Part shown: positions 1-64,000 of the stretch, piece after piece | Layout of the letters: each line of letters opens with the position of its first letter | Numbering within the stretch: position 1 is the stretch's first letter | Assembly: GCA_032158125.1 (NCBI GenBank) | Contig: JASKOT010000002.1 | Span: 930,001 to 994,000, forward strand | Direction of reading: 5' to 3' | DNA: 64,000 nt | From: Papiliotrema nemorosa | Taxonomy: Eukaryota; Basidiomycota; Tremellomycetes; Tremellales; Rhynchogastremaceae | Program-made: the position numbers and the translations under genes | The notes under the pieces: model-generated | The model's database searches: none | Told to the model about the DNA's origin: nothing | The model's input: the letters and a program-made list of their open reading frames with translations, nothing else

Positions 1-1274
1 CCTCATCCCACGGAAGGTTGGATCCAGGCATCTCCTATCTTCCCCGTTCTACGACCTCGACCGACGTGAATCTACAGGAAGTGGAGCTATATGGCTCCCT
101 CATCTCTCGCATCGACCCTCTACAGACCTCTTCCGAGCTCGCTTCAGGCTATGCGGCATATCTCACCGATGTTCACGCCCTCATTCAGGCCAACACCTGC
201 TTTGTAGACAACCAGATACCCCTTTCATTCTCGGAAGAAGAGGACGACCTCATACGCGTTGGCACATATGACAAGAACCCCTTTCGGCACCGAGTGTCCC
301 CTGGTGATCCGCTTGTTACTGCATTGCTCGAGGCTCTAGGACACTTCATGTGTCAATCACCAGACGCAAACGTCGCCCTGACGGGGGTCTTGACCAGCAT
401 CGCTCTGTGTCCAAACAGGTCTCTCGGCGGATGGCTAGTGTACGACGCGCCGAAAGAGCCCGATCCTTGGGTGATACGGAGTAGCCCAATGACAGCATAC
501 GACTCGGAAAACTCGGAAGACGACGAGCCCGTGACACTACCGGGCAGTGAGGACCCTTTCACCGCTCGGGAAAAGGTCGATCTACCTGCGCTCTACCAAG
601 TCCTACGAGATCTGGTGCGACAGGTCAATCGTTTCCGACTTGATGTAGACGACTTTGACCGCCTCTTGTCCGAAAGACGGCAGGGTCTACTCTTCGCGGA
701 TCACCTAGACGAAGCAATGAACGTTCTACTCGATGTCGAGCCTAGCGTATATGGCTTGCCCGCGACACCTAGCAAGGTTGAATCACCCACTCCCAAGCGT
801 GCACGACCAGGCATCGTGGGTGGAATACGATCTTTCCTCACGCCAAAACGGAAGACATCACCCGCAACGCCCAACGCAGCCTCTCCTATGAGCGCTCATG
901 CAGTGAGGCAAGCTGCAGGGGACATCAAATCGACTTCTCCTTTCAAGAGCCATTATGAACAGACTTCATACTTCAGTCTGGAGGCGCACACTTCGTCACC
1001 TATCGCATCCGGACCTTGGTCGCCTGCGAGGTTGCCAAAGAGTGTGAAAGAAACGCTCAATCGTTCAAAGTCCGCTATGAGCGGTACCGACGGCGTATCC
1101 GTTTTCAGCGGGCAAGAAGATCTCAGTGTACAACAAGCTGACCTCGGACCCAAGAAGGTGACTCTTTCCAGTGTATTAGACAATTGCGTGGTGCTCGAGG
1201 AGTTTTTAAAGGAGATTGTAGCTGTCATTACGGCTCGGAGGGCTTTAGGAGTGGATCAAGTATCATTTGTATAA
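1..1274 (+). CDS. FHIP-like (FTS-Hook-interacting protein) C-terminal part
   Basis: Partial gene: the frame is open at the left window edge (first full codon at position 3) and no start codon is visible. It ends with TAA at 1272-1274. The visible ~420 residues begin with a conserved helical stretch (LYGSLISRIDPLQTSSELAS, then a segment with NTCFVDNQIPLSF) and continue to NVALTGVLTSIALCPNRSL and GWLVYD. This arrangement is typical of the FHIP/RAI16-like family, which bridges dynein adaptor Hook proteins to early endosomes (family knowledge). The remaining half is low-complexity Ser/Pro-rich, followed by a closing helix (VLDNCVVLEEFLKEIVAVITARRALG). No intron is needed in the visible part. It converges on NEM1, with about 110 bp between the stop codons. 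The family call rests on motif recognition only. Confidence 0.6.
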   Translation, partial: SSHGRLDPGISYLPRSTTSTDVNLQEVELYGSLISRIDPLQTSSELASGYAAYLTDVHALIQANTCFVDNQIPLSFSEEEDDLIRVGTYDKNPFRHRVSPGDPLVTALLEALGHFMCQSPDANVALTGVLTSIALCPNRSLGGWLVYDAPKEPDPWVIRSSPMTAYDSENSEDDEPVTLPGSEDPFTAREKVDLPALYQVLRDLVRQVNRFRLDVDDFDRLLSERRQGLLFADHLDEAMNVLLDVEPSVYGLPATPSKVESPTPKRARPGIVGGIRSFLTPKRKTSPATPNAASPMSAHAVRQAAGDIKSTSPFKSHYEQTSYFSLEAHTSSPIASGPWSPARLPKSVKETLNRSKSAMSGTDGVSVFSGQEDLSVQQADLGPKKVTLSSVLDNCVVLEEFLKEIVAVITARRALGVDQVSFV

Positions 1275-1382
1275 CGAACATTCACGCCTCACTCATCATG
1301 ATCATGAAGACTTTGACGATGTACAATCTCGCTTTGCAGTGTTCCTATGCGATACATGCTGATGATACTGATGCTATGAAGA

Positions 1383-2887
1383 CTAGCTAAAACCCCTTAT
1401 ACCTAGTATTCTCCGTACATCATTGACAAAACGTAGACTGTCAAGTACCGGTATACACTGTAACAGCGCTTCATCGTTTGGATCCGACGTCCACCCCTCT
1501 ATGGGCAGAGCGTTGGCTGAGGCATGAGCGAAGCTTGACAAACATGTTTCAAAACTCACCTTTATTCCACGAATAACTGATAGGTGAATTGTCCATGAAA
1601 CAAACTCTACTCAGATCCGCTTCGACCAATGCCAAATCCTTGATGTAAGATCCGTTTGTTTGAAGATAACATGATTCTCGATATAACCTCTTGGCGAAAA
1701 ACCCTCTTCCGGCATCTAACCAATCTATCACTGGGTCTGCGTATTCCGGCATCGAAGCGGTATATATGACGAGGGTATACCACGATGCCACCTGTCGTCA
1801 GGAACAGTCCACGGGCTGTCTGATGGCCGACGGGATGGCTTACCTTTTTCAAGAAATGATCCACATGAGGCCTCTTATACACGTGATAAGTCGTGCTTCT
1901 CCCATTGAGAACCACCTCGACAGTGTGTCCCTCTCTCCGCCTAGATCGCCCACCGACCAAACCGCCGAAACTCAAACCGAGCAACCCGCCTCCAGCGCTC
2001 GCGGCATAGGATATAGGTCTCGATGTAGAGTGTATGAGAGTCTCGTCCAGGTCCAGAATAAGAGTCTTTTGCAGGTGAAATGGCGTAGGGTTGCGTCGAG
2101 GTGAAGGTAGAGTGGGATTTGTAAACGTTTTCGAAGCGGGTACAGCGGGGACGGTGGGATCCAACACTTTTGTCGCTATGGGGTTGGGCAGTAACCGATT
2201 AGACACTTTCCGCTTCGGAGGTGAAGGTAGAGGATTAGACAAGATGGACGGAGGAGTAGGCTGTTGGATAAAAGTTTTAGGCATGATGGGGGTTTCAGGC
2301 GGGGAGGGCGGTAACGATAGATCCTTCTTTTCCGCAGAGCGTAATCGAAAGGAAAACTTCTCATCGGTCGTGGTCGTCCTGCGCACCGGGGCGAATTCCT
2401 CATCGTCTGGTGCGTCTACCTTTTCATCGACAGGTGCTCGAGTGACAGGATCGATCCAATCGTCATCACTTGCGATTCCACCTTCAATCTCGCTCGCCGA
2501 ACCTTCCCCTTCCGCTTCGCCTTCGCTGCCTACATCCCCTGTCAGCTGTTGTAACACCGTTGGGCCTCTTCTCCGCCTCTTCACCCGCTCCGCCCGGGTC
2601 TCCACAACCAGCGACGTCCAAAACGACAATAAAATGGACCATAACCCAAGGACGACCCGTAATAACAATGGTGTAGTTGGTGGGGGTAGTTTGACGCTGG
2701 AACTGGTAGGTTTTGACCGTCTGTACCGTCTGTTCTTCCGAGGCGTGGGGGGCAAGTTGTACAGTCTATGGGTGGTGGTGATACCGGGGGAGAAGTAGGG
2801 GACTTTGGAAGGGGACCCTACGGGTGATTTGCGCGGGGCGTGGAGGTATGTTGCGACATAGGTGTCGAGCTTGGTGAGGGTATTCAT
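1383..2887 (-). CDS. NEM1: Nem1-like CTD/NIF-family phosphatase
   Basis: Three exons: 2887-1844, 1791-1560 and 1516-1383; introns of 52 and 43 nt (GTAAGC..ACAG and GTGAGT..TCAG) restore one 469-residue frame. Residues about 74-96 form a hydrophobic segment, after a basic Pro-rich N-terminus. Around residue 285 the catalytic DxDxT motif is visible (LILDLDETLIHS). A Gly-rich insert follows, then YHVYKRPHVDHFLKKV, SWYTLVIYTASMPEYADPV and the DNSP-like CFMDNSPISY. The C-terminus is DVRRILGIRGFS. This is the NIF/FCP1-like domain of Nem1, the ER/nuclear-envelope phosphatase that with Spo7 dephosphorylates lipin (Pah1) and so controls phosphatidate use. The acidic linker (residues 130-165) is usual for fungal Nem1. 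Start: the first ATG of the frame. It is divergent from the His-rich gene at 4223. Confidence 0.9.
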
Positions 2888-4222
2888 ATCGGTCGTAGAG
2901 GGATAGTATCGTCATGAATGAATATCGTGTGAGGTTATATTATCATATTGTTGAACAAGTGTGTACTGCAAAGCAAGATGTGAGGCGTGCCTTTGGCCGA
3001 AATGAAGAGGTTTGAAGTTTGGGGGCCAAGCTGAACCCGTCCTTTATGCCGCAGTCCTCGCCGATTCCAGTCCTCCAGTCCAGCTCGTCGAGTCTCCCTA
3101 GTCTCCCAAGTCTATCTTGTTTCCAGAGTCACCCCGACTGGCGAGTCCTCCTATGCAAGAGTTTCAAGCGAGTATTGAATGAATACCCAAGTATGCGTCG
3201 AGGATGGATGTGCCCCACGAGAATGGACTGACACAAACGACGTCAAGCACGCTTAACCGATCGTATCCGAAATTACGTAATGATCTTGCCCCTCCGCACC
3301 CTTCTCTATAGACATGGGCGCTGCCTCGAAGCTGCAACAGGCTGTGAAACCTCATGAAATGGACCAGCATGCCCAGCGTCTCAGTCTTGTCTGCCTTTGG
3401 GGAGAACATTACAAACGGAGACAGCTAGGGCCCTAAAGAATCGCCTACAAAGCCAATCCCCTGTCATCCTCGCCACCAAGATCGAGGCGAACCCGGCGAA
3501 ATCGACTAGCCGAACCCCTCCAGGAATCCTCACAGAATCTTGCCCCTCCCCATTCGATACTGTTCTATAAGATTTTTGACCAAGGCGAAAACGCCGAATG
3601 CCCTCCATCGAACTCGAGGTCCTTTGATTGCGCGCGAGCATTCGCTCTTCAACTATCTCACTCCTTTGTTCTCCAACCCCGTGTTCAGCGCACTCTCACT
3701 CGCTCATCAGATGTGAGCGTCATGGCTCTTCCCTGCTTTTCATATCACTTCTTATATCCCGGTGGATACCGCCCGCTTCAAGGGGTAAACGATAGGCGTG
3801 TTTGACGATTGCCTCCCTTCATTCCAGCCTTTGCCACTTTCCCAGCTGGTCATATGTATCCTCGACACATGTCACATCTCACATTCAACCTTACCTCTTG
3901 ACCATTTCGGCCTTTCATTTGTTGGCATCTCTCTTTATTGCCGAGCATTGTACCCCTAAAGCCTAAGTAGCTTGGTCGTTCTCTCTTCCGCCCTTTCGCA
4001 TCGATCACCCTTGACTCTTCCTCGGTGGGCAACTGAGCCCGACCACTCAAAGCTCAACAGGGTCTGTATTCAGGTGACCGTCATAGAACGCGGTATCCAG
4101 TGTGTCTATACTGTGACTCGTCCTTTCAGGACACCGCCAAGCTCGTGATTTCACTAGGAAAGCGGTCCCTCTTCAAATTACAGTATTCTTCCACTAGTTT
4201 ATCGCCTGGGCGCTCCTTCAAT
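2888..4222. promoter_or_regulatory. Divergent intergenic region NEM1 / His-rich gene
   Basis: About 1.3 kb with no convincing coding signal; open frames here are short and unlike any family. It must hold the promoters and 5' UTRs of both flanking divergent genes. The part before 4223 is rich in C/T tracts (about 3640-4000), common in long fungal 5' leaders. A UTR intron is possible but not resolved. Confidence 0.5.
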
Positions 4223-5490
4223 ATGCCTCTGGAAGGTACTTTAGCCCGGTACGGGATGTTTGACATTCACTGACAGCTTTAGTGTCTCCCGCCCCGTTCC
4301 TCATGCAACTCCCTTACACACCAAAATTCATCCCTGAAACGGCAGCCGCTCAGCCAGGGTCACTTGCCAGTGCACCCAACGGTCCTGCATCAGCCGCGGC
4401 CAGTGTCATCATCCCTCCCAACCCGGGTGGCGTTGCTAGTGAGTATTGGCTTGGTGTGCTAGAAAGCCATCTGACCGGTCCAGCTCCACATCGAGCTATC
4501 CCTGCGCTTGCTGAAGCTGGGTACACGTCTACCACCATGCGTCCTGCTCCTGGGTCTTTCGAGCGACGGGCGATGCCGTATCAGCCTGGTTTTTACCCAA
4601 GCTCAGCAGGGGGTAGCTTGTATGAGGAATCAGCTGGAAGATCGTACTTGGGCGTGCCACCTCCTAATCCTACAAAAGACAACGGACCGGGGCATCCAAA
4701 GCGCGATCAGGATCATCGCCACCACCGGCAGCAGGATGAGCAGCATCGCCGAGACCGCCATGCAAGCCATGCAAGTCACAAGTCGCACCACAATCGAAGA
4801 ACCAGTGAGCGTGGCTATTACTCAGAAGGCGACCATGACCATGACCATGATCACGAGCACGACCATAGACCGCATCGACCTCACCATCACCGTCATTCAT
4901 CCTCGAGTCACCTGCACCATGAGAACCACGAGGATCACCGAGACTCTCGTCGCCGCGCTGCCTCTCACTCGCATCATCATCATCATCATCACCACCACTC
5001 ACATCATCACCAGCATCATGATGACACCCATACAGCTTCTCATCGAGACCAGTCCCCTCCTCCTGGTGCAGGCAACGAGTACCACCCTCATCTGCTGAGA
5101 GACCCCTATCGACGTCGAGCCATATCGATGCAATCCGATTATCCACCACCACGATTGCAAGGTGGCGGAGGACCCATGTCAGCTTTGGGTGTCCCTGGGG
5201 TAGGCGATGGTACCCGACCATACAATGCGAGTCTATATCAGACTCCCAGTGTCGCGGGAGGGAACCAAGGTCCCGGGGTAGACCTATATGATGATGGCGC
5301 AAGTGTTGCAGGATCTGGGCTGACATTTATGGACGGGCCAATCGGCGGGAGAACAAGTCAGTATGGATTGCCAAAGTACGCGCATCAGATGAAACCGGAT
5401 TATCGAAGGTGGGTACGGCGTCACTCGAGCTGCTTGCTGATGGTCAGGTTCATGGTTCAGCGAGGTAACGCGGATGTGTTTTTGGATTAG
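4223..5490 (+). CDS. Histidine-rich, Pro-rich low-complexity protein
   Basis: Unrecognised protein, 395 residues. Exons 4223-4235, 4277-5408 and 5448-5490. The first exon encodes only MPLE; a 41-nt intron (GTACTT..GACAG) then leads into LVSPAPFLMQLPYTPKFIPE. The middle (about residues 150-255) is dominated by His with Asp, Arg and Ser: several DH repeats and an uninterrupted run of nine His. The C-terminus is more ordered-looking (QYGLPKYAHQ then PDYRR). The last intron (39 nt, GTGGGT..GTCAG with a CTGAT branch point) is a multiple of three and contains no stop, so retention adds 13 residues. When spliced, the tail reads RRFMVQRGNADVFLD. The His/Asp repeats could bind metal ions (inference). 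There is no transmembrane segment or signal peptide. Confidence 0.7.
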
Positions 5491-5991
5491 ACAGCCAGCG
5501 AAGAGAGTGGCTCATTATATTCCTACGGGGGGGTTTTGAGTGTAATGTATCGCTTTGTCGTATATCGTCTCAGAGACCCCGCGGAGAACATAGATGCCAT
5601 CAGTTGAGATGAAACTCGCTCCCCCCACGATGAGAAGGATCTCCTTGCCGGCGTTTAGTGTGGTTCGAGCCATACCCACTCAGGAGATGAGTAACAAGCA
5701 AGAGTCGTGAGAAATCAGTCTCTCGATGCTGATTTACGGCCTTTCAAGATCGGCACGACAATGTTGCGCGAGATGAACCATCATCAAGAGGTGACTCCCA
5801 GGGTCATCAGATATCGGAATAATGCCTGTTTGTCGGGCGGCGCACCGTTCTTGTCGATTGGAGAGAACAAGAATGCGATGATCGCGTTATTCGGGTCATG
5901 GGGGACAGCAATCCAACAATAAGTATCTCTCTCGTTCTCATGCGTTTTACGAGAGACATCGTACAGGTCGTGATGTAAACCGGACGATTCT
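5491..5991. other. Intergenic, convergent 3' ends
   Basis: Lies between the 3' end of the His-rich gene and the 3' end of cluster gene A. I see no gene, repeat or RNA structure here beyond short chance frames. Confidence 0.5.
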
Positions 5992-6737
5992 CTATCCTCC
6001 TCCTCCGCCGCCTTCTCCTCCACCTCCTCCGCCTTCTCCGCCAACTTCACCTTTATACCCGCTAAAGCCGCTCTCAGTCCCAGTCACTGTGCCTCCCAGA
6101 CCGCCGCCAGATTCAGCGTGACCTCCGACGCCGTCATGACCGCTGTGACCGCCAGCACCGACCTCCGCTCCTGCAATTTCGGGACCGGGAGCTGGCCCTT
6201 CCTCACCTCCGTCAGCGGTGTCGGACGACGGCGAGGGAGTAGCTACAGCACCAGGTACCACAGCCACACCACCAAGAACAGGCCCACCTAACATCGCGGT
6301 GCTTCCAGGTGCAACCGAACCAGACGAAGGCACCTTTGCAGAGGTATCAGAAGGGTCATTGCTGATCTTCTTCTTGGCCTTCTTGGATGGTGGAGGAGCG
6401 ACGGGAGAGGGGACAGGAGAAGGTGACGTGATATTGATTCGTGGACCTTGGGGTTCGACGCTGATGGTTCGGGTGGGGATGAGAGGAAGGGGATCGATAG
6501 TTTGCTTCTTCTTTCGCCTGTCGAGTCAGTACTCGCAATAGGACGCGATGAGGGCCGCTCTTACAGCTGAAATGTCAGCTATGAGCCTTGTGTAATGATA
6601 GGCTAAAAGAGAGGGCGCACTCACTCCGAAACATCCCCCTAGGAACCCTCCTCCTCGAAGGCGAAGGACTGGGTTCTGGCTGTCTGCTGGTGGTCAATCG
6701 CGGCCAAGCTTGACCGCCTGATAGTGCACTCACCCAT
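5992..6737 (-). CDS. Cluster gene A: ubiquitin-tail-like VLRLRGG, Gly-rich protein
   Basis: Four predicted exons: 6737-6734 (ATGG), 6686-6625, a 2-nt exon 6566-6565 (CT), and 6517-5992; introns of 47, 58 and 47 nt. The 197-residue product starts MADSQNPVLRLRGGGFLGG. Residues 8-14 are identical to the last seven residues of ubiquitin, but no ubiquitin fold precedes them. After the micro-exon comes RKKKQTIDPLPLIP, a Pro/Ser linker with a Lys cluster (KKAKKK), an Ala/Val/Gly stretch, and a tail of Gly with scattered Glu. The segment (R/K)xxIDPLP is shared with gene D, which marks the two as paralogs. The acceptor of intron 1 is a CAGCAG pair (MADSQ or MDSQ). An alternative AAAG acceptor in place of the micro-exon would also keep frame in this gene. 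Function unknown. Confidence 0.65.
6565..6566 (-). other. Predicted 2-nt micro-exon of gene A
   Basis: Sequence CT, between acceptor ATTTCAG and donor GTAAGAG. Upstream exon ends in phase 0 (GGA) and the downstream exon starts with one base before a codon (G|CGA), so exactly two bases are required. The new codon is CTG (Leu). Confidence 0.5.
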
Positions 6738-6858
6738 GTTCACGGATGATTATTGGAATATCAGAGGAAGAAACAAAAGGAAAGTATGCCAATCCTATGA
6801 TGGATCCAAGCACATTGCGTGCCCATCTTCACATATCCAGGCACGCCCCTTCATCATC

Positions 6859-7512
6859 TCATGCCCGATCTTCGAGTACCTCTTCCAGCTTCTCAGCCAA
6901 CCTGATGTCCTTGATGGTCACTCCTGGTCGAGGTTTACTAGCATTTTTCGGCTGCCCAAGTGGAGGAAGTGGAGTATGAGTGTGGGTTGAGACTTGCAGG
7001 ACGTAACCTGTATCTGCCGCTAAGGAGACTTCCGCCCCGTTTCCTGTCCAGTCTGAAGAAGGGGATATATGTATCGAAGGGTGATGCTACTCTGTCAGCG
7101 AGCGTCATGCAAGTCGGCAAAGACGTACATCCTGAAGGGCTGCCTCTTGCAAAACCTTCTGGGAGAAATCCATCAAGCTCGTCCATCCATCCTTTCCTGA
7201 TGTAAACTCATATACCCGGGTCAACTGCCTGTCCTGGAGATCACCATGATGAGCCGGCGCAACACCTTCCTTCGAGGCATCAAGGGCGATCAACCTCCAT
7301 CCTTGGACGTGGAGAGGGGCGAAAGATGCGAGGAAAGTGGTCGGGGTGAGTAGTCGATATGGCGAAGGTCGTTTGGGTTGAACAGGTGTTTCATTTGAAG
7401 CCAGAGTTGTCGACAATTTGCGGATCGTCACACCTCCAGAAGAGCGTGTGCGGACAGATGCTGAGATACCCCTGATGGTCGATGAGAGATGCCGAGTTGC
7501 ACTTGATGCCAT
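6859..7512 (-). CDS. PCD: Pterin-4a-carbinolamine dehydratase
   Basis: Two exons, 7512-7129 and 7086-6859, separated by a 42-nt intron (GTACGT..GTAG); 217 residues. The start is the ATG in ACACCATGGC. The N-terminal ~55 residues are Ser/Thr/Arg-rich without acids, like a mitochondrial presequence. The PCD core follows: GWRLIALD, LTRVYEFTSGKDGW, DFSQKVLQEAALQ, then the signature DHHPSI (family E/N-H-H-P), GYVLQVSTHTP and IRLAEKLEEVL. The enzyme dehydrates 4a-hydroxy-tetrahydropterins in the tetrahydrobiopterin cycle; in fungi its exact use is less clear. It is longer than bacterial PCD (about 100 residues) because of the N-terminal extension and an insert (about 25 residues) before VTIKDIRLA. 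It lies inside the A-F cluster, on the same strand as A and divergent from B, but has no sequence relation to them. Confidence 0.9.
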
Positions 7513-7820
7513 GGTGTGGTGTCTCAAAGATGATAGAGGTGGATTCAAGCCGAACAGGCTTTACGTTAGATCGCTAATTCGTCAACCTGGTTGATACATA
7601 TCACTGCAAAGCATCGACTCGCACCCTTGGGTTCATTGCCTGACCTTAGATTCGCTGTGCGGATAACTGCCTACGTATCAGAAATCGCGAGGATCACGAT
7701 GGAGCCAGACCAACGGATATTCCACCGGATGACCCCGCGAGGACAGAAAGAGGATCGATCCGATAAGAGATTGACTATCAGCTTCCTTGAACACTCTACT
7801 CGTCGTCGAGCCTCACACGC

Positions 7821-8440
7821 ATGCTACTCAGCACTCTCAAATCGAGATTTCTCCGGTGTATAGGCATCAACAACTTCGAAGATCCTTGCACAAGGCCTCG
7901 GCATCACCCGTGAGCTGACCTCGCCGGTCTTGCTCAGCGACGTGCATGTTTGCTGATTCACGAAGCACTGTCCCCGTTTCTGAAGCTACAAACTCATCTT
8001 CTGCATCGAACGATGGTCTGCATTCGCTCCCCAACAAGGCCTACAAAGCATCATCGACAGCATCAGTACCTAAACCACTCGCATTCGACTTGCCGAGCTC
8101 AGATCACGGGGCGATGTCGAGTCTGTATCCCAGTAGCGATTCGGCATCATCAGGCGATTGTGCAATAGCTGTGGACAAATCCTCGGCTGCATTTACTGCA
8201 GCATGGGAAGAGAATCAACGATGGCAAGAGAGGAGACGGATAGCAAGCTGGAAGAAATACGAGTTGAGCTCATCATACGGCGGTCAGGGGCGAGCGAATG
8301 GGACTGTGTTGGGGTCAGACCATAGACGTCGACGAGATTATGGCAAGTACGAAGGAGGTTCCAGCGGAGCGGGAGGCAGTAGTGGGGACGGTGGTGGATG
8401 CGGAGGAGGGGGTGGTGGAGGAGATGGTGGTGGAGCATGA
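7821..8440 (+). CDS. Cluster gene B: Gly-rich tail protein, paralog of C
   Basis: Two predicted exons, 7821-7909 and 7966-8440; a 56-nt intron (GTGAGC, branch TGCTGATTC, acceptor CACGAAG) splits a codon in phase 2. The product (187 residues) starts MLLSTLKSRFLRCIGINNF, followed by a Ser/Thr/Asn-rich linker. A charged helix follows (AAFTAAWEENQRWQERRR then SWKKYELSSSYGG), and then a tail of Gly with Asp, Ser and one Cys. The helix and the start of the tail match gene C (AAYAAAVEENKRREEERRRR then GWRRYG and GGSYGG), and both introns use GTGAGC in phase 2, so B and C are duplicates. There is no LRLRGG peptide; the N-terminus instead has FLRCIG. A shorter reading from the ATG at 7946 is possible if the intron is retained. 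Function unknown. Confidence 0.6.
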
Positions 8441-8821
8441 TATGCTGAAAGATCCCTCCAGCAGGGCTTCATCGTTGGTTTCGGGAGAGATCTCCGTCAA
8501 CGTTGACATGGGACGTAACAGCTGGGTATCATAGCTGATGCCGGAAAGGCTACGGGTGTAGCAGCGAAGCTGCAGAGACCAAAGCACGACATAGGATCTA
8601 TGGTAGGACGATAGCCAGAACTGGACCTCTCCCTGACCTTAATCTCATTGAAACTATCTTATAAACAATGCATACCGTCATAGGACTCGAGAGCTTGCGA
8701 AGGAACTTTCATCAAGCAGCGATGAAGGCGTAATGTCATGGACCGTTGTGCATTTCGGCTAAGCCATTGAGCCGGAACACCCGAACTTCCCACTCATTCT
8801 CATCCCTCTTGTGAAAGCGCG
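8441..8821. promoter_or_regulatory. Intergenic B-C with promoter of C
   Basis: No gene seen. A TATA-like element (TTATAAAC, about 8659-8666) lies some 155 bp upstream of the start codon of gene C. Confidence 0.35.
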
Positions 8822-9389
8822 ATGCCCACAGTCATACACCTTCCACCCCCTAAATCTAAAGCTAGGAGTTGCCTTTGTATTGACAGCCTTGATGACGCTC
8901 CTGAAAGACGTCGAGCGGACGCGTGAGCGACAACACTCTGGGCTCTACGTATCAAGCTGACGAGACAGGGCAAACCTCCCGCCTGGGCTCCCATCCGCCA
9001 TCTACCTTGGACGAGACCTTCGAGATGGACCTACTCTCGTCTACGATGACCCATCACCGCCTGCCTACAACCAAGAAGCTCAGCCAGTCAATCCTCCATC
9101 CTTGGGTAACATGATGATACACACCCCGGAACACAGCTTCGATGCCGCAACACTTCTCGCTCACTTCCAGGCTTGCAGAGCTCAAGCAGCAGCCGCGTAC
9201 GCAGCAGCAGTGGAAGAGAACAAAAGACGCGAGGAAGAGAGACGACGTAGAGGATGGAGAAGGTATGGGAAAGGTTCAGGCGATGGAGGAGGCGGTGGAT
9301 CATACGGAGGGGACGGAGGGGGATGCGGAGGTGATGGTGGGGGAGGGGGAGGGGGCGGAGGCGGAGGAGGCGATGGAGGAGGTTCATAG
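8822..9389 (+). CDS. Cluster gene C: Gly-rich tail protein, paralog of B
   Basis: Two predicted exons, 8822-8922 and 8969-9389, with a 46-nt phase-2 intron (GTGAGC..GACAG, branch AGCTGACG); 173 residues. The N-terminus is MPTVIHLPPPKSKARSCLCI followed by DSLDDAPERRR. Next come a Pro/Tyr-rich linker (LVYDDPSPPAYNQEAQP, NPPSLGNMMIH), an Ala-rich helix with one Cys (FQACRAQAAAAYAAAVEENK), a run of Arg/Glu (RREEERRRR), and finally an almost pure Gly tail with Asp, Ser, Tyr and Cys. The charged helix, tail onset, intron phase and donor are shared with gene B. The PPAY motif in the linker is a possible WW-domain ligand of the type bound by Rsp5-family ubiquitin ligases (inference). Function unknown. 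Confidence 0.65.
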
Positions 9390-9799
9390 CTTGGTAGCCT
9401 GTGGTCTGGTCGACGGGCAGAGACATGAAGGGCAATCTTAGTTGATTACGATGAATTAACGATATGCGCGTTGCGTTGGACAAGGAGCCTTGAGCTCAAC
9501 TCGGCTGAGCAGAACAGTTCTCTGGGATGCAGAGGGCGGAAGTCCAGAGTGCGGTGGATTTACGACCATGCCATTTGGCTCACCCGCCCCCTACAGTGAC
9601 ACATGCATGTCGGTGATCTCAGCTGGATGGGTTTCGGCGTAAAATCAGCCTCTGCCGTCACCTTTGATAAGGACCGACCGGTCTATTCCTGGCACTGGAA
9701 TAACCGTGTACTCTGGGCCTCATAAAGGTAAGGATGCACGGGAGAGAGGCTGTTCTCATGCTTCCCCAAGTACTGATTGTATTTATCATTCCGTGAACC
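9390..9799. promoter_or_regulatory. Intergenic C-D with promoter of D
   Basis: No gene seen. A TATA-like CATAAAGG lies at 9721-9728, about 75 bp before the start codon of gene D. Confidence 0.35.
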
Positions 9800-10385
9800 A
9801 TGCCAAACGACAAGCAGAAGAAAGAACCAGTTTTGAGGCTGCGAGGAGGTTGCACTAGCGTGCGTTGCTTCCTATTCCTCTATAATCACATAAACTGATC
9901 GCACAGAAGTGAGGATCGACCTTGATGTTCGAGCGAGAGCCACTGATGATAGGCGGCAACCCATCGATCCTCTTCCATCTCAGTCCTATCGCAACGATTC
10001 CACCACGAATGCGGGAGGCCGAACAACCCTTGCCCCACCTCAGCAGCCCAAATCATCCAGTAGAAAGCAAAACAAGCAGGGCCAGTACCTCGCTCGGAAC
10101 CTCGCTCTGAGCCAGAATCAACAGCGAATCAACCAGAATCAGATGTGGATGAACCAGAATCAGGCTGCCATGTTTGCTGCAGGAGCGTCCGGAGCCGCGG
10201 CTACGTCTACTATCCCCATGGCGGCTCCTGATTGCTCTGGAGGTGCTGGTGGGGGTGGTTGGTCTGGCTTCGGCGGAGGCGATACCAGTGGAGGAGGGGG
10301 AGGATGGTCAGGGGGAGGAGGGTTTGATGGCGGTGGAGGAGGAGGAGGAGGTGGTGGTGGGTTTTCGGGTGGAGGGGGATGCTAG
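9800..10385 (+). CDS. Cluster gene D: ubiquitin-tail-like VLRLRGG, Q/N- and Gly-rich protein
   Basis: Three predicted exons: 9800-9859, a 2-nt exon 9907-9908 (AA) and 9953-10385; introns of 47 and 44 nt (GTGCGT..CACAG and GTGAGG..GATAG). The 164-residue product starts MPNDKQKKEPVLRLRGGCTS; residues 11-17 equal the ubiquitin C-terminal heptapeptide. After the micro-exon (codon AAG) comes RQPIDPLPSQ, matching IDPLP of gene A at the same exon start. Then follow a Ser/Lys/Gln linker, Asn/Gln repeats (QNQQRINQNQMWMNQNQAAM), an Ala-rich stretch, and a Gly tail with Trp, Phe, Ser, Asp and a terminal Cys. An alternative is one intron with the weak donor GTTGCT at 9864, which also keeps frame but does not explain the match to A. 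The composition resembles aggregation- or phase-separation-prone proteins (inference). Confidence 0.6.
9907..9908 (+). other. Predicted 2-nt micro-exon of gene D
   Basis: Sequence AA between acceptor CGCACAG and donor GTGAGG. The upstream exon ends in phase 0 (AGC) and the next exon begins G|CGG, so two bases are needed; the completed codon is AAG (Lys). Confidence 0.5.
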
Positions 10386-10712
10386 ACGGTGACGGTCATA
10401 TTCGACCGTGTGTATGATTGGAACCGGTTAAAGCTATGCCAAGAAACTACCAAATTGTACATCTCGACGTGATGAATGTATGCTGGATGCTGTGACGGAC
10501 GGGCACGTCGTGCCCGCTGATCATCGAAGATGATGGAGTAGCGTCGGACAAAGGCGATAAGCAGGCATCGCCTCGGCACCGCTCCAAATAGAACAAGCAA
10601 GTGATCGACATGACGATGGGTGATGGGACAAAAGGTATATAAGATGAGCCTCTGTCTGTACATAGAGAGCAGCTCAACAACACACTTTCAGCGACACTTC
10701 ACTTCCACAAGC
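10386..10712. promoter_or_regulatory. Intergenic D-E with promoter of E
   Basis: No gene seen. It contains the TATA box of gene E (listed separately) and a short leader with CAACA repeats. Confidence 0.5.
10636..10643 (+). promoter_or_regulatory. TATA box of gene E
   Basis: TATATAAG about 70 bp upstream of the ATG at 10713, a good consensus at a typical distance for a regulated fungal promoter. Confidence 0.6.
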
Positions 10713-10969
10713 ATGTTTGGCATTTTCACAAAGCGAACCAACAAGGACAACTCGTCCAAGACCAGTATTGAAGCCGAACAATCCGCTTTACGTCTTCGTG
10801 GCGGATGTCTCGGTTGTACCGGGGTGAGTCATCATCGCATGGGCCATGGGTAGGAGCTGATGAGATACAGAGAGGACCTATAGAAGATATGACCCCGGCT
10901 GAAAAGCGAGCCAGAAAGAGGAGGAGCAGGAACAACGGCATCATCGCCGCTGTGGCAGGAGCCGCATGA
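10713..10969 (+). CDS. Cluster gene E: minimal ALRLRGGC small protein
   Basis: Two exons, 10713-10823 and 10871-10969, with a 47-nt phase-0 intron (GTGAGT, branch GCTGATGAG, acceptor ATACAG). The product has only 69 residues: MFGIFTKRTNKD, a Ser/Glu stretch, then ALRLRGGCLGCTG (ubiquitin-tail hexapeptide LRLRGG at about residues 26-31 followed by two Cys). The second exon encodes RGPIEDMTPAEKRARKRRSR and a short hydrophobic Ala/Gly/Ile end (NNGIIAAVAGAA). It lacks the Gly-rich tail of A-D and F. The phase-0 intron comes right after the Cys/Gly segment, exactly as in A and D, supporting common origin. The basic patch followed by a hydrophobic end could favour membrane or nucleic-acid contact (inference). 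Downstream of a clear TATA box. Confidence 0.65.
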
Positions 10970-11293
10970 GGTGGTACGAAAACAACCATCCACTGTGAAT
11001 CACTGTTGTTGTACAAGACGCCTGTATAGAGGTGGACGAGAATGAGAATGATGCATGCAGCCTTTCCACTTCACTGCTTGACTTTAATAGATGTGCTTCG
11101 ATCGGTCGATCCGTGACCACATCAAGTCGATCACCATCACCGCAATCCACACAGTGTCTACTGCAGCGTCATGGCCTCGTGCTCTGGGTTCTTCGCCGAG
11201 GTGCACACAGTATTCACTTGATGAAGCTACCATCCTGCTTTAGACCATATATAGAGCCGACTCTGTCATACCTCCATGTCAACTCAGCCAAAG
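10970..11293. promoter_or_regulatory. Intergenic E-F with promoter of F
   Basis: No gene seen apart from short chance frames. It holds the TATA box of gene F (listed separately). Confidence 0.45.
11248..11253 (+). promoter_or_regulatory. TATA box of gene F
   Basis: TATATA in CATATATAGAG, about 45 bp upstream of the ATG at 11294. Confidence 0.5.
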
Positions 11294-11859
11294 ATGAAGC
11301 TAGGTGATCGCATCAGGCGTCTTCTCAAGGTGAGTACCTTGCAAATAGCCCTCTAGTCGTTTGAGCTTAATTACAGCGGTGCGGACAGATGACCAAGAAC
11401 CAATAGACTGACAGCAGTAATCCCCGTATCAAGACAAGCGAAGCCATAGCCTCCACTCCATCTCCATCGACTAATTCCGCTCCACTTGTCCAGCCCAAGG
11501 CTGAGCTGCCAACTCCTTCGGCGCCCAAAGTACCACCCTCTCCATCTCGGACTAACCCGCTTGAAGCCCAGGCGAGCAAGGCCCCCGGGTGGCCATCCCC
11601 AACTTCCTCTCCTACCAAGCCCATGGTGAGTCATGTGTTGCGACATACCGGGTTAGGTGGCTTACCATATCCGTTCAAGCCTATGACTAGTGGAGGGTCT
11701 ACCGCGCCTGTGGGTGCCATCGGGATGTATACTGGCTCTTTGGTCGGGTTTGGTGGGGATGGAGGGTCCTCTGCTGGCGCTGGGGCTTCCTCTTTCAGCG
11801 GGGGTGGATTCAGTGGTGGAGGCGGTAGCAGCGGATTTGGAGGCGTCTCGGGCATCTGA
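11294..11859 (+). CDS. Cluster gene F: Pro/Gly-rich protein with 2-nt micro-exon
   Basis: Three predicted exons: 11294-11329, a 2-nt exon 11377-11378 (CG) and 11418-11859; introns of 47 nt (GTGAGT..TACAG) and 39 nt (GTGCGG, branch GACTGAC, acceptor GCAG). The product has 159 residues: a short basic N-terminus (MKLGDRIRRLLK), then NPRIKTSEAIASTPSPS, a Pro-rich middle, and a Gly/Ser/Phe tail ending FGGVSGI. It has no LRLRGG, but its exon architecture (phase-0 intron, two bases, phase-2 intron) equals that of A and D. Without the micro-exon the long third exon cannot be joined in frame at the strong acceptor; a poor alternative acceptor (ATCAAG, 11433) exists. It converges on SF3A2, with 134 bp between stop codons. 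Function unknown. Confidence 0.6.
11377..11378 (+). other. Predicted 2-nt micro-exon of gene F
   Basis: Sequence CG between acceptor ATTACAG and donor GTGCGG. Upstream exon ends in phase 0 (AAG); the next exon begins T|AAT, so the joined codon is CGT (Arg). Confidence 0.5.
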
Positions 11860-11993
11860 TGGTATATGGAATGCGTGTCCATTGATCTAGGTTTGGACGA
11901 GTATCTGTGTGTGTAGCCTGTGTTTCGATGTGACATGTTGACGTGATGTGTTCAATGGTGGTTTGGTAAGTCATGAAAGTGTCATACATACGT

Positions 11994-12920
11994 TCACTTG
12001 AATAAGAATTGACAACTGTACACCTTCTCATCCGAGTCCCAATGCTCCCATGTAGCTTCCGAATCCTCTTCTTGGTCTACTAGCTCTTTCGACGGTATCG
12101 CGAAAGCTATCGTCTCGTATGGTTCTGCTGCCAGCTACGGGGTCAGCATCGACCCATGCCAGATGTGTTGTCATTGACATACCACGAGATACTGCAATGC
12201 TCTATTTGGCACTTCTCGCTTTTGCTCAAACGCAGACATGAATCGCCTCCTTGGTCTTTCTCCAGCTTTGATTTCGGGTAAAGAAACCGTGAACAGCAAT
12301 CCCATTCTCTGGCTAACCGGATCCCTAATCTTCACAATCTTATATCCTATCAATCAGCTGACACCCAGGCTATTGCTTAAGCTAAACTCACCAGGTCGCC
12401 CAATCTTGACGAATACCTTTTTTCTAGCTACAGGAGCTGAAGGTGCAGGCAACATGGACAATGCAGCTTCCTTGTTATCTCTCGCTGCACGTCTAGCCAA
12501 ATTTGTCTGATGTTTCTTTCCCTGCGTGTGTGCGAGGTAAGACCCCTCGTTGACGTGCAAAGTGAGACAAAGACGACATTCTAGTGTACCCAAATGCGTT
12601 CGAAGGATATACGGGTCCTACTGGTTAGAATGGGTTTGGCCACGGAAGGCAGACTCACTTTGGCCAAGTCGATAGTCTCCAAGGCGAGCTTTCGCAGTCG
12701 CTCTCGCCTATCTATCGCTGTCTCCGATGCTCCGGCTGTATTGTAAGCAGATGGCTCCTGACGAAGAACAGGACTCACCGACACCTCCACTACCCTTGTT
12801 GGCTCCTGCTCGATTCTACATCGTCAGTGATGTGGTTTGATCGTCCAGTCAGATCCACCCACTTGATAGTCTACACCGTCAGCACATATTCACGAGGACG
12901 TCCATCAGTAGCTCACCCAT
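11994..12920 (-). CDS. PRP11: Splicing factor 3A subunit 2 (SF3A66/Prp11)
   Basis: Seven exons (12920-12917, 12870-12863, 12815-12779, 12735-12659, 12617-12392, 12346-12183, 12134-11994) give 218 residues. The N-terminus MDYQNRAGANKGSGGV, then DRRERLRKLALETIDLAKD, is the SF3A2 hallmark. The matrin-type zinc finger follows (C-R-L-C, then H-T-Q-G-K-K-H), and then GYKIVKIRDP, MGLLFTVSLPEI, FEQKREVPNRALQYLV, YETIAFAIPSKEL and WEHWDSDEKVYSCQFLFK. The protein belongs to the SF3a part of U2 snRNP, which docks U2 at the branch site. The human protein has a long Pro-rich tail that fungal versions lack, so the length is normal. The first two exons are only 4 and 8 nt. Divergent from RRP8 across about 200 bp. 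Confidence 0.95.
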
Positions 12921-13126
12921 TTCAGATTATGTTACTGCCCTGGTATCAGAGGAAGGACAAATGCAGCGGCATCAGCAGAAACCTCGAATTCATGTGCGTC
13001 CACCGCCCGCGCCTAACCATCAAGCCAAAACAAAGCTCTCAATTAGGCGCACGCTAACGTCGGTGCCCCTCACAGGTGCAAGTATTTTGAACGGGAATTC
13101 TGCATCACCTCGCTCTGTTGTACACC

Positions 13127-14627
13127 ATGTCGCTCTTCGCGTCAGCTTTCGAAACAGGTATAACAGCGGGTCCATCGACTGTCTCGACGACTAAGTCAAG
13201 TCATAAGCGGAAACGACCGAGTCATGGGGGCTCAACAGGCGTAGACGGGGCAGACCAGCTCCGGGCGGCCCAGAAGAATCTGGAGAAGTTGATGAAGACT
13301 GTCGAGGGAGGATCATCGGACAAAAAGGAGAGACGCGATAGCTCAACGCTGCGGACTAAGCCCAGAAGCCATGAAGCTGGTCATGCCCGGGCGGAAGAGG
13401 TCTCAGTGGGCTCTGGCTCCCCCGCTATCAAGAAACGAAAGGGAGATCTAAAGCAGAACGAGCAGTCGACTGTGCGGAAGCACGCTCAGATACAGTCACC
13501 GAGCTCAACCAAAGCTGATAGTGGAGTCAAAGCGGACAAGAAGAAGAAGCAAAAGCAAAAGCAGAAGGAGATACCCCTTCCACCAATTCCCGCCAGCAAG
13601 GAAGACGATTCCGCCGGATTGACGAGCTTGCAAAAGGGAATGAAGTCAAAGTTGGAGGGGGCCCGCTTCCGGTAAGCTGCGAAATCGACGTCGATCTTAT
13701 GTAGCTTACGTCTAGCTGGATCAATGAGCAGCTCTACTCAACCTCGTCGACCGATGCCGTAGCGATGATGAAGAAGGATCCGAAGATCTTCGCCGATGCA
13801 AGCTCGCTCGTCCCCCAGTGCTTTCCAAAGCTGACGAGCAGTATCATCAAAGTCACCGAGTTCAGACTGCAGCTTGGCCTTCTCCTCCTTTACCATACAT
13901 CATCGAGAGGATAACAGCCCTACCGGCGGGCACGGTCATCGCCGATCTAGGATGTGGAGATGCGGGTTTGGCTCGAGCTCTGGTCCCTACCGGCAAGGTC
14001 GTTCTGAGTTACGATCTCGTCAGCGACCAGGGTGTACCAGGTTCTGAAGACGCCGCAAGCACGTTAAGAGGCGAAGGATGGGTCGTCCAAGCGGATTTCT
14101 TGACACATATTCCTCTTCCTGGACGACCTGGCGGAGATGCTGTCTCAACATCAGAGCCAACAGAGGGCAAGAAGAAGAGTAAAAGCAAGGCGAGATCGAA
14201 AGAGACGGGAAGTGAGATTGTCGACGTTGTTGTCTGCTGTCTGAGTCTGATGGGCACCAACTGGGTCGGGGGGATCTACGAGGCATGCAGGGTGCTCAAG
14301 CAAGGGTGAGCTGTCTGTATCCCCTCCTGGGGCTAGCTGATCGGCAGGGGCACATTGCATGTGGCAGAGGTCACATCTCGTTTTGTCTCCACCGATGCGT
14401 TTGTCGAGAAGGTGGTATCTTTCGGCTTTGAACTGCAAACAGAGGTATGTCTTGGTGTGATGCGTCGCACTGACGAGCAGGAATCCCCTTCCACGCACTT
14501 CACTCTATATAACTTCACAAAGACTACAGCTGTGCCACTTGCTCCGGTCCGCGGCCAAAAAGGCTGGGAGCAACGAGTCAAGGAAGGAGAAGGAATACTT
14601 CAGGCTTGTGTCTACAAGAAGCGGTGA
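13127..14627 (+). CDS. RRP8: rRNA-processing methyltransferase Rrp8
   Basis: Five exons: 13127-13671, 13716-13797, 13842-14305, 14348-14444, 14481-14627. The N-terminal ~180 residues are Lys/Ser-rich (nucleolar-type). The methyltransferase part begins FRWINEQLYSTSS, continues with YHQSHRVQTAAWPSPPLPYI (the Rrp8 signature Y-H-x-G/S-x-x-x-Q), and has the SAM motif VIADLGCGDAGLA, the acidic VVLSYDLVS, and DVVVCCLSLMGTNWV. It ends HFTLYNFTK and CVYKKR. Rrp8 makes m1A in 25S rRNA helix 25.1 and acts in early pre-rRNA cleavage. Intron 2 starts with GC (GAT|GCAAGC..GAGCAG) rather than GT; reading through it would lose the conserved YHQSHR. It shares a short divergent promoter with SF3A2. Confidence 0.93.
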
Positions 14628-15448
14628 GAAGCTCGTGTATGGATACTCGTACAGGATCTTCCACTTTCGACCGATCTCTCGACTCGCGCCACTCACTTAT
14701 TGCTGACGCTCGGTATCATCAAACTGAACAACACTGTCTGCCAGCCCAGCTTTACGACTGCGGGACCAATCACGTTAGACCCACATGACGGAGATGTCAT
14801 CTGCAAAACATCTGACCCTGTAATCCTCCATGCTCTATAGTCCTAGTCGCTTTGTACTCGTTCTGCCCTCATTCCACAATAGATACCCTATCAATATCGT
14901 TGGTGCGAAAGAAAGGTGCACTCTTATAACGCAACTCTGGCTCCTCATCGTCAAACGGCTGCAGAAAAGATAGACGTTGCAAAGATCAGCCTGGGCATCG
15001 TGCGTCAAATCTCTATTCATTCTCCTTTGAACATGACGGCCCTGCCTTCGTAACGTACAGAAAGGGTTTCAGCAGCACTTGCAACGAACCGGCGAGGGTT
15101 TTCTTCCTTTATACATACACTGGCTACCTACACCAACGGCCACGTCGATCGCGTTGGACGTGCACTGAAAGGGTACTCAAGGGTACAGCACATTGCATGT
15201 CTCAACGTTGGCGATTATGAGTGCATGTCATTTCTCCACGCCTCTCGCACCTCTCAAACCCCACTGTCCGCAATCATCTATGCGAAAAAGAAATATGTTG
15301 CCTTGTTGGGGTGTATATACAAATGTCGATGAATGATTTCACGTTACGGAGAAAAGGGAAAATGAGTCGTAATGTCTATGTATGAAGCGATGTGTCTAAT
15401 GTCGAATGGCCGAATCGAAGTCGGCTTCCACGTGCGGAGAAAAGTATA
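14628..15448. other. Intergenic, convergent RRP8 / CSL gene
   Basis: About 820 bp between two convergent stop codons. No gene, tRNA or repeat recognised; likely long 3' UTRs. Confidence 0.5.
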
Positions 15449-18400
15449 TTAGCGTAAAGGATAGCTGAGATGGGTTGGAAGGATGCATTCCCCGTCTTCG
15501 CGAACGAGGAAGATGTTGGCTGGTCCAGACAACGATTGAGGGGGCTCAGACGCTGCCATGACTTCAGAGCTAAAGCTTGATCAGTGACTGGATCTTGATG
15601 GCCTTGCAAAGTTTCACTCGAAACTCACCATCTTCCTTCGTTGTATTCTGCCGGTTCAGATCCGTAGTACACCAGGTGATGTGGCGCATTATCGCTGTTC
15701 TTCTGGAACCCCTTGCCGTATACCGTTACCAGCGGCTTATCCGTGCGCGAGGTGAATGTATGGTTGTGTCGACCCGAGTCATTGGGCGCGTCTGGCGGCA
15801 ACAACTTCGATACCGACGGCATGGGCGCATACGGTTCACTTGTCGACTTGACGTAGTCGGGCACGAAAAAGGTGTATGTAATCTGCTCGGTCGAGACGAT
15901 GCTCCAGATGCAGTCATCGCCGATATTAAGGGACCAGAACACCCGTCCAGACTCTCCAGGGGAACCGTGTGCAGATTGGATCCATTCGAAAGACGAGTTG
16001 GCGGACATTTCGCCCGATTGGCGCTTCTTGTGTGCTGGACGAGAGAAGGGTCCTCGGGCAGCCGACGCCGATCCCGTTCGATGACGACGGACCGGACCAC
16101 CATCAGTAGACGGCAGTTGAGTCTCGTGATGCGCAGGGGAATACAATGACGTGGACGACGTCTTGCGTGAATGCGGTCCAAAGTAGTCCAGTGACGAGTT
16201 GGTCGAGTTGGGCGAAGAGGGAACAGAGGGAGATACAGACGGCAATCCCGCAAGATTGGTGTGCGGTGTCATTGGCAGGATACCATATCTCGTTGACGGA
16301 GTCGATGGCAGACTGTTGGGTCTTGAGCCACCTCGAGGTGGAGCGGCCATCGGTAAAGGAGCCCATTTCTTTTCCGCATTGACCACCTTGTCCTCGATCA
16401 CTTCCTGGTTGCAAGACAGCCAAACACCTCCCCACCGAGAATCGTGAGGCGCCATGTACTGTTGGTCCGGTTTATACACCTCGAAGGCGCACTTTTGCAA
16501 TTGCGATAGCAGGTCCCCGGCGTATTCGCCATCAGGTAAAGACAATGGGCTATCATGCAATGTCCCATCTCCACCCGCGACCAAATCGTCTTGTTCCACC
16601 CTACGGACAACAAGCACAGGCGAGCATTTGCCTGTTTGCAGCGACTGCAAGACGACTGTCGAGTTGTACCGGATGGCCGGGAAGAATTGCGGTCCATACA
16701 GCGCATTGTGGGGCGCGGAGGGCCAGTCGGGATGTAGGGGAGCACGGTTGCTAGGTCCTGGAGCTTGGGTTGGATCTGCCAACCAAATGATCCAAGACTC
16801 CCAAATGTGAGCGTTGGCGGTGAAGTCGGGAAAGGCGGTACGAGTGGGAGGACAAGGAGGAGGGACAGCGCCGGACACCGGTCGGCCATCGGACCCAAGT
16901 ATGCGCGTAGGGTCTGGAGTGACGGACAGGTATCGGGTCGAGGTGGTTTGAGACTTGACTCGATTGAACAAGGCAATTGTCGTCCCGTGTTGTATCAAGA
17001 GCTCGGTAGATTTCGTGCTCGCCTTCTTCTTGCTCGGCTTGGATATGATCTTGATATCTCTACTTTCGAATGTACCGATGATCTCATCGTTACTGAGATC
17101 CTTCATCGTCCCCTTTGCCGGCCCCCAACCATTTTGTCCGGCGTTCAGTGCGTATGGAGCTTTGACTACAACCCGAGCCTTGGCTTCGCGACGTTTACTG
17201 TCGGCGTCGGAGATGTGCAAGTTTTTGCCTGCGACATTTCCGATAAACGGTATCTCGTCGTCCTTGAGCGTTTGAGTATTGATCTTCTCGTCCAGGACCT
17301 TTCCATCGACCGTCGTCCAGCTTACCGTAGCGTCCTTGACCGGATGCTCTCCCTCGAGGGATATGTTTACCCTCGGAGGCAAGCGTGTCTGTGCGGGACA
17401 TCCATCGGCTGCCGACTTCCACCATGCCGGACCGATCAGTGTCGCTTGAGGATGAGGGCACAGAAACCGCTTTTCGGTACCATAAGACTTTTGTCCGACC
17501 TTTGGACTCATCACTGTGATCTTTCGCTCGCCGAATGCTAGTCGATTGGGCGAATGAATGTAGTTATGCAGTGCACCAGACAAAGCATCTGAATTTGGCA
17601 CGGATGGAGGGTAGCCGGGAACGACAAACCTGGGATTTTTCGTCGCTGGCGCGGCGGGAACGGCGAAGTGGACCTCGTTGCGTCTTGCCGGCTCTGGCAC
17701 GGTTGACTGGTTTGGCGGGACAGGCGAGGTCTTGATGGGCGGAATGAGCGCTCGGTGCATGGGCTTCCAATCCTCCAGTACGGATGCCAGGTCTGTCGCA
17801 CCGCCCTCGGTAGAGCTAGCGGAGGAAGTGGATGCGCGACTGTTCAACATCAAATCCGAAAATGTCCGCAGAGGCTTGCTCTCGGCATTGATCTCAGTAT
17901 GCCCCAATTGAGAAGGCGATATCGTCCCTTGATGCTGGTGATCCGCGTTGGATGCAGTGTGTTCATAGTTTTGGTAATACTGCTGTGCGTGGAACTGGGG
18001 TGCCCACTGTGTCATCTCCGAATGATGGTGCTGCTGCTGTTGTTGGTGGTGTTGCGCTTCACCTGACGCGTGCGAGTTTTGCTGGGAAGAGAAAGGTTGT
18101 TGAGGATCAAAGTGATAGGAAGGGGTGTACGAGTATGAAGGCGGGAAAGCGTAACTGAATCCAGGTGTTATGATGCGTTCTCCATCATGTGTTGATGTCG
18201 TCTCTGAGATCACACTCGTCGGTGCCGCCGACGATTGGGCTGATGGCAGTTGGATCTGGGGTTGTTGAAAAGAGGGACCACTGGTATCCAACGCAAGTGA
18301 TGGTCGATATGGCATACCGGCGTACGAGCTGTACGCGCCTGATATATGAGGAGGGGGCAGGTAGTTGACATGTTGAGTGTCCAGGCCCAGCAGCCCCGCG

Positions 18401-18808
18401 CCCTGACCAGGATCTAAGCCTAGCGCCCTCTTCTCATCGTGCCCCGATGGTAGGTTATAGCCGTTGTTTGATGGAGCAAAAACGGGATCCGACTGTGAAT
18501 GTTATCAGCGAAATGCAAATGCGAACACGGAGAATTCTGGTGTGACTCACCCCTGACCATGACCAGTCCATGGGATTGAGCGAAGCGCTGGGGATGGGAG
18601 GGAGACTCGAGCTAGTGTAGGAACGTTTCCTATTCACTCCGTGCAACACAACTGGAGGTGTTGACCGATTCGCACTCCTCGGACGATGAAGATCGAGAGG
18701 GAGATTGTGGGTGTTTAGAGTCGGGCGACGAAAAGGGAGCTGAGGGGCTGCAAAATCCGGATGAGCGGAGAGTGATTGCCCTTTGGGGGAGACGCGAGGC
18801 TGCGTCAT
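15449..18808 (-). CDS. CSL-family (Su(H)/RBP-J) transcription factor
   Basis: Three exons: 18808-18551, 18492-15629 and 15569-15449 (introns 58 and 59 nt), 1080 residues. The first ~400 residues are disordered and rich in Ser, Pro, Gln and His. The CSL core follows: ITVMSPKVGQKSYGTEKRFL, then CPHPQATLIG, the N-terminal Rel-like DNA-contacting region; SKPSKKKAS, ALFNRVKSQTTSTRYLSV (beta-trefoil start), TVVLQSLQTGKCSPVLVVRR, and FEWIQSAHG near the end of the trefoil. The C-terminal IPT-like part ends RCSEVM and ILPTHLSYPLR. Fungal CSL proteins bind the GTG(G/A)GAA-type element and regulate cell-cycle, adhesion and lipid genes, without Notch (family knowledge). The long inserts are normal in fungi. 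A GTGAGC donor near 19379 suggests a 5'-UTR intron. Confidence 0.9.
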
Positions 18809-20829
18809 GATTAGCGTTTGATCTCGTGGCTAGGTCCAAATGGGAAGCAGGTCCTGATGATGGGAAAATGAGAACTGGGTCACGATGGGTGAGAAATGGG
18901 ACGTTCAGAAGAGGTGAGGGTGTGGGGATATTTGACCGATTTAGGCGAGAGTATACGATGGTATGCAGATCGTTCACACAGGTGGAACGATTCGGATGTG
19001 GGAACCAGGTGACGGATGGTCGTACTCCAGGCAGGATGGATGAAAGGAGAAGAGGTGTATAGCGTTTCGCCGACGAGAACATCCGGCCACACAAGACCAA
19101 TCTGTTGCCTGACGGTCGATCATCCATTCTTCCCCTTTGTCGCCTAGATCAAAGGAGCGTTCCTCGTTCCGGAACCTCCAGCACCTGAGCCTGAACGAAC
19201 AGCCAATTTCAAGGGGGATGGGGGATTTCCTGGGGACAAAGGGTGAAGAAGGATAGATGTGTCGGGAAGATCCTTTCATCTTCCTCGACGCGTGACGCAG
19301 CTTCACGCAATGAATAACGGAGACATGGGAGGCTGTCGCATTTGCAGAACGAAATGGAACAGGATTGGTGATGCTCACCTTGAGTAACCTCGGTGTCTAT
19401 GCGATTGTATAAAGGATGTCGGATGCTGTTGTTACAACGACGTGCCGGACGTTTCTCGAATGACTGTACAATCCGTCAATTAAATAACGCTATCTGGTCG
19501 TGCTGATATCGTTTGTCGATCATGCAATACTGATGCGAATGTATGACAAGGTTGATAGTATCGACGCAAGACAGTGTCAAAAACAAGATCGGCAAGGCGA
19601 GTCGGGTTGAACAGGATCCCCGAGTGATGAATGGCAAATCCAAATCTCGGATGAGCCCCTTCTCTGTGGTGGATGATCCCGCTGAAGAGACCAGGGAATC
19701 AGTGTGCTGGCGATCCCCACCGATGCGTGTATGCAGGTGCCAGGTTGGTGCTTAAAAAAATGGTAAAAAAAAAAGAGGTGAAGGGGTGCAGGATGATATG
19801 GATGGGGGAGGCGGAGGTGGTGGTAGATTGGCGGGTCGAGGAGAGCGGCGAGAGGTGTATGTTGAACCGAGTAGTAGTGCGTACCCCCTCTCTCTAGTCA
19901 TAAGCGTGATGCAAAGCTTGGGGGGAAAGAAATATAGCCCCGGCCGTATGTAAATCTCACTGCGAGGCACTCTCTACCGATCTGGCCAGTCGTCACGACT
20001 CTAGGTGGTAGCTACTTATTGATGGGGATGAGTTGACAAAGTGGACAGATGGCTTCTCAAGCCAAACAAGCAACAGCACTCGACATGAAGCATATAGGCT
20101 CTTGGTACATATGATCTCAGCTGAGACATTTCAAGATCATATTTGCCACCCGAGCAGCTGCCACCCGCTCCCTGGAAGAGTACAAGGGTTACTCTAGCTC
20201 GACGCGATCACCTGCCCTCGACGGCCCATAGCAAGTACTCGCGGTAGATGACTCCACCACCCACATGGCCATCATCTCCATCGGTGTGCCCGTCAGTAGC
20301 TCGTGGGCTCGATGATTTTTGCCCCAACGATCTGTCAGTCGGAAGGTTGCTGGTCGAGCGGCGAACCCGTGCCGGAGATGAGGCGTGACAAATTACGTTT
20401 AAAAGCGGCAACGGCGAAAAAGAGACTTGCTCTCCTCGACCCCGCTGCGAGAGAGCGCAAAAAAGGTTCAAATGGACTTTTAGCGCCTACTGGCCCCTGG
20501 CCGCTGAGCATTTTCCAGCGGGACCAACACCTACTTTTTCATCCAACCGAAATTGACCCGGAGCTTGACCATGTGGTAATGGACGGCGGTCCGGGTGCTT
20601 GAAACTTTCATCTCGTTGCGCATGACCGTCCATTGTGATCCACTATGTTGAGAGTGCGGCTGTCTCGGTCAAACGGGCTGGACTTGGCTACCAGATAAAC
20701 GAAACCCGCCGAAGGATTGACCGGCAGATCTCGATAGATGCAAACGAGGCCTTCTTCAGGCATGCTACAACTCGCTTCGTCTACAGTGGGCTGCTATTCG
20801 CTCAACATTACAATCCTGCGAGATCGCTT
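18809..20829. promoter_or_regulatory. Upstream region of the CSL gene / 3' region of EAF gene
   Basis: About 2 kb without a supported gene. The proximal part probably holds a long 5' UTR with an intron (donor on the minus strand near 19379) and the CSL promoter. A plus-strand open frame of 89-99 codons (20303 or 20333 to 20602) is not like any family I know. Confidence 0.4.
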
Positions 20830-21930
20830 CTACAACCACTCTGACTCTCCGTTACCGCCGGCATGTGACACTCCTTGCCGTACTGCAAGTCGCGCACCTC
20901 CCAGCTCATCATCCTCGTCCTCTTCATCCTCATCCTCATCCTCGTCCTCATCTTCGTCTCCGTCACCATAATCATCCAAGGCCCCTCCTGCCATAGACTC
21001 TCCTACCATCTTTGCAAACTCATCCTCATCCTCGTCCGCGTCTGCATCGGTGCCTTTGATCTCTCCTGCAGTATCGCCCAAGTCGTACTCTTCCTCCGAG
21101 TCTTCGATGGTTTCTGCGGATTTGAACTTGCCTTGAGGTACAGGGGCAGTCTTTTTCCGTTTCGTCGGATTATTCTTCTTTGCTCCAGCTTTCCCTCGAC
21201 CCTTGGCAGTCGGTTGAGGCGCAGAAGTAAAGCTGGGAATCGGTGCGTGAGATGGTAATGTCTTCCGTGGCAATCCTTTGCCGCTCTTTGTTGGTCGAGG
21301 AGCAGCACGTATTGTGTCCGGAGAAGTCTCTTCTCTCGCTCGTGGTTTCTTGCTCGTTGCTCCCGAATCGGCATTGGCCGAGATCGTCGATGCAAGGGGT
21401 TGCTCAGATGACGAGTCGGAGGCGCTGCCAGAGTGGGCAGAGGTGGGTCGAGCGGTATGATCAGACGAGGCCGAACGGCTCAGAGTCAGGTGCGCGGTGA
21501 AGGATAAAGGATGAAGGGTGAATGACTAAGATCAGCTTGGTCGATCGGGGCAACTCACATGCGTGACCTCGTCGTATATAAGGACGCAGTCTCGCGGCTT
21601 GCTCTGCTCTTCACGAATATCAAAGACCTGAGTCCCATGTGACTGCGGTCAGATCGACATGCTCCATCAGCTTACCACTGTGTCGGCTCTGAGCACCCTC
21701 GACCCGTTGCTTGATGAGATCGATGCCTCTTTGACCGAGGTCATGGATACTGGCTTGAAGGCGTCTAGGTGATGAGCAAGAGCCACTCGGATCAAAATAG
21801 ACCTACAGCGTAAAGCAATGACATCCTGATCTTCTCTCTTTCGTTTCTTGCTGGTAGACTGGAACAGTGCGGGTGATAGCCTGACGGGGAATGTCCCGGC
21901 CTTGGGCATGACATCGGCAGATGTAGACAT
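20830..21930 (-). CDS. EAF-family RNA polymerase II elongation factor
   Basis: Four exons: 21930-21807, 21764-21676, 21627-21559 and 21525-20830 (introns 42, 48 and 33 nt), 325 residues. The first ~110 residues match the ELL-associated-factor N-domain: FPVRLSPALFQ, DVIALRYAFKPVSMTSVKEA, VFDIREEQSKPRDCVLIYDE, VTHSFTLHPLSFTAHLTLSR. The rest is disordered: Ser/Ala/Pro-rich, then a Lys-rich patch (GAKKNNPTKRKK), then a strongly acidic stretch of alternating Asp/Glu encoded by a GAT/GAG-type repeat, ending GNGESEWL. EAF proteins partner ELL in transcription elongation; the acidic tail is typical of their transactivation region. The 33-nt intron is among the shortest here. Confidence 0.85.
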
Positions 21931-22325
21931 GGCTGCTGAAGTCTTCTCGAGGTGAGCTTCCTTGCCAGTATGTAGGTAGTTATCAGAGATCCTCGGCTGT
22001 TTGGCGGGCTTCTTTTTCCTTCTTGCTGTTGAAATCTGAGAGAAGCGACCTGGCTGGACAGACGGTTTATGGGACAAAGGGGGGTGTCTCTGACGGAGAT
22101 GACCGGGGGTACTCCTCAACTGCACGTGACCCACTCCCAGCCTGCATTTCGGATCCGAATCTGTTTCATCTGTTGGCTGTACTTTTGAGAGGTCCGAGTG
22201 AAGCTGACGCGACCTCTTTAGAGACTGGTCCCACATCTTGATCAGCTTGTTTTCCGACGAACACCTCTTGGCTAGCATTGCAAAGCCCTTTTCGCATACA
22301 TTCGTGGACTACAGAACGCTGCCAC
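21931..22325. promoter_or_regulatory. Divergent promoter EAF / E2 enzyme
   Basis: Nearly 400 bp between two divergent start codons. No additional gene supported; an in-frame open stretch upstream of the EAF start is probably leader. Confidence 0.5.
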
Positions 22326-23473
22326 ATGGCTCCGGTCCCCACGGCAAGACCCGGTACAACGGGCGGCAACGCTGTGAGCTCATCGATTGGTGACACCTTT
22401 CACTGCTGACTCTGCACAGACCGCCTCGAAACGGATACGTAAAGAGGTCAGCCAGTCCTGTCTTTGGCTACTTGGCGATGAAACTGATGGCTAGATAGCA
22501 GATCTAGCCAAAGAAGATCTAGGGGATATAGTTCTCACGCCGAATGAGAGTAATATCTTTCAGTGGAAAGCGACATTACCGGGTCCAGTCGGATCACCTT
22601 ATGAAGGTGGGAAATTTGATGTGGATATAAATATACCTGAGAACTATCCGTGAGATAAGAGAATCCGCGATGTTGTCCCCAGCTGACTGAACTAGCTTTG
22701 CCCCCCCTCATCTAAGGTTCATTACCAAGCTCTATCATTGCAATGTAGCTAGCACTGGGGCGATATGTAAGTCCGCCTCCACCCTGGCTTGTTCCGCTTG
22801 CTAATTTCATAGGTCTGGACGTGAGCTGTCAAGCGCATTCCTGCCATATCCGAGCTGACAAGATAGCTTCTCAAAACCGCTTGGTCGCCCGCGCTATCGC
22901 TTTACAAAGTCATCCTCTCCCTTTCCTCCCTCCTCACCGACCCTAACCCATCCGATCCACTCGTACCGCAGATTGCACAAGAATACAGGAAGAACAGGAA
23001 GAAGCATGACGATACTGCACGAGAATGGGTCAAGCTGTGAGTTTCCGATCACTCGTCTTTTATCGTATCTCACGGTTAGATACGCATTGACTTCCTCTAT
23101 GCCTGCCAAACCTGCCGTGCCACCGGCTCCCGTGCGAACAGACTCCAATGCCTCCTCGTCGTCCCGTGGCACAATACAACGCATTGTCCCTCCTGCTTCC
23201 ATTCCATCTCGCCCTACCACGGGTCGACGAACTCACTCGAGCCTCCGGACAGATACCAATGGGAACGGCCCTACTCGTGCTATCGAGATTGACGATTCTG
23301 ACGGGGATGAGGTGGAGCCAGCGGAAGGTCCTGGATCCAGCAGTGGCAAGAGGAAGTCAAAGGAGGCCAGACCGACCAAAAGGACAAGGACAAATGGAGG
23401 AGGAGCAGGTGGGAGTGGGAGCACTGCTGCAGGTACTGGCGGCTCGGAGGACGTGATTGTCATTGATGACTGA
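22326..23473 (+). CDS. E2 ubiquitin-conjugating enzyme with long C-terminal tail
   Basis: Seven exons: 22326-22373, 22420-22446, 22495-22649, 22696-22766, 22813-22820 (8 nt), 22867-23036, 23080-23473; 290 residues. The UBC fold spans about residues 17-162: [73 protein letters not shown] (catalytic Cys), [20 protein letters not shown]. The usual HPN tripeptide reads H-C-N (KLYHCNVAS). The tail is disordered and Ser/Pro-rich, with a basic patch ([14 protein letters not shown]) and two SUMO-interaction-like motifs, [11 protein letters not shown] and the extreme C-terminus VIVIDD. The codon of the active-site Cys is split by an intron (T|GT). It is closest in style to UBC4/UBE2D-E type E2s, but the subclass is not certain. 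Confidence 0.88.
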
Positions 23474-23680
23474 GCTGTGGCAGCGCAACGATGCGCTGAA
23501 TGGAGAGTGCAGAGGCTCAAGTTTGAGCTGGAACAGCAGATATTTGCATGATTATGCCGCAACTGTACGTATACATACATCGACACATCGACGAACTTGC
23601 TATGAACCCAATGTCTAGAGACAACGCCTAGCTCACAGTTGGTGCGAGCGTGAGAGGAGGCGTAGAGACTGACCACTCCT

Positions 23681-24821
23681 GACGAAGATATCCTGAAGAG
23701 ATCCGTGTATCAATTCTACAACACTCTGAAAGATCCGCAAGCTCCAAAATTCCTCCCAACCCCTTCGCCGAGTTTGATGCAACTTGCCACTCTTGACAAA
23801 TCGGGAGCATGCTTTTGGACGGTAATCTTTGATATAGACAGGAATTGTATGTGGCTAATTTTGGCGGTTGTAGAGGGGTGACTGGATGGTATAACCCTGC
23901 CACGGGAAAGTACCGGTGTGATGTACTCACTCAGAGCGGTGATGGTAATGCTGTCGAAGTGGAACGGTGAGTCTATGTCCTGCCGACTCGATTTCAGTGA
24001 TTTGAGCGGAGGCCCATTGCCCTGATTTATGTAATGTCATGGCTGACTTCAAGAATGTGAAGTCTCCATCTGGACAGCGAAAAGGATGATGCGGTATGTA
24101 CGTGATTCAGGATTCGGAACAAGAGTATAGGCGGTGGAGGGATGACACGGGCCATCGGTGATCCTCGATACCAAACGAACGATGCGCCCAGGAGAAAGAA
24201 AAGTGAGCCCGCTCAGTCGCAACGTGGCTCCGATCAGTTATAACCTCGTTCTGTCGAGAGTGATCGGAAGTCATTATCATCCATTCAAGAAACTTTGTCT
24301 CGCCGTGCCGTACTTGATCAAAGAGCCAGAAGTGGTCGAACGCAATTTGCATCCGGTTAATGGGGAACAGTTGAAGTTTTTGATTCTCGCCACGGACGGT
24401 TGGGAGTTATTCTCCCTATGCGAGCACGTATACAACGTCTTGAATCGCGACTGATCCTAGACTGGGATCAAATAACATCTGAAGAAGCTACGCTGCTCGT
24501 CTCGGCCTCGTTGGACTCAGGGACCCACCCAAACAGCAAGACCAAAGCACGGATCACCATCCCCAAATCCCGTTTACCAGAAATATACCGTCTCACAGCA
24601 CCTATCGAACCTACTCGTAGACCTTTTCCTGCTGAAGATTCACCCGGCACTTCGAGCAAGACAAGTCGGGGAAAACGGGATTTTGCTGTGAAGACGAAAA
24701 TGTCGCCACTCATCTGATCCGGAATGGTCTGGGCAGAGCCGACGATTGGGAGAGAAGACGAACCTTGATCATGAGACCTGGGGCTTTTCGTTGTTTCAGG
24801 GAGGATCCCACCGTCGTGTAA
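23681..24821 (+). pseudogene. Decayed PP2C phosphatase (PDP/Ptc5-like) fragment
   Basis: Pieces of a mitochondrial-type PP2C can be read in order but in different frames with stops between. DKSGACFWTVIFDID comes first, then after a shift near 23845 ELYVANFGGCRGVTGWYNPA and TGKYRCDVLTQ. GGGMTRAIGDPRYQTN lies near 24130. PYLIKEPEVVERNLHPVNGE and KFLILATDGWELFS run to 24450. LLVSASLDSGTHP, ITIPKSRLPEIY and RPFPAEDSPGTSSK lie in 24500-24670. ENVATHLIRNGLGRADDWER and FRCFREDPTVV then end at TAA 24821. The metal-binding GDSRA has become GGCRG and ATDGLWD has become ATDGWEL, and the N-terminal DGHxG part is missing. Some shifts could be introns, but the lost active-site residues argue for a pseudogene. 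Confidence 0.75.
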
Positions 24822-26041
24822 GTGTGACCACCCAGTCTCTGAACTGCTGGTGCAGTATGAGGAATTCTAAATATAGTGTCGTTAGGTTCGATCATGAACA
24901 AACCGGTCTTCCGGACCCCGCGCATCCGTGATTTTGCAGTCTGAGCTAAAGCATACCCAATTTGAGTGTATAGACGAGCAATATGATCCATTGAGCTCCT
25001 ACAATACACCTCAAACCGCTGTGATCTCTTGACGCATTGACTTGAACCGAGTAGCAGAGTGGCGGAGCGTTCAGCGTCATCACCTATGTCGGCGTCTTCC
25101 AACTTTGCGACGATCAAAATGCACGTTTGAAGCTGCCATCCTTTGACTCGGCCGTCTTGAGGGTGGCAGGTAAGCGACTCGTACTAGTCATCGTTCATTC
25201 GGTCTATCTGCTGCAAGGACCTACTTCGAAGCAACGATGCGAGAGTTCCCAAAGCATACATGTACTGCCCGAATGTCAGATGTTCGCGTCGTACTGAGCC
25301 ACACGACAAGAGATGAGACTGATAGGTATGGTCCTCCTGGCTTCTTTGGCCACTTCGTCCGATATGTTCTGGGGTAATGTCGGTACGAGCACCAATGGGA
25401 TCATGCCTTTCGTTCAGAGTCGACAGGGAGGTATTGAACTGTCCATTGCGCAACGGGTAAAAGCTTGGGAGGTCCTGGCTCTCACTGCATATGTGAGTGT
25501 CATCGCGCCCGATCTGATCAATCATTGCATCCGCTTGCCCTTTGATCATTCGGGCTGGATGGGACGATGCTGATCATTAGAAAGCAGACGTTGCCGTGAC
25601 CGCCTTCAGTGTGGCTCTCAACCTATTCGCCGCTTACATCTCGACGAGCAAATCCACTCGGATGGCAACATGTCCGCAGCAGGCTTGGTGGTCGCTCTCA
25701 TCCCTATATCCTGGACTGTACAACCTATCGTCGACCAGTTAAAATCCTGTAGATAGAACGGGCATCTTGCTCGACAAATCAGACGAGTCCGACGAGGCAA
25801 TAGTGGTCTTTAGACTTCTTCAAGAGTGGAAGATCCACCAATGGTGGCGGACAAGTGTGTTTGGTTGTATCTGGTTTCTATCCGTCACGGCATTCCTGCT
25901 CATTCGAGTATAGGATCAACGCGGCTCGAGGCATGGGACGTCAGATCAAGGTCATCGACCCAGGAGAGAGGAGCACGGAGAAAATCTCGGGACATCAGAA
26001 GCACGACTATGCATTACCACGTCACGCTCATTGATGCACAT
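24822..26041. other. Gene-poor stretch between PP2C relic and LIS1
   Basis: Short open frames occur on both strands (for example 25313-25573 plus, with a hydrophobic start, and 25184-25549 minus), but none resembles a known family or forms a clean multi-exon gene. It may contain further relic coding sequence. Confidence 0.4.
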
Positions 26042-27758
26042 CTAAGGTGTCCATATCTGATATCAGCTCTCCTGCTCACTCGCCACAAGATGCGCTCACC
26101 TTGACAGATTGATCCACACTCCCCGTGGCAAGCACGTTAATCCTCCTAGCCTCCGTCGCCGGCTTGCCGTCTGCCGCAGCTTGCCCGCCTACTAAAGCCC
26201 GTCCCCAAGCCATACAAGTGACGAAATGTCCATGTGCCTCTATTGTTTTGATACACCTTCCTTGGGCTAGATCCCATATACGTATCGTCTTGTCGTCTGA
26301 TGCTGAGAGTAGGTATTTGCCTGATGGGTGGAATATGAGTGCTCTTATCCAATTGTCGTGCCCAGACTGCACTTCAGTGATGGATTCAACATCGATCTAA
26401 TGGCCTCACAAAAGTCTTGAGACATTGCCCACTCGATGTCTCCCATAACCGTATCGACTTATCCCTGGATCCCGTCGCGACATATGCTCCTGACGTCTTT
26501 GGGCGTGATTCAGCCGAGGTCTGCATCGTTAGCATTAAGCGTGATGAACAGGATCCAAGTCACCCCTAGACCTGCTAGTTCGCGAATAGCAGTATACGCG
26601 ACTGTCGGGGCAAAGACTGCACACTCGACAACATGCTCGTGACCCCTCAATTCCATCTTGGTTTCCCCACTGGCAAAATCCCATATACGGGCGGTCTGCG
26701 GTGAGCCAAAGATTCCCTGAGACTTTCAACTCACCTGATCACTTGACGAAGATACCAACAGTGACCCATCATCACTCGGGACAACCTCCCTGACCCAGTC
26801 CGAGTGCCCCGTAAAAGTCTTGACGCAGTACCCACTAGCCACCTCCCAGACTTTTATCGTCTTGTCCCTACTCGCACTGACCAGCCTCTCCCCATCCGGC
26901 GTGAATCTTACTGTGGAGACGGAGTGATCATGCCCATGTAGCGTTTTCGTATTTGTATACTCGTTTGATGGATCCCAAAGCTTTATGGTAAGGTCTGAGG
27001 AACATGTCACTGCGCGTCAACTAGGCCCAAGTGGGGAAGCTCTCAACTGACCCATCATACTCCCCTTGGGATCAAAGTCGACATCCGAGACGCTTTTTGT
27101 ATGTCCCTTGACTGTCCTCTCGAATTCTCCTCCTTCCCAATCCCATATTTTCACACTGGCATCTTCACTTGCGCTAGCTACCACGGTCCATGTGGGGTGA
27201 AACGCTACTCGGGTGATGGGTGCTCGATGTGAGGATAAGGTATGCCGGGCAGGTGCGCGAGGGATGAATGGTTGTGAAGATGAAGAAGAGGAGGAGGTAG
27301 CTCGAGTAGGAGAAGAGAGTTCAGCGAGGAGTGCAGCGTTCCGAGATTCCAAGTCCATGATCTGGACGTCAATATGGACCCCTCAATCAGCGAGTCACGC
27401 AGCTTGGCCACACAATCAATTGTGTGGGGAACACCGAGCCCAACTGACCTTCTTTTGCAACCGTATGACGGACGTCCATTTCTTTTCTAGCAATCCGACC
27501 CATTTCGCTTTCGGATCGTCCACCTGGAAATCGTCTATAGACGTTTCGTTCTTCAATGCCTCGTATGTCGAGTGCATCCCGGAGCTGTGCAAATACGACA
27601 ACATTGCTCGGTGCCTGTAGTCGTGGCGGGAAATGGATCATACCGAAAATCGAAGTATCAGTAGGAAAGGGGAGGGAAAGAATGGTGAGCTATGACCTCG
27701 ACATACTTCAGGTGACTTACAATTCATCCTTCTGACGTTCAGAGAGGAGGCTCGACAT
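26042..27758 (-). CDS. PAC1: LIS1/PAC1/NudF dynein regulator
   Basis: Eight exons: 27758-27721, 27614-27449, 27361-27052, 27009-26735, 26695-26564, 26520-26410, 26366-26100, 26056-26042; 437 residues, the normal LIS1 length. The N-terminus [20 protein letters not shown], then [13 protein letters not shown], is the LisH dimerisation motif; a coiled coil follows ([20 protein letters not shown]). Seven WD40 repeats follow, with ends such as [66 protein letters not shown] and SVDQSVKIWTP. LIS1 holds cytoplasmic dynein in a strongly microtubule-bound state and is needed for nuclear migration. The last exon codes only for IWTP and the stop. The first intron (106 nt) is long for this window. Confidence 0.96.
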
Positions 27759-28182
27759 CTCGCCGAACCTCCTGATGGTTTAAGTAGCCGGTTGCGAGAT
27801 AGATCAGACCCGTGTAAGGGGTACGCGGAATCGTTACGAATGCCGAATCGGGCGAGAGGGAGATGTTGTCGGACGTCTGTATAGCTCGCACTGATACAAC
27901 GCGGTAATGGTCGAGCGATAATGAGTTGTCCCGTAAATGAGGGGTATCTGAGTGAACTTGCAGGGTATGTCGATATGCAGGATAATCAGTCAACACGAGC
28001 CATCAATGCTCTTCCATGTCGAGGTGTCTGTCAACAGCATCTCGTCGTCTCTTCGCGTTTCAAACATTCTCTCGGATCCGAAAAAACCATCAACAGCGTC
28101 CCCGGCAAAGGGGTATTCCCGGGTGCGTCCAGCGACAACATGCTTGGTACTCTAGCTATCGAGGACTTGAACATAGGACAAC
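27759..28182. promoter_or_regulatory. Divergent promoter LIS1 / ECH1
   Basis: About 420 bp between divergent start codons; no further gene seen. Confidence 0.5.
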
Positions 28183-29384
28183 ATGAGCAGCTCGGATCAT
28201 CATGCCAAATATCACAGGATATCCGAGCCCAGCCTCGGAGTGTGTCTGCTGGAGTTCAACAGGTGACTGCCCCGGCATTTTGCAACCTGTGACTGATGAC
28301 CAGGCCGCCAGTCAATGCCTTTCACGACGAGTGAGCTTTCATTGATATGGGAGAAGGAATAATCTCAAGAAATAGCAAGTGGAAAGAGATGAGAAGGCTT
28401 GTCGAGCAAATCTCAAACGATTCAAGATATCGGGTCGTCGTCTTGGCTTCTGCCCTCGAGAAATTCTTCACGGCCGGACTGGATCGTGCGTCAATCCTCT
28501 AAACACTGCTGACGGCAGTGCAAGATGCGCAAGGTACCCTGGTCGGTAGGGAAGGCCTAGATCCAGCGCGTAAAGCCCTCAAGCTGCACGAACATCTTAT
28601 CGTCTGTTGATTTCACTCGGATTGAACGTTATTTTTATTCAATAGGACTTTCAGAGCGCCATCAGCTCTCTATCACATTGTCGCCTCCCAGTGATCGTCG
28701 CTCTACATGGAGCCTGTTTGGGTCTCGCAATAGATATAGCTAGCGCGTGCGACGTGCGTCTCGCAGCTAGCAGCGCGACATTCGCGATAGCTGTGAGCTT
28801 TCATTTTCACGGACAGACTAACGCTGCAGGAGGTCAACGTGGGCCTAGCGGCGGATATAGGTACACTGCAACGGTTCCCGAAGATCATTGGAAACGACTC
28901 GAAGGCTCGGGAGCTCGCTTTGACAGGGAGGAGATTTTCGGCGGTAGAAGCGAAAGACATCGGATTTGTGAGTGATGTAGTTCAGGGAGGAAGGAAGGAG
29001 GTTCTAGGTAAGCTAAGCATAACGATACTAAGAATGTGAAGAGATGGTTGATCGTAGACACTGCGTTGGTCTTGGCCAAGAGTATAGCAGAAAAGAGTCC
29101 TGTCGCCGTGGTCAGCACCAAACATCTCATGAATCGTAAGCTCATGCTCTGGCAGCGGTGACGACTGTTTGCTGATGCTGTAGACGCGAGAGATCATACG
29201 TGAGATCTGTCTTGCGGCGGCACTGACGAGTAGGATACAGGAAGGCTTAGAGTATACTGCGGCGTGGAACATGTCCATGCTGCAGTCTGCCGATACGCCA
29301 ACCGCTATCAAGGCTACGATGTCGAAGCAGACGCCTCGATTCCTGCCTCTCAACGGTAGCGCTTTCCCCAAGGCGAAGTTGTGA
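28183..29384 (+). CDS. ECH1: Peroxisomal delta(3,5)-delta(2,4)-dienoyl-CoA isomerase
   Basis: Nine exons (28183-28262, 28304-28330, 28376-28485, 28519-28601, 28646-28792, 28830-29007, 29058-29135, 29185-29200, 29234-29384) encode 289 residues. Crotonase-fold landmarks in order: LLEFNRPPVNAFHDDKWKEM, RVVVLASALEKFFTAGLDLQ, LPVIVALHGACLGLAIDIA (oxyanion-hole region), ACDVRLAASSATFAIAEVNV, GLAADIGTLQRFPKIIGN (the ECH1 Glu and Asp catalytic region), NHARDHT and YTAAWNMSMLQSADT. The C-terminus is AKL, a type 1 peroxisomal targeting signal. The enzyme shifts double bonds during beta-oxidation of odd-position unsaturated fatty acids. Introns are as short as 33 nt. It converges on the mS23 gene, 56 bp between stop codons. 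Confidence 0.94.
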
Positions 29385-29440
29385 TGTGCCCAGTATCGCA
29401 ACATGATACATGTCGGTGTATGCTATGCAGATGAATCGGA

Positions 29441-30487
29441 CTAGTCCTTGCTCCTCTTGAACGATTTCAAGAATTCAAGATCGTCCATGCCCTCGAAATC
29501 CCCAGCAGAACTCGTGGTTCTCTGCCCATCTGCCGATGGTTCGCTCGCCTCCTCGATTGTGGACGGTTCTAGTGCTGCGGTGTCTTGTATAGGTTCCGGC
29601 ATGTCCTCTTCTGGATCCTTTGGTCTCGCCCATTGTGAAATATAGTTGTACCCGCCAGCGAACGTTCCGATATCTAGTGCTGCTTCGGGTACATGTGTTG
29701 TCCAGTAATCCGGGTTCGGCTTTTTCCACGAGACTCGTGTCGGAAGACTCTCCGTCGTCCTCTTTGCTTCTGACAGGTGAGCATCGAGGTACTGCCTCTC
29801 TTTCATGAAATGTCGTTCCTGGTCATTAGCGTCATCCTTACCGGGACTTGAAGGCATACAATAGCGTTAGGACCGAATGTAGCTCCATAATGCCTTGCTT
29901 CGTACTCTGATGCCAATTGGAGCATCTCACGTTTAGCTCTCAGCTTGACAAACTCGTCTGTTGCCATTTTGTACGCTGTAGATAACGGATGTCCCTCATC
30001 TTGCAGCTTTATCGTATATTGAACGGTGCTGAGATGAGCTCCCCCTTTGCTGGATCCCTGCACCAACTCACTCCTCCACGGTCGGGTAATCACCACGTTG
30101 CGCCAATGAAGTCCATTCTTCCCCACTTATCGGATGGTCGTCCTGCACCCCCCTCAGTTCCACCATGGTCGTCGGTCTAAACGCCTCGAAAGGGAAGTCT
30201 ACGAAAAACTGCCTCCTTATCGAATCCTCTCTATATGTAATTTTCCTGATCTTTAACCTGACGGCCTGCATTGGTTTCTTGGTCGTATCTAGCCTTATAC
30301 GGCCATCCTTGGACTTCCGAGCGAGCCCACGATGATCCAGCTCTGTACGATGTCGTGAACGAAGAGGAGCGAGAAGTGGGGGAGGGTTGGCCATGACGGG
30401 GCCGTACCATGTCGGAGGCGTCTTGACATGTCCAGCTTGGAGCAGTCGACCTATTGACTCGGGTATTTGAGAAGCTATTTTCCTCAT
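29441..30487 (-). CDS. RSM25: Mitochondrial small-subunit ribosomal protein mS23 (Rsm25)
   Basis: Three exons: 30487-30072, 30028-29860 and 29818-29441 (introns 43 and 41 nt), 320 residues. The N-terminus MRKIASQIPESIGRLLQAGH, then KTPPTWYGPVMANPPP, is the characteristic start of fungal mS23. Later landmarks are FVDFPFEAFRPTTMVELRGV, YGATFGPNAIERHFMKERQ, YLDAHLSEAKR and a closing region with WARPKDPEEDMPEP and GMDDLEFLKSFKRSKD. The protein belongs to the mitoribosome small subunit near the mRNA exit side. The start was chosen as the first ATG because the conserved motif begins there. The first intron replaces an in-frame TGA directly after the donor. About 270 bp separate its start from the divergent RPN5 gene. 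Confidence 0.88.
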
Positions 30488-30756
30488 GTTGAGCTGTGAG
30501 ATGGAGAGATGCCTAGAATCGCTGTAGATGTCTCGAACTGCCCAACATTCTGGGATAAAATAGAAGACTCAAAAATACACCCAAATAAATATTATTCTCC
30601 CCCCCCGGCCCAGCCTGGGTGGAATGGCGGCGATGACCGACTAGGGTATAGGACGCTTCGATGACTTCAACGGGGTGAGCTTACGCGTTGGGACCGTCGA
30701 CATTGGGCTATACATTGGAGTACTAGCGAACCCCGAATCTCAGCGCAATACACACA

Positions 30757-32784
30757 ATGTCGTTCAACCAGAGAAAACAGGAGAAAGACTACTCTTCAGA
30801 GGTCAAGACACTCCAGCCGGAAGTGGAAGAGCTGGCCAAGGTGAGCTTACCCGTTCGGATCCCAGATTGGAAGCTCATCCCAGTCTGGCAAGCTGCAAGA
30901 TGCGATCGAGAAGATCACCCTGCTGGAGAAGCAGACTCGTAATGTGAGCTGCATCTATCCCTCTATCGATGTGAAGCTCACAGACAGGCTGCAGACATGT
31001 CCTCCACCTCGACTCTCCTCGTCCTGCTCGCTCGACTGCTCTGGGAGGCCAAATCATTTGAAGAGCTCAATAACCAGCTCACACTCATGTCCAAGAAACA
31101 CGGGCAGCTGAAAGAAGCAGTCGTGAGGATGGTAGATGAGGCAATGACATGGCTGCCCGAGTTGAAACAGAGGAAAGATGCGGGAGAATACAAAGGTGGG
31201 AAGGACAGGTGGTTGGAGCTGGTCAACACATTGAGGGATATCACTGAGGGAAAGGTCAGCTGGAACAAGCCGGGTGTTGGTTGCGGACAGCTGATATTAT
31301 CAGATCTACCTGGAGCTCGCTCGAGCTAGATTGACAGGGATGCTGGCGGCGCACCATGAGGCGCTAGCAGAGACGGCTCCTTCAGAAGCTTCCTGTAAGT
31401 GATCAACAAGCCGACGTAGCTATTGAGGCTGATCTAAGCGTCAACGGTAGCGCCTGTGAGCGCATCCGCCGAGGCCGAATCATCGACAAGCAAGGACAAG
31501 CCAAAGAAAGAGCCCGTCACCAAGAAGGATCACCTGGACGCTGCGGCAGACTTGATGTCGGATATTCAGGTCGAGACGTATAGCAGTATGGACAAAAGGG
31601 AGAAGACAGAATTGTAAGATATCTCTTTGTACCCGTTCCGTGAGCTGACTGAGTAGTATTCTCGAACAGATGCGATTGGAGAGTCTGAGAGGGAACTGGG
31701 TCAAGGTTAGGGTTGGATCAAGAAAGATCAACCGGGTGTACCTGAAGGAGAAAGACAGTGCAGTGAGCTGCTATATTCATGAGCGCAAGGATACAGCTGA
31801 CATGACTAGGATATGAAATTACGATATTACGACTTGATGGTGCAACTTGCCCTGCAAGAAGATCGATATTTGGAGGCATGTAGCGCCTACCAAGAGGTCT
31901 GGGATACAGAGGAGATCAAGAAGGACGAGGCTCGAGAGATTAATGTGAGTTAAAGGCTGTTTCGCCGCTACTCATTGGCTGACGATCAAGGTACTTGAGA
32001 ACATCATGACTTACGTCGTTCTGGCACCCTATGACAACGAGCAATCAGACATGCTGCACAAGCTTTACGCCGACCCGGCACTACAAAAGTCTCCACTGTA
32101 CTGGTATGTCAATTCACAGGCGATCGATCATTGCTGACTGCGAAGCGAACTGGTCAAATGCTTCGTCACCAACGAGTTGATGCGATGGCCTGGTATCGAG
32201 TCTTTGTATGGACAAACGCTACAGCAGAGCCCAGTCTTTGCGCCAGACTCGAAGCTCGGATTGAAGACTGGCACAAAGGCCGATGGCAAGAAGAAGGCAG
32301 AGGACGCGCAGCCTGGTGTTGCCCGATGGGAGGATCTGCATAAGCGTGTGATCGAGCATGTAAGTGATTGAGTGGTTTTGATTTTGAGAGCGTTCTGATG
32401 CTTCAGAATATCCGGGTCATCGCCAAATATTATTCGCGTATCACGATGGAGCGACTCACCGAGCTTTTGGACCTGCCTGCGGACAAGACTGAGCGAACGT
32501 TGTGCAAGCTGGTCACGGACAAGACGGTGTACGCCAGGATCGATCGACCGAAGGGGATCGTCACTTTCAAAGCGAAGCAAACCAACTATCAGGTACTCAA
32601 CGCATGGAGTGGAGATATCGGCAAGATTCTGAATCTGGTTGAGAAGACTAGTCATTTGGTTTCCAAGGTGAGCCGAAGAGTCGCGCGTGCCGATAAAGCT
32701 TACCAACAGGAATACGCTATGCAAGAGGCGACGACTGGGAAGAAGGTCACCACGGCCCCATCGAAGACTGCGCAGACGGCATAG
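30757..32784 (+). CDS. RPN5: 26S proteasome regulatory lid subunit Rpn5
   Basis: Eleven exons: 30757-30840, 30884-30943, 30988-31254, 31304-31394, 31439-31613, 31657-31762, 31810-31944, 31991-32103, 32146-32359, 32407-32667, 32710-32784; 526 residues. Recognisable parts: EKDYSSEVKTLQPEVEELAK, LEKQTRNAADM, LTLMSKKHGQLKEAVVRMVD, RLESLRGNWVKVRVGSRKIN, VLAPYDNEQSDMLHKLYADP, then the PCI domain (NIRVIAKYYSRITMERLTEL, ARIDRPKGIVTFKAKQ, TSHLVSK). Rpn5 is a helical-repeat scaffold of the proteasome lid. It is somewhat longer than yeast Rpn5 because of Ser/Lys-rich inserts (about residues 165-200, and before the PCI domain). The last intron (42 nt) is stop-free and a multiple of three, so retention is silent for the frame. 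Confidence 0.94.
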
Positions 32785-33395
32785 AGGTTACAATAGCAAG
32801 TAGGATAGGTGCCATGTACACATATTGCATCGAGTGGGCTGCAGTTTTTGCCTCTTTGGAGCATCCGAAACGCGTGCCACTCTCGACGCGTAGAAGGGGG
32901 GCCATGTCGAAACATCACGAGGAATGTAGAATTGTGAACGGCATCATGTACGGGGATAGGATGCACCGAGGACGTCGAAGCTGGACAGCATTGAATGTTG
33001 CATGCATTGCAGCCTGTACAGATTGACGAGAGCGAAGATGTTGTGGGAGTAAGTTGACCTCGCTGTGACCTTGTGCCTCCCTTTGACCTCACGGGGTCCT
33101 GTTCATCTCCCTTTGTAGCATTCATCAACCTCCTCTTAGCTTCGTTCAGCCAGCATACGAGACTCATTTTACATCTCGGACGACCTCTCCAGCTTCGATA
33201 CGCTGTAGTTCTCGAAACTTAGCGAGCTTCGAAACCAGCATCGTCAAACCTTGTGTTTCATCACTTCCACCCGACGGTTCGACGTTATTAACCTCCTTTC
33301 GATTTCGCATCATTCACAACAACAACAATAACGACATACCTCTTCATCGTTAGACCATCGCGGAAACGACCTTGGATGAGGGATCAGTCGTGAGC
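32785..33395. promoter_or_regulatory. Intergenic RPN5 / kelch gene
   Basis: About 610 bp; no gene recognised. The last 200 bp before 33396 have CAACAACAA and pyrimidine tracts like a 5' leader. Confidence 0.5.
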
Positions 33396-36300
33396 ATGTC
33401 TCTGTTCAAGCGTAAACAAAGCAAAGAGAAGGATGCGCCGGTGGCATCGACTGGAGGACCGGGAGTTGCGGAATCACCTAGCAATAGTCCGCCTGTAACG
33501 TGAGTTCACATCTCTCGCTTCACTCGACCATATTGCTATCTTTCTCCTCTCTACAAGAGCGGAGAATAGTGTGGAAGTGGAGAAAGAGATCTTGAAGGCA
33601 CTGCTCAGCTGGATGGATTTCCGTTTCATCCATCCTCACGCGTTGTCGCCAGCCCTCCCTCGCAACTCATCATCTCTAATCCCATGCTACCCTACCCAGT
33701 CTGCTGTGCTGTGATTGTCGGACGCGATTGTTTTCCTTGTCTGGAACGCGTCGAACTGTCAAGCTGATCCATCGCTATTTCCGTTCATCCCGACATTGTC
33801 ACCATTCACGCAATATAATCTCTCTCATGATCCCTCACCATGCGACCGCGTAAATCTTCCGTCGTATACAGCACGGCGCCGCAAATGGGACAACAGAGGC
33901 CTGGGCAGGTTCCATACCAGGCAAACGGATCGACACCGCCCATGGTCAATGGAAGGCGGATGACTTCGAACCCCGTACGTTCTAGATGGATGAGGTTTGA
34001 TACGGGAACCGACTGATGGGTCGTAGATGCAGAACGGTGGACCGCCCATGATGTCTCCCCAACAAGCGTACCATCACCCAAATCAACAGCAGGGATACGG
34101 AAATCTGCCGCCGAACGGCATCCCTCCAAATCAACAGAACCAGCCTTACCCCACTCCGGATATCAACGGACCTGTTGTTCAAGGCTCCTCGCTACCCAAC
34201 GGACCGGGTGCCAGACAATCAACCGTGCCAAACTCTTCATACCCATGGTCAACGAGACCATTGAGGTTGTTTCCTGCTCAAACTTCCCCTCCTTCAGCCC
34301 CGCAGTCCCCCTTTCCGCGATACGGACTATCGGTCCCTGCCTTTCCATCCCATTCCGGACACATGTTGTTGTTCGGAGGTCTGGTACATGAGCATGTGAG
34401 GAATGATCTCTGGAGTATGGACGTGAGGGATTGTACGACGATGCAGGTGAAGACGAAAGGGGATGCTCCTGTTGCGAGAGTGGGACACGCTTCAGCCATT
34501 GCGGACAGGATCATGCTGGTCTGGGGAGGAGATACAAAAGTCAAGCAGGACGACTACCAGGACGAGGGATTGTATATCTTGGATCTTAGTGTGTCCTGCC
34601 CATTCCTGTCATTTGCAAGACTAACATTGCAGGAACACAAGAGTGGACTCGAGTCCCCGTGGCATCCGGGCCTGTTGGACGATACGGTCACGCAGTCTGT
34701 ATGCACGAGACAAAGTTCTACGTGTTTGGAGGTCAAGCAGAAGGAGAATTTATGAATGATCTGTGGGCATACGATATCCGACAACTCTCGTCAGACAAGC
34801 AACATCGATGGGAGCAGATCCAGTATACAACTCCTGCACCGCCGAGAAGAACGGGTCACGGTCTGATATCGCACCAAGGGAAATTATACCTCTTTGGTGG
34901 AACAGATGGGAGCTATCATTACAACGATACTTGGGCATTCGACATCGCATCGGGAATTTGGACAGAGTTGTCGTGTATAGGGTATATCCCCGTTCCACGG
35001 GAAGGGCATGCCGCCGCGGTGGTCGACGATGTCATGTACATATTCGGTGGAAGAGACGTCAACGGGAAGGATTTGGGAGATCTTGCTGCGTTCCGCATTA
35101 CAAGTAAGTGACTCCAGAAACCCGAAGAAAGAGATTGACAATAGACCAACGATGGTACATGTTTCAAAATATGGGTCCGGCACCGACAGCCCGTTCCGGA
35201 CACGCAATGGTTGCTGCACACGGCAAGATTTTCGTCGTCGGTGGTGAAGCCAATGCCTCTTCGCCGCAAGTCAGGGACGATCCCTCGGTGCTCCATGTCC
35301 TGGATACAAGTGAGTACACAGTCAGGCGGTTCTTGCACAAACTCATGATCCAGCGAAAATCAAATATCCTCCAGATAATCAACCGCCTCGACAGGTCAAA
35401 ACTCGCATGTCGGACGCCGCCAGTCAGCAGAACATATCAGAACGAGGATCTGGACCGGGCGATACGCCTCAGTCGACTTGGAAAGGGCTGGCTCCTTCTG
35501 CTTCCGTTGACAGTCTGGCCCGAGCAGCTTCGGGTCCAAATGCTTCGGATCGCCAGCAACAGGGAGCTGTTCAGACGCCACCCATCTCCCTTGCTCCTGC
35601 ACTTCCAGCAAATATAAATCCTAGTGTCCCTCGATCCGAATCACAAGACACCACTTCGAGACCTACAAACGGACCACCTCAACGCCCACGCCGGGAGGGA
35701 GACGAAGAGTACAGAAGGGCCATGTCACCTACCAATGGCGGATCTTCCCCTACTCAGCCTAACTTCCGAGTCACGTCGCCAAATGGAACGGGACCGTCGT
35801 CGCCTCCTCATGTTGGCAAGAATGGCTTCAACGCCAGTGTTCTTGGGACAAGATCGCCGTCGCCTCGTATGCGCATGTCAGACGCCGACAGGCCTGCTCC
35901 TCCACCTGACGCTTTCTACTATGGCAGATCGCCCACGGCCAATGGCTTCAACGCACGTCCGTCCTCGTTGTCGGGTTCGTCGGATCTCATGCGTGAGATC
36001 AAGGCCAAAGAGGGGGAGCTCGATGCTGGGAGGAAAAGAGAAGCGGCTTTGAGACTCATCATTGCAAAGGCTACCTCTCAGGGACTCGTCTTGGATCCTG
36101 AGGAGGCAGAAGCAGAGGGCGAGACCGAGTTGCAAGGCGATGAAGGGACGGTAAGGAAGTTGGCGGATGCGTTGGTGCGCCTCAAGCAAGAGAAGGCTTC
36201 AATACAGGTCAGCTGGTCCAACCCATTTTGAGCACCTCGCTAATGAGGCAGAATGATTTGGTCGCTCAGATCAGAATAGCATCAGATAGAGCTGTCGAAT

Positions 36301-38538
36301 CTGAACGTTTAAGGCGGGGCGCTCTGCAAGAAGCCGCTTTCTTCCGGGCCAAAGTCGCTACTCTCGAATCGAATTCGCCCATCGACCTCGCTAGGATAGA
36401 AAAGGAACGCATCAATGAACTCGAACGACAGCTCGGCGCATTACATGCAGAACACTCGAACGCTCAACGTGAACTCGATCGAATCAATGGCGATTCCTCG
36501 TCTTCTCGAGATCTACACACCGCGGCAGTCCAGCGAGAAGCCGAGACGCTCAAACGAGCCGAGGACGCCGAGGAGGCACATCGACAAGCTGTCGAAGAGC
36601 TTGAAGAGCTTCAAGTGAGGGTCAAGATGGCTGAGACGTCCATGCGGGAGCACTCGGAGAGGCTAGTCTCCTTATCCTCCGCGGCACAGCAGCGAGAAGC
36701 GGAACGCGACCGATTACAGACTCAACTCGACGAAGCGAGCACGCAGCGCGATGGTCATCTGGCGCTCATAGAGCAGGTACAAGCTGCCGTTGCGGCCGCA
36801 GGAGCCAGGTCGGTCGAACTGGAGAGTCACCATGAGAAGGCCGCCGGGCGGATAGAGGAGCTCGAGCGCGAGTTGGCAGAGACCAAGCTTGATCTTGAAA
36901 CGAAGACGAGAGATGCTGAGACTGCTCGGGAGAGGATCGCCGAGGTCGAAAACGCTTATGCTAAATCCCGCGAAGAGGCAGACTCGCTCAGGAATGTCAC
37001 TACGTCCCATCTGGGAGAACTGCTCGAGTCACACAAAAGTCTTCGGGCGGACGACACGAGAGCCGTACGCGGTCATCAAGACCAAGTCAGGGCTCTGGAA
37101 GAAGAAGGCAACTCTTTGCGCCGAATGTTGAAAGAAGCTGGACAGCGACTGGACGCCGCGGAGTCCGGTGTATCGCATCATCGACAAAAGGCGAGAAATC
37201 TCGAAATAGAGCATCAATCGCTTCGTGGTGAGATGAGGGCGCACCGGACAAAGCTGCTCAGTGCTCAGCAGGAGCTGAATCGGTACAAGGAGATGCACGG
37301 AGCGAAAGATCAAGAGTTGCGAGACCGGGATCTGGCGGTAACGGAAATTGAAACGAGGTGTAACATGCTTCGCAATCTTTGTGAGTGTCTGATTAATCTC
37401 TTGGGGGCAGAGCTCATGTATCAGTGGCCGATCACGGGATCGCAGTCAACGACAGTGATTTGGCCCAAGCGGACACGTCGACTTCGCGCGAGCTCGAATC
37501 TCAACTACGAGACCGCACGCGAGCGCATGAGAACGCTCAACGCGAGATCGAAGAGCTCACTCAACGGTGTCACGAGGCTGAAGACAAGGTCGAATCGCTC
37601 GGTAGATTGGTCGACCGAATCAAAGATGCCAGAAGCCCGACTTCTCAGTCTATGCGATCTCCATCCCCACCTGCCGATTCTGATCGAAGAATACTCGAGG
37701 CGGAGCGGAAAATGTTCGAGATGGAATCGCAGCACAAGGAGAAGATGGCTGCCTTGGAGGGTGATTATCAGACAGCCGTCAGATACGTCAAGGGTACAGA
37801 GAAGATGCTCAAGCGAATGAAGGTATGTGGTAATCAACAGTCGCCTTTGAAGTGAGCTGATGATCAGGACGAGCTGAACAAGCAAAAAGCTGCGAATGTC
37901 TCGCTGCAAACTGAGATGGACGGTCTGACTGGTCGATCTTCCAATGAACCGGGAGGAAGGACGCGTGACGCTTCAGGTCGAGCTACACCTTCATCCGCCG
38001 ACGGTGAGATCTCAAGGCGCCTGGACAAGCTGCAAACCCAGTACAATGCTCTACAAGCGGAACTAGCAGCATCGAGGGATGTTTTATCTGCCCGTGAGAG
38101 GGAGGTGGAAGTCTTACGAATGCGATGTGAAGAGGCCGAGAGAGAGGTGGAAGTCTTGCGAGACGATCTGGCTCAGGCTCAGCAGAGGATAAGCACGTTG
38201 TTGGATATGGGCGGAGAGACTGGATTCGGATTGGGCAGTGATGAAGACCATCAGAGAGAGTCACTAGGTTCAAGTGAAGAGGCTTCCATGGCTTTTGACA
38301 AGGTGAGTCAGAGAGTTTCCGACAGAGGATTACGCTAACGAGATAGTTTACGAAAGAATTGAAACAGTGGGAAAGATCGAGGTCGCCTCAGAATGGACAG
38401 AATGCGTCGGATGACGAACATCATCAAGTGACGCAGAAGCCTGGTGTCGTTGCCAGTGCGGGTCCGACGGCGAGTGCTGTAGCTAGTAAGGGGCACAAGA
38501 GGGATTCTTCAGAGTATTCTGGCAATTGGGTCCAGTGA
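33396..38538 (+). CDS. Kelch-repeat / coiled-coil cell-polarity protein (Tea1/Kel1-like)
   Basis: Ten exons: 33396-33499, 33872-33974, 34027-34588, 34633-35103, 35145-35309, 35354-36207, 36252-37380, 37413-37822, 37868-38302, 38347-38538; about 1474 residues. Six kelch repeats (about residues 170-490) show the GG doublets and spaced Tyr/Trp: GHMLLFGGLVHEHVRNDLW, YGHAVCMHETKFYVFGGQ, GHGLISHQGKLYLFGGTDG, GHAAAVVDDVMYIFGGRDV, GHAMVAAHGKIFVVGGEA. Then comes a Ser/Pro/Asn-rich linker and a very long coiled coil (about residues 700-1380). The end is RDSSEYSGNWVQ. The architecture is that of Tea1/Kel1 proteins, which mark growth sites and connect microtubule ends or formins to the cortex. The first intron (372 nt) is unusually long and may hide a small exon; the acceptor GGCAGAG at 37412 is chosen by frame. 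Confidence 0.88.
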
Positions 38539-38933
38539 TGATGGGCTAGCCTGGGATGCAAGGATACGTATGATAATGTAGTGATTATACTGGATCGAAG
38601 AATGAGCTAGTATTTAACGGTCTCGGAACGATGGATCATGTCTGTTTGGTTGGAATACGAATTGGAGATGCCTTGCTTAACGCAGCTAAGTTGAGTGTTC
38701 TTCTTGTAGGGGCACGCTGTGTAGTGTTGTTTTGCCTGTGTGCAGTGCAGAATCTAGCAGCGCGGTCAACGTGGACCCATCTCACTGAATGGGCGCCGAA
38801 AACCGCAGCCTGGATCTGCCAATACTCGGTCATCATTGTATTGCATGCATATGACGAACACGGGGGTCCTGCATGGTCTATCTCTGATGCTTCGCTTGGT
38901 ATCATTCTACATTCTGCGACGACTCAGGTACCC
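38539..38933. other. Intergenic, convergent 3' ends
   Basis: About 400 bp between the kelch gene and the dioxygenase-like gene; nothing recognised. Confidence 0.5.
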
Positions 38934-40433
38934 TCAGCTGAAAAGGGCTCGCATGTGTCGAGCGGCGCCTTGAATCAACGCACCAGGTCGGACCGCCAAA
39001 GTTGGACAATTTCTCGCAGCGCCGTTGGAGCTGGCCGTAGTGGTCGAGCCTGAGGACTCTGCCGAGGTGCCGGACGAGTCTGCAGAGCCGGTGCTGGTGC
39101 TACCTGATGCCACCGCGATGGTCGATGTCGACGCCGAAGCCGAGGCGGAAGCGACCGCTTCGATAGCTGAATAGCTGTAATATTCCCCTGTCCCACCGCT
39201 CAAATCTCCCTCGGCGTCATTGACGTATCCCCCTTCTTCAGTGTATACAGAAGCGGGAGAGGTGGTGTAAGAGGTGTTGGTGGTGATACCCACGGTGACC
39301 CAAGCGTAGATTCCATCACTGACATCGTCCCCCAAGAGCACATATTCGAAGAAGGGATCAGAGGCACCTTCTACTGCCAACCCAGCCAAAATACTATCTT
39401 CCGAATTCTCAGTCACCGTTTGGGTGTTCTCCGAGTAAGGCAAAATAGTCGCGACTTCATCCAACAATGTCTGATCAAAGAACAATTGACTGATGTGGAG
39501 AGCTACCGAATCGCCATCGCCTGTACTTCCCGTACCGATCGTTCCGTTCTCGTATACGGTAACATTGGTGTGCCCCACCACGTGAACATGAGTCGCTCGG
39601 CCGGTGTAATGACCTGGAAAGACCGATTTCATAGTGGCGACGCCCATATCGTCGGTCGGGGTTATACCCCTCAAAGCGGTATTGTTGAGATTCGACTCAT
39701 CGCTCGAGTCACCATTCCCGCTCGCCACGACGCCAGAGTACACCCCGCTCACGTTGGCATGCCACATTTCCCAGTAGAGGCCGACCACAGGGGAACACGA
39801 GCCTACGTCGATGACTTGAGTCGACATGTAGATGGGGATTCCAGGCTCAGACTCTGACATGTCATCTCGGACGTATTCGCCGCTGACAAAGTACGGTCCG
39901 ATGGTCGCTTCAGGCTGAAGGAGGCAAGTCGTATCATCGTCCGATGAGTCGAATATGGTAGAAGAGGTAGAGGTGGCATTAATATCGGTTCGGTTGGAGG
40001 CATGAGAGGTGTTGAGCAGACTCTCGCCATAGGTGTCGAACGAGGTGCTGCCACCGCTGCCTCCACTGCCACCACCACTACTGCTTCCGCTAGGCATGGA
40101 TCCGCCCGCACCGTCCGTCTCGGAAGGCATGGGGCCAGTCATCATGCCACTGGAGCTAACATCTTGTCGCCGATGGATCGCGGACTCCTTTGTAGCCCGA
40201 AGCTCCGCTCGTAGATGCGCGATCTCGGTAGATCGCCTTTCCGCGAGTCGATTGTTTAAGTCTCGTTTGTGCGGTGCATTGTTGCAAGACGAGTAAGATC
40301 GACCGTGGTGCTCGAAGAAAGACCGTTTGGATTTGATAGAATTTGCTTCGTCGGTATGGTCCTCGCCCGGATGGGCATTGGCCAGGGTAACAAGGAGAGT
40401 AAAGAGAAGAGGTAGTTTGAAGAGGTTGACCAT
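38934..40433 (-). CDS. Secreted intradiol ring-cleavage dioxygenase-like protein
   Basis: Single open frame of 499 residues. The start chosen is MVNLFKLPLLFTLLVTLANA, a clear signal peptide. Residues about 60-180 are Ser/Gly-rich with Asn-X-Ser/Thr sites. The dioxygenase domain follows: CLLQPEATIGPYFVSGEYVR, PVVGLYWEMWHANVSGVYSG, GVATMKSVFPGHYTGRATHV and HVVGH. These contain the Tyr and the H-x-H that in intradiol dioxygenases bind Fe(III). The C-terminal ~60 residues are Ala/Ser/Thr-rich, as in wall-attached proteins. Secreted members occur widely in fungi, and some act on catechols or lignin-derived aromatics (family knowledge; substrate here unknown). A TATA box lies 62-69 bp upstream. Confidence 0.88.
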   Translation of the reverse strand: MVNLFKLPLLFTLLVTLANAHPGEDHTDEANSIKSKRSFFEHHGRSYSSCNNAPHKRDLNNRLAERRSTEIAHLRAELRATKESAIHRRQDVSSSGMMTGPMPSETDGAGGSMPSGSSSGGGSGGSGGSTSFDTYGESLLNTSHASNRTDINATSTSSTIFDSSDDDTTCLLQPEATIGPYFVSGEYVRDDMSESEPGIPIYMSTQVIDVGSCSPVVGLYWEMWHANVSGVYSGVVASGNGDSSDESNLNNTALRGITPTDDMGVATMKSVFPGHYTGRATHVHVVGHTNVTVYENGTIGTGSTGDGDSVALHISQLFFDQTLLDEVATILPYSENTQTVTENSEDSILAGLAVEGASDPFFEYVLLGDDVSDGIYAWVTVGITTNTSYTTSPASVYTEEGGYVNDAEGDLSGGTGEYYSYSAIEAVASASASASTSTIAVASGSTSTGSADSSGTSAESSGSTTTASSNGAARNCPTLAVRPGALIQGAARHMRALFS

Positions 40434-40494
40434 GGTGAGGGCAGGCGTGGAGAGTGAAGTGTTGGTTCGAGAGTGACAGCGACCAGTTGGCCAG

Positions 40495-40502
40495 TATATA
40501 TA
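40495..40502 (-). promoter_or_regulatory. TATA box of the dioxygenase-like gene
   Basis: TATATATA (palindromic, read on the minus strand as GTATATATAC), 62-69 bp upstream of the chosen ATG. Confidence 0.6.
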
Positions 40503-41604
40503 CCTGAGGTAACACATCTCGCAGTTGAAAGACCATTGCGAAGCAGCCAATGGCATTTTCCGCGATGCAGTTTACACAGCGCGTAGTGTGGACAGTCGAC
40601 TGAGCAGAAGGCGACTTGAAACAAGCCATTTCCTCAGTCGCGTCTCTCCTACTATACCAGACCCCGGACTGCTTGAACGCATGTACTGTATCAGCGAAAG
40701 GGCCTGGAAGAAACGCCACAGAGAGATCGACTTTGCCGCAGTGATGCGATCTCATCACGATTAGCGAAGATCTGCGGTTTTCTTGGCTTGCGCGGTGCTG
40801 CCGTGTCGAGCGAATCGTGTGTATATTGAGCGACGATGCCAAGGCTCACAAAGTTGCAAGTGCGTCCCCAGTCAACATGTTGTGCATCGCTCTGAATTGT
40901 AGGCGTGTACTGGCCTTTCGTGAAAATCGGGAGTGCGCCTGATGTGGCTGCGCGGTCATCGGTGGTTGAGCCGCAGCTGGTAGATACGCTGCGGGCACTA
41001 TTCTTACGATCCATTGGTATTTCCAATTGGCACCTCTTTAAGGTCTGCTGGAGTCAACCTGAGCGATGATGTTCTCACTCACCGTACTACCATTGTGAAC
41101 GAAAACCCTTACGGATGCAGATCCATCATCATCTGAAACATTACCTCCGACGTCAGCGGCTCGCCGGAGAATTGGGCACATGTTTTTGACATCAACAGGA
41201 GCCTGTCATCGTCAAGATGCGTGCATGCATCAAGGACACCATGTGAGACCAGTAGAATCGTCTGTGATGTACGAGCAATGCACCACCATCGATGAGTTAC
41301 ACCGTAGGAGGAAGATCACCTGATCACTCGATGCTTCTGTCATTCTGGGTCCCCCACACGCTGAGCCGGCTGCTCATCACCTAATACCCCTCCAGGGAAC
41401 CGGGAAGCAGATGGTATCCCTGAGCCAAACGATGCCGGGCATCTTCGCATACGATGCATGGGATCGCTTGCTTGTCCAGGAGGAGCGAACAAGGGCTTCC
41501 CGAAACGGTTCAAATCGAGGGGAATTAAAGGTGGTGACGTCTGTCTGAATGGGTCGTCTCGGCATTTCATGTCACTGCTCTGGCAGGGGGTCATGACTAC
41601 CAGA

Positions 41605-41619
41605 GGGGGGGGGGGGGGG
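41605..41619. repeat. G15 homopolymer
   Basis: Fifteen consecutive G on the plus strand in intergenic DNA; prone to length variation and to sequencing error. Confidence 0.8.
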
Positions 41620-42091
41620 TCAATAGATCGCACTTCCATGCATAGATGTGGGAGCAACTACCCAATCCCACTCTCAAGCTGGGCAAGTGTCGACGATACC
41701 ATCCTTGTGCTTGATTCTCGACATTGAATCGGCCGTCGAGATACCAGTCGCATCCGGAGAATATCGCCGCGTGAATACAGCAAACTCAATCCCCGAGAGG
41801 TCATTCCCACCCAGACGACGACTATACCAAGCACAAACCCATATCGCTCACTACACATCTACATTTGTCATCTCGCGATACACCAAGCAGCACTAGACTC
41901 TTGCGCTCTGCATCCCAACCAACCCGACAGGCCCCCTCGATGTCTCCGGATAGTACGGATGAAATCACCCTAGACTTATGACAACAATCCACTCGACGCG
42001 TTCTATATTAGTCCTTTATCGATAAGGCATCCAGAACACACATCACCCTGTCAGTCTCGGGGGAGCGGGATCACCTCGGAGAGGTGAAGAA

Positions 42092-45000
42092 TGCCATTGC
42101 TGGGGAAGAATGAGGATGTAGAGGCGAAATACGATGTGACGCTTACTTGTGAGTGACCCCCACACACTCTCAGGGAAGACATCCTCGTCGATCAGAGGAA
42201 CATGGTCTCGTGTAGATCACTCGGCCTCGAGGCAGACTCCACCATATTCGCCTTCATGGCCTTGTCAATCTATGTCTTGGTCTGAGCTGACCATGCTTGT
42301 TCTTATTGCCCAACCACCACATCTACGCTATCCACCCATGTCACCTCCACGTTCATTCTACCCACCTAAATCCCCTCGACGCCCGAACGATCTCCTACAA
42401 CGGCTTTGGTCTGCTCCGCCAACTTACTATGACCTTCACGTCTGGCCACGCTGTCCACCGCCAGACCCCAACCTCGAGCTGCACAGCGCTGCGGCAAGTG
42501 GGAACGTCGGCTTGGTACATTACGCTCTCACCCATGGACAACCAGTAAACTCGGTTCTGCATGGTGTCCTCCCCCTTCATGCGGCATGCTCGGGCGGCAG
42601 CGTGAGCGTGGTCAAGATGTTGATCGAACGAGGCGCAGATGTCAATGCCCCTCGGCTACCTAGGCGGTACAGTGATGGGAAGAAGAGCACGGCGCCAAGC
42701 ATAGGTGCTGCCGGTGAGTCTGGGCTCACCGCAAACTATGAGGTAGAGACTGATGAGAAAGGATCGACACCTCTACACTTTGCAGCGGCAAATGGACATG
42801 CTGCTATTGCTCAGATACTCCTTACTTGCGGGGCCATACCCAACAAGGAGGACAAGAATGGCATGACCCCAGAAGCCTTGGCAGAGATCAATGGACATAC
42901 AGACGTCATTCGCGTGCTGAGGGTATGGGAGCATCTAGCAGCCAATGATCCAGAGTATCAAGCTAGTATCGCCCCTTCCTATGCCGCATCTATCTCGGGA
43001 GAACCGGCTTCACCGGCAGACTCGTATGTTGTCGACGATTTCGAGTCACGTTTCTCCTCGTTTGGATCAAGGAAGGGTAAAGAACGAGGTGCGAGCTTTG
43101 CCAGTAATGTCTCTGGAACGACATCTGGATCTGCGGTCAAGCTCAAGAACTCGCTCGAAGGGCTGTTCAAAGGTCGCGCCAGTCGTTCCGGGTCGATGAT
43201 TTCCAATCGTCCCAATATGCTGAGACCGAACACTATCATCACCGACCAATCCGCTCTCGACGACTCCAACTCGATCGCTGAATCCTCGCCGGCTTCACCG
43301 AATCACCCCGTTGATAGTCCAACCACTTCCACGCATAACCTGGACAGGACAGCGAGTGCCGTCTCTGTAGGATCTGCGGGAACACCTCCGCTTCTCCGCA
43401 TCACATCTGCCGACGGAGACGAGGAAGAAGCGGAAGAAGATGATAACGTACCGGACGAAGCTTTAGCCATTGCTCCTCCTCCAGACGACTTTGTCGACCT
43501 CGGACCGTCTCCTTCACGTCACAATCCCTCGACTACCGGGTCATCCCGTCGACCGTCTCTCCCTTCGATCTTTGAAAAGGCAGTACATCCCGGTGCGGCT
43601 TTTCGAGCTGCCCTTAGACGAGACCACCATAAACCTCCTCCGATACAAACCCAGCTGGACTCCTCTACAACTAACTCTTCTCCGGCTACAGGATCAAGCC
43701 AGCCATCGAACGAGGCAGAGCAGACCACGTCTAGCCATGGCCATGGCTTCTTCCGAGGACGCACCCGAAGCAACGACTCTCCTCCGCGTGGCAAGGCCAA
43801 AAACGTGCACAGGTACAATGCGAGACATGCCATTACTCATCTCTTCCGTCGAGGTCATTCGCCTCCATCTCGCAGTCCATCACCTCCGCGTCGAGAAGCT
43901 GCCAAACCCATTGAACCAGGTCAGATTGAAGAAGGAATGGAGAAGATGCGCAGGGCTTCGCTCGATCTTGATATGAGGGAGAATGGCGGAACAAACGGAG
44001 ACCAGCCGGATGCGCCAAGGTTGCCGACCTCAGCACCTCCAACTAAAACGACATTCTTCGCGGATTCTATAGCCACACCCATTCCACCTCTCAATCCAGC
44101 CTTTATTTCGCTTCCCCCGGCTCCGCCCATCGCCACTCCGCGCGAAAGATCCGCGACCATCTCTAGCGACCGTCCGAGAAGGGCACGGCAAGCCAGTGAA
44201 GTCATTGCGCCAAGTCCGCTCTCAAATGAATGGGCAGGATCTTCCGATTCTGATTCTCCATCCTCGATCGGTATCCGACGCTCAAAAACAGAAGTCGCTC
44301 GCCCACCCTCTATGTCCCAGCCGTCTTCACCTCGATCAGCCTTGCAGTCGTACAGGTCCATGCCACCAAGTCCCCTCCGGATACCCAGCTCACCCAGACA
44401 CCGGTCTGTGACTTCCCCCTCTACGCCAGTGGGATCCAGCTTGCGGTCAGCCAGCGGCACGAAGCTCCCCGGTTTGGGCTGGAACGAGCCTATTGATCTG
44501 CGCAAAGTCGCTGCTGTGAAGCAAGGAGCCAAGACTGAATTCGAGGAACAGATCAAGCGATCCGCGGACGACCACGAGAGTGACGAGGAAGAGGACAAGG
44601 ACCTGAGGCCCAATCCGACCTCGACTTCAGCATCACACCCTGCGGATGATTTGGTTGCTGAAGTGTCTCAATTGGGATCAACCACGACTAAACTGTCCGA
44701 TGAGACGGAGAAGGGCGGTGCTAGCGACACGGAGGTGGAAGATAACGGGAAAGACCGTTCGACATCTTCCCTCGAGGTGGCAATCACGGAGTCTTCGCCC
44801 GTCGAGCTAGCGAGTCCATCAAGCAGTAGCTACAGGAAAGTCGGCCGTTATCGAGGCGCCTCTATCGGTTCGGTTTCAGCCACGACAGAATCTTCTCGCA
44901 TATCCACTCCGCCGGCATCATCAACGCGTATGAGCTTTGTTCAGAGTGATGATGATCGATCGATCATGTACAATCCTTACACGTACGTCGATTCCAAGAT

Positions 45001-46350
45001 GATGCCGCCTCCTCCTCCTCCACCACCCACATCGACCGATGGCCGGGCTCGAGGGAAGAGTGTATCGTCGACGTCTTCCGTTCCATCCGACATGTCCATG
45101 TCATACTTGCAACCATCAACTCCGGCTACGTCTCTGACACCACAATCGACATTGTCGATACCTCTGGGTCGATTCCCGCCTGTCCCAGAAAACGAAGTCG
45201 CGCATCATCCTGGGTCAAAAAGGACCATCTCGAATCGGGCCGAGGCGAGAGAAGCAAAGAAACAAGCCGAAGAGGACGTTTTACAGCTGGCTCAGTTGCC
45301 GCCTTCGCTTGATTCGTCACGAAGTCTGGCGGCGCAGCTCGCGGCATATGGCGAATCTCATGCCATTGAGGAAGCGTTCGCAGCGAAAGAGAAGGTCAAT
45401 CAAGCGGGATCTGGAGCTGTAAGCGGAGCGGATAGCGAGTCGGAGAGTTGGTTCTCTGCTCTCAGTGATACTGGCTCGAAGAATAGCAGCGGAGAAGGAT
45501 CAGGCGTGTCCAAGGCGCAACCAAAGCGACGAAGTGAGTTGATGTGCGGTGTACCAAGCTATTATACTGACTGTCAGCAATCAAACCAATGTCATCGGTA
45601 CCTGCCGAGCTGTTACCTGCCGGAGCTCACAGGTCTTCCTTGTCCTCCATAAATGCGGTATATGACAAGCGAGCCGCAGCATACCGAGAGCGCATGGCGG
45701 CGTTGACTGCTTTACCACCTTCATTCCCGGCTCCTGCAACAGCCGGCAGCCGAAGCGGGAAATTGAGGACGGTTTCGAATGACTCTTGGTTGACTACTGG
45801 ATCGGGCAGTCGACGTGCCGGATCCATCTTGCAGCCTGAGACCGAGCCACTGCCTGTTGTATCTGGCGCGCAATCAATCAAATCTGTGGATGTATCCCGG
45901 TCCAAACTACGCGCTGGATCCCTCGGATCGTCATTACGTCAAGGCTCCACTCGACCCTCCTCGATATTAGGTGCGACGAGCATAACTCCTGGCGCTTCGT
46001 CGTTGCGCAAGACCAGCGCGCCGAGTCGGACCACATCGAGGAGTACAGCCCCCGCCCCCATTGCCGATGTCATTTCCACTCGGTATGCCGGCATGTCCCC
46101 TCCACCACATGTGCCTCAACCGCCAAGGCTGGATCCTAATTCACCTTATATCTCCATCTTTTCCAACAGGTATGGTGGCGCACCACATGATGGCGATGAA
46201 TCGGACGACGACGAACAGCCTCAGACGAGCTTGACAGTGGTGGAGAATGATTGGACGAGGGCGAGAGTAGGGGCAGGGGACGATGGGTACGAGAGAAAGG
46301 GTAGGTGGGGTCAATTCAAGGGAGCTATGGGAAGACGAGGCAGGAGATGA
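42092..46350 (+). CDS. Ankyrin-repeat protein with long disordered region
   Basis: Predicted exons 42092-42149, 42216-45533 and 45578-46350, about 1382 residues. It starts MPLLGKNEDVEAKYDVTLT. The first intron is ambiguous: GTGAGT to GTGTAG (66 nt, chosen) or a 25-nt alternative to CTCAG. Ankyrin repeats occupy about residues 85-225: NLELHSAAASGNVGLVHYAL, GVLPLHAACSGGSVSVVKML, IERGADVNAP, GSTPLHFAAANGHAAIAQIL, GMTPEALAEINGHTDVIRVL. The remaining ~1100 residues are rich in Ser, Pro, Arg and acidic runs, with short conserved-looking stretches (LPGLGWNEPIDLRKVAAVKQ; AVYDKRAAAYRERMAALTAL; ISIFSNRYGG). No catalytic domain was recognised. The ankyrin block suggests a scaffold role. The second intron (44 nt, GTGAGT..TGTCAG) joins two long open frames. 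Confidence 0.8.
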
Positions 46351-46606
46351 GTGGATGCTGGAGTCTGACTTTGTGAGAACCAATCTATCAATGGGGTAGA
46401 GCTTGGGAATCATGTTTTATCAATCGGAAATATCTTGTAGCGTATCTGTCAAGCAAAAACAATCAGACTCGCAAAGTCTAGTTGTATACCCTCCATAGGA
46501 GATGACTCTATATTATAAATCATACATGAATCGAAAATCAATCTGTGCAGGTACACAGCGTCTATGCTTGCTTCTACGTCGCACAATGTTTGTACAGTAT
46601 GAGTAC

Positions 46607-49336
46607 TTATCGATGGACAAGTTCTCCGCGTAGATACTTGTCTGCTCGTCCCAATGCCCAAATACAGAAGATGAACTTGAAAGCGGGATAATCGATGGCG
46701 CAATTCTTGTTGAATATCCCCTCTGTGTCTTCTTGATCCCACCTCCCATCAGGTTTCTGGCGAGTCATGATCAGATTGACGCCGCGTTTGATAGCGTCGA
46801 CATTGGGGCTTTGGGCGTAGATGAGCGCGAGAAGAGCCCAGGAAGTCATGACAACCTGCGAGGTCTCATGTTGGACATACTCCATCGTCACGCACGACTG
46901 AGAGGTGAGTACAGGCCAGATGGAGCCAGAGAGCCGGAAATGAGGGGTGAACGTAAAGGTGGGAGGTGAAGATCAAAGTAAGAATGAGGGAATGACTGAC
47001 CATATAAGTTTCTCCCCAACCTCCATCGGCCATTTGTTTACTGATCAAAAAATCGCATGCCCTTCTGACACGCTCAGAGTTTTCATGTGTCTCCCCAGCG
47101 ATAGACAAAGACTCAAGGGCGAACATTGTGGCATAGGTAAAACAGACTCCCCTTGGAATCAGCTCACTTGATTCCAACAATCAAGCAGGATGGACTGACC
47201 AAGAGCCGTACCATGATCCGTCGGGCCGCTGGACGCTGTGAATCCATTTTATCGCCGCGTCTATAGTCCTCTCAATGTCTTCTCTTCGGTACGTTGGGTC
47301 CAGCAGAGAAAAGTATTTCAAAGCAGATAATACGGAAGTCGTGCATCTGAAGAGGGCTTAGCGGGGTATGCCACAAACTCAGAAAGCACTCACTCTGGAT
47401 ACAGGTAGTCTACCATGATATTCCCAAAGACTTCTGCGGCGTTGAGCATCTCCATCCGCTCGCTTCCCCTTTGCAGCTCGTAACTTGCAAATCCTCCACT
47501 TGGATTTTGCATCGTCAACAACGTATCGACGCTGTCCCTCATTCGTTCCATCGAGACCAATTTGGGGGTATAGTCGAGCGATTGCATGGCCATGACGGCT
47601 TTCAACCCCTCGGCAGTGCAATCCGAGACCTGATATTAGCCACTATGGAGCTCGAGGACCCACTGTATAGCTCTGCTCTGGTGTCGAGAAACCCCAGGCG
47701 CCCTTGGTCCGATGTCTGTACCCTTTCTCATAATGAATAGGGTTATTCCTCATCTGCGCCTTGTCCAACCATTCAATCATCCCTTTACATACTGCCTTGT
47801 TCTCCTCCAGTTCCGCCAAACCAGTCTCTATAGCCGCTTGAGCCATAAACGCCAGATCCCACAGTTGACTTCCATTAGTCCCCGTCATGAACATTCCATC
47901 TTTCGACAACCACAAGAAATCTTCCACTCGGCTCAGATGCATTTTGAACGCCTCTGAATCTGGACCTTCTTTATGGAACCGACAGACCATATTGAAGGAT
48001 TTCGAAACGGGTCCGAGGGTTTGATACGTCGTATTTTCGTCTTCGTACACTACCATCTTGTACGCTTCACGTATGGCTGAGCGGCGGATCGGAAGACAGG
48101 AAGAGAATCCAGGAATCTGAGGGAGTGATTCGTAGATCCCCAAAATGGAATTTGCCGCATTCAAGACGGGATGATGAGGGCAGTAAATGTCGATAGGATT
48201 GACATTGTTACGCTGAGAAGGCCAATGGATGGATTCGTAGGGTTGAGTGTAGATCTCCTGTCGTAGATTGAACACCAACGGATCGATTGGTCCAACAAAT
48301 CGTACCGCATAGAGGTAGCTCATGGGTGTGTCTGACAATCAGCTCGAATCTTCTACGAAAGCAGCGCACTTACAGACATTTCTTACATGGATCCACTATG
48401 CCTTCAGCTTGCTATGTTGCCAGTTTTGAGAAGGACTCACCCATCTCCAAGGTGCAAATGGTACCCAGTCTGGCAGCAACCTGTACCATCAGCCCTCTAC
48501 TCCTCAGGATCATGTCGTACGCACCAAAGTTCCGGTGGTACAGGGCATACCCCATCCCATTCGTACACGCCAAGTATACTCAGCCACACCTTTCCCCAGC
48601 TCGGTATACATGTAGCGCCACCTTTACATTAGCAACCTATTCTGATGACGGTGGACGATCCCAACTCACCCATCTCGTGTATCAACCCTCTAATCTCGGC
48701 CATTGGTCCCTCGTCCGGTCCCATCCCTAGGATCCTCAGCGTTACATAGTTCATGACCGTCCCGTATACTGTCGGGGGTGCAGCCGTATGCCTGTCATGA
48801 GCTGTATTCCGCGACTTCGAGAGTCGAGCTCACAATCCCCATCCACCCTCAGGTCGGCGTTTGTTCAGTAGGTATCGTATCATCTCGGTCTTCTCTTCAG
48901 GTCTGAACACCCTTCCGCAGACGTGCATCGCAATGACCAGTCCGGGAGTGAGGAATAATGGCCCTGCATGGTTAGTATTTCGTCGACGAGAGCACTAGAG
49001 TGAGCAGCCGACTGACCCCCGTATTCAGCTGCAAAGTGACCATCATCATTCTGCAGCTGTCCAAAGAATTTCATGCCATTTCGAGCAGCTTCAAACGGGG
49101 TTGTCGGCTTGTCCAATACCGGAGCATCCTACCATTAGCATTGACAAAGATCAAAGATTATGCCAACGTGCCAATTCCATACCGGTCCAGTACTTTGTAG
49201 ACATGTCTTGAGGCCAGGCATCTCGAGCTTCACCTTCGGGCAAATACACCCATTTATGTTGACCATGACTTTGAGCTCCGACCTGCAGTCTCCATCCTGC
49301 TGGATCCGTCCTATCTGGTGTATATGGCGCGACCAT
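46607..49336 (-). CDS. ERG7: Lanosterol synthase (oxidosqualene cyclase)
   Basis: Twelve exons: 49336-49172, 49128-49017, 48963-48834, 48791-48670, 48621-48525, 48480-48441, 48395-48374, 48331-47664, 47629-47394, 47346-47200, 47151-47001, 46897-46607; 726 residues, standard for the family. Landmarks: [60 protein letters not shown], the catalytic [21 protein letters not shown], and QW-type repeats ([36 protein letters not shown]). The enzyme cyclises 2,3-oxidosqualene to lanosterol in the ER/lipid-droplet membrane and is a step of ergosterol synthesis. The first intron is best read as GC-AG (TTG|GCACGT..GGTAG): no GT donor there keeps the frame without losing family residues. It is in tandem with GLO2 on the same strand. 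Confidence 0.95.
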
Positions 49337-49603
49337 GTTGCTTGACAAGAAAAGAAGGCAATTAGGCTGAGATACCTCATCTCAACGAATTGGTCTGACG
49401 CGGTTGATTTTGGGAAATCTCGTACGACCGGGGCACCATCCGCTTCGGCCACGGTGCATACTGAATGGCATGGTCATAGTTGAGGACTCGCAGCTGCTCT
49501 TAAGAGACGATGAGCAGAGCAGAGACTATGCATTGGTGGCTCTTGAAGATACTGCTATACTTCACTGTACTCGAAGACCTCTACTGCCATCGGCTTGACC
49601 CTC

Positions 49604-50681
49604 TTAAGCATTGTTCTTCATCTCTCTCAATTTGCCCATGACGCCTACAGCATCGCTCGCACCCGTCGCGTGTCTTGGGATGAGCTACTACCAGAGGTAA
49701 AGTTTGATCGTCAACTCACCTTGCTTCGGGAGTATCAAGACGCATAAACACGTTCCAAGTCTTCTCGTCGCCGATGGTGGATTTACCAGTTGTGCAGGAA
49801 TTCTTCTCCGCCTTTGCGAGAAGCCTGGAAATCAGCTTTGGTCAGAACAGCGAGACAATGAGGACTGACCCTTTGAGCGCTTCATTCTCGGGCTCGATCG
49901 TCAAGCCAAACTTGGCGCTGCCCTTGGTGTACTCGTGCCCGTTGTATACGACCGTGTCATCAGGCAACTTGCCCAGCTTGGTGAGCGCAGCATGCATCTC
50001 TTCCGGTGTTCCTTCAAAGAAGCGCCCACAGCCCGCTAAGAATAGTGTATCACTGGATGCGTCAATTGAGTTCACAGTATTATCTCTGCCGGAAACAGCT
50101 TACCCCGTAAAGACACCTCGTTCGTTGGTCTTCTTGTCCTCGATGAAGAAGCAGATAGAGTCTTGCGTATGACAAGGGGTGTGCAAGCACCTGATCGATC
50201 AGCTCATTCGACAATCCTGATAGCGCGAACTGACTTGACATCGATATCCTGGCCAATCTTAAAGGTTGAGCCTTCTTTCACAATGGTGTTGGTTCCTTTG
50301 GCTTGGTGCGAGCCTCCATACGCTTTCAAGCCAGAATGCAAGGACATCTCTTTGTAAGCTTATCGGTCTACTGAGAAGGGTAGCTCACAAATTTCTCATT
50401 TCCCCCCGAGTGGTCATCATGGTGATGGGTGGTGATGAGCGTGGTGACCTGCCATTAGCCTGGAGTAGCGCTACAATCCGACACGCACCTTGACATTCTT
50501 CTCCTTTGCAGCATCAGAGATCTTCTTTGCATCGTATGGATCGACGACAGCGGCCTCTTGGGACGTTTCGTCGATGACGAGGTACATCCAATTATCTGAA
50601 CGTGCTTGATAGGGGAGTACCTAGAGGTATGAGCTCAGCGGGCAAACGGCAGTCGCCATGTTACGAGGGATGCACCTTCAT
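49604..50681 (-). CDS. GLO2: Glyoxalase II (hydroxyacylglutathione hydrolase)
   Basis: Eight exons: 50681-50676 (6 nt, ATGAAG), 50620-50489, 50448-50389, 50347-50235, 50190-50104, 50052-49870, 49824-49720, 49673-49604; 251 residues. The start reads [20 protein letters not shown]. The metallo-beta-lactamase zinc motif is [11 protein letters not shown]; further landmarks are [58 protein letters not shown] (third metal His and substrate-binding region) and [12 protein letters not shown]. It hydrolyses S-lactoylglutathione to lactate and glutathione, the second step of methylglyoxal detoxification. No mitochondrial presequence is visible, so it is probably cytosolic. The tiny first exon was deduced from the conserved MKVLP start. 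Confidence 0.94.
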
Positions 50682-51147
50682 GTTGTTCCTTCAAGCGTCA
50701 GCAATTTCGGCCATCGTAGGGCAGTCCTACCTGTATGATGTCGCGAATGATCTCCTACCTACGATCCTGCTGAGCATGTACGCGTTACGAGTACCAGGTC
50801 GAGCGATCACCCACAGAGCGTCATGACAGAATACCCCAGATGACCTCCACTCTTCAAGACCGAGGGGGTGGGAGGGCGGAGATCACCGAGCCAATTTGCC
50901 ACCCAGCCCCCCCCTTTTCTCCTCGTTGAGTGTGGCGTCGAACAGAACATGGGAAACGCCTCGTCTTTGATGATCCCCCCCCCCCCTTCCCCTTCCTCGT
51001 CCCTCCCCTTTGTACTTCGGTTCACCACCACTTCTCCACATCGACGTGTTTGGCTTTACACAAACGCGGTGCAGGTCATCGCCATCTGATTCTATTTCCA
51101 TCGTGGATCGACTCTTCTCTCCACGTTTCAGGTAGATCTCGAAAATC
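50682..51147. promoter_or_regulatory. Divergent promoter GLO2 / adaptor-like gene, with C12 tract
   Basis: About 465 bp, pyrimidine-rich toward 51147, including twelve consecutive C at 50975-50986. No gene supported. Confidence 0.5.
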
Positions 51148-51919
51148 ATGTTTAATATCAAGAAGAAATTGAATGCGCTCATACCTGGCGAAGTGAGTCC
51201 CTTGAAGTGGGGAGGCGACCTTGTGCTGATATGTCAGTCGGCTAGGGGAGCTTTGCAGAATGTTTTGACGGTGGAATGGTCAGGACATAAGACTGTGCTA
51301 GTGGAAGTTCCAACTTCCGGGCCCAGTCGGTCAAACGAGATGGAGATGTCTGGAATGGGCGATGGCGGAGATTATGGCCGACTGATCGATGATGATCAGG
51401 TACGCGTTACCGTATCACTTCATTATAGGCATTTCTGACTTCAAGGAGGAAAGAGACTACTTTAACCAGACGAGGGGGCGATTCGACCAATCACGTTCCA
51501 TCAGTAGAGGATACGACGACCTCGACACTCCTCCCCCACTCCCTCCCAAATCCCACTCGAGCTCTTCTTCCACTCTTCCCCTTTCGAAAGGGCCAGCGGC
51601 AAAGAGATTGAATTCGAACAACCCTTTCGCTTCCGCGTACGATACGTCCGACTTTGAGCCCCAGCCGTTGACCGATACACGGTCTCATACCTACGGTGCC
51701 AAGACCAAGACGTCTTCGCTTGACGACGACCTACTGTCCTTTGACGAGCCGCAGCGAGGATGGAAAACATTCTCGGGTGGACCCAATCAGGCACCGATTG
51801 ATCCTTGGGCTGGCAGGAACTGGGGGACGGGTAATGGACAAGGGCAGACTTCGCCCACTAGTTCGACCGGAACTCGATTCTCCGGAACGCAATCGATCGA
51901 GGACCCGTTCCGCAACTAG
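51148..51919 (+). CDS. Small endocytic-adaptor-like protein (NPF, clathrin box, DPW/DPF)
   Basis: Three exons: 51148-51192, 51238-51399 and 51446-51919, 226 residues. The N-terminus MFNIKKKLNALIPGE is followed by a short possibly folded region (GALQNVLTVEWSGHKTVLVE). The C-terminal two thirds are disordered but carry short linear motifs: a proline-rich SH3 ligand (DTPPPLPPK, about residue 97), NPF (about 128), the clathrin-box-like DDDLLSFDE (about 162-170), DPW (about 188) and a final EDPFRN. This combination is characteristic of accessory proteins of clathrin-mediated endocytosis that recruit EH-domain proteins, clathrin and AP-2. No named family was recognised, so the role is inference from motifs. 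The first intron (45 nt) is stop-free and in frame, so both forms could be made. Confidence 0.7.
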
Positions 51920-52180
51920 GCGAGGGATCTACGTTACCTGATTACCAGATCTAAACGTTCGAAACTCTTTTTGTTGTTTTCTCCCTTCAATGTCCCATTC
52001 TCCTCTTCAATATGAGCGAGCCCATCACGCGACAAAGGACAATGTGATGTAATGCCGGGACGCTGGACGTCCGCCACAAGGGTATTGTACACGCGTTGTA
52101 TCATTATGTAGACTGTCCTGCTATGTAGATGTCTAGCTTCGTCCATCAATCGTGTCTAGTCGTCATCCTTACTCCACCCA

Positions 52181-53872
52181 TCACACATCGGCAGACCATG
52201 ATCCCGTCCACATGTTGAAATTGTACGTTTCGATATCGTCGCTGATCTCCCTCCCTTGGCCGGCGAGTACGACCTTGCCCGAGTCTGCGACTTCGAAAGA
52301 CACTGGACCGGGTACGAAAGGTACAGTCAAAACATTCGCTCGACCTGGGTTGAGTCGTTGGCGATATTCGCGATCTCCGACATGTACGAGAACCTCCCCA
52401 CCTGCCATCTTCTCTGGAACGAGAAGCATGACGTTTAAGAGGTCTCTCGCCTTTCATCAGTCAAACTTCCCCCTACTCTGTGCCTCCGCTCACCCAATCA
52501 GAGTGTCCCGGACGTCCCACTTCATCTGCTTTCGCGATTGTCCCAGCCGTATGTAGTCTGTACCAACTCCACATCTTGACTGTACCCTCGTCGACTTCTT
52601 GCCCGCCATATCGCCATAAATTGGCGAAATACTTGACCATCTCCCGAAACGCTTCGTGGTTCATTCCTCTTGTCCAAGCTTCTGAGCCTGGCTCTGCGCC
52701 CAGAACAGGAGCGATCGCATGAGATTCACCGTGATCGTTCCATGAGACTATCTGGATGATCTGTGGGGATTGATGCGCTGGCAGATCGATCAGTTGAGAG
52801 AATCTCGTAGGTAGTAAAAGGTCGTCGGACCGGTCTGACAAGTCAGTCTGGTCTAGCCCCATAGCGCCGAACCCACAAATCCAGTTTCTGGGCGAGATCA
52901 GTGTCTGCCTCAGTGTTCATGTGTGAGGCTTACTTGTTGAAAGCCCATTGTCCGGATGAACCGTAATGCGTCGAGAATAACGGAGAGACAGAAGCCATAT
53001 ACAGCTTGTCACTCCTCAAAAACGGTGCGTCCTCGCTCAAATTTGTCGTTCTGTTGTCCAAAGGCCTAGGATTAGCATGGACGTGTTCGCGGCGTACCAA
53101 GCATTGTTCCAGGCGTAACATCCATCCACGTAGGGTAGGCCGATAAAGTCATCTGGAGGCATGAAGAACGCCGGTAAGAAGAGCACCTATAAATCAGCAT
53201 GTCTAATGTGGGTGTCGGTCCACTCGCTCACCTTCTCGCCGATGTCCTTGTTCAGCCTGTCGAGGAAACCATCCCAGCCCCATCCGCCGAGCGGTTTGTC
53301 GTGCCCTCCAAATGTACTCAAGACGGGTCTACCTAGATACCTCAAGTACCCTTCCTTCTTGATGAGCTCAACGACCTTATCCAGCAAGGTCTGAGTGTCG
53401 GCCTCGGTCGTAGAAGGTAGGACATTCATATCCATCGATAGAAACATTCCGAAGGGATTTCCATCTTTTCGCCTGGAAGTGAGAACGGAGAATGCAGAAT
53501 GCGCTTGAGAAAGCTGCCAATCTTCCGGACCGAGATTCAGAGCGAATCCATCGCTGCAAATCAGCGGACCGCATTTGACTGTAGCACACTGACAGAGCAG
53601 TATCCTCAGCGAGCTCAAATGTCTCCCTCCAGTCATTTTCAGTGAACGGATAAGTGTTTCCAAGCTGTCTTCAGCGTCTGGCTACATGTCTTGGTTTGTA
53701 AAGAGATCACCATAAAATGAGCGACGACCAGTCTTCCCTGCCGCTCGGGAAGGTGCGCTGGGAGTTGAGGCTGACTCTTACGACCCCACGAGCTCTTGAG
53801 TGCCTGCATGGCGACAAGGAAGGCAAGGATCGCCAGCAGAGGTCGGAAGAGCGGATGAGAAACTACAGACAT
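52181..53872 (-). CDS. GH71 family alpha-1,3-glucanase
   Basis: Seven exons: 53872-53711, 53664-53594, 53553-53232, 53186-53098, 53065-52934, 52887-52494, 52450-52181; 479 residues. Residues about 8-26 (LFRPLLAILAFLVAMQALKS) form a signal peptide or signal anchor. The GH71 core follows: RLVVAHFMLGNTYPFTENDW, DGFALNLGPEDW, NPFGMFLSMDMNVLPS, VLSTFGGHDKPLGGWGWDGF, VLFLPAFFMPPDDF, VDGCYAWNNAW, and IQIVSWNDHGESHAI (catalytic-region SWNDxGES). The C-terminal ~90 residues look like a beta-sandwich. GH71 enzymes cut alpha-1,3-glucan, a major wall polymer of Tremellomycetes and the anchor of the Cryptococcus capsule, so a role in wall remodelling is likely. Confidence 0.92.
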
Positions 53873-54325
53873 TGGCGAGTGAATTTCAAGCCTCGACTCT
53901 CAGTCTGTCAATTCGAGACCGGCCTGCTTTCGGGCTTCGCGGCCTGGTCTACGGAGCCGTGTGCACAGACATGGACTCTCAGCAATGACGCCTTCTTCGC
54001 GCTCCCGCCAATGCTGGGGTCTATATACGTCTCGCTCATCCACATCCATCCACACTTCATCCAACTCTCGCACAAATGTGGAGGGCAATCACAGCCCAGA
54101 AAGCCGTCGCGTCGAAGAGGGGGGGATAGATGGCGGTGATGTCCGCCGGTTATTAGGTGATGACGCACCGTCCCCTTTGACGTCACCGTGGTCCCCATTG
54201 ACAGCAGCATCCCCTCTCACTACCGAGGCTCATCCCAAGAAGGGTGTAGAAAAACGGACCACTCTTCTTCTATACTCTCTTTCCATTTTCCTCTCTACAG
54301 CCACTACAGACCCAACTCAGACACC
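53873..54325. promoter_or_regulatory. Divergent promoter, GH71 / mitochondrial protein gene
   Basis: About 450 bp; two overlapping TGACG-type elements around 54160-54185 (GGTGATGACGCACC, TTGACGTCACCG) could be CRE/ATF-like sites. No gene seen. Confidence 0.4.
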
Positions 54326-55603
54326 ATGTTCAAGTCAGCTACCGCCTCCCGAGTTGCCGCCCCTCTCAGGAGCAGCACTGTAAGTCGCCTCTGCCTTTGA
54401 CCAATCCAGACTGACGATCCAGCGACAGTACACCCAAGCTACCGTCAGACCCGTCAGACGACAAGCCGTTGCTCCTCGATTCAGGACTTTGGCCACAGAG
54501 ACCACCCCTCCACCACCTCCTCCACCGCCATCTTCAGGCGGCGGTGGACACTCGAACACTTCCCAAACCGCCATCATCCTGGGTGCTCTGGCCGTTATTG
54601 GTGCGGGAGGATACTACCTCTTGAAACCTGTCGCCGAGGTCGCTCAGACTGCCAACACGGTAGTCAAGAGTGCTCAAGAGGGAACTGGAGCTCTTGTTAG
54701 TGTGGTTCTTGCGGAAGACGGGAGTATTGCTGACTCTGCAGAGCGAGCAAGCGTCAGCAATCGCCAAAGCCATGTTGCCCCCGGGAGCATTTAGCATCTA
54801 CTCTACTCTTGCTTCCCAACCTGGAGGAATCAACGGCTTCTTCTCTTCCATCAAAGACAAAGACCTCCAAGGTGTTCTTGAGGAGGTCAAAAAGGTCGGA
54901 GGAGAGGATGTCAAGCGAATTACAGAAAAGGTCGAGAAGCGGGTCAAGGAGTCTAAAGGTCGACCTCAGGATATCGACTGGAAGGCTTTGGCACAAGAAC
55001 TCAAGGAGGAACTGCCCAAGAACCAACAGCAATACGTTGATGTGTTGATTGGCAAATTGCCCGACAAGGAGGACTTGAACAAGTTTATCGAGAAAGCAAA
55101 GAAGGAGGGAGCGGAGCAGTTCAAGCAGGCCGAGAAGGCCGCTTCAAAGGTCATGGAGCAAGTTGAGAAAGCAAACAAGGAGGGCAAGGGTCAGGCCAAT
55201 GCTTTCCTCACCGGTCTCAAGCAGGGTAAGTGGATCGGAGCTTTCGAGACGGAGCTGACAATGCAGCCGCTCCGGGTGATGTTGACGACCTGGTCAAGCA
55301 ATTGAAAGAGGCCGCCAAGAAAGCTGGTCTTCCAGCCGACCAGATCGAGTCATGGCTGGCCTCCAAGGCCGATGACAAGAAGGTCGACGTCGAGGCCCTT
55401 GTGAGTGTCCCTTTTTCTCCTCTTGGTGAATCAAGCTCATGTGACAGGCTCAACAGGTCCAGGACAAGCTCCAGACCGCCGCCAAATTCCTCCCCAACGA
55501 CCCTCAGGATGTCGTCAAGCAGGTCTCAGAGTTCAGCCCGAGTCTTGCCAAGCTGCTGCAGCAGGCTCTGGAACAAGCGGAGGTTATCAAGAACAAGAAG
55601 TGA
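54326..55603 (+). CDS. Mitochondrial single-pass membrane protein with helical C-terminus
   Basis: Five exons: 54326-54379, 54423-54695, 54742-55225, 55267-55400, 55448-55603; 366 residues. The N-terminus (MFKSATASRVAAPLRSSTRQ, more Arg later, no acids) is a typical mitochondrial presequence ending about RFRTLA. A Pro tract and Gly/Ser linker follow, then a transmembrane segment (TAIILGALAVIGAGGYYLLK, about residues 70-90). The rest is highly charged and helical (DKDLQGVLEEVKKVGGEDVK, KFIEKAKKEGAEQFKQAEKA, DLVKQLKEAAKKAGLPADQI) and ends in EVIKNKK. The layout resembles inner-membrane proteins with an intermembrane-space coiled coil, but no family was identified with certainty. Confidence 0.75.
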
Positions 55604-55783
55604 TTGGCATGACAAGTTGAAGCAGGCACACATATTTTCTCTAGTGTACAGTAGGCATTAAACAGGAACCATGCAACAACGATAACCATTTCTCGTTGCT
55701 TGTAGCGGATTGAACCCTACAAGCGAATTCGATGTGGGATCGACATGGGTTGGCATGATATGATGGTAGTACAAACAGTTGAG

Positions 55784-56176
55784 CTAGAAGATACAACTCG
55801 GATGGACCCCGTCGAGTCGAAAGGGCGTCTAGCAAGCACAGCAGCACTACCCATCAGCTCTGCCCCGTTTGCCCCATCGAGAGACTCACTATAGCACCTA
55901 AACAAGCTCCCAGAGCGATAACTGGCGCACATAAGACTCCCCAGAAACACCCACAGCATCCACCACCTCGTAACCTCTCCGGGTCGTACTTTTCATCTTG
56001 GCTCTGCATCCCCTCGCTCTGAACTTTTTCCATAGTCGGCTGGATGGAAGTTCCTTTCGATCAGCTTTGATCAGCTATAACGCCGCGAACCCACCCATAG
56101 GTTGTTGGATTGTCGGTTGGACTTCTATTGTAGGCGGATCCTGGCTTGATACCATTGTGGGTTGAGGGGCAATCAT
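55784..56176 (-). CDS. Small Cys-rich membrane-type protein with RLRGGGCCGC motif
   Basis: Three predicted exons: 56176-56095, 56053-55890 and 55828-55784 (introns 41 and 61 nt), 96 residues. It starts MIAPQPTMVSSQDPPTIEVQ, and a second ATG at codon 8 is possible. Then come a Gln/Glu-rich linker and KYDPERLRGGGCCGCFWGVL followed by CAPVIALGACLGAI, a Cys/Gly-rich hydrophobic segment that could insert in a membrane. The C-terminus after the last intron (TPFRLDGVHPSCIF) is uncertain. Small fungal proteins with such Cys-Cys hydrophobic ends (CYSTM-like) are often membrane-linked and stress-related (inference). The RLRGGGC stretch resembles the LRLRGG(G)/C segments of genes A and E about 45 kb away, but lacks the preceding VL/AL. 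Confidence 0.6.
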
Positions 56177-58783
56177 CGTTGGTGAAATTGTGATGAGGAT
56201 CAAGGTGTCTGTCAATGTCGATGAGGTGCTACTCGAGTTAGGTGAGTTGTTGTAAAGGTGGTGAGACCAGTCTGGAACGATATAGAAAAGTCAAGAAGCG
56301 ATCATCGCTCCTTTCATACGATATATGATAGTCCTGCTCCATTACCTCACCATCAAAGCGATGCTGCGCTCACAGCCATGATGGACGGTACACCCAAGGA
56401 AGAGTGGTGCACCGCCAAGCGATGCCCGGCATCCTCGGGGATTTCCCGATATCCAGTTGTCTCATTTTGGATCACGGCCGCGGTCGTCTTGACAAGTCTT
56501 GTGCAGGGTGAGCGACCAGCAGTCGTTCCTGTGCAGTAAGAGGACACTTTGGGTCGAGTTGGGTCGCTGCGGAAAGGTGATCAGGTCTTGGCGGAAAGTC
56601 CAGCTTTGGGAGCTGTGGCATCGCTTTCTTCGCGGAAATGCAGTATTCGTGGCGGATGTCGAGCCAACGCTACTTGAGTACTGATGGTACGTTTTCGTTC
56701 TTTTGCACTTTTCGCGCACCCGGCTGAAGCATTGGTGTGCGATGTATGGGCAACTAACAGACTTGCTCAAAGAGGCACAACACGATGAGCGTCCCCCCGA
56801 TGTCGCGCTGATGGGGGTCCATCGCTCTGCGCAGAGAAAGCAGCACTACTGGGCACGGAAGCTATCGACCTCGGTCCATTATTGACGAATGACATGGCTG
56901 AACGTCACCTATGAGCACATTTTTTCGACGTGATGTTTCATGTCCACACGAAGACTATGAATACCCATTGATGAATGAATGGACATGATACGGAATGGGC
57001 GTGTGGCTCAAGGTTGAACTCTACTTGTATCGACTCAAGCTGTGCTATTAACAACGTGAGGCGTCGAAGGTAGCTAACCGGTGTTGGGAAGGCGAGAGTG
57101 CTCTCAGCTACCTACTGCTCAAGTACCATAGGCACAAGTGCACCCTCAGACGTTCATTCACGTTTCGCGAGGCTTGTAGATTTGCTTCTCCGCCAAAATT
57201 CCTTCCTAGTCACCCTTGTATCCGAATAGGCGTATAGAAAAGTACACCTCCTACGTCAGCGGATCCCATCTTGCCGAGTTTCGTGGTCAGAACAAAGCTC
57301 GGCACGCCAAGCTGTAGTCGTAGATCTTTTGAGTAGCAAAGTTCAAGATGGCTGGTCTGTCTGGAGAAACAACTCACGCGTTCTGCTTCTTTAAACCTTC
57401 CAGTGCCTTTTCTTGGCCATTCAGCTGACGGTCTCATACACTGTCTGATGCATATGTCGAATCAAGGTTCTTTTCTCTGCTTACGTGCCTTCACGTGGTA
57501 GTCGTGCTGCAGATGGTTGACGTTGCATGATCCCAGCCACTGAAGCCAAGTATCGTTTCTGAGCCGAGCCGAGTCGAGGGTGCCATGCCTCTTTGTGTTG
57601 TCCGGATCGTATCCGCTTCGGATCAGCAAGCGAAATCCTCCGAAGGAGGCGTCGGGTGTATAGGCCCGGTTCTCTTGCGACGAGATGTCATTCGAGAATT
57701 GAGCGACCGGGTACCTTGGTTACGTCTGTCCTTGCAGAAAATGACTGCAAGCCTTCTCTGCCAGGATACTTCGGCGACTCGTTGATTCTGTGATTGAGCA
57801 CTAATTGACACACAAGAGGGCTCGCCGACGATCATAGGCCTGACCAGACCATCGTGACGATCTTTGTCCAGCCCTCCCCGTGTAGCGCTAAAAAAGATGT
57901 TAAGAGGTCGTGAGGCGATCTCATCTTTTCTCGTACAGCTCACGCTAGCGGTGTCTCGGAGTATCAAGGCACGTCATGAATTGTCCGGTGGGATTGCCCA
58001 GACCCATCCGACATGTGGAAAAGGTGAGTGACCCTCGACCAGCCATTTTTGTCTCTTTGAGTGAATTCATTTTTGCGCCCTTGATACTGCTCCCCGCCTG
58101 CCTTGCTGACAAGCCATCTCATTTTGGTCGGATGCGCGGATGCAACCCTTTCGGCATGTCTGACTTGTATGAGAGCGAAAGATCTGCAGTCACGCGAGAA
58201 AGAAGCATCCGTGCCTTGAAAAGCACAAATAACCTGATCCGAGTGATGAACCGAAGATCGTCGTTGTTTCCCTTGTCGAGCCATCTTTCTTACCCACCCT
58301 CGTCTACCGGTATCTCCCTTTTTGCTGGTCATCTCCCGGTGACCCGTCAGTATGGTACGCTCAAAGAGCACGAGAAGAGTAGGTAGTGTGCATAACGAGA
58401 CGCGGGCGAAGGGATTGAAATTGCTTGAATCGTCGAATTAGACTATATGGCTTTTTCGGAACGGACTTTTCGATGTATAGGGGGTCTGGCTGTGAGATGA
58501 TCAACAATGGCTTACGACGAATGCATAGTGACAGAGTACATTGGATGGTGATGAAGGGAATACGATGATGCTGTTGAACATCTATATCTCATCTTGACTA
58601 TAACCCTCGACTTGTCGACCATCGATCATCTCATCTACCCGTACCCTATATCTTGTCTCACCCTGTCTCAGATAGATCTTACATCTAATCAGCAAAGTCC
58701 GAGAGCACTACCACGCCTCAATACAACCCGCAACGACCAGATACACCTGCGAGGGGCGGATCGTGCCCGGTCACACCATTGAG
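56177..58783. other. Gene-poor 2.6-kb stretch
   Basis: Many short open frames on both strands (for example 56258-56539 plus with a hydrophobic segment; 57976-58386 plus), none with family similarity or coherent splice structure. I see no RNA gene or repeat. It may hold decayed genes, a non-coding RNA or fast-evolving genes. Confidence 0.4.
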
Positions 58784-61700
58784 ATGCCTCGGTACGCATT
58801 CAATCATCTCACCCGCTCACACCCGCTGGTCTGCAGGCCCAGCTGACGTCTAGATACGCACATCACCACACCCATGCTCTCTCCCCTGCCACCGCCAAGT
58901 CTTTGGTCGCCCAATTCTCCTCTCACAGGGAACTCGACGATGCTTCCGAATCCTCAAACTCGCCCGACTCGCTCTACTCGAATGGATCACCTACGTTCCA
59001 TGATACCGCGTTTGAGTTTGACGTCAACGGGGAAGACTTGCATATAGAAGAAAGGGACGAGGATGATTACGAATCCATCATGGGGTCAAACGATGGACGC
59101 CAAGACATTGAAGATTGGCGAGAGGAGAGTTGGGGGAGATGGCCAGAAGCCGGATTGGATAGTCGACCGGGATGGACACCCAGTCCGAAATCGACTGGAA
59201 GACGTCAAGCATCCATTATCTCCATTTCACCCAGAGGCTCCTTTTCCAACAAGGGATCTTTGGTGGGTAGCAGGAGAACATCAGCCTCAGGTCTGAAGCT
59301 CAACTTGGGAGACGAGAGAAGAGATTCAAACCCTTCTTTACTCGGCTTTGATCTAGCACAACGGAGAAACAGCTCTCGAAGTCTGTCCCTGTCTTCCCGT
59401 AGACGCTCAAGCAACCTCTCCAATGGAAGTCTTTTGGACCCCGCAGAAGATGCTCGACTACGAAATATCGCCAGCATGGAGCTTTTACGTCGTCGATTTT
59501 CCGAAGCTATCGAGGTGGAACAAGAGAGCGAAGAGGGCGGAGATATCGCCTACCAACACACCTCTCTCGCTCGGGCGGCATTGATGCAAAGTCCATGGAC
59601 GCCAGATTACGATTCAGAAGACGAGGAAGACTCGGAAATACATACCGCGCCTTATGTCCCCACCCCCGATATTCCAGCTCGACGTATGCCTAGTCTCCTC
59701 TCCAATTATCCCCTCCCGTCGGCCGTTCCTGAATCGCCTACGCTTGGATCACCTTCAGTTTATTCTACCGAAGCATCACCCATGGTACAACCTCGACCTG
59801 TCAGAATGCGATCTTACCCCTCGATCGCCACGCCTCCTCCCCCTCCTCCCCCTACCCAAATCTTGCGAGCCAAAGGTCGACCGGCTTTCCCGCGTGCTGC
59901 AACAGACTACCAATTCCCACCTCGTTCCATGGGTGTCCCCGCCGGAGCGGGTCCCCCTCGACCTGCGCTGAGTCGGGCCATTTCTACACCTTTCTTCTCG
60001 GTCGTGCAAAGGGCACAACCCGTAGCGCAGGAATTAGAGTCCCGAGCGGCCGGGTCGTTCCCAATAGCACGCCCGGTCCCGATCGGTGTATCTCCCTTAC
60101 GCTCAACCGTCAGACGTGCATCCGTCATCTCGGACGGCGGATCCAGACGAGCGAGCATTATCCCTCCTAATGAAATTCGAAGGATCTCTGCCGATACTCG
60201 GAGACTCTCGACGGCATCGGTCGGTTCTAGGAGAGGAAGCATCGTGGCGGAAAGGCAAATGTCGATCGTCATGGGGACTTCTGTGCCACGACGATTATCA
60301 GCCGAAGCCAGACGTCATTCCAATACTTCCAAATCCCAATCTGAGGATTCCAGACGACCCTCCTCGTCTTCTTCGCTTGGCTCGCGCAAGAGCTCGCTCG
60401 ATGTACGAAGAGCCTCAAAGGATCGAAGAAGTAGTACAGCCTCGCGAAAGTCCAGTGTGGTCAGTGTCGGTGAATATGGCTACCTAGGACCGCAAATCGT
60501 CATTGACACTGCGACTCCTGCCATTCCACCCTCTGCCTCAATGCCCACCTTACCTGCCATATCAATCAGCAATGCCAGCGGCCCCTCCTTGAACCGAGCA
60601 AACGCCCCTAAATCCATCGCTCTCCCGGCATTCTCCACCAACCCACGCTCCGTTCCCAACACCCCCTCTGGACAACCTCGTTTCAACCCTCTCGAAGCGT
60701 TTTTGGGTCTAGCTCCGATGGAAGCCATGACACCCACTTCAGGAGGCGTGCCACTTCTGACTGCCAGTTCCGACTTGTTCACGCCCCGAACGGGGCTATT
60801 TACTCCAAACTCGGACCGATCGAGTCTGTTCGAGACGCCCAAACCTGCCAGCAAAAATATCATGGATCGACCTCGACCCATCTCGCCACCCGAATTTCTC
60901 GATGCTTTCCCTGTTTACCCACGGTCTAGGCAGCTCAGTCCAAGATCAGCCAAGGCCTCACCTAGTCTCAGCTCTACAGACACCCATGTGAGTGGACCGA
61001 GCACGCCGCTCGCGCCCAGTTCGACCGATACCCATGTAGAAGACGATTTGCCTCCCTCGCCAAAGCAGATTACACCCAGGACGGCTATTCAGAGAAAAGC
61101 CGTGCCGCGACTCACGACAGCGGAATTGATGGAGATCAAACAGGGGGAGATCTCATACAATGAGGGTCCGGAGAATCTGACTCGAAACTACCTAAGAAGA
61201 GGTGCTTTAGAACTGTTCACACCGGGAGATAGCGCCATGCCGCGGCCTGGATTGGCGCATCGTCGCACAGAGAGTACTCAGATGCCGGTAGCACCGCGTC
61301 GACCGGCTCCTCGACGACAGACGACCCTGCCACCGGAGTTTGATTCGGAAGCGCTGGTACCGCGACCTTCCCCCCGTCGCGAAGTGAATCACCAGCAATA
61401 TCAGCAGTCAAGCCCCCTGCCGCCGATGGACCATTCACCTCAACGGGTCCAGGAACGCCATACCCCCCCTCGACACACTAAACACCCCTCTGTGACTTTT
61501 TCTCCCGAGGTCAAAGAGTCAAGGCACTCGCCCTCGTTTCCTTCCCGCCCTACCATACAAAGGGCAACATCAAGCTCTAGCTCATCCTTCAGTCGGTTCT
61601 TCCACTCTAGAAATAAATCGAGTTCAAACTCGGGCCCCATGGTGATTTCTTCGCCCACATCGACTCCTTCGTCGACGGAACGACCCAAGGGAGGACCAAA

Positions 61701-61857
61701 GTCTTCTTTGAGACCCGTATCGATGGAGGGATACTCGAGCTCCTCGGGATCAGATAGGACGCTCGTGGAAGTCAAGGAAATGTTGAGAAAGGTCGGACAA
61801 AGGAGTCCGAGAGACGCCTATGGCTCGAAAGAGGGTGCGGCTTATGCCAAGGCGTAG
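58784..61857 (+). CDS. Large Ser/Arg/Pro-rich disordered protein
   Basis: Two exons: 58784-58791 (8 nt, MPR split) and 58854-61857; the 62-nt intron (GTACGC, branch GCTGACG, acceptor TCTAG) gives 1003 residues starting MPRYAHHHTHALSPATAKSL. The sequence is low complexity throughout. It has acidic patches early, then many R-x-x-S/RRxS motifs (SRRTSAS, RRASIIP, SRRGSIV, ARRHSNTS, SRKSSLDVRRASKDRRSS), which are consensus sites for basophilic kinases such as PKA or AGC kinases. A more conserved-looking stretch lies at residues 750-800 (RLTTAELMEIKQGEISYNEG, NLTRNYLRRGALELFTPGDS). The C-terminus is VEVKEMLRKVGQRSPRDAYG. No catalytic domain recognised; probably a phosphoregulated scaffold (inference). 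Confidence 0.78.
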
Positions 61858-63097
61858 TCGGTAGGACGGTACCAGAGGAAAGAGCCCGGCGACCCAGTCT
61901 TATAGTTTCATTCGTTCTGCTTGGTTGTATTACTTCTTCTCTCAAGTGCCTCGTTCTCTACTAGTCAGTGTAGTTTTGGTATATCTAGTCTCCAATGTAT
62001 GAAGTTGACTACCAATTCGTCTATCGCGTGACGATCACGTTGCCTGGAGAGGCAGACACGCATCGCCGCAACTCGATACTCGTGCGCAAAAAGGCCAGCA
62101 CGCAGATGCTATTCGCCTGCCGTCACGGCTATCATAGCGCAGAGTGTCTGGACATTCCAGGCCTCATTTTCGCCTTTCAACAGCACGAGGATGGAGAAGC
62201 GATGGCTCGGAGCAGAGATGCATCTAGGTGAGGGTAACTGTGCATGCATATGAACAGGACGCAGTAGAAGTCTCATAGCCTTGAAGTTGGGTCCAAGTGG
62301 GAACACGTATTCCTTTTCAGGGCGAGGTGGATGTGCATGGCCCTGTTTTTGCCGCCGGCACAAGGGGAACGAGTACCCAGCAAGGGTGGGGTGGGGGAAT
62401 GCTCGGTCAAGTCGATCCAGTCTGAATCATGATCCCAGTCTGACACTATTGGTACAAAGATCCTCATCGCTATCAGAAAAGACTGTCTCGCATTGTACTG
62501 TCCTCATCGTCTTGCTCGGAATCGGCTCGCTCAAAGCGTTCACTGCGAAGTGTCGAGGTCGGAGTTTGTACGGTGGTCGCTGTTGACACACTCAGGGCAG
62601 CAGCCAGGAAAACCCTATTAACCGCGTTTCACTCCACCCACTTCTTTGTACAAAGCTCGACACTTTCTTCAGCTCCAATCTTACTCTTTCAGCTTCGACT
62701 TGCACCTTTCTCGACAAGGCCAGCTTGTGCCCGCCCGGCTTGAGATTCTATCCTCTGATGTGCTTGGACTTGTCCGGTCACATCGACAGTTTTTAGGGTA
62801 TCAGGTTTTTCCCGCTCCAATCGAACCGCCTATCATTTTATTTATCATTATTGATTTCTTTTTTTCCCTTGAAATTGCGTAGTTCGACCTCTTTTTCATT
62901 CCCTCGCGGTGAAACTGCTTCACGTTGGGTAGGTCACATCGCATCGACTTGGTATTCTACTTGGCATGGGGCACTCGGGGGACTTGCACTGATATTTCAG
63001 ACCACTTCCCACCTTCACTCTGTTCTGTCTCTATCGATTCTTCTTCTACATCCTGTATCTCTAGTTTGACGTTGTTCCTCCCTGTATCGCTGCCATC
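61858..63097. promoter_or_regulatory. Intergenic before the last gene
   Basis: About 1.2 kb; no supported gene. The last 400 bp are T/C-rich as in long 5' leaders of this genome. Confidence 0.45.
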
Positions 63098-64000
63098 ATG
63101 AACCCCGACGACCCGTACAAGACTGTGGGGAACGAACATACCAACCCCCGCAGCTCCACTCCTCCCATTCTCAACATCGACACGGCACCATCTGAAGAAA
63201 ATTCCAACTCGACCACTGCGAATGCATCTCACGATCTCCCCTCGCCCCCAAACGGCCTGCCCTCGCCTCACGATGTCTCTCCTCACTCTGCGGCCGCGAC
63301 GACTCCTGGTGGGACATTGCTCGTTCCTGGCTCGGTGCCGGGTGCAAAGACACCGCGGCGAGTACAGTGGACATCAGACTCTCACATTGTCTCGATGCAC
63401 GAGATAGAACCGGTAGACTCCAACACTGTAGGAGAGGACAATCTCCATCATCTCGATAGCGCACTAGAACGGCATCGCTCTCGATCATCGGCTCGACGAA
63501 GACCGCCTAGTATGCTTAGCAGCGCAGCTTCCTCTGCTGGGGAAGTCACAGATGGAGAGGATTATGATTACAGATTGGACGTCGACCCACCGCCACTTCG
63601 ACCCGTCACATCGGCCGGGTCACAAGCCAATAACGAACCGTCGAGCTTGCAGCAGTTGCTTGGCAATGACATCAACCAACACGTCACGGAATACATTGCA
63701 CCTGGGGAGACGGACGGTTTGCCTAATGTTCAAAACATGACGGAAAACACCTCGAGTACCGCTACCGATCTCATCCGGGCACATACTGGGAAATGGGGCG
63801 TGTTGCGCCGACGAGTCAAGGGCGCTAATACGGTAAATCGAGCATTTGGTAACCGGAATATGAATGCTGGAGATCCGGAGAAGACCGAGGACAGTTCGAG
63901 AGAGAGAGATCAGGATGCTTTTGCGGCCCGATACCCTGGTCCCGACACGCAAGCTCATCGAACAGAGGCAGAGGAAGATGCGGAGAATTACGATCGATTC
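63098..64000 (+). CDS. Unidentified protein, N-terminal part (cut by window)
   Basis: Open frame from the ATG at 63098 (context TGCCATCATGA) to the window end, 301 codons without a stop. The visible part is Ser/Pro/Thr-rich and polar: MNPDDPYKTVGNEHTNPRSS, a segment GSVPGAKTPRRVQWTSDSHI, HLDSALERHRSRSSARRRPP, and a more structured motif DLIRAHTGKWGVLRRRVKGA followed by NTVNRAFGNRN. The layout, a long cytosolic-type N-terminus with basic motifs, is common in fungal membrane transporters and lipid-binding proteins, but I do not recognise the family. The 3' part lies outside the window. Confidence 0.7.
   Translation, partial: MNPDDPYKTVGNEHTNPRSSTPPILNIDTAPSEENSNSTTANASHDLPSPPNGLPSPHDVSPHSAAATTPGGTLLVPGSVPGAKTPRRVQWTSDSHIVSMHEIEPVDSNTVGEDNLHHLDSALERHRSRSSARRRPPSMLSSAASSAGEVTDGEDYDYRLDVDPPPLRPVTSAGSQANNEPSSLQQLLGNDINQHVTEYIAPGETDGLPNVQNMTENTSSTATDLIRAHTGKWGVLRRRVKGANTVNRAFGNRNMNAGDPEKTEDSSRERDQDAFAARYPGPDTQAHRTEAEEDAENYDRF

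Follow-up and report, generated by a model that had tools for sequence, protein, structure and literature searches.

Deubiquitinases (DUBs) are thought to work on folded ubiquitin. According to the available passages of PMC5824887, the peptide RLRGG-AMC was cleaved by ZUFSP and by Mug105 and left uncleaved by USP21. The same passages state that ISG15 ends in RLRGG yet was uncut by ZUFSP and that the alpha-1 helix of the enzyme may block substrates above pentapeptide size, and there and in the accessible part of PMC8776766 the loss of either acidic residue reading the arginines is said to abolish ZUFSP activity. The 2018 claim that the ZUFSP tunnel lets in glycine only (PMC5824887, in the part available) was softened in 2022, when a tunnel mutant proved still to react with probes carrying Ala or Val in place of Gly-75 (PMC8776766). 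The zf-UBP domain of HDAC6, as described in the available portion of PMC10424181, binds a free C-terminal diglycine.

The window, a stretch of 64,000 nucleotides from a yeast-like fungus, contains a cluster of six small genes (A–F) described in an earlier note as paralogues, three of them with the ubiquitin C-terminal peptide. Gene A (5992..6737, minus strand) was modelled with exons 6737–6734, 6686–6625, 6566–6565 (a 2-nt micro-exon) and 6517–5992, its product being MADSQNPVLRLRGGGFLGGCFG followed by LRKKKQTIDPLPL... and a Gly-rich tail. Genes B (7821..8440, plus strand; exons 7821–7909 and 7966–8440) and C (8822..9389, plus strand; exons 8822–8922 and 8969–9389) each have one phase-2 intron and a Gly-rich tail and are devoid of LRLRGG. 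Gene D (9800..10385, plus strand; exons 9800–9859, 9907–9908 of 2 nt, and 9953–10385) would encode MPNDKQKKEPVLRLRGGCTS, then KRQPIDPLPS... and a Gly-rich tail ending in GGGGC, whereas the 69-aa product of gene E (10713..10969, plus strand; exons 10713–10823 and 10871–10969) consists of MFGIFTKRTNKDNSSKTSIEAEQSALRLRGGCLGCTG and a basic second exon. Gene F (11294..11859, plus strand; exons 11294–11329, 11377–11378 of 2 nt, and 11418–11859) gives MKLGDRIRRLLK, R and NPRIKTS... with a Gly/Ser-rich tail and has no LRLRGG. The DNA pattern and the spliced models placed the LRLRGG codons of A at 6649..6666 (minus strand), of D at 9833..9850 and of E at 10788..10805 (both plus strand), all in frame downstream of the ATG as originally claimed, with VLRLRGG forming residues 8–14 of A and 11–17 of D and ALRLRGG residues 25–31 of E (14, 17 and 31 residues from the ATG to the second G). 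The Gly-rich tails held for A, B, C, D and F, the only five stop-to-stop frames of the window with 14–27 Gly per 30-residue stretch, and E has none.

The same contig has a second three-gene array, G1–G3 (L031; LRLRGGC, LRIRGGC and MRVRGGG), roughly 150 kb from the first, the two arrays lying at 785–789 kb and 936–942 kb. Gene H (L047; MRLRGGC) is on a different contig, and gene I (L032; PLRLRGGR), 4 kb left of the window, is by its sequence a probable member. The exact 7-mer VLRLRGG is present in A, D and G1 and exact LRLRGG in A, D, E, G1 and I, while G2, G3 and H retain RxRGG; the family pattern read from these predicted proteins is [LM]-R-[LIV]-R-G-G. Both arginines and both glycines occur in all eight motif genes, of which G1–G3, H and I came from searches whose patterns require them; because G2, G3 and H were found through the motif, their agreement is partly by construction. 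The GG is internal in every one of the eight models and is followed by Cys in five, Gly in two and Arg in one. After a cut behind GG, MPNDKQKKEPVLRLRGG would be an example of a peptide that ends in LRLRGG and is not ubiquitin-derived. The expansion noted at the outset thus stood, with a motif family wider than the six genes (G1–G3, H, I), and "paralogue" proved a loose term for the motif-less B, C and F. A similarity search with the C protein returned itself, B (weakly; E 0.06, 42% over 43 aa) and one place in C15 (E 5.1), and the search with A for paralogues returned nothing except A itself; A and D have in common QxIDPLP directly after the micro-exon. By eye, the N termini of the family proteins are hydrophilic or basic. 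Judged on the predicted proteins, the members are small, rapidly changing genes in scattered locations, with little in common beyond a short segment that matches the C-terminal residues of ubiquitin exactly or almost exactly.

Genes A, D and F were best modelled with 2-nt micro-exons, which read CT in A, AA in D and CG in F, the layout being a phase-0 intron, the micro-exon and a phase-2 intron, with one extra intron directly after the start codon in A. A shared intron layout had been proposed for the cluster; it was recovered within B and C and largely within A, D and F, not as one layout for all. For D, the splice path with the micro-exon scored 21.3 bits, compared with 4.9 for the best alternative in which no internal exon is shorter than 9 nt, and early models of D lacking the micro-exon were dropped on such scores; the corresponding values for F were 20.4 and 13.4 bits. 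The three top paths of A retain VLRLRGG with varying preceding residues, and LRLRGG in A depends on the splice model because the fourth (39.6 versus 43.2 bits) reads the codons in another frame. Two last exons are possible for G1, so only its first two were used, and weak sites were noted in G3 (second donor, −6.2 bits) and in F and H (last-intron donors, 1.9 bits). The donor lies 24 nt (A), 9 nt (D) and 18 nt (E) after the second G, and in six of seven genes it is a phase-0 donor 9–24 nt 3' of GG, the exception being H (phase 1, 7 nt); in I the distance is 27 nt. The branch sites of the family introns resemble those of 12 ubiquitin-gene introns placed by exact protein match, and the best codon score fell in frame 0 in ten of ten models, with small margins for C, E and G2.

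In the 64-kb window, the degenerate LRLRGG DNA pattern, which also lets in Phe and Ser codons, had three matches against a shuffle mean of 0.14, and at least three were reached in none of 100 shuffles. Genome-wide, 41 matches were obtained versus 58 in the reversed control, which is not above chance; exact LRLRGG was encoded by 20 of the 41 (three pattern matches being judged from printed bases), eight in ubiquitin genes and 12 outside. The phi-R-phi-RGG-[CG] pattern gave 30 matches versus 19 in the reversed control, including two triplets, each within 5 kb, a result obtained in none of 200,000 random placements. What exceeds chance is the clustering, not the genome-wide number of LRLRGG-coding sequences. 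The LRLRGG occurrences in L010, L015, L017, L023, L029, L033 and L034 were not counted into the family, since roughly one in-frame occurrence is estimated to arise by chance, although a passable intron does follow the motif in L015 and L023. The genes might be unexpressed low-complexity DNA in which LRLRGG frames arose by chance, as the roughly 12 encodings expected in 19.2 Mb (arithmetic from codon degeneracy) and the 12 seen outside ubiquitin genes would allow, together with the failure of D and E to find themselves in a protein library containing another protein of this window. Such an artefact is highly improbable in view of the clustering, the branch sites resembling those of ubiquitin-gene introns and the codon-frame signal in all ten models.

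That no ubiquitin fold precedes the peptide agreed with the domain searches, in which no ubiquitin-family Pfam match was found in A–E, G1–G3 and H (E up to 1), in I (E up to 0.01) or in the last exon of F. No Pfam domain passed its cut-off in A–E, G1–G3, H, I and the last exon of F, so that beyond the Gly tail no curated domain places them in a known glycine-rich protein family; three sub-threshold matches fell in A and G2, and no Rfam match reached its gathering score. Residues 1–50 of D searched against 5.8 billion proteins gave no candidate homologue, D itself included, and E gave one candidate, with none at E up to 10 and without E itself. With the window's CSL/LAG1 factor as control query, 309 proteins were returned; the 120 matches listed included Tremella, Kwoniella and Cryptococcus, and the CSL proteins of the closest relatives were 84% and 77% identical. 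The library is well stocked with Tremellales, so missing fungi do not account for the empty searches; orthologues can still escape such a search through its word filter, tiny exons or fast change. Ubiquitin fusions were likewise not returned by the D and E queries, and the filter is suspected of dropping common words. In the titles and abstract openings of part of the matching literature, no report of a non-ubiquitin LRLRGG family in fungi was found.

Over seven genes, R2, R4, G5 and G6 were retained with six, two, four and three different codons, and the motif had a pN of 0.14 and a pS of 0.71, compared with a pN of 0.62 and 0.74 in the flanks. Since the four residues are kept by varied codons between saturated flanks, the peptide looks selected as protein, and an expanded family with a ubiquitin-tail peptide minus a detectable ubiquitin domain is supported. 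The motif exon could instead derive from duplication of part of a ubiquitin gene, e.g., ubiquitin-S27a, and be without present function: Ub-S27a lies at C2:874 kb, between the two arrays, and its tail exon also stops soon after LRLRGG at a phase-0 intron. By eye, however, no more ubiquitin residues were seen upstream of the motif, and synonymous change is saturated while the peptide is kept, which argues for present selection and makes this descent very unlikely.

A serious rival, quite possible if below an even chance, is a motif that is real and selected and still unrelated to ubiquitin, i.e., a basic-hydrophobic N-terminal signal followed by Cys or Gly. Such a signal might serve, for example, in attaching the protein to membranes via the cysteines, in binding RNA or in arginine methylation, and its resemblance to ubiquitin would be a coincidence in a very large scan. 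LRIRGG and MRVRGG do not match ubiquitin in their hydrophobic residues, Cys is the predominant next residue, the downstream segments RKKKQ, AEKRARKRRSRNN and SPKKHRR are basic, and LRLRGG-coding DNA is not enriched genome-wide. Against this, A, D and G1 have the exact heptamer, the invariant R, R, G and G are what ZUFSP enzymes read, and a general basic signal would allow Lys, whereas two genome searches for K-for-R variants gave seven further loci (four with an in-frame ATG), none with a passable donor–acceptor pair after the motif.

The findings suggest, without proof, that a ubiquitin-cutting enzyme reads the family proteins. Because USP21 failed on RLRGG-AMC where ZUFSP and Mug105 succeeded, ordinary DUBs are by analogy not expected to cut the motif, and ZUFSP is the candidate reader because the kept R-x-R-G-G comprises the residues for its cleavage of bare peptide (PMC5824887 and PMC8776766, in the parts available). 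A domain search found one Peptidase_C78 (ZUFSP-type) gene in the same genome. Its product aligns to ZUP1 and Mug105 and has the GWGCGYRN catalytic motif with the catalytic Cys. Opposite Mug105 D89 and W104 it carries the same residues, D and W, and E109 is replaced by Asp, so that both acidic RxR readers are present. The gene is weak evidence since, by the available text of PMC5824887, ZUFSP genes are widespread among fungi. Our tentative preference, held at somewhat less than even likelihood, is that the flexible R-x-R-G-G motif is read and cut after GG by this enzyme. The motif would occupy the enzyme's tail groove in the manner of an R-x-R-G-G peptide. Cleavage would leave the short N-terminal peptide with a free, ubiquitin-like RGG terminus, and the chain downstream of the cut would begin with Cys, Gly or Arg and be Gly-rich in A, D and G2. 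In-frame attachment of the tail would depend on splicing through the tiny exons. The lack of homologues in the D (residues 1–50) and E searches, the absence of the motif from B, C and F and the uncut ISG15 stand on the other side.

Uncut ligands, i.e., decoys or inhibitors filling a DUB's tail groove or, once processed in another way, a zf-UBP domain, would suit the five zf-UBP matches in the genome (two sit 0.4 kb apart and are perhaps one gene) and the ZUFSP-type gene, and expansion with rapid divergence fits a titrating role. The HDAC6 domain needs the free diglycine (PMC10424181, in the portion available) and the family GG is internal, so zf-UBP binding would need a prior cut; this alternative appears decidedly unlikely. 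Also unlikely, though less so, is an extended form of the ZUFSP reading, in which a eukaryote maintains a growing group of ubiquitin-free proteins as dedicated natural substrates for a peptide-reading DUB, cut after the GG of R-x-R-G-G to free ubiquitin-tail peptides and Cys- or Gly-led chains, with the 2-nucleotide exons as a switch that attaches or drops the Gly chain. If cleavage by ZUFSP is true, these enzymes, whose bare-peptide activity was termed surprising by its discoverers, gain a possible cellular substrate, and the ubiquitin tail can work alone as a linear motif. Even otherwise, the family offers a compact test case, both for fungal 2-nt exons and for the escape of such genes from annotation.

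Among described systems, one-nucleotide exons in Arabidopsis APC11 (PMC4674806), plants (PMC8831610) and Fusarium CYP621A (PMC12940212) are, in the parts of these papers available, likewise exons of 1–2 bases between complete introns, whereas those of the family are 2 nt and are modelled in three genes of one cluster. USP1, by the accessible text of PMC8975806, is a non-ubiquitin protein cut at an internal ubiquitin-like Gly-Gly site, which it cleaves itself, whereas the family proteins match no protease domain. The LXGG sites of coronavirus papain-like proteases (available part of PMC10849127) are ubiquitin-tail-like sites in a polypeptide without ubiquitin, although there a viral polyprotein meets a viral enzyme. 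With the substrates of the ZUFSP family (human ZUP1, S. pombe Mug105; RLRGG-AMC) the genes share an invariant R-x-R-G-G, here in a low-complexity segment; the literature passages at hand named no natural ubiquitin-free substrate and gave ISG15, with its RLRGG, as uncut. In the ubiquitin fusion precursors (Ub-L40, Ub-S27a and polyubiquitin) VLRLRGG likewise precedes a further chain, and Ub-S27a too has an intron soon downstream, but the family lacks a detectable beta-grasp domain and has only 5–61 residues ahead of LRLRGG where ubiquitin has its 70-residue fold.

Ubiquitin-tail peptides had been reported in genes A, D and E of the six-gene cluster A-F (window 5992-11859), and all three are present. 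The LRLRGG-coding pattern matched three times in the window, against a mean of 0.14 in shuffled windows, with three matches reached in 0 of 100 shuffles. In the genome carrying the window (C2:930001-994000; genome of 19.19 Mb, 68 contigs), a wider DNA pattern gave 30 matches versus 19 in the reversed control. These 30 included two triplets, A, D, E and G1, G2, G3; two triplets within 5 kb occurred in none of 200,000 random placements and at least one in 165. G1-G3 form a 3-kb array (C2:785.6-788.6 kb) adjoined by an aconitase-like gene (named by eye), with G1 carrying MDQQVLRLRGGCVSNKA, G2 reading ...EHKPLRIRGGCWSSVEA followed by a Gly-rich tail and G3 carrying MSGSHDHKPMRVRGGGFG. Gene H on contig C3 reads ...QQEEVMRLRGGCPG and its protein ends in CIIPIPCC. 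Gene I (C2:926 kb; ...FAWRMPLRLRGGRSGFAGIFC), modelled as 232 residues in five exons, one of 17 nt, and without a Gly tail, is a probable family member. The gene family is real and unusual, and no annotation was found for it. Searches of 5.8 billion proteins with D residues 1-50 and with E found no homologues.

Internal VLRLRGG also occurs in open frames of 605 aa (L017) and 597 aa (L029), and LLRLRGG in one of 124 aa (L023) weakly matching TFIIA alpha/beta (E 2e-5, under the cut-off); these three may be due to chance. Polyubiquitin (L035, C56:1-3500) has six repeats, each ending in LRLRGGQ. To the right of the cluster lies an SF3A2 (Prp11) splicing-factor gene exon (window 12171-12305, minus strand), a synteny marker. 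A minus-strand open frame of 135 aa between A and B (window 7105-7512), for which a Pfam search gave no match, means that the cluster may be interrupted. Among the protein matches listed for the CSL/LAG1 factor of the window were Tremella mesenterica (60%), Kwoniella species (51-59%), Cryptococcus neoformans (55%) and two closer relatives (84% and 77%). These matches point to a Tremellales relative as the source organism, probably outside all three genera.

Gene models were compared with 12 introns of the genome's own ubiquitin genes, placed by exact protein match. Eleven of these were 44-53 nt long and one 241 nt, with GTGAGT, GTGAGC or GTAAGT donors, one GCAAGT (the GC-AG intron of Ub-S27a, L005, C2:874173, ten codons past the ubiquitin tail) and CTGAC-type branch hexamers 6-9 nt upstream of the intron end. 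Family introns were 36-85 nt long, most with the same signals; the weak donors (-6.2 bits for the second of G3, 1.9-4.1 for several others) compare with 5.3-10.1 bits in ubiquitin genes. A passable donor-acceptor pair started within 30 nt past the motif in five of six clustered genes versus 6 of 31 other non-ubiquitin loci (p = 0.005), G2 falling narrowly under the threshold and the later accepted H and I being among the six positive loci. In all ten models frame 0 had the best codon-usage score; its lead was under 0.1 per codon for C, E and G2, and for H the score itself was negative. Four of the ten models (E, F, G2 and G3) had a TATATA box in the 150-nt stretch upstream, at a distance of 46-134 nt (window 10636 and 11248; L031 3349 and 1257, minus strand); the background was 4.7% of random 120-nt window stretches.

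Exons of 2 nt are predicted in A, D and F. The D path MPNDKQKKEPVLRLRGGCTS/AA/G... scored 21.3 bits, the F path 20.4 and the A path 43.2 (42.8 with the MADSQNP start), versus 4.9, 13.4 and 34.1, respectively, for the best paths without an internal exon shorter than 9 nt; the fourth-ranked A path (39.6) leads to a different reading frame. Past this exon A reads QTIDPLPL and D reads QPIDPLPS, which independently supports their homology and frame. Such exons are plausible, since the parts of the literature consulted describe RNA support for single-nucleotide exons in plants (PMC8831610) and Fusarium (PMC12940212). In Ub-L40 (L027, C30:153171 region), exact protein match places an 8-nt micro-exon, flanked by introns 48 and 50 nt long.

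Across seven genes (I excluded), the six motif codons differed chiefly synonymously (pS 0.71, pN 0.14), a conservation that points to selection on the peptide but is to be read knowing how the genes were picked: the motif served to find G2, G3 and H, LRLRGG to find G1, and A, D and E were chosen for it. The six-codon flanks were saturated at both site types (pN 0.62 before the motif, 15 pairs; 0.74 after, 21 pairs). Clustering, common gene structure and Gly-rich tails, confined within the window to the A-F cluster, are supports independent of motif-based finding. That the motif is unrelated to ubiquitin is a serious possibility, somewhat short of even: the match emerged from a scan of large size, and chance agreement with so famous a motif must then carry real prior weight. 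That it is read as a ubiquitin tail stands not far below an even chance.

For this ubiquitin-tail reading, the DUB-type cleavage after GG proposed in the earlier note, still unproven, has become more specific and testable. A ZUFSP-type enzyme recognising R-x-R-G-G would cut after GG, leaving a peptide with an RGG end, the ligand type of zf-UBP domains (at least five matches in the genome), and a new first residue downstream (Cys in five of eight, Gly in two, Arg in one). At least one Peptidase_C78 gene is present (L074, C1:827600-829300), a ZUFSP-type gene whose catalytic stretch matches the structures of ZUP1 and of Mug105 (E from 8e-20 to 3e-11); Asp, Trp and Asp stand at Mug105 D89, W104 and E109 (hand count from the alignment), which puts acids where the arginines are read; an upstream stretch, PIC...HVYDC, resembles by eye part of a UBZ finger. 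In the portions of the published work consulted, ISG15, ending in RLRGG, escapes cutting and larger substrates may be blocked (PMC5824887), which counts against ZUFSP cleavage. The same source, as far as consulted, describes high activity of ZUFSP and Mug105 on RLRGG-AMC, which the ordinary DUB USP21 does not cut, and each acidic reader of ZUFSP is described as essential (PMC5824887; PMC8776766, in part). The 2018 structure was interpreted as admitting glycine alone before the catalytic residue (PMC5824887, in part); Gly-75-replaced probes still reacted in a mutant in 2022 (PMC8776766, in part), so this requirement is softer. What the family keeps, R-x-R-G-G with L/M at the first and L/I/V at the second hydrophobic position, coincides with the code by which ZUFSP deubiquitinases are described as recognising their target. 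If the tail is indeed read, the family would represent a new kind of system; if not, a lineage-specific family of orphan genes.
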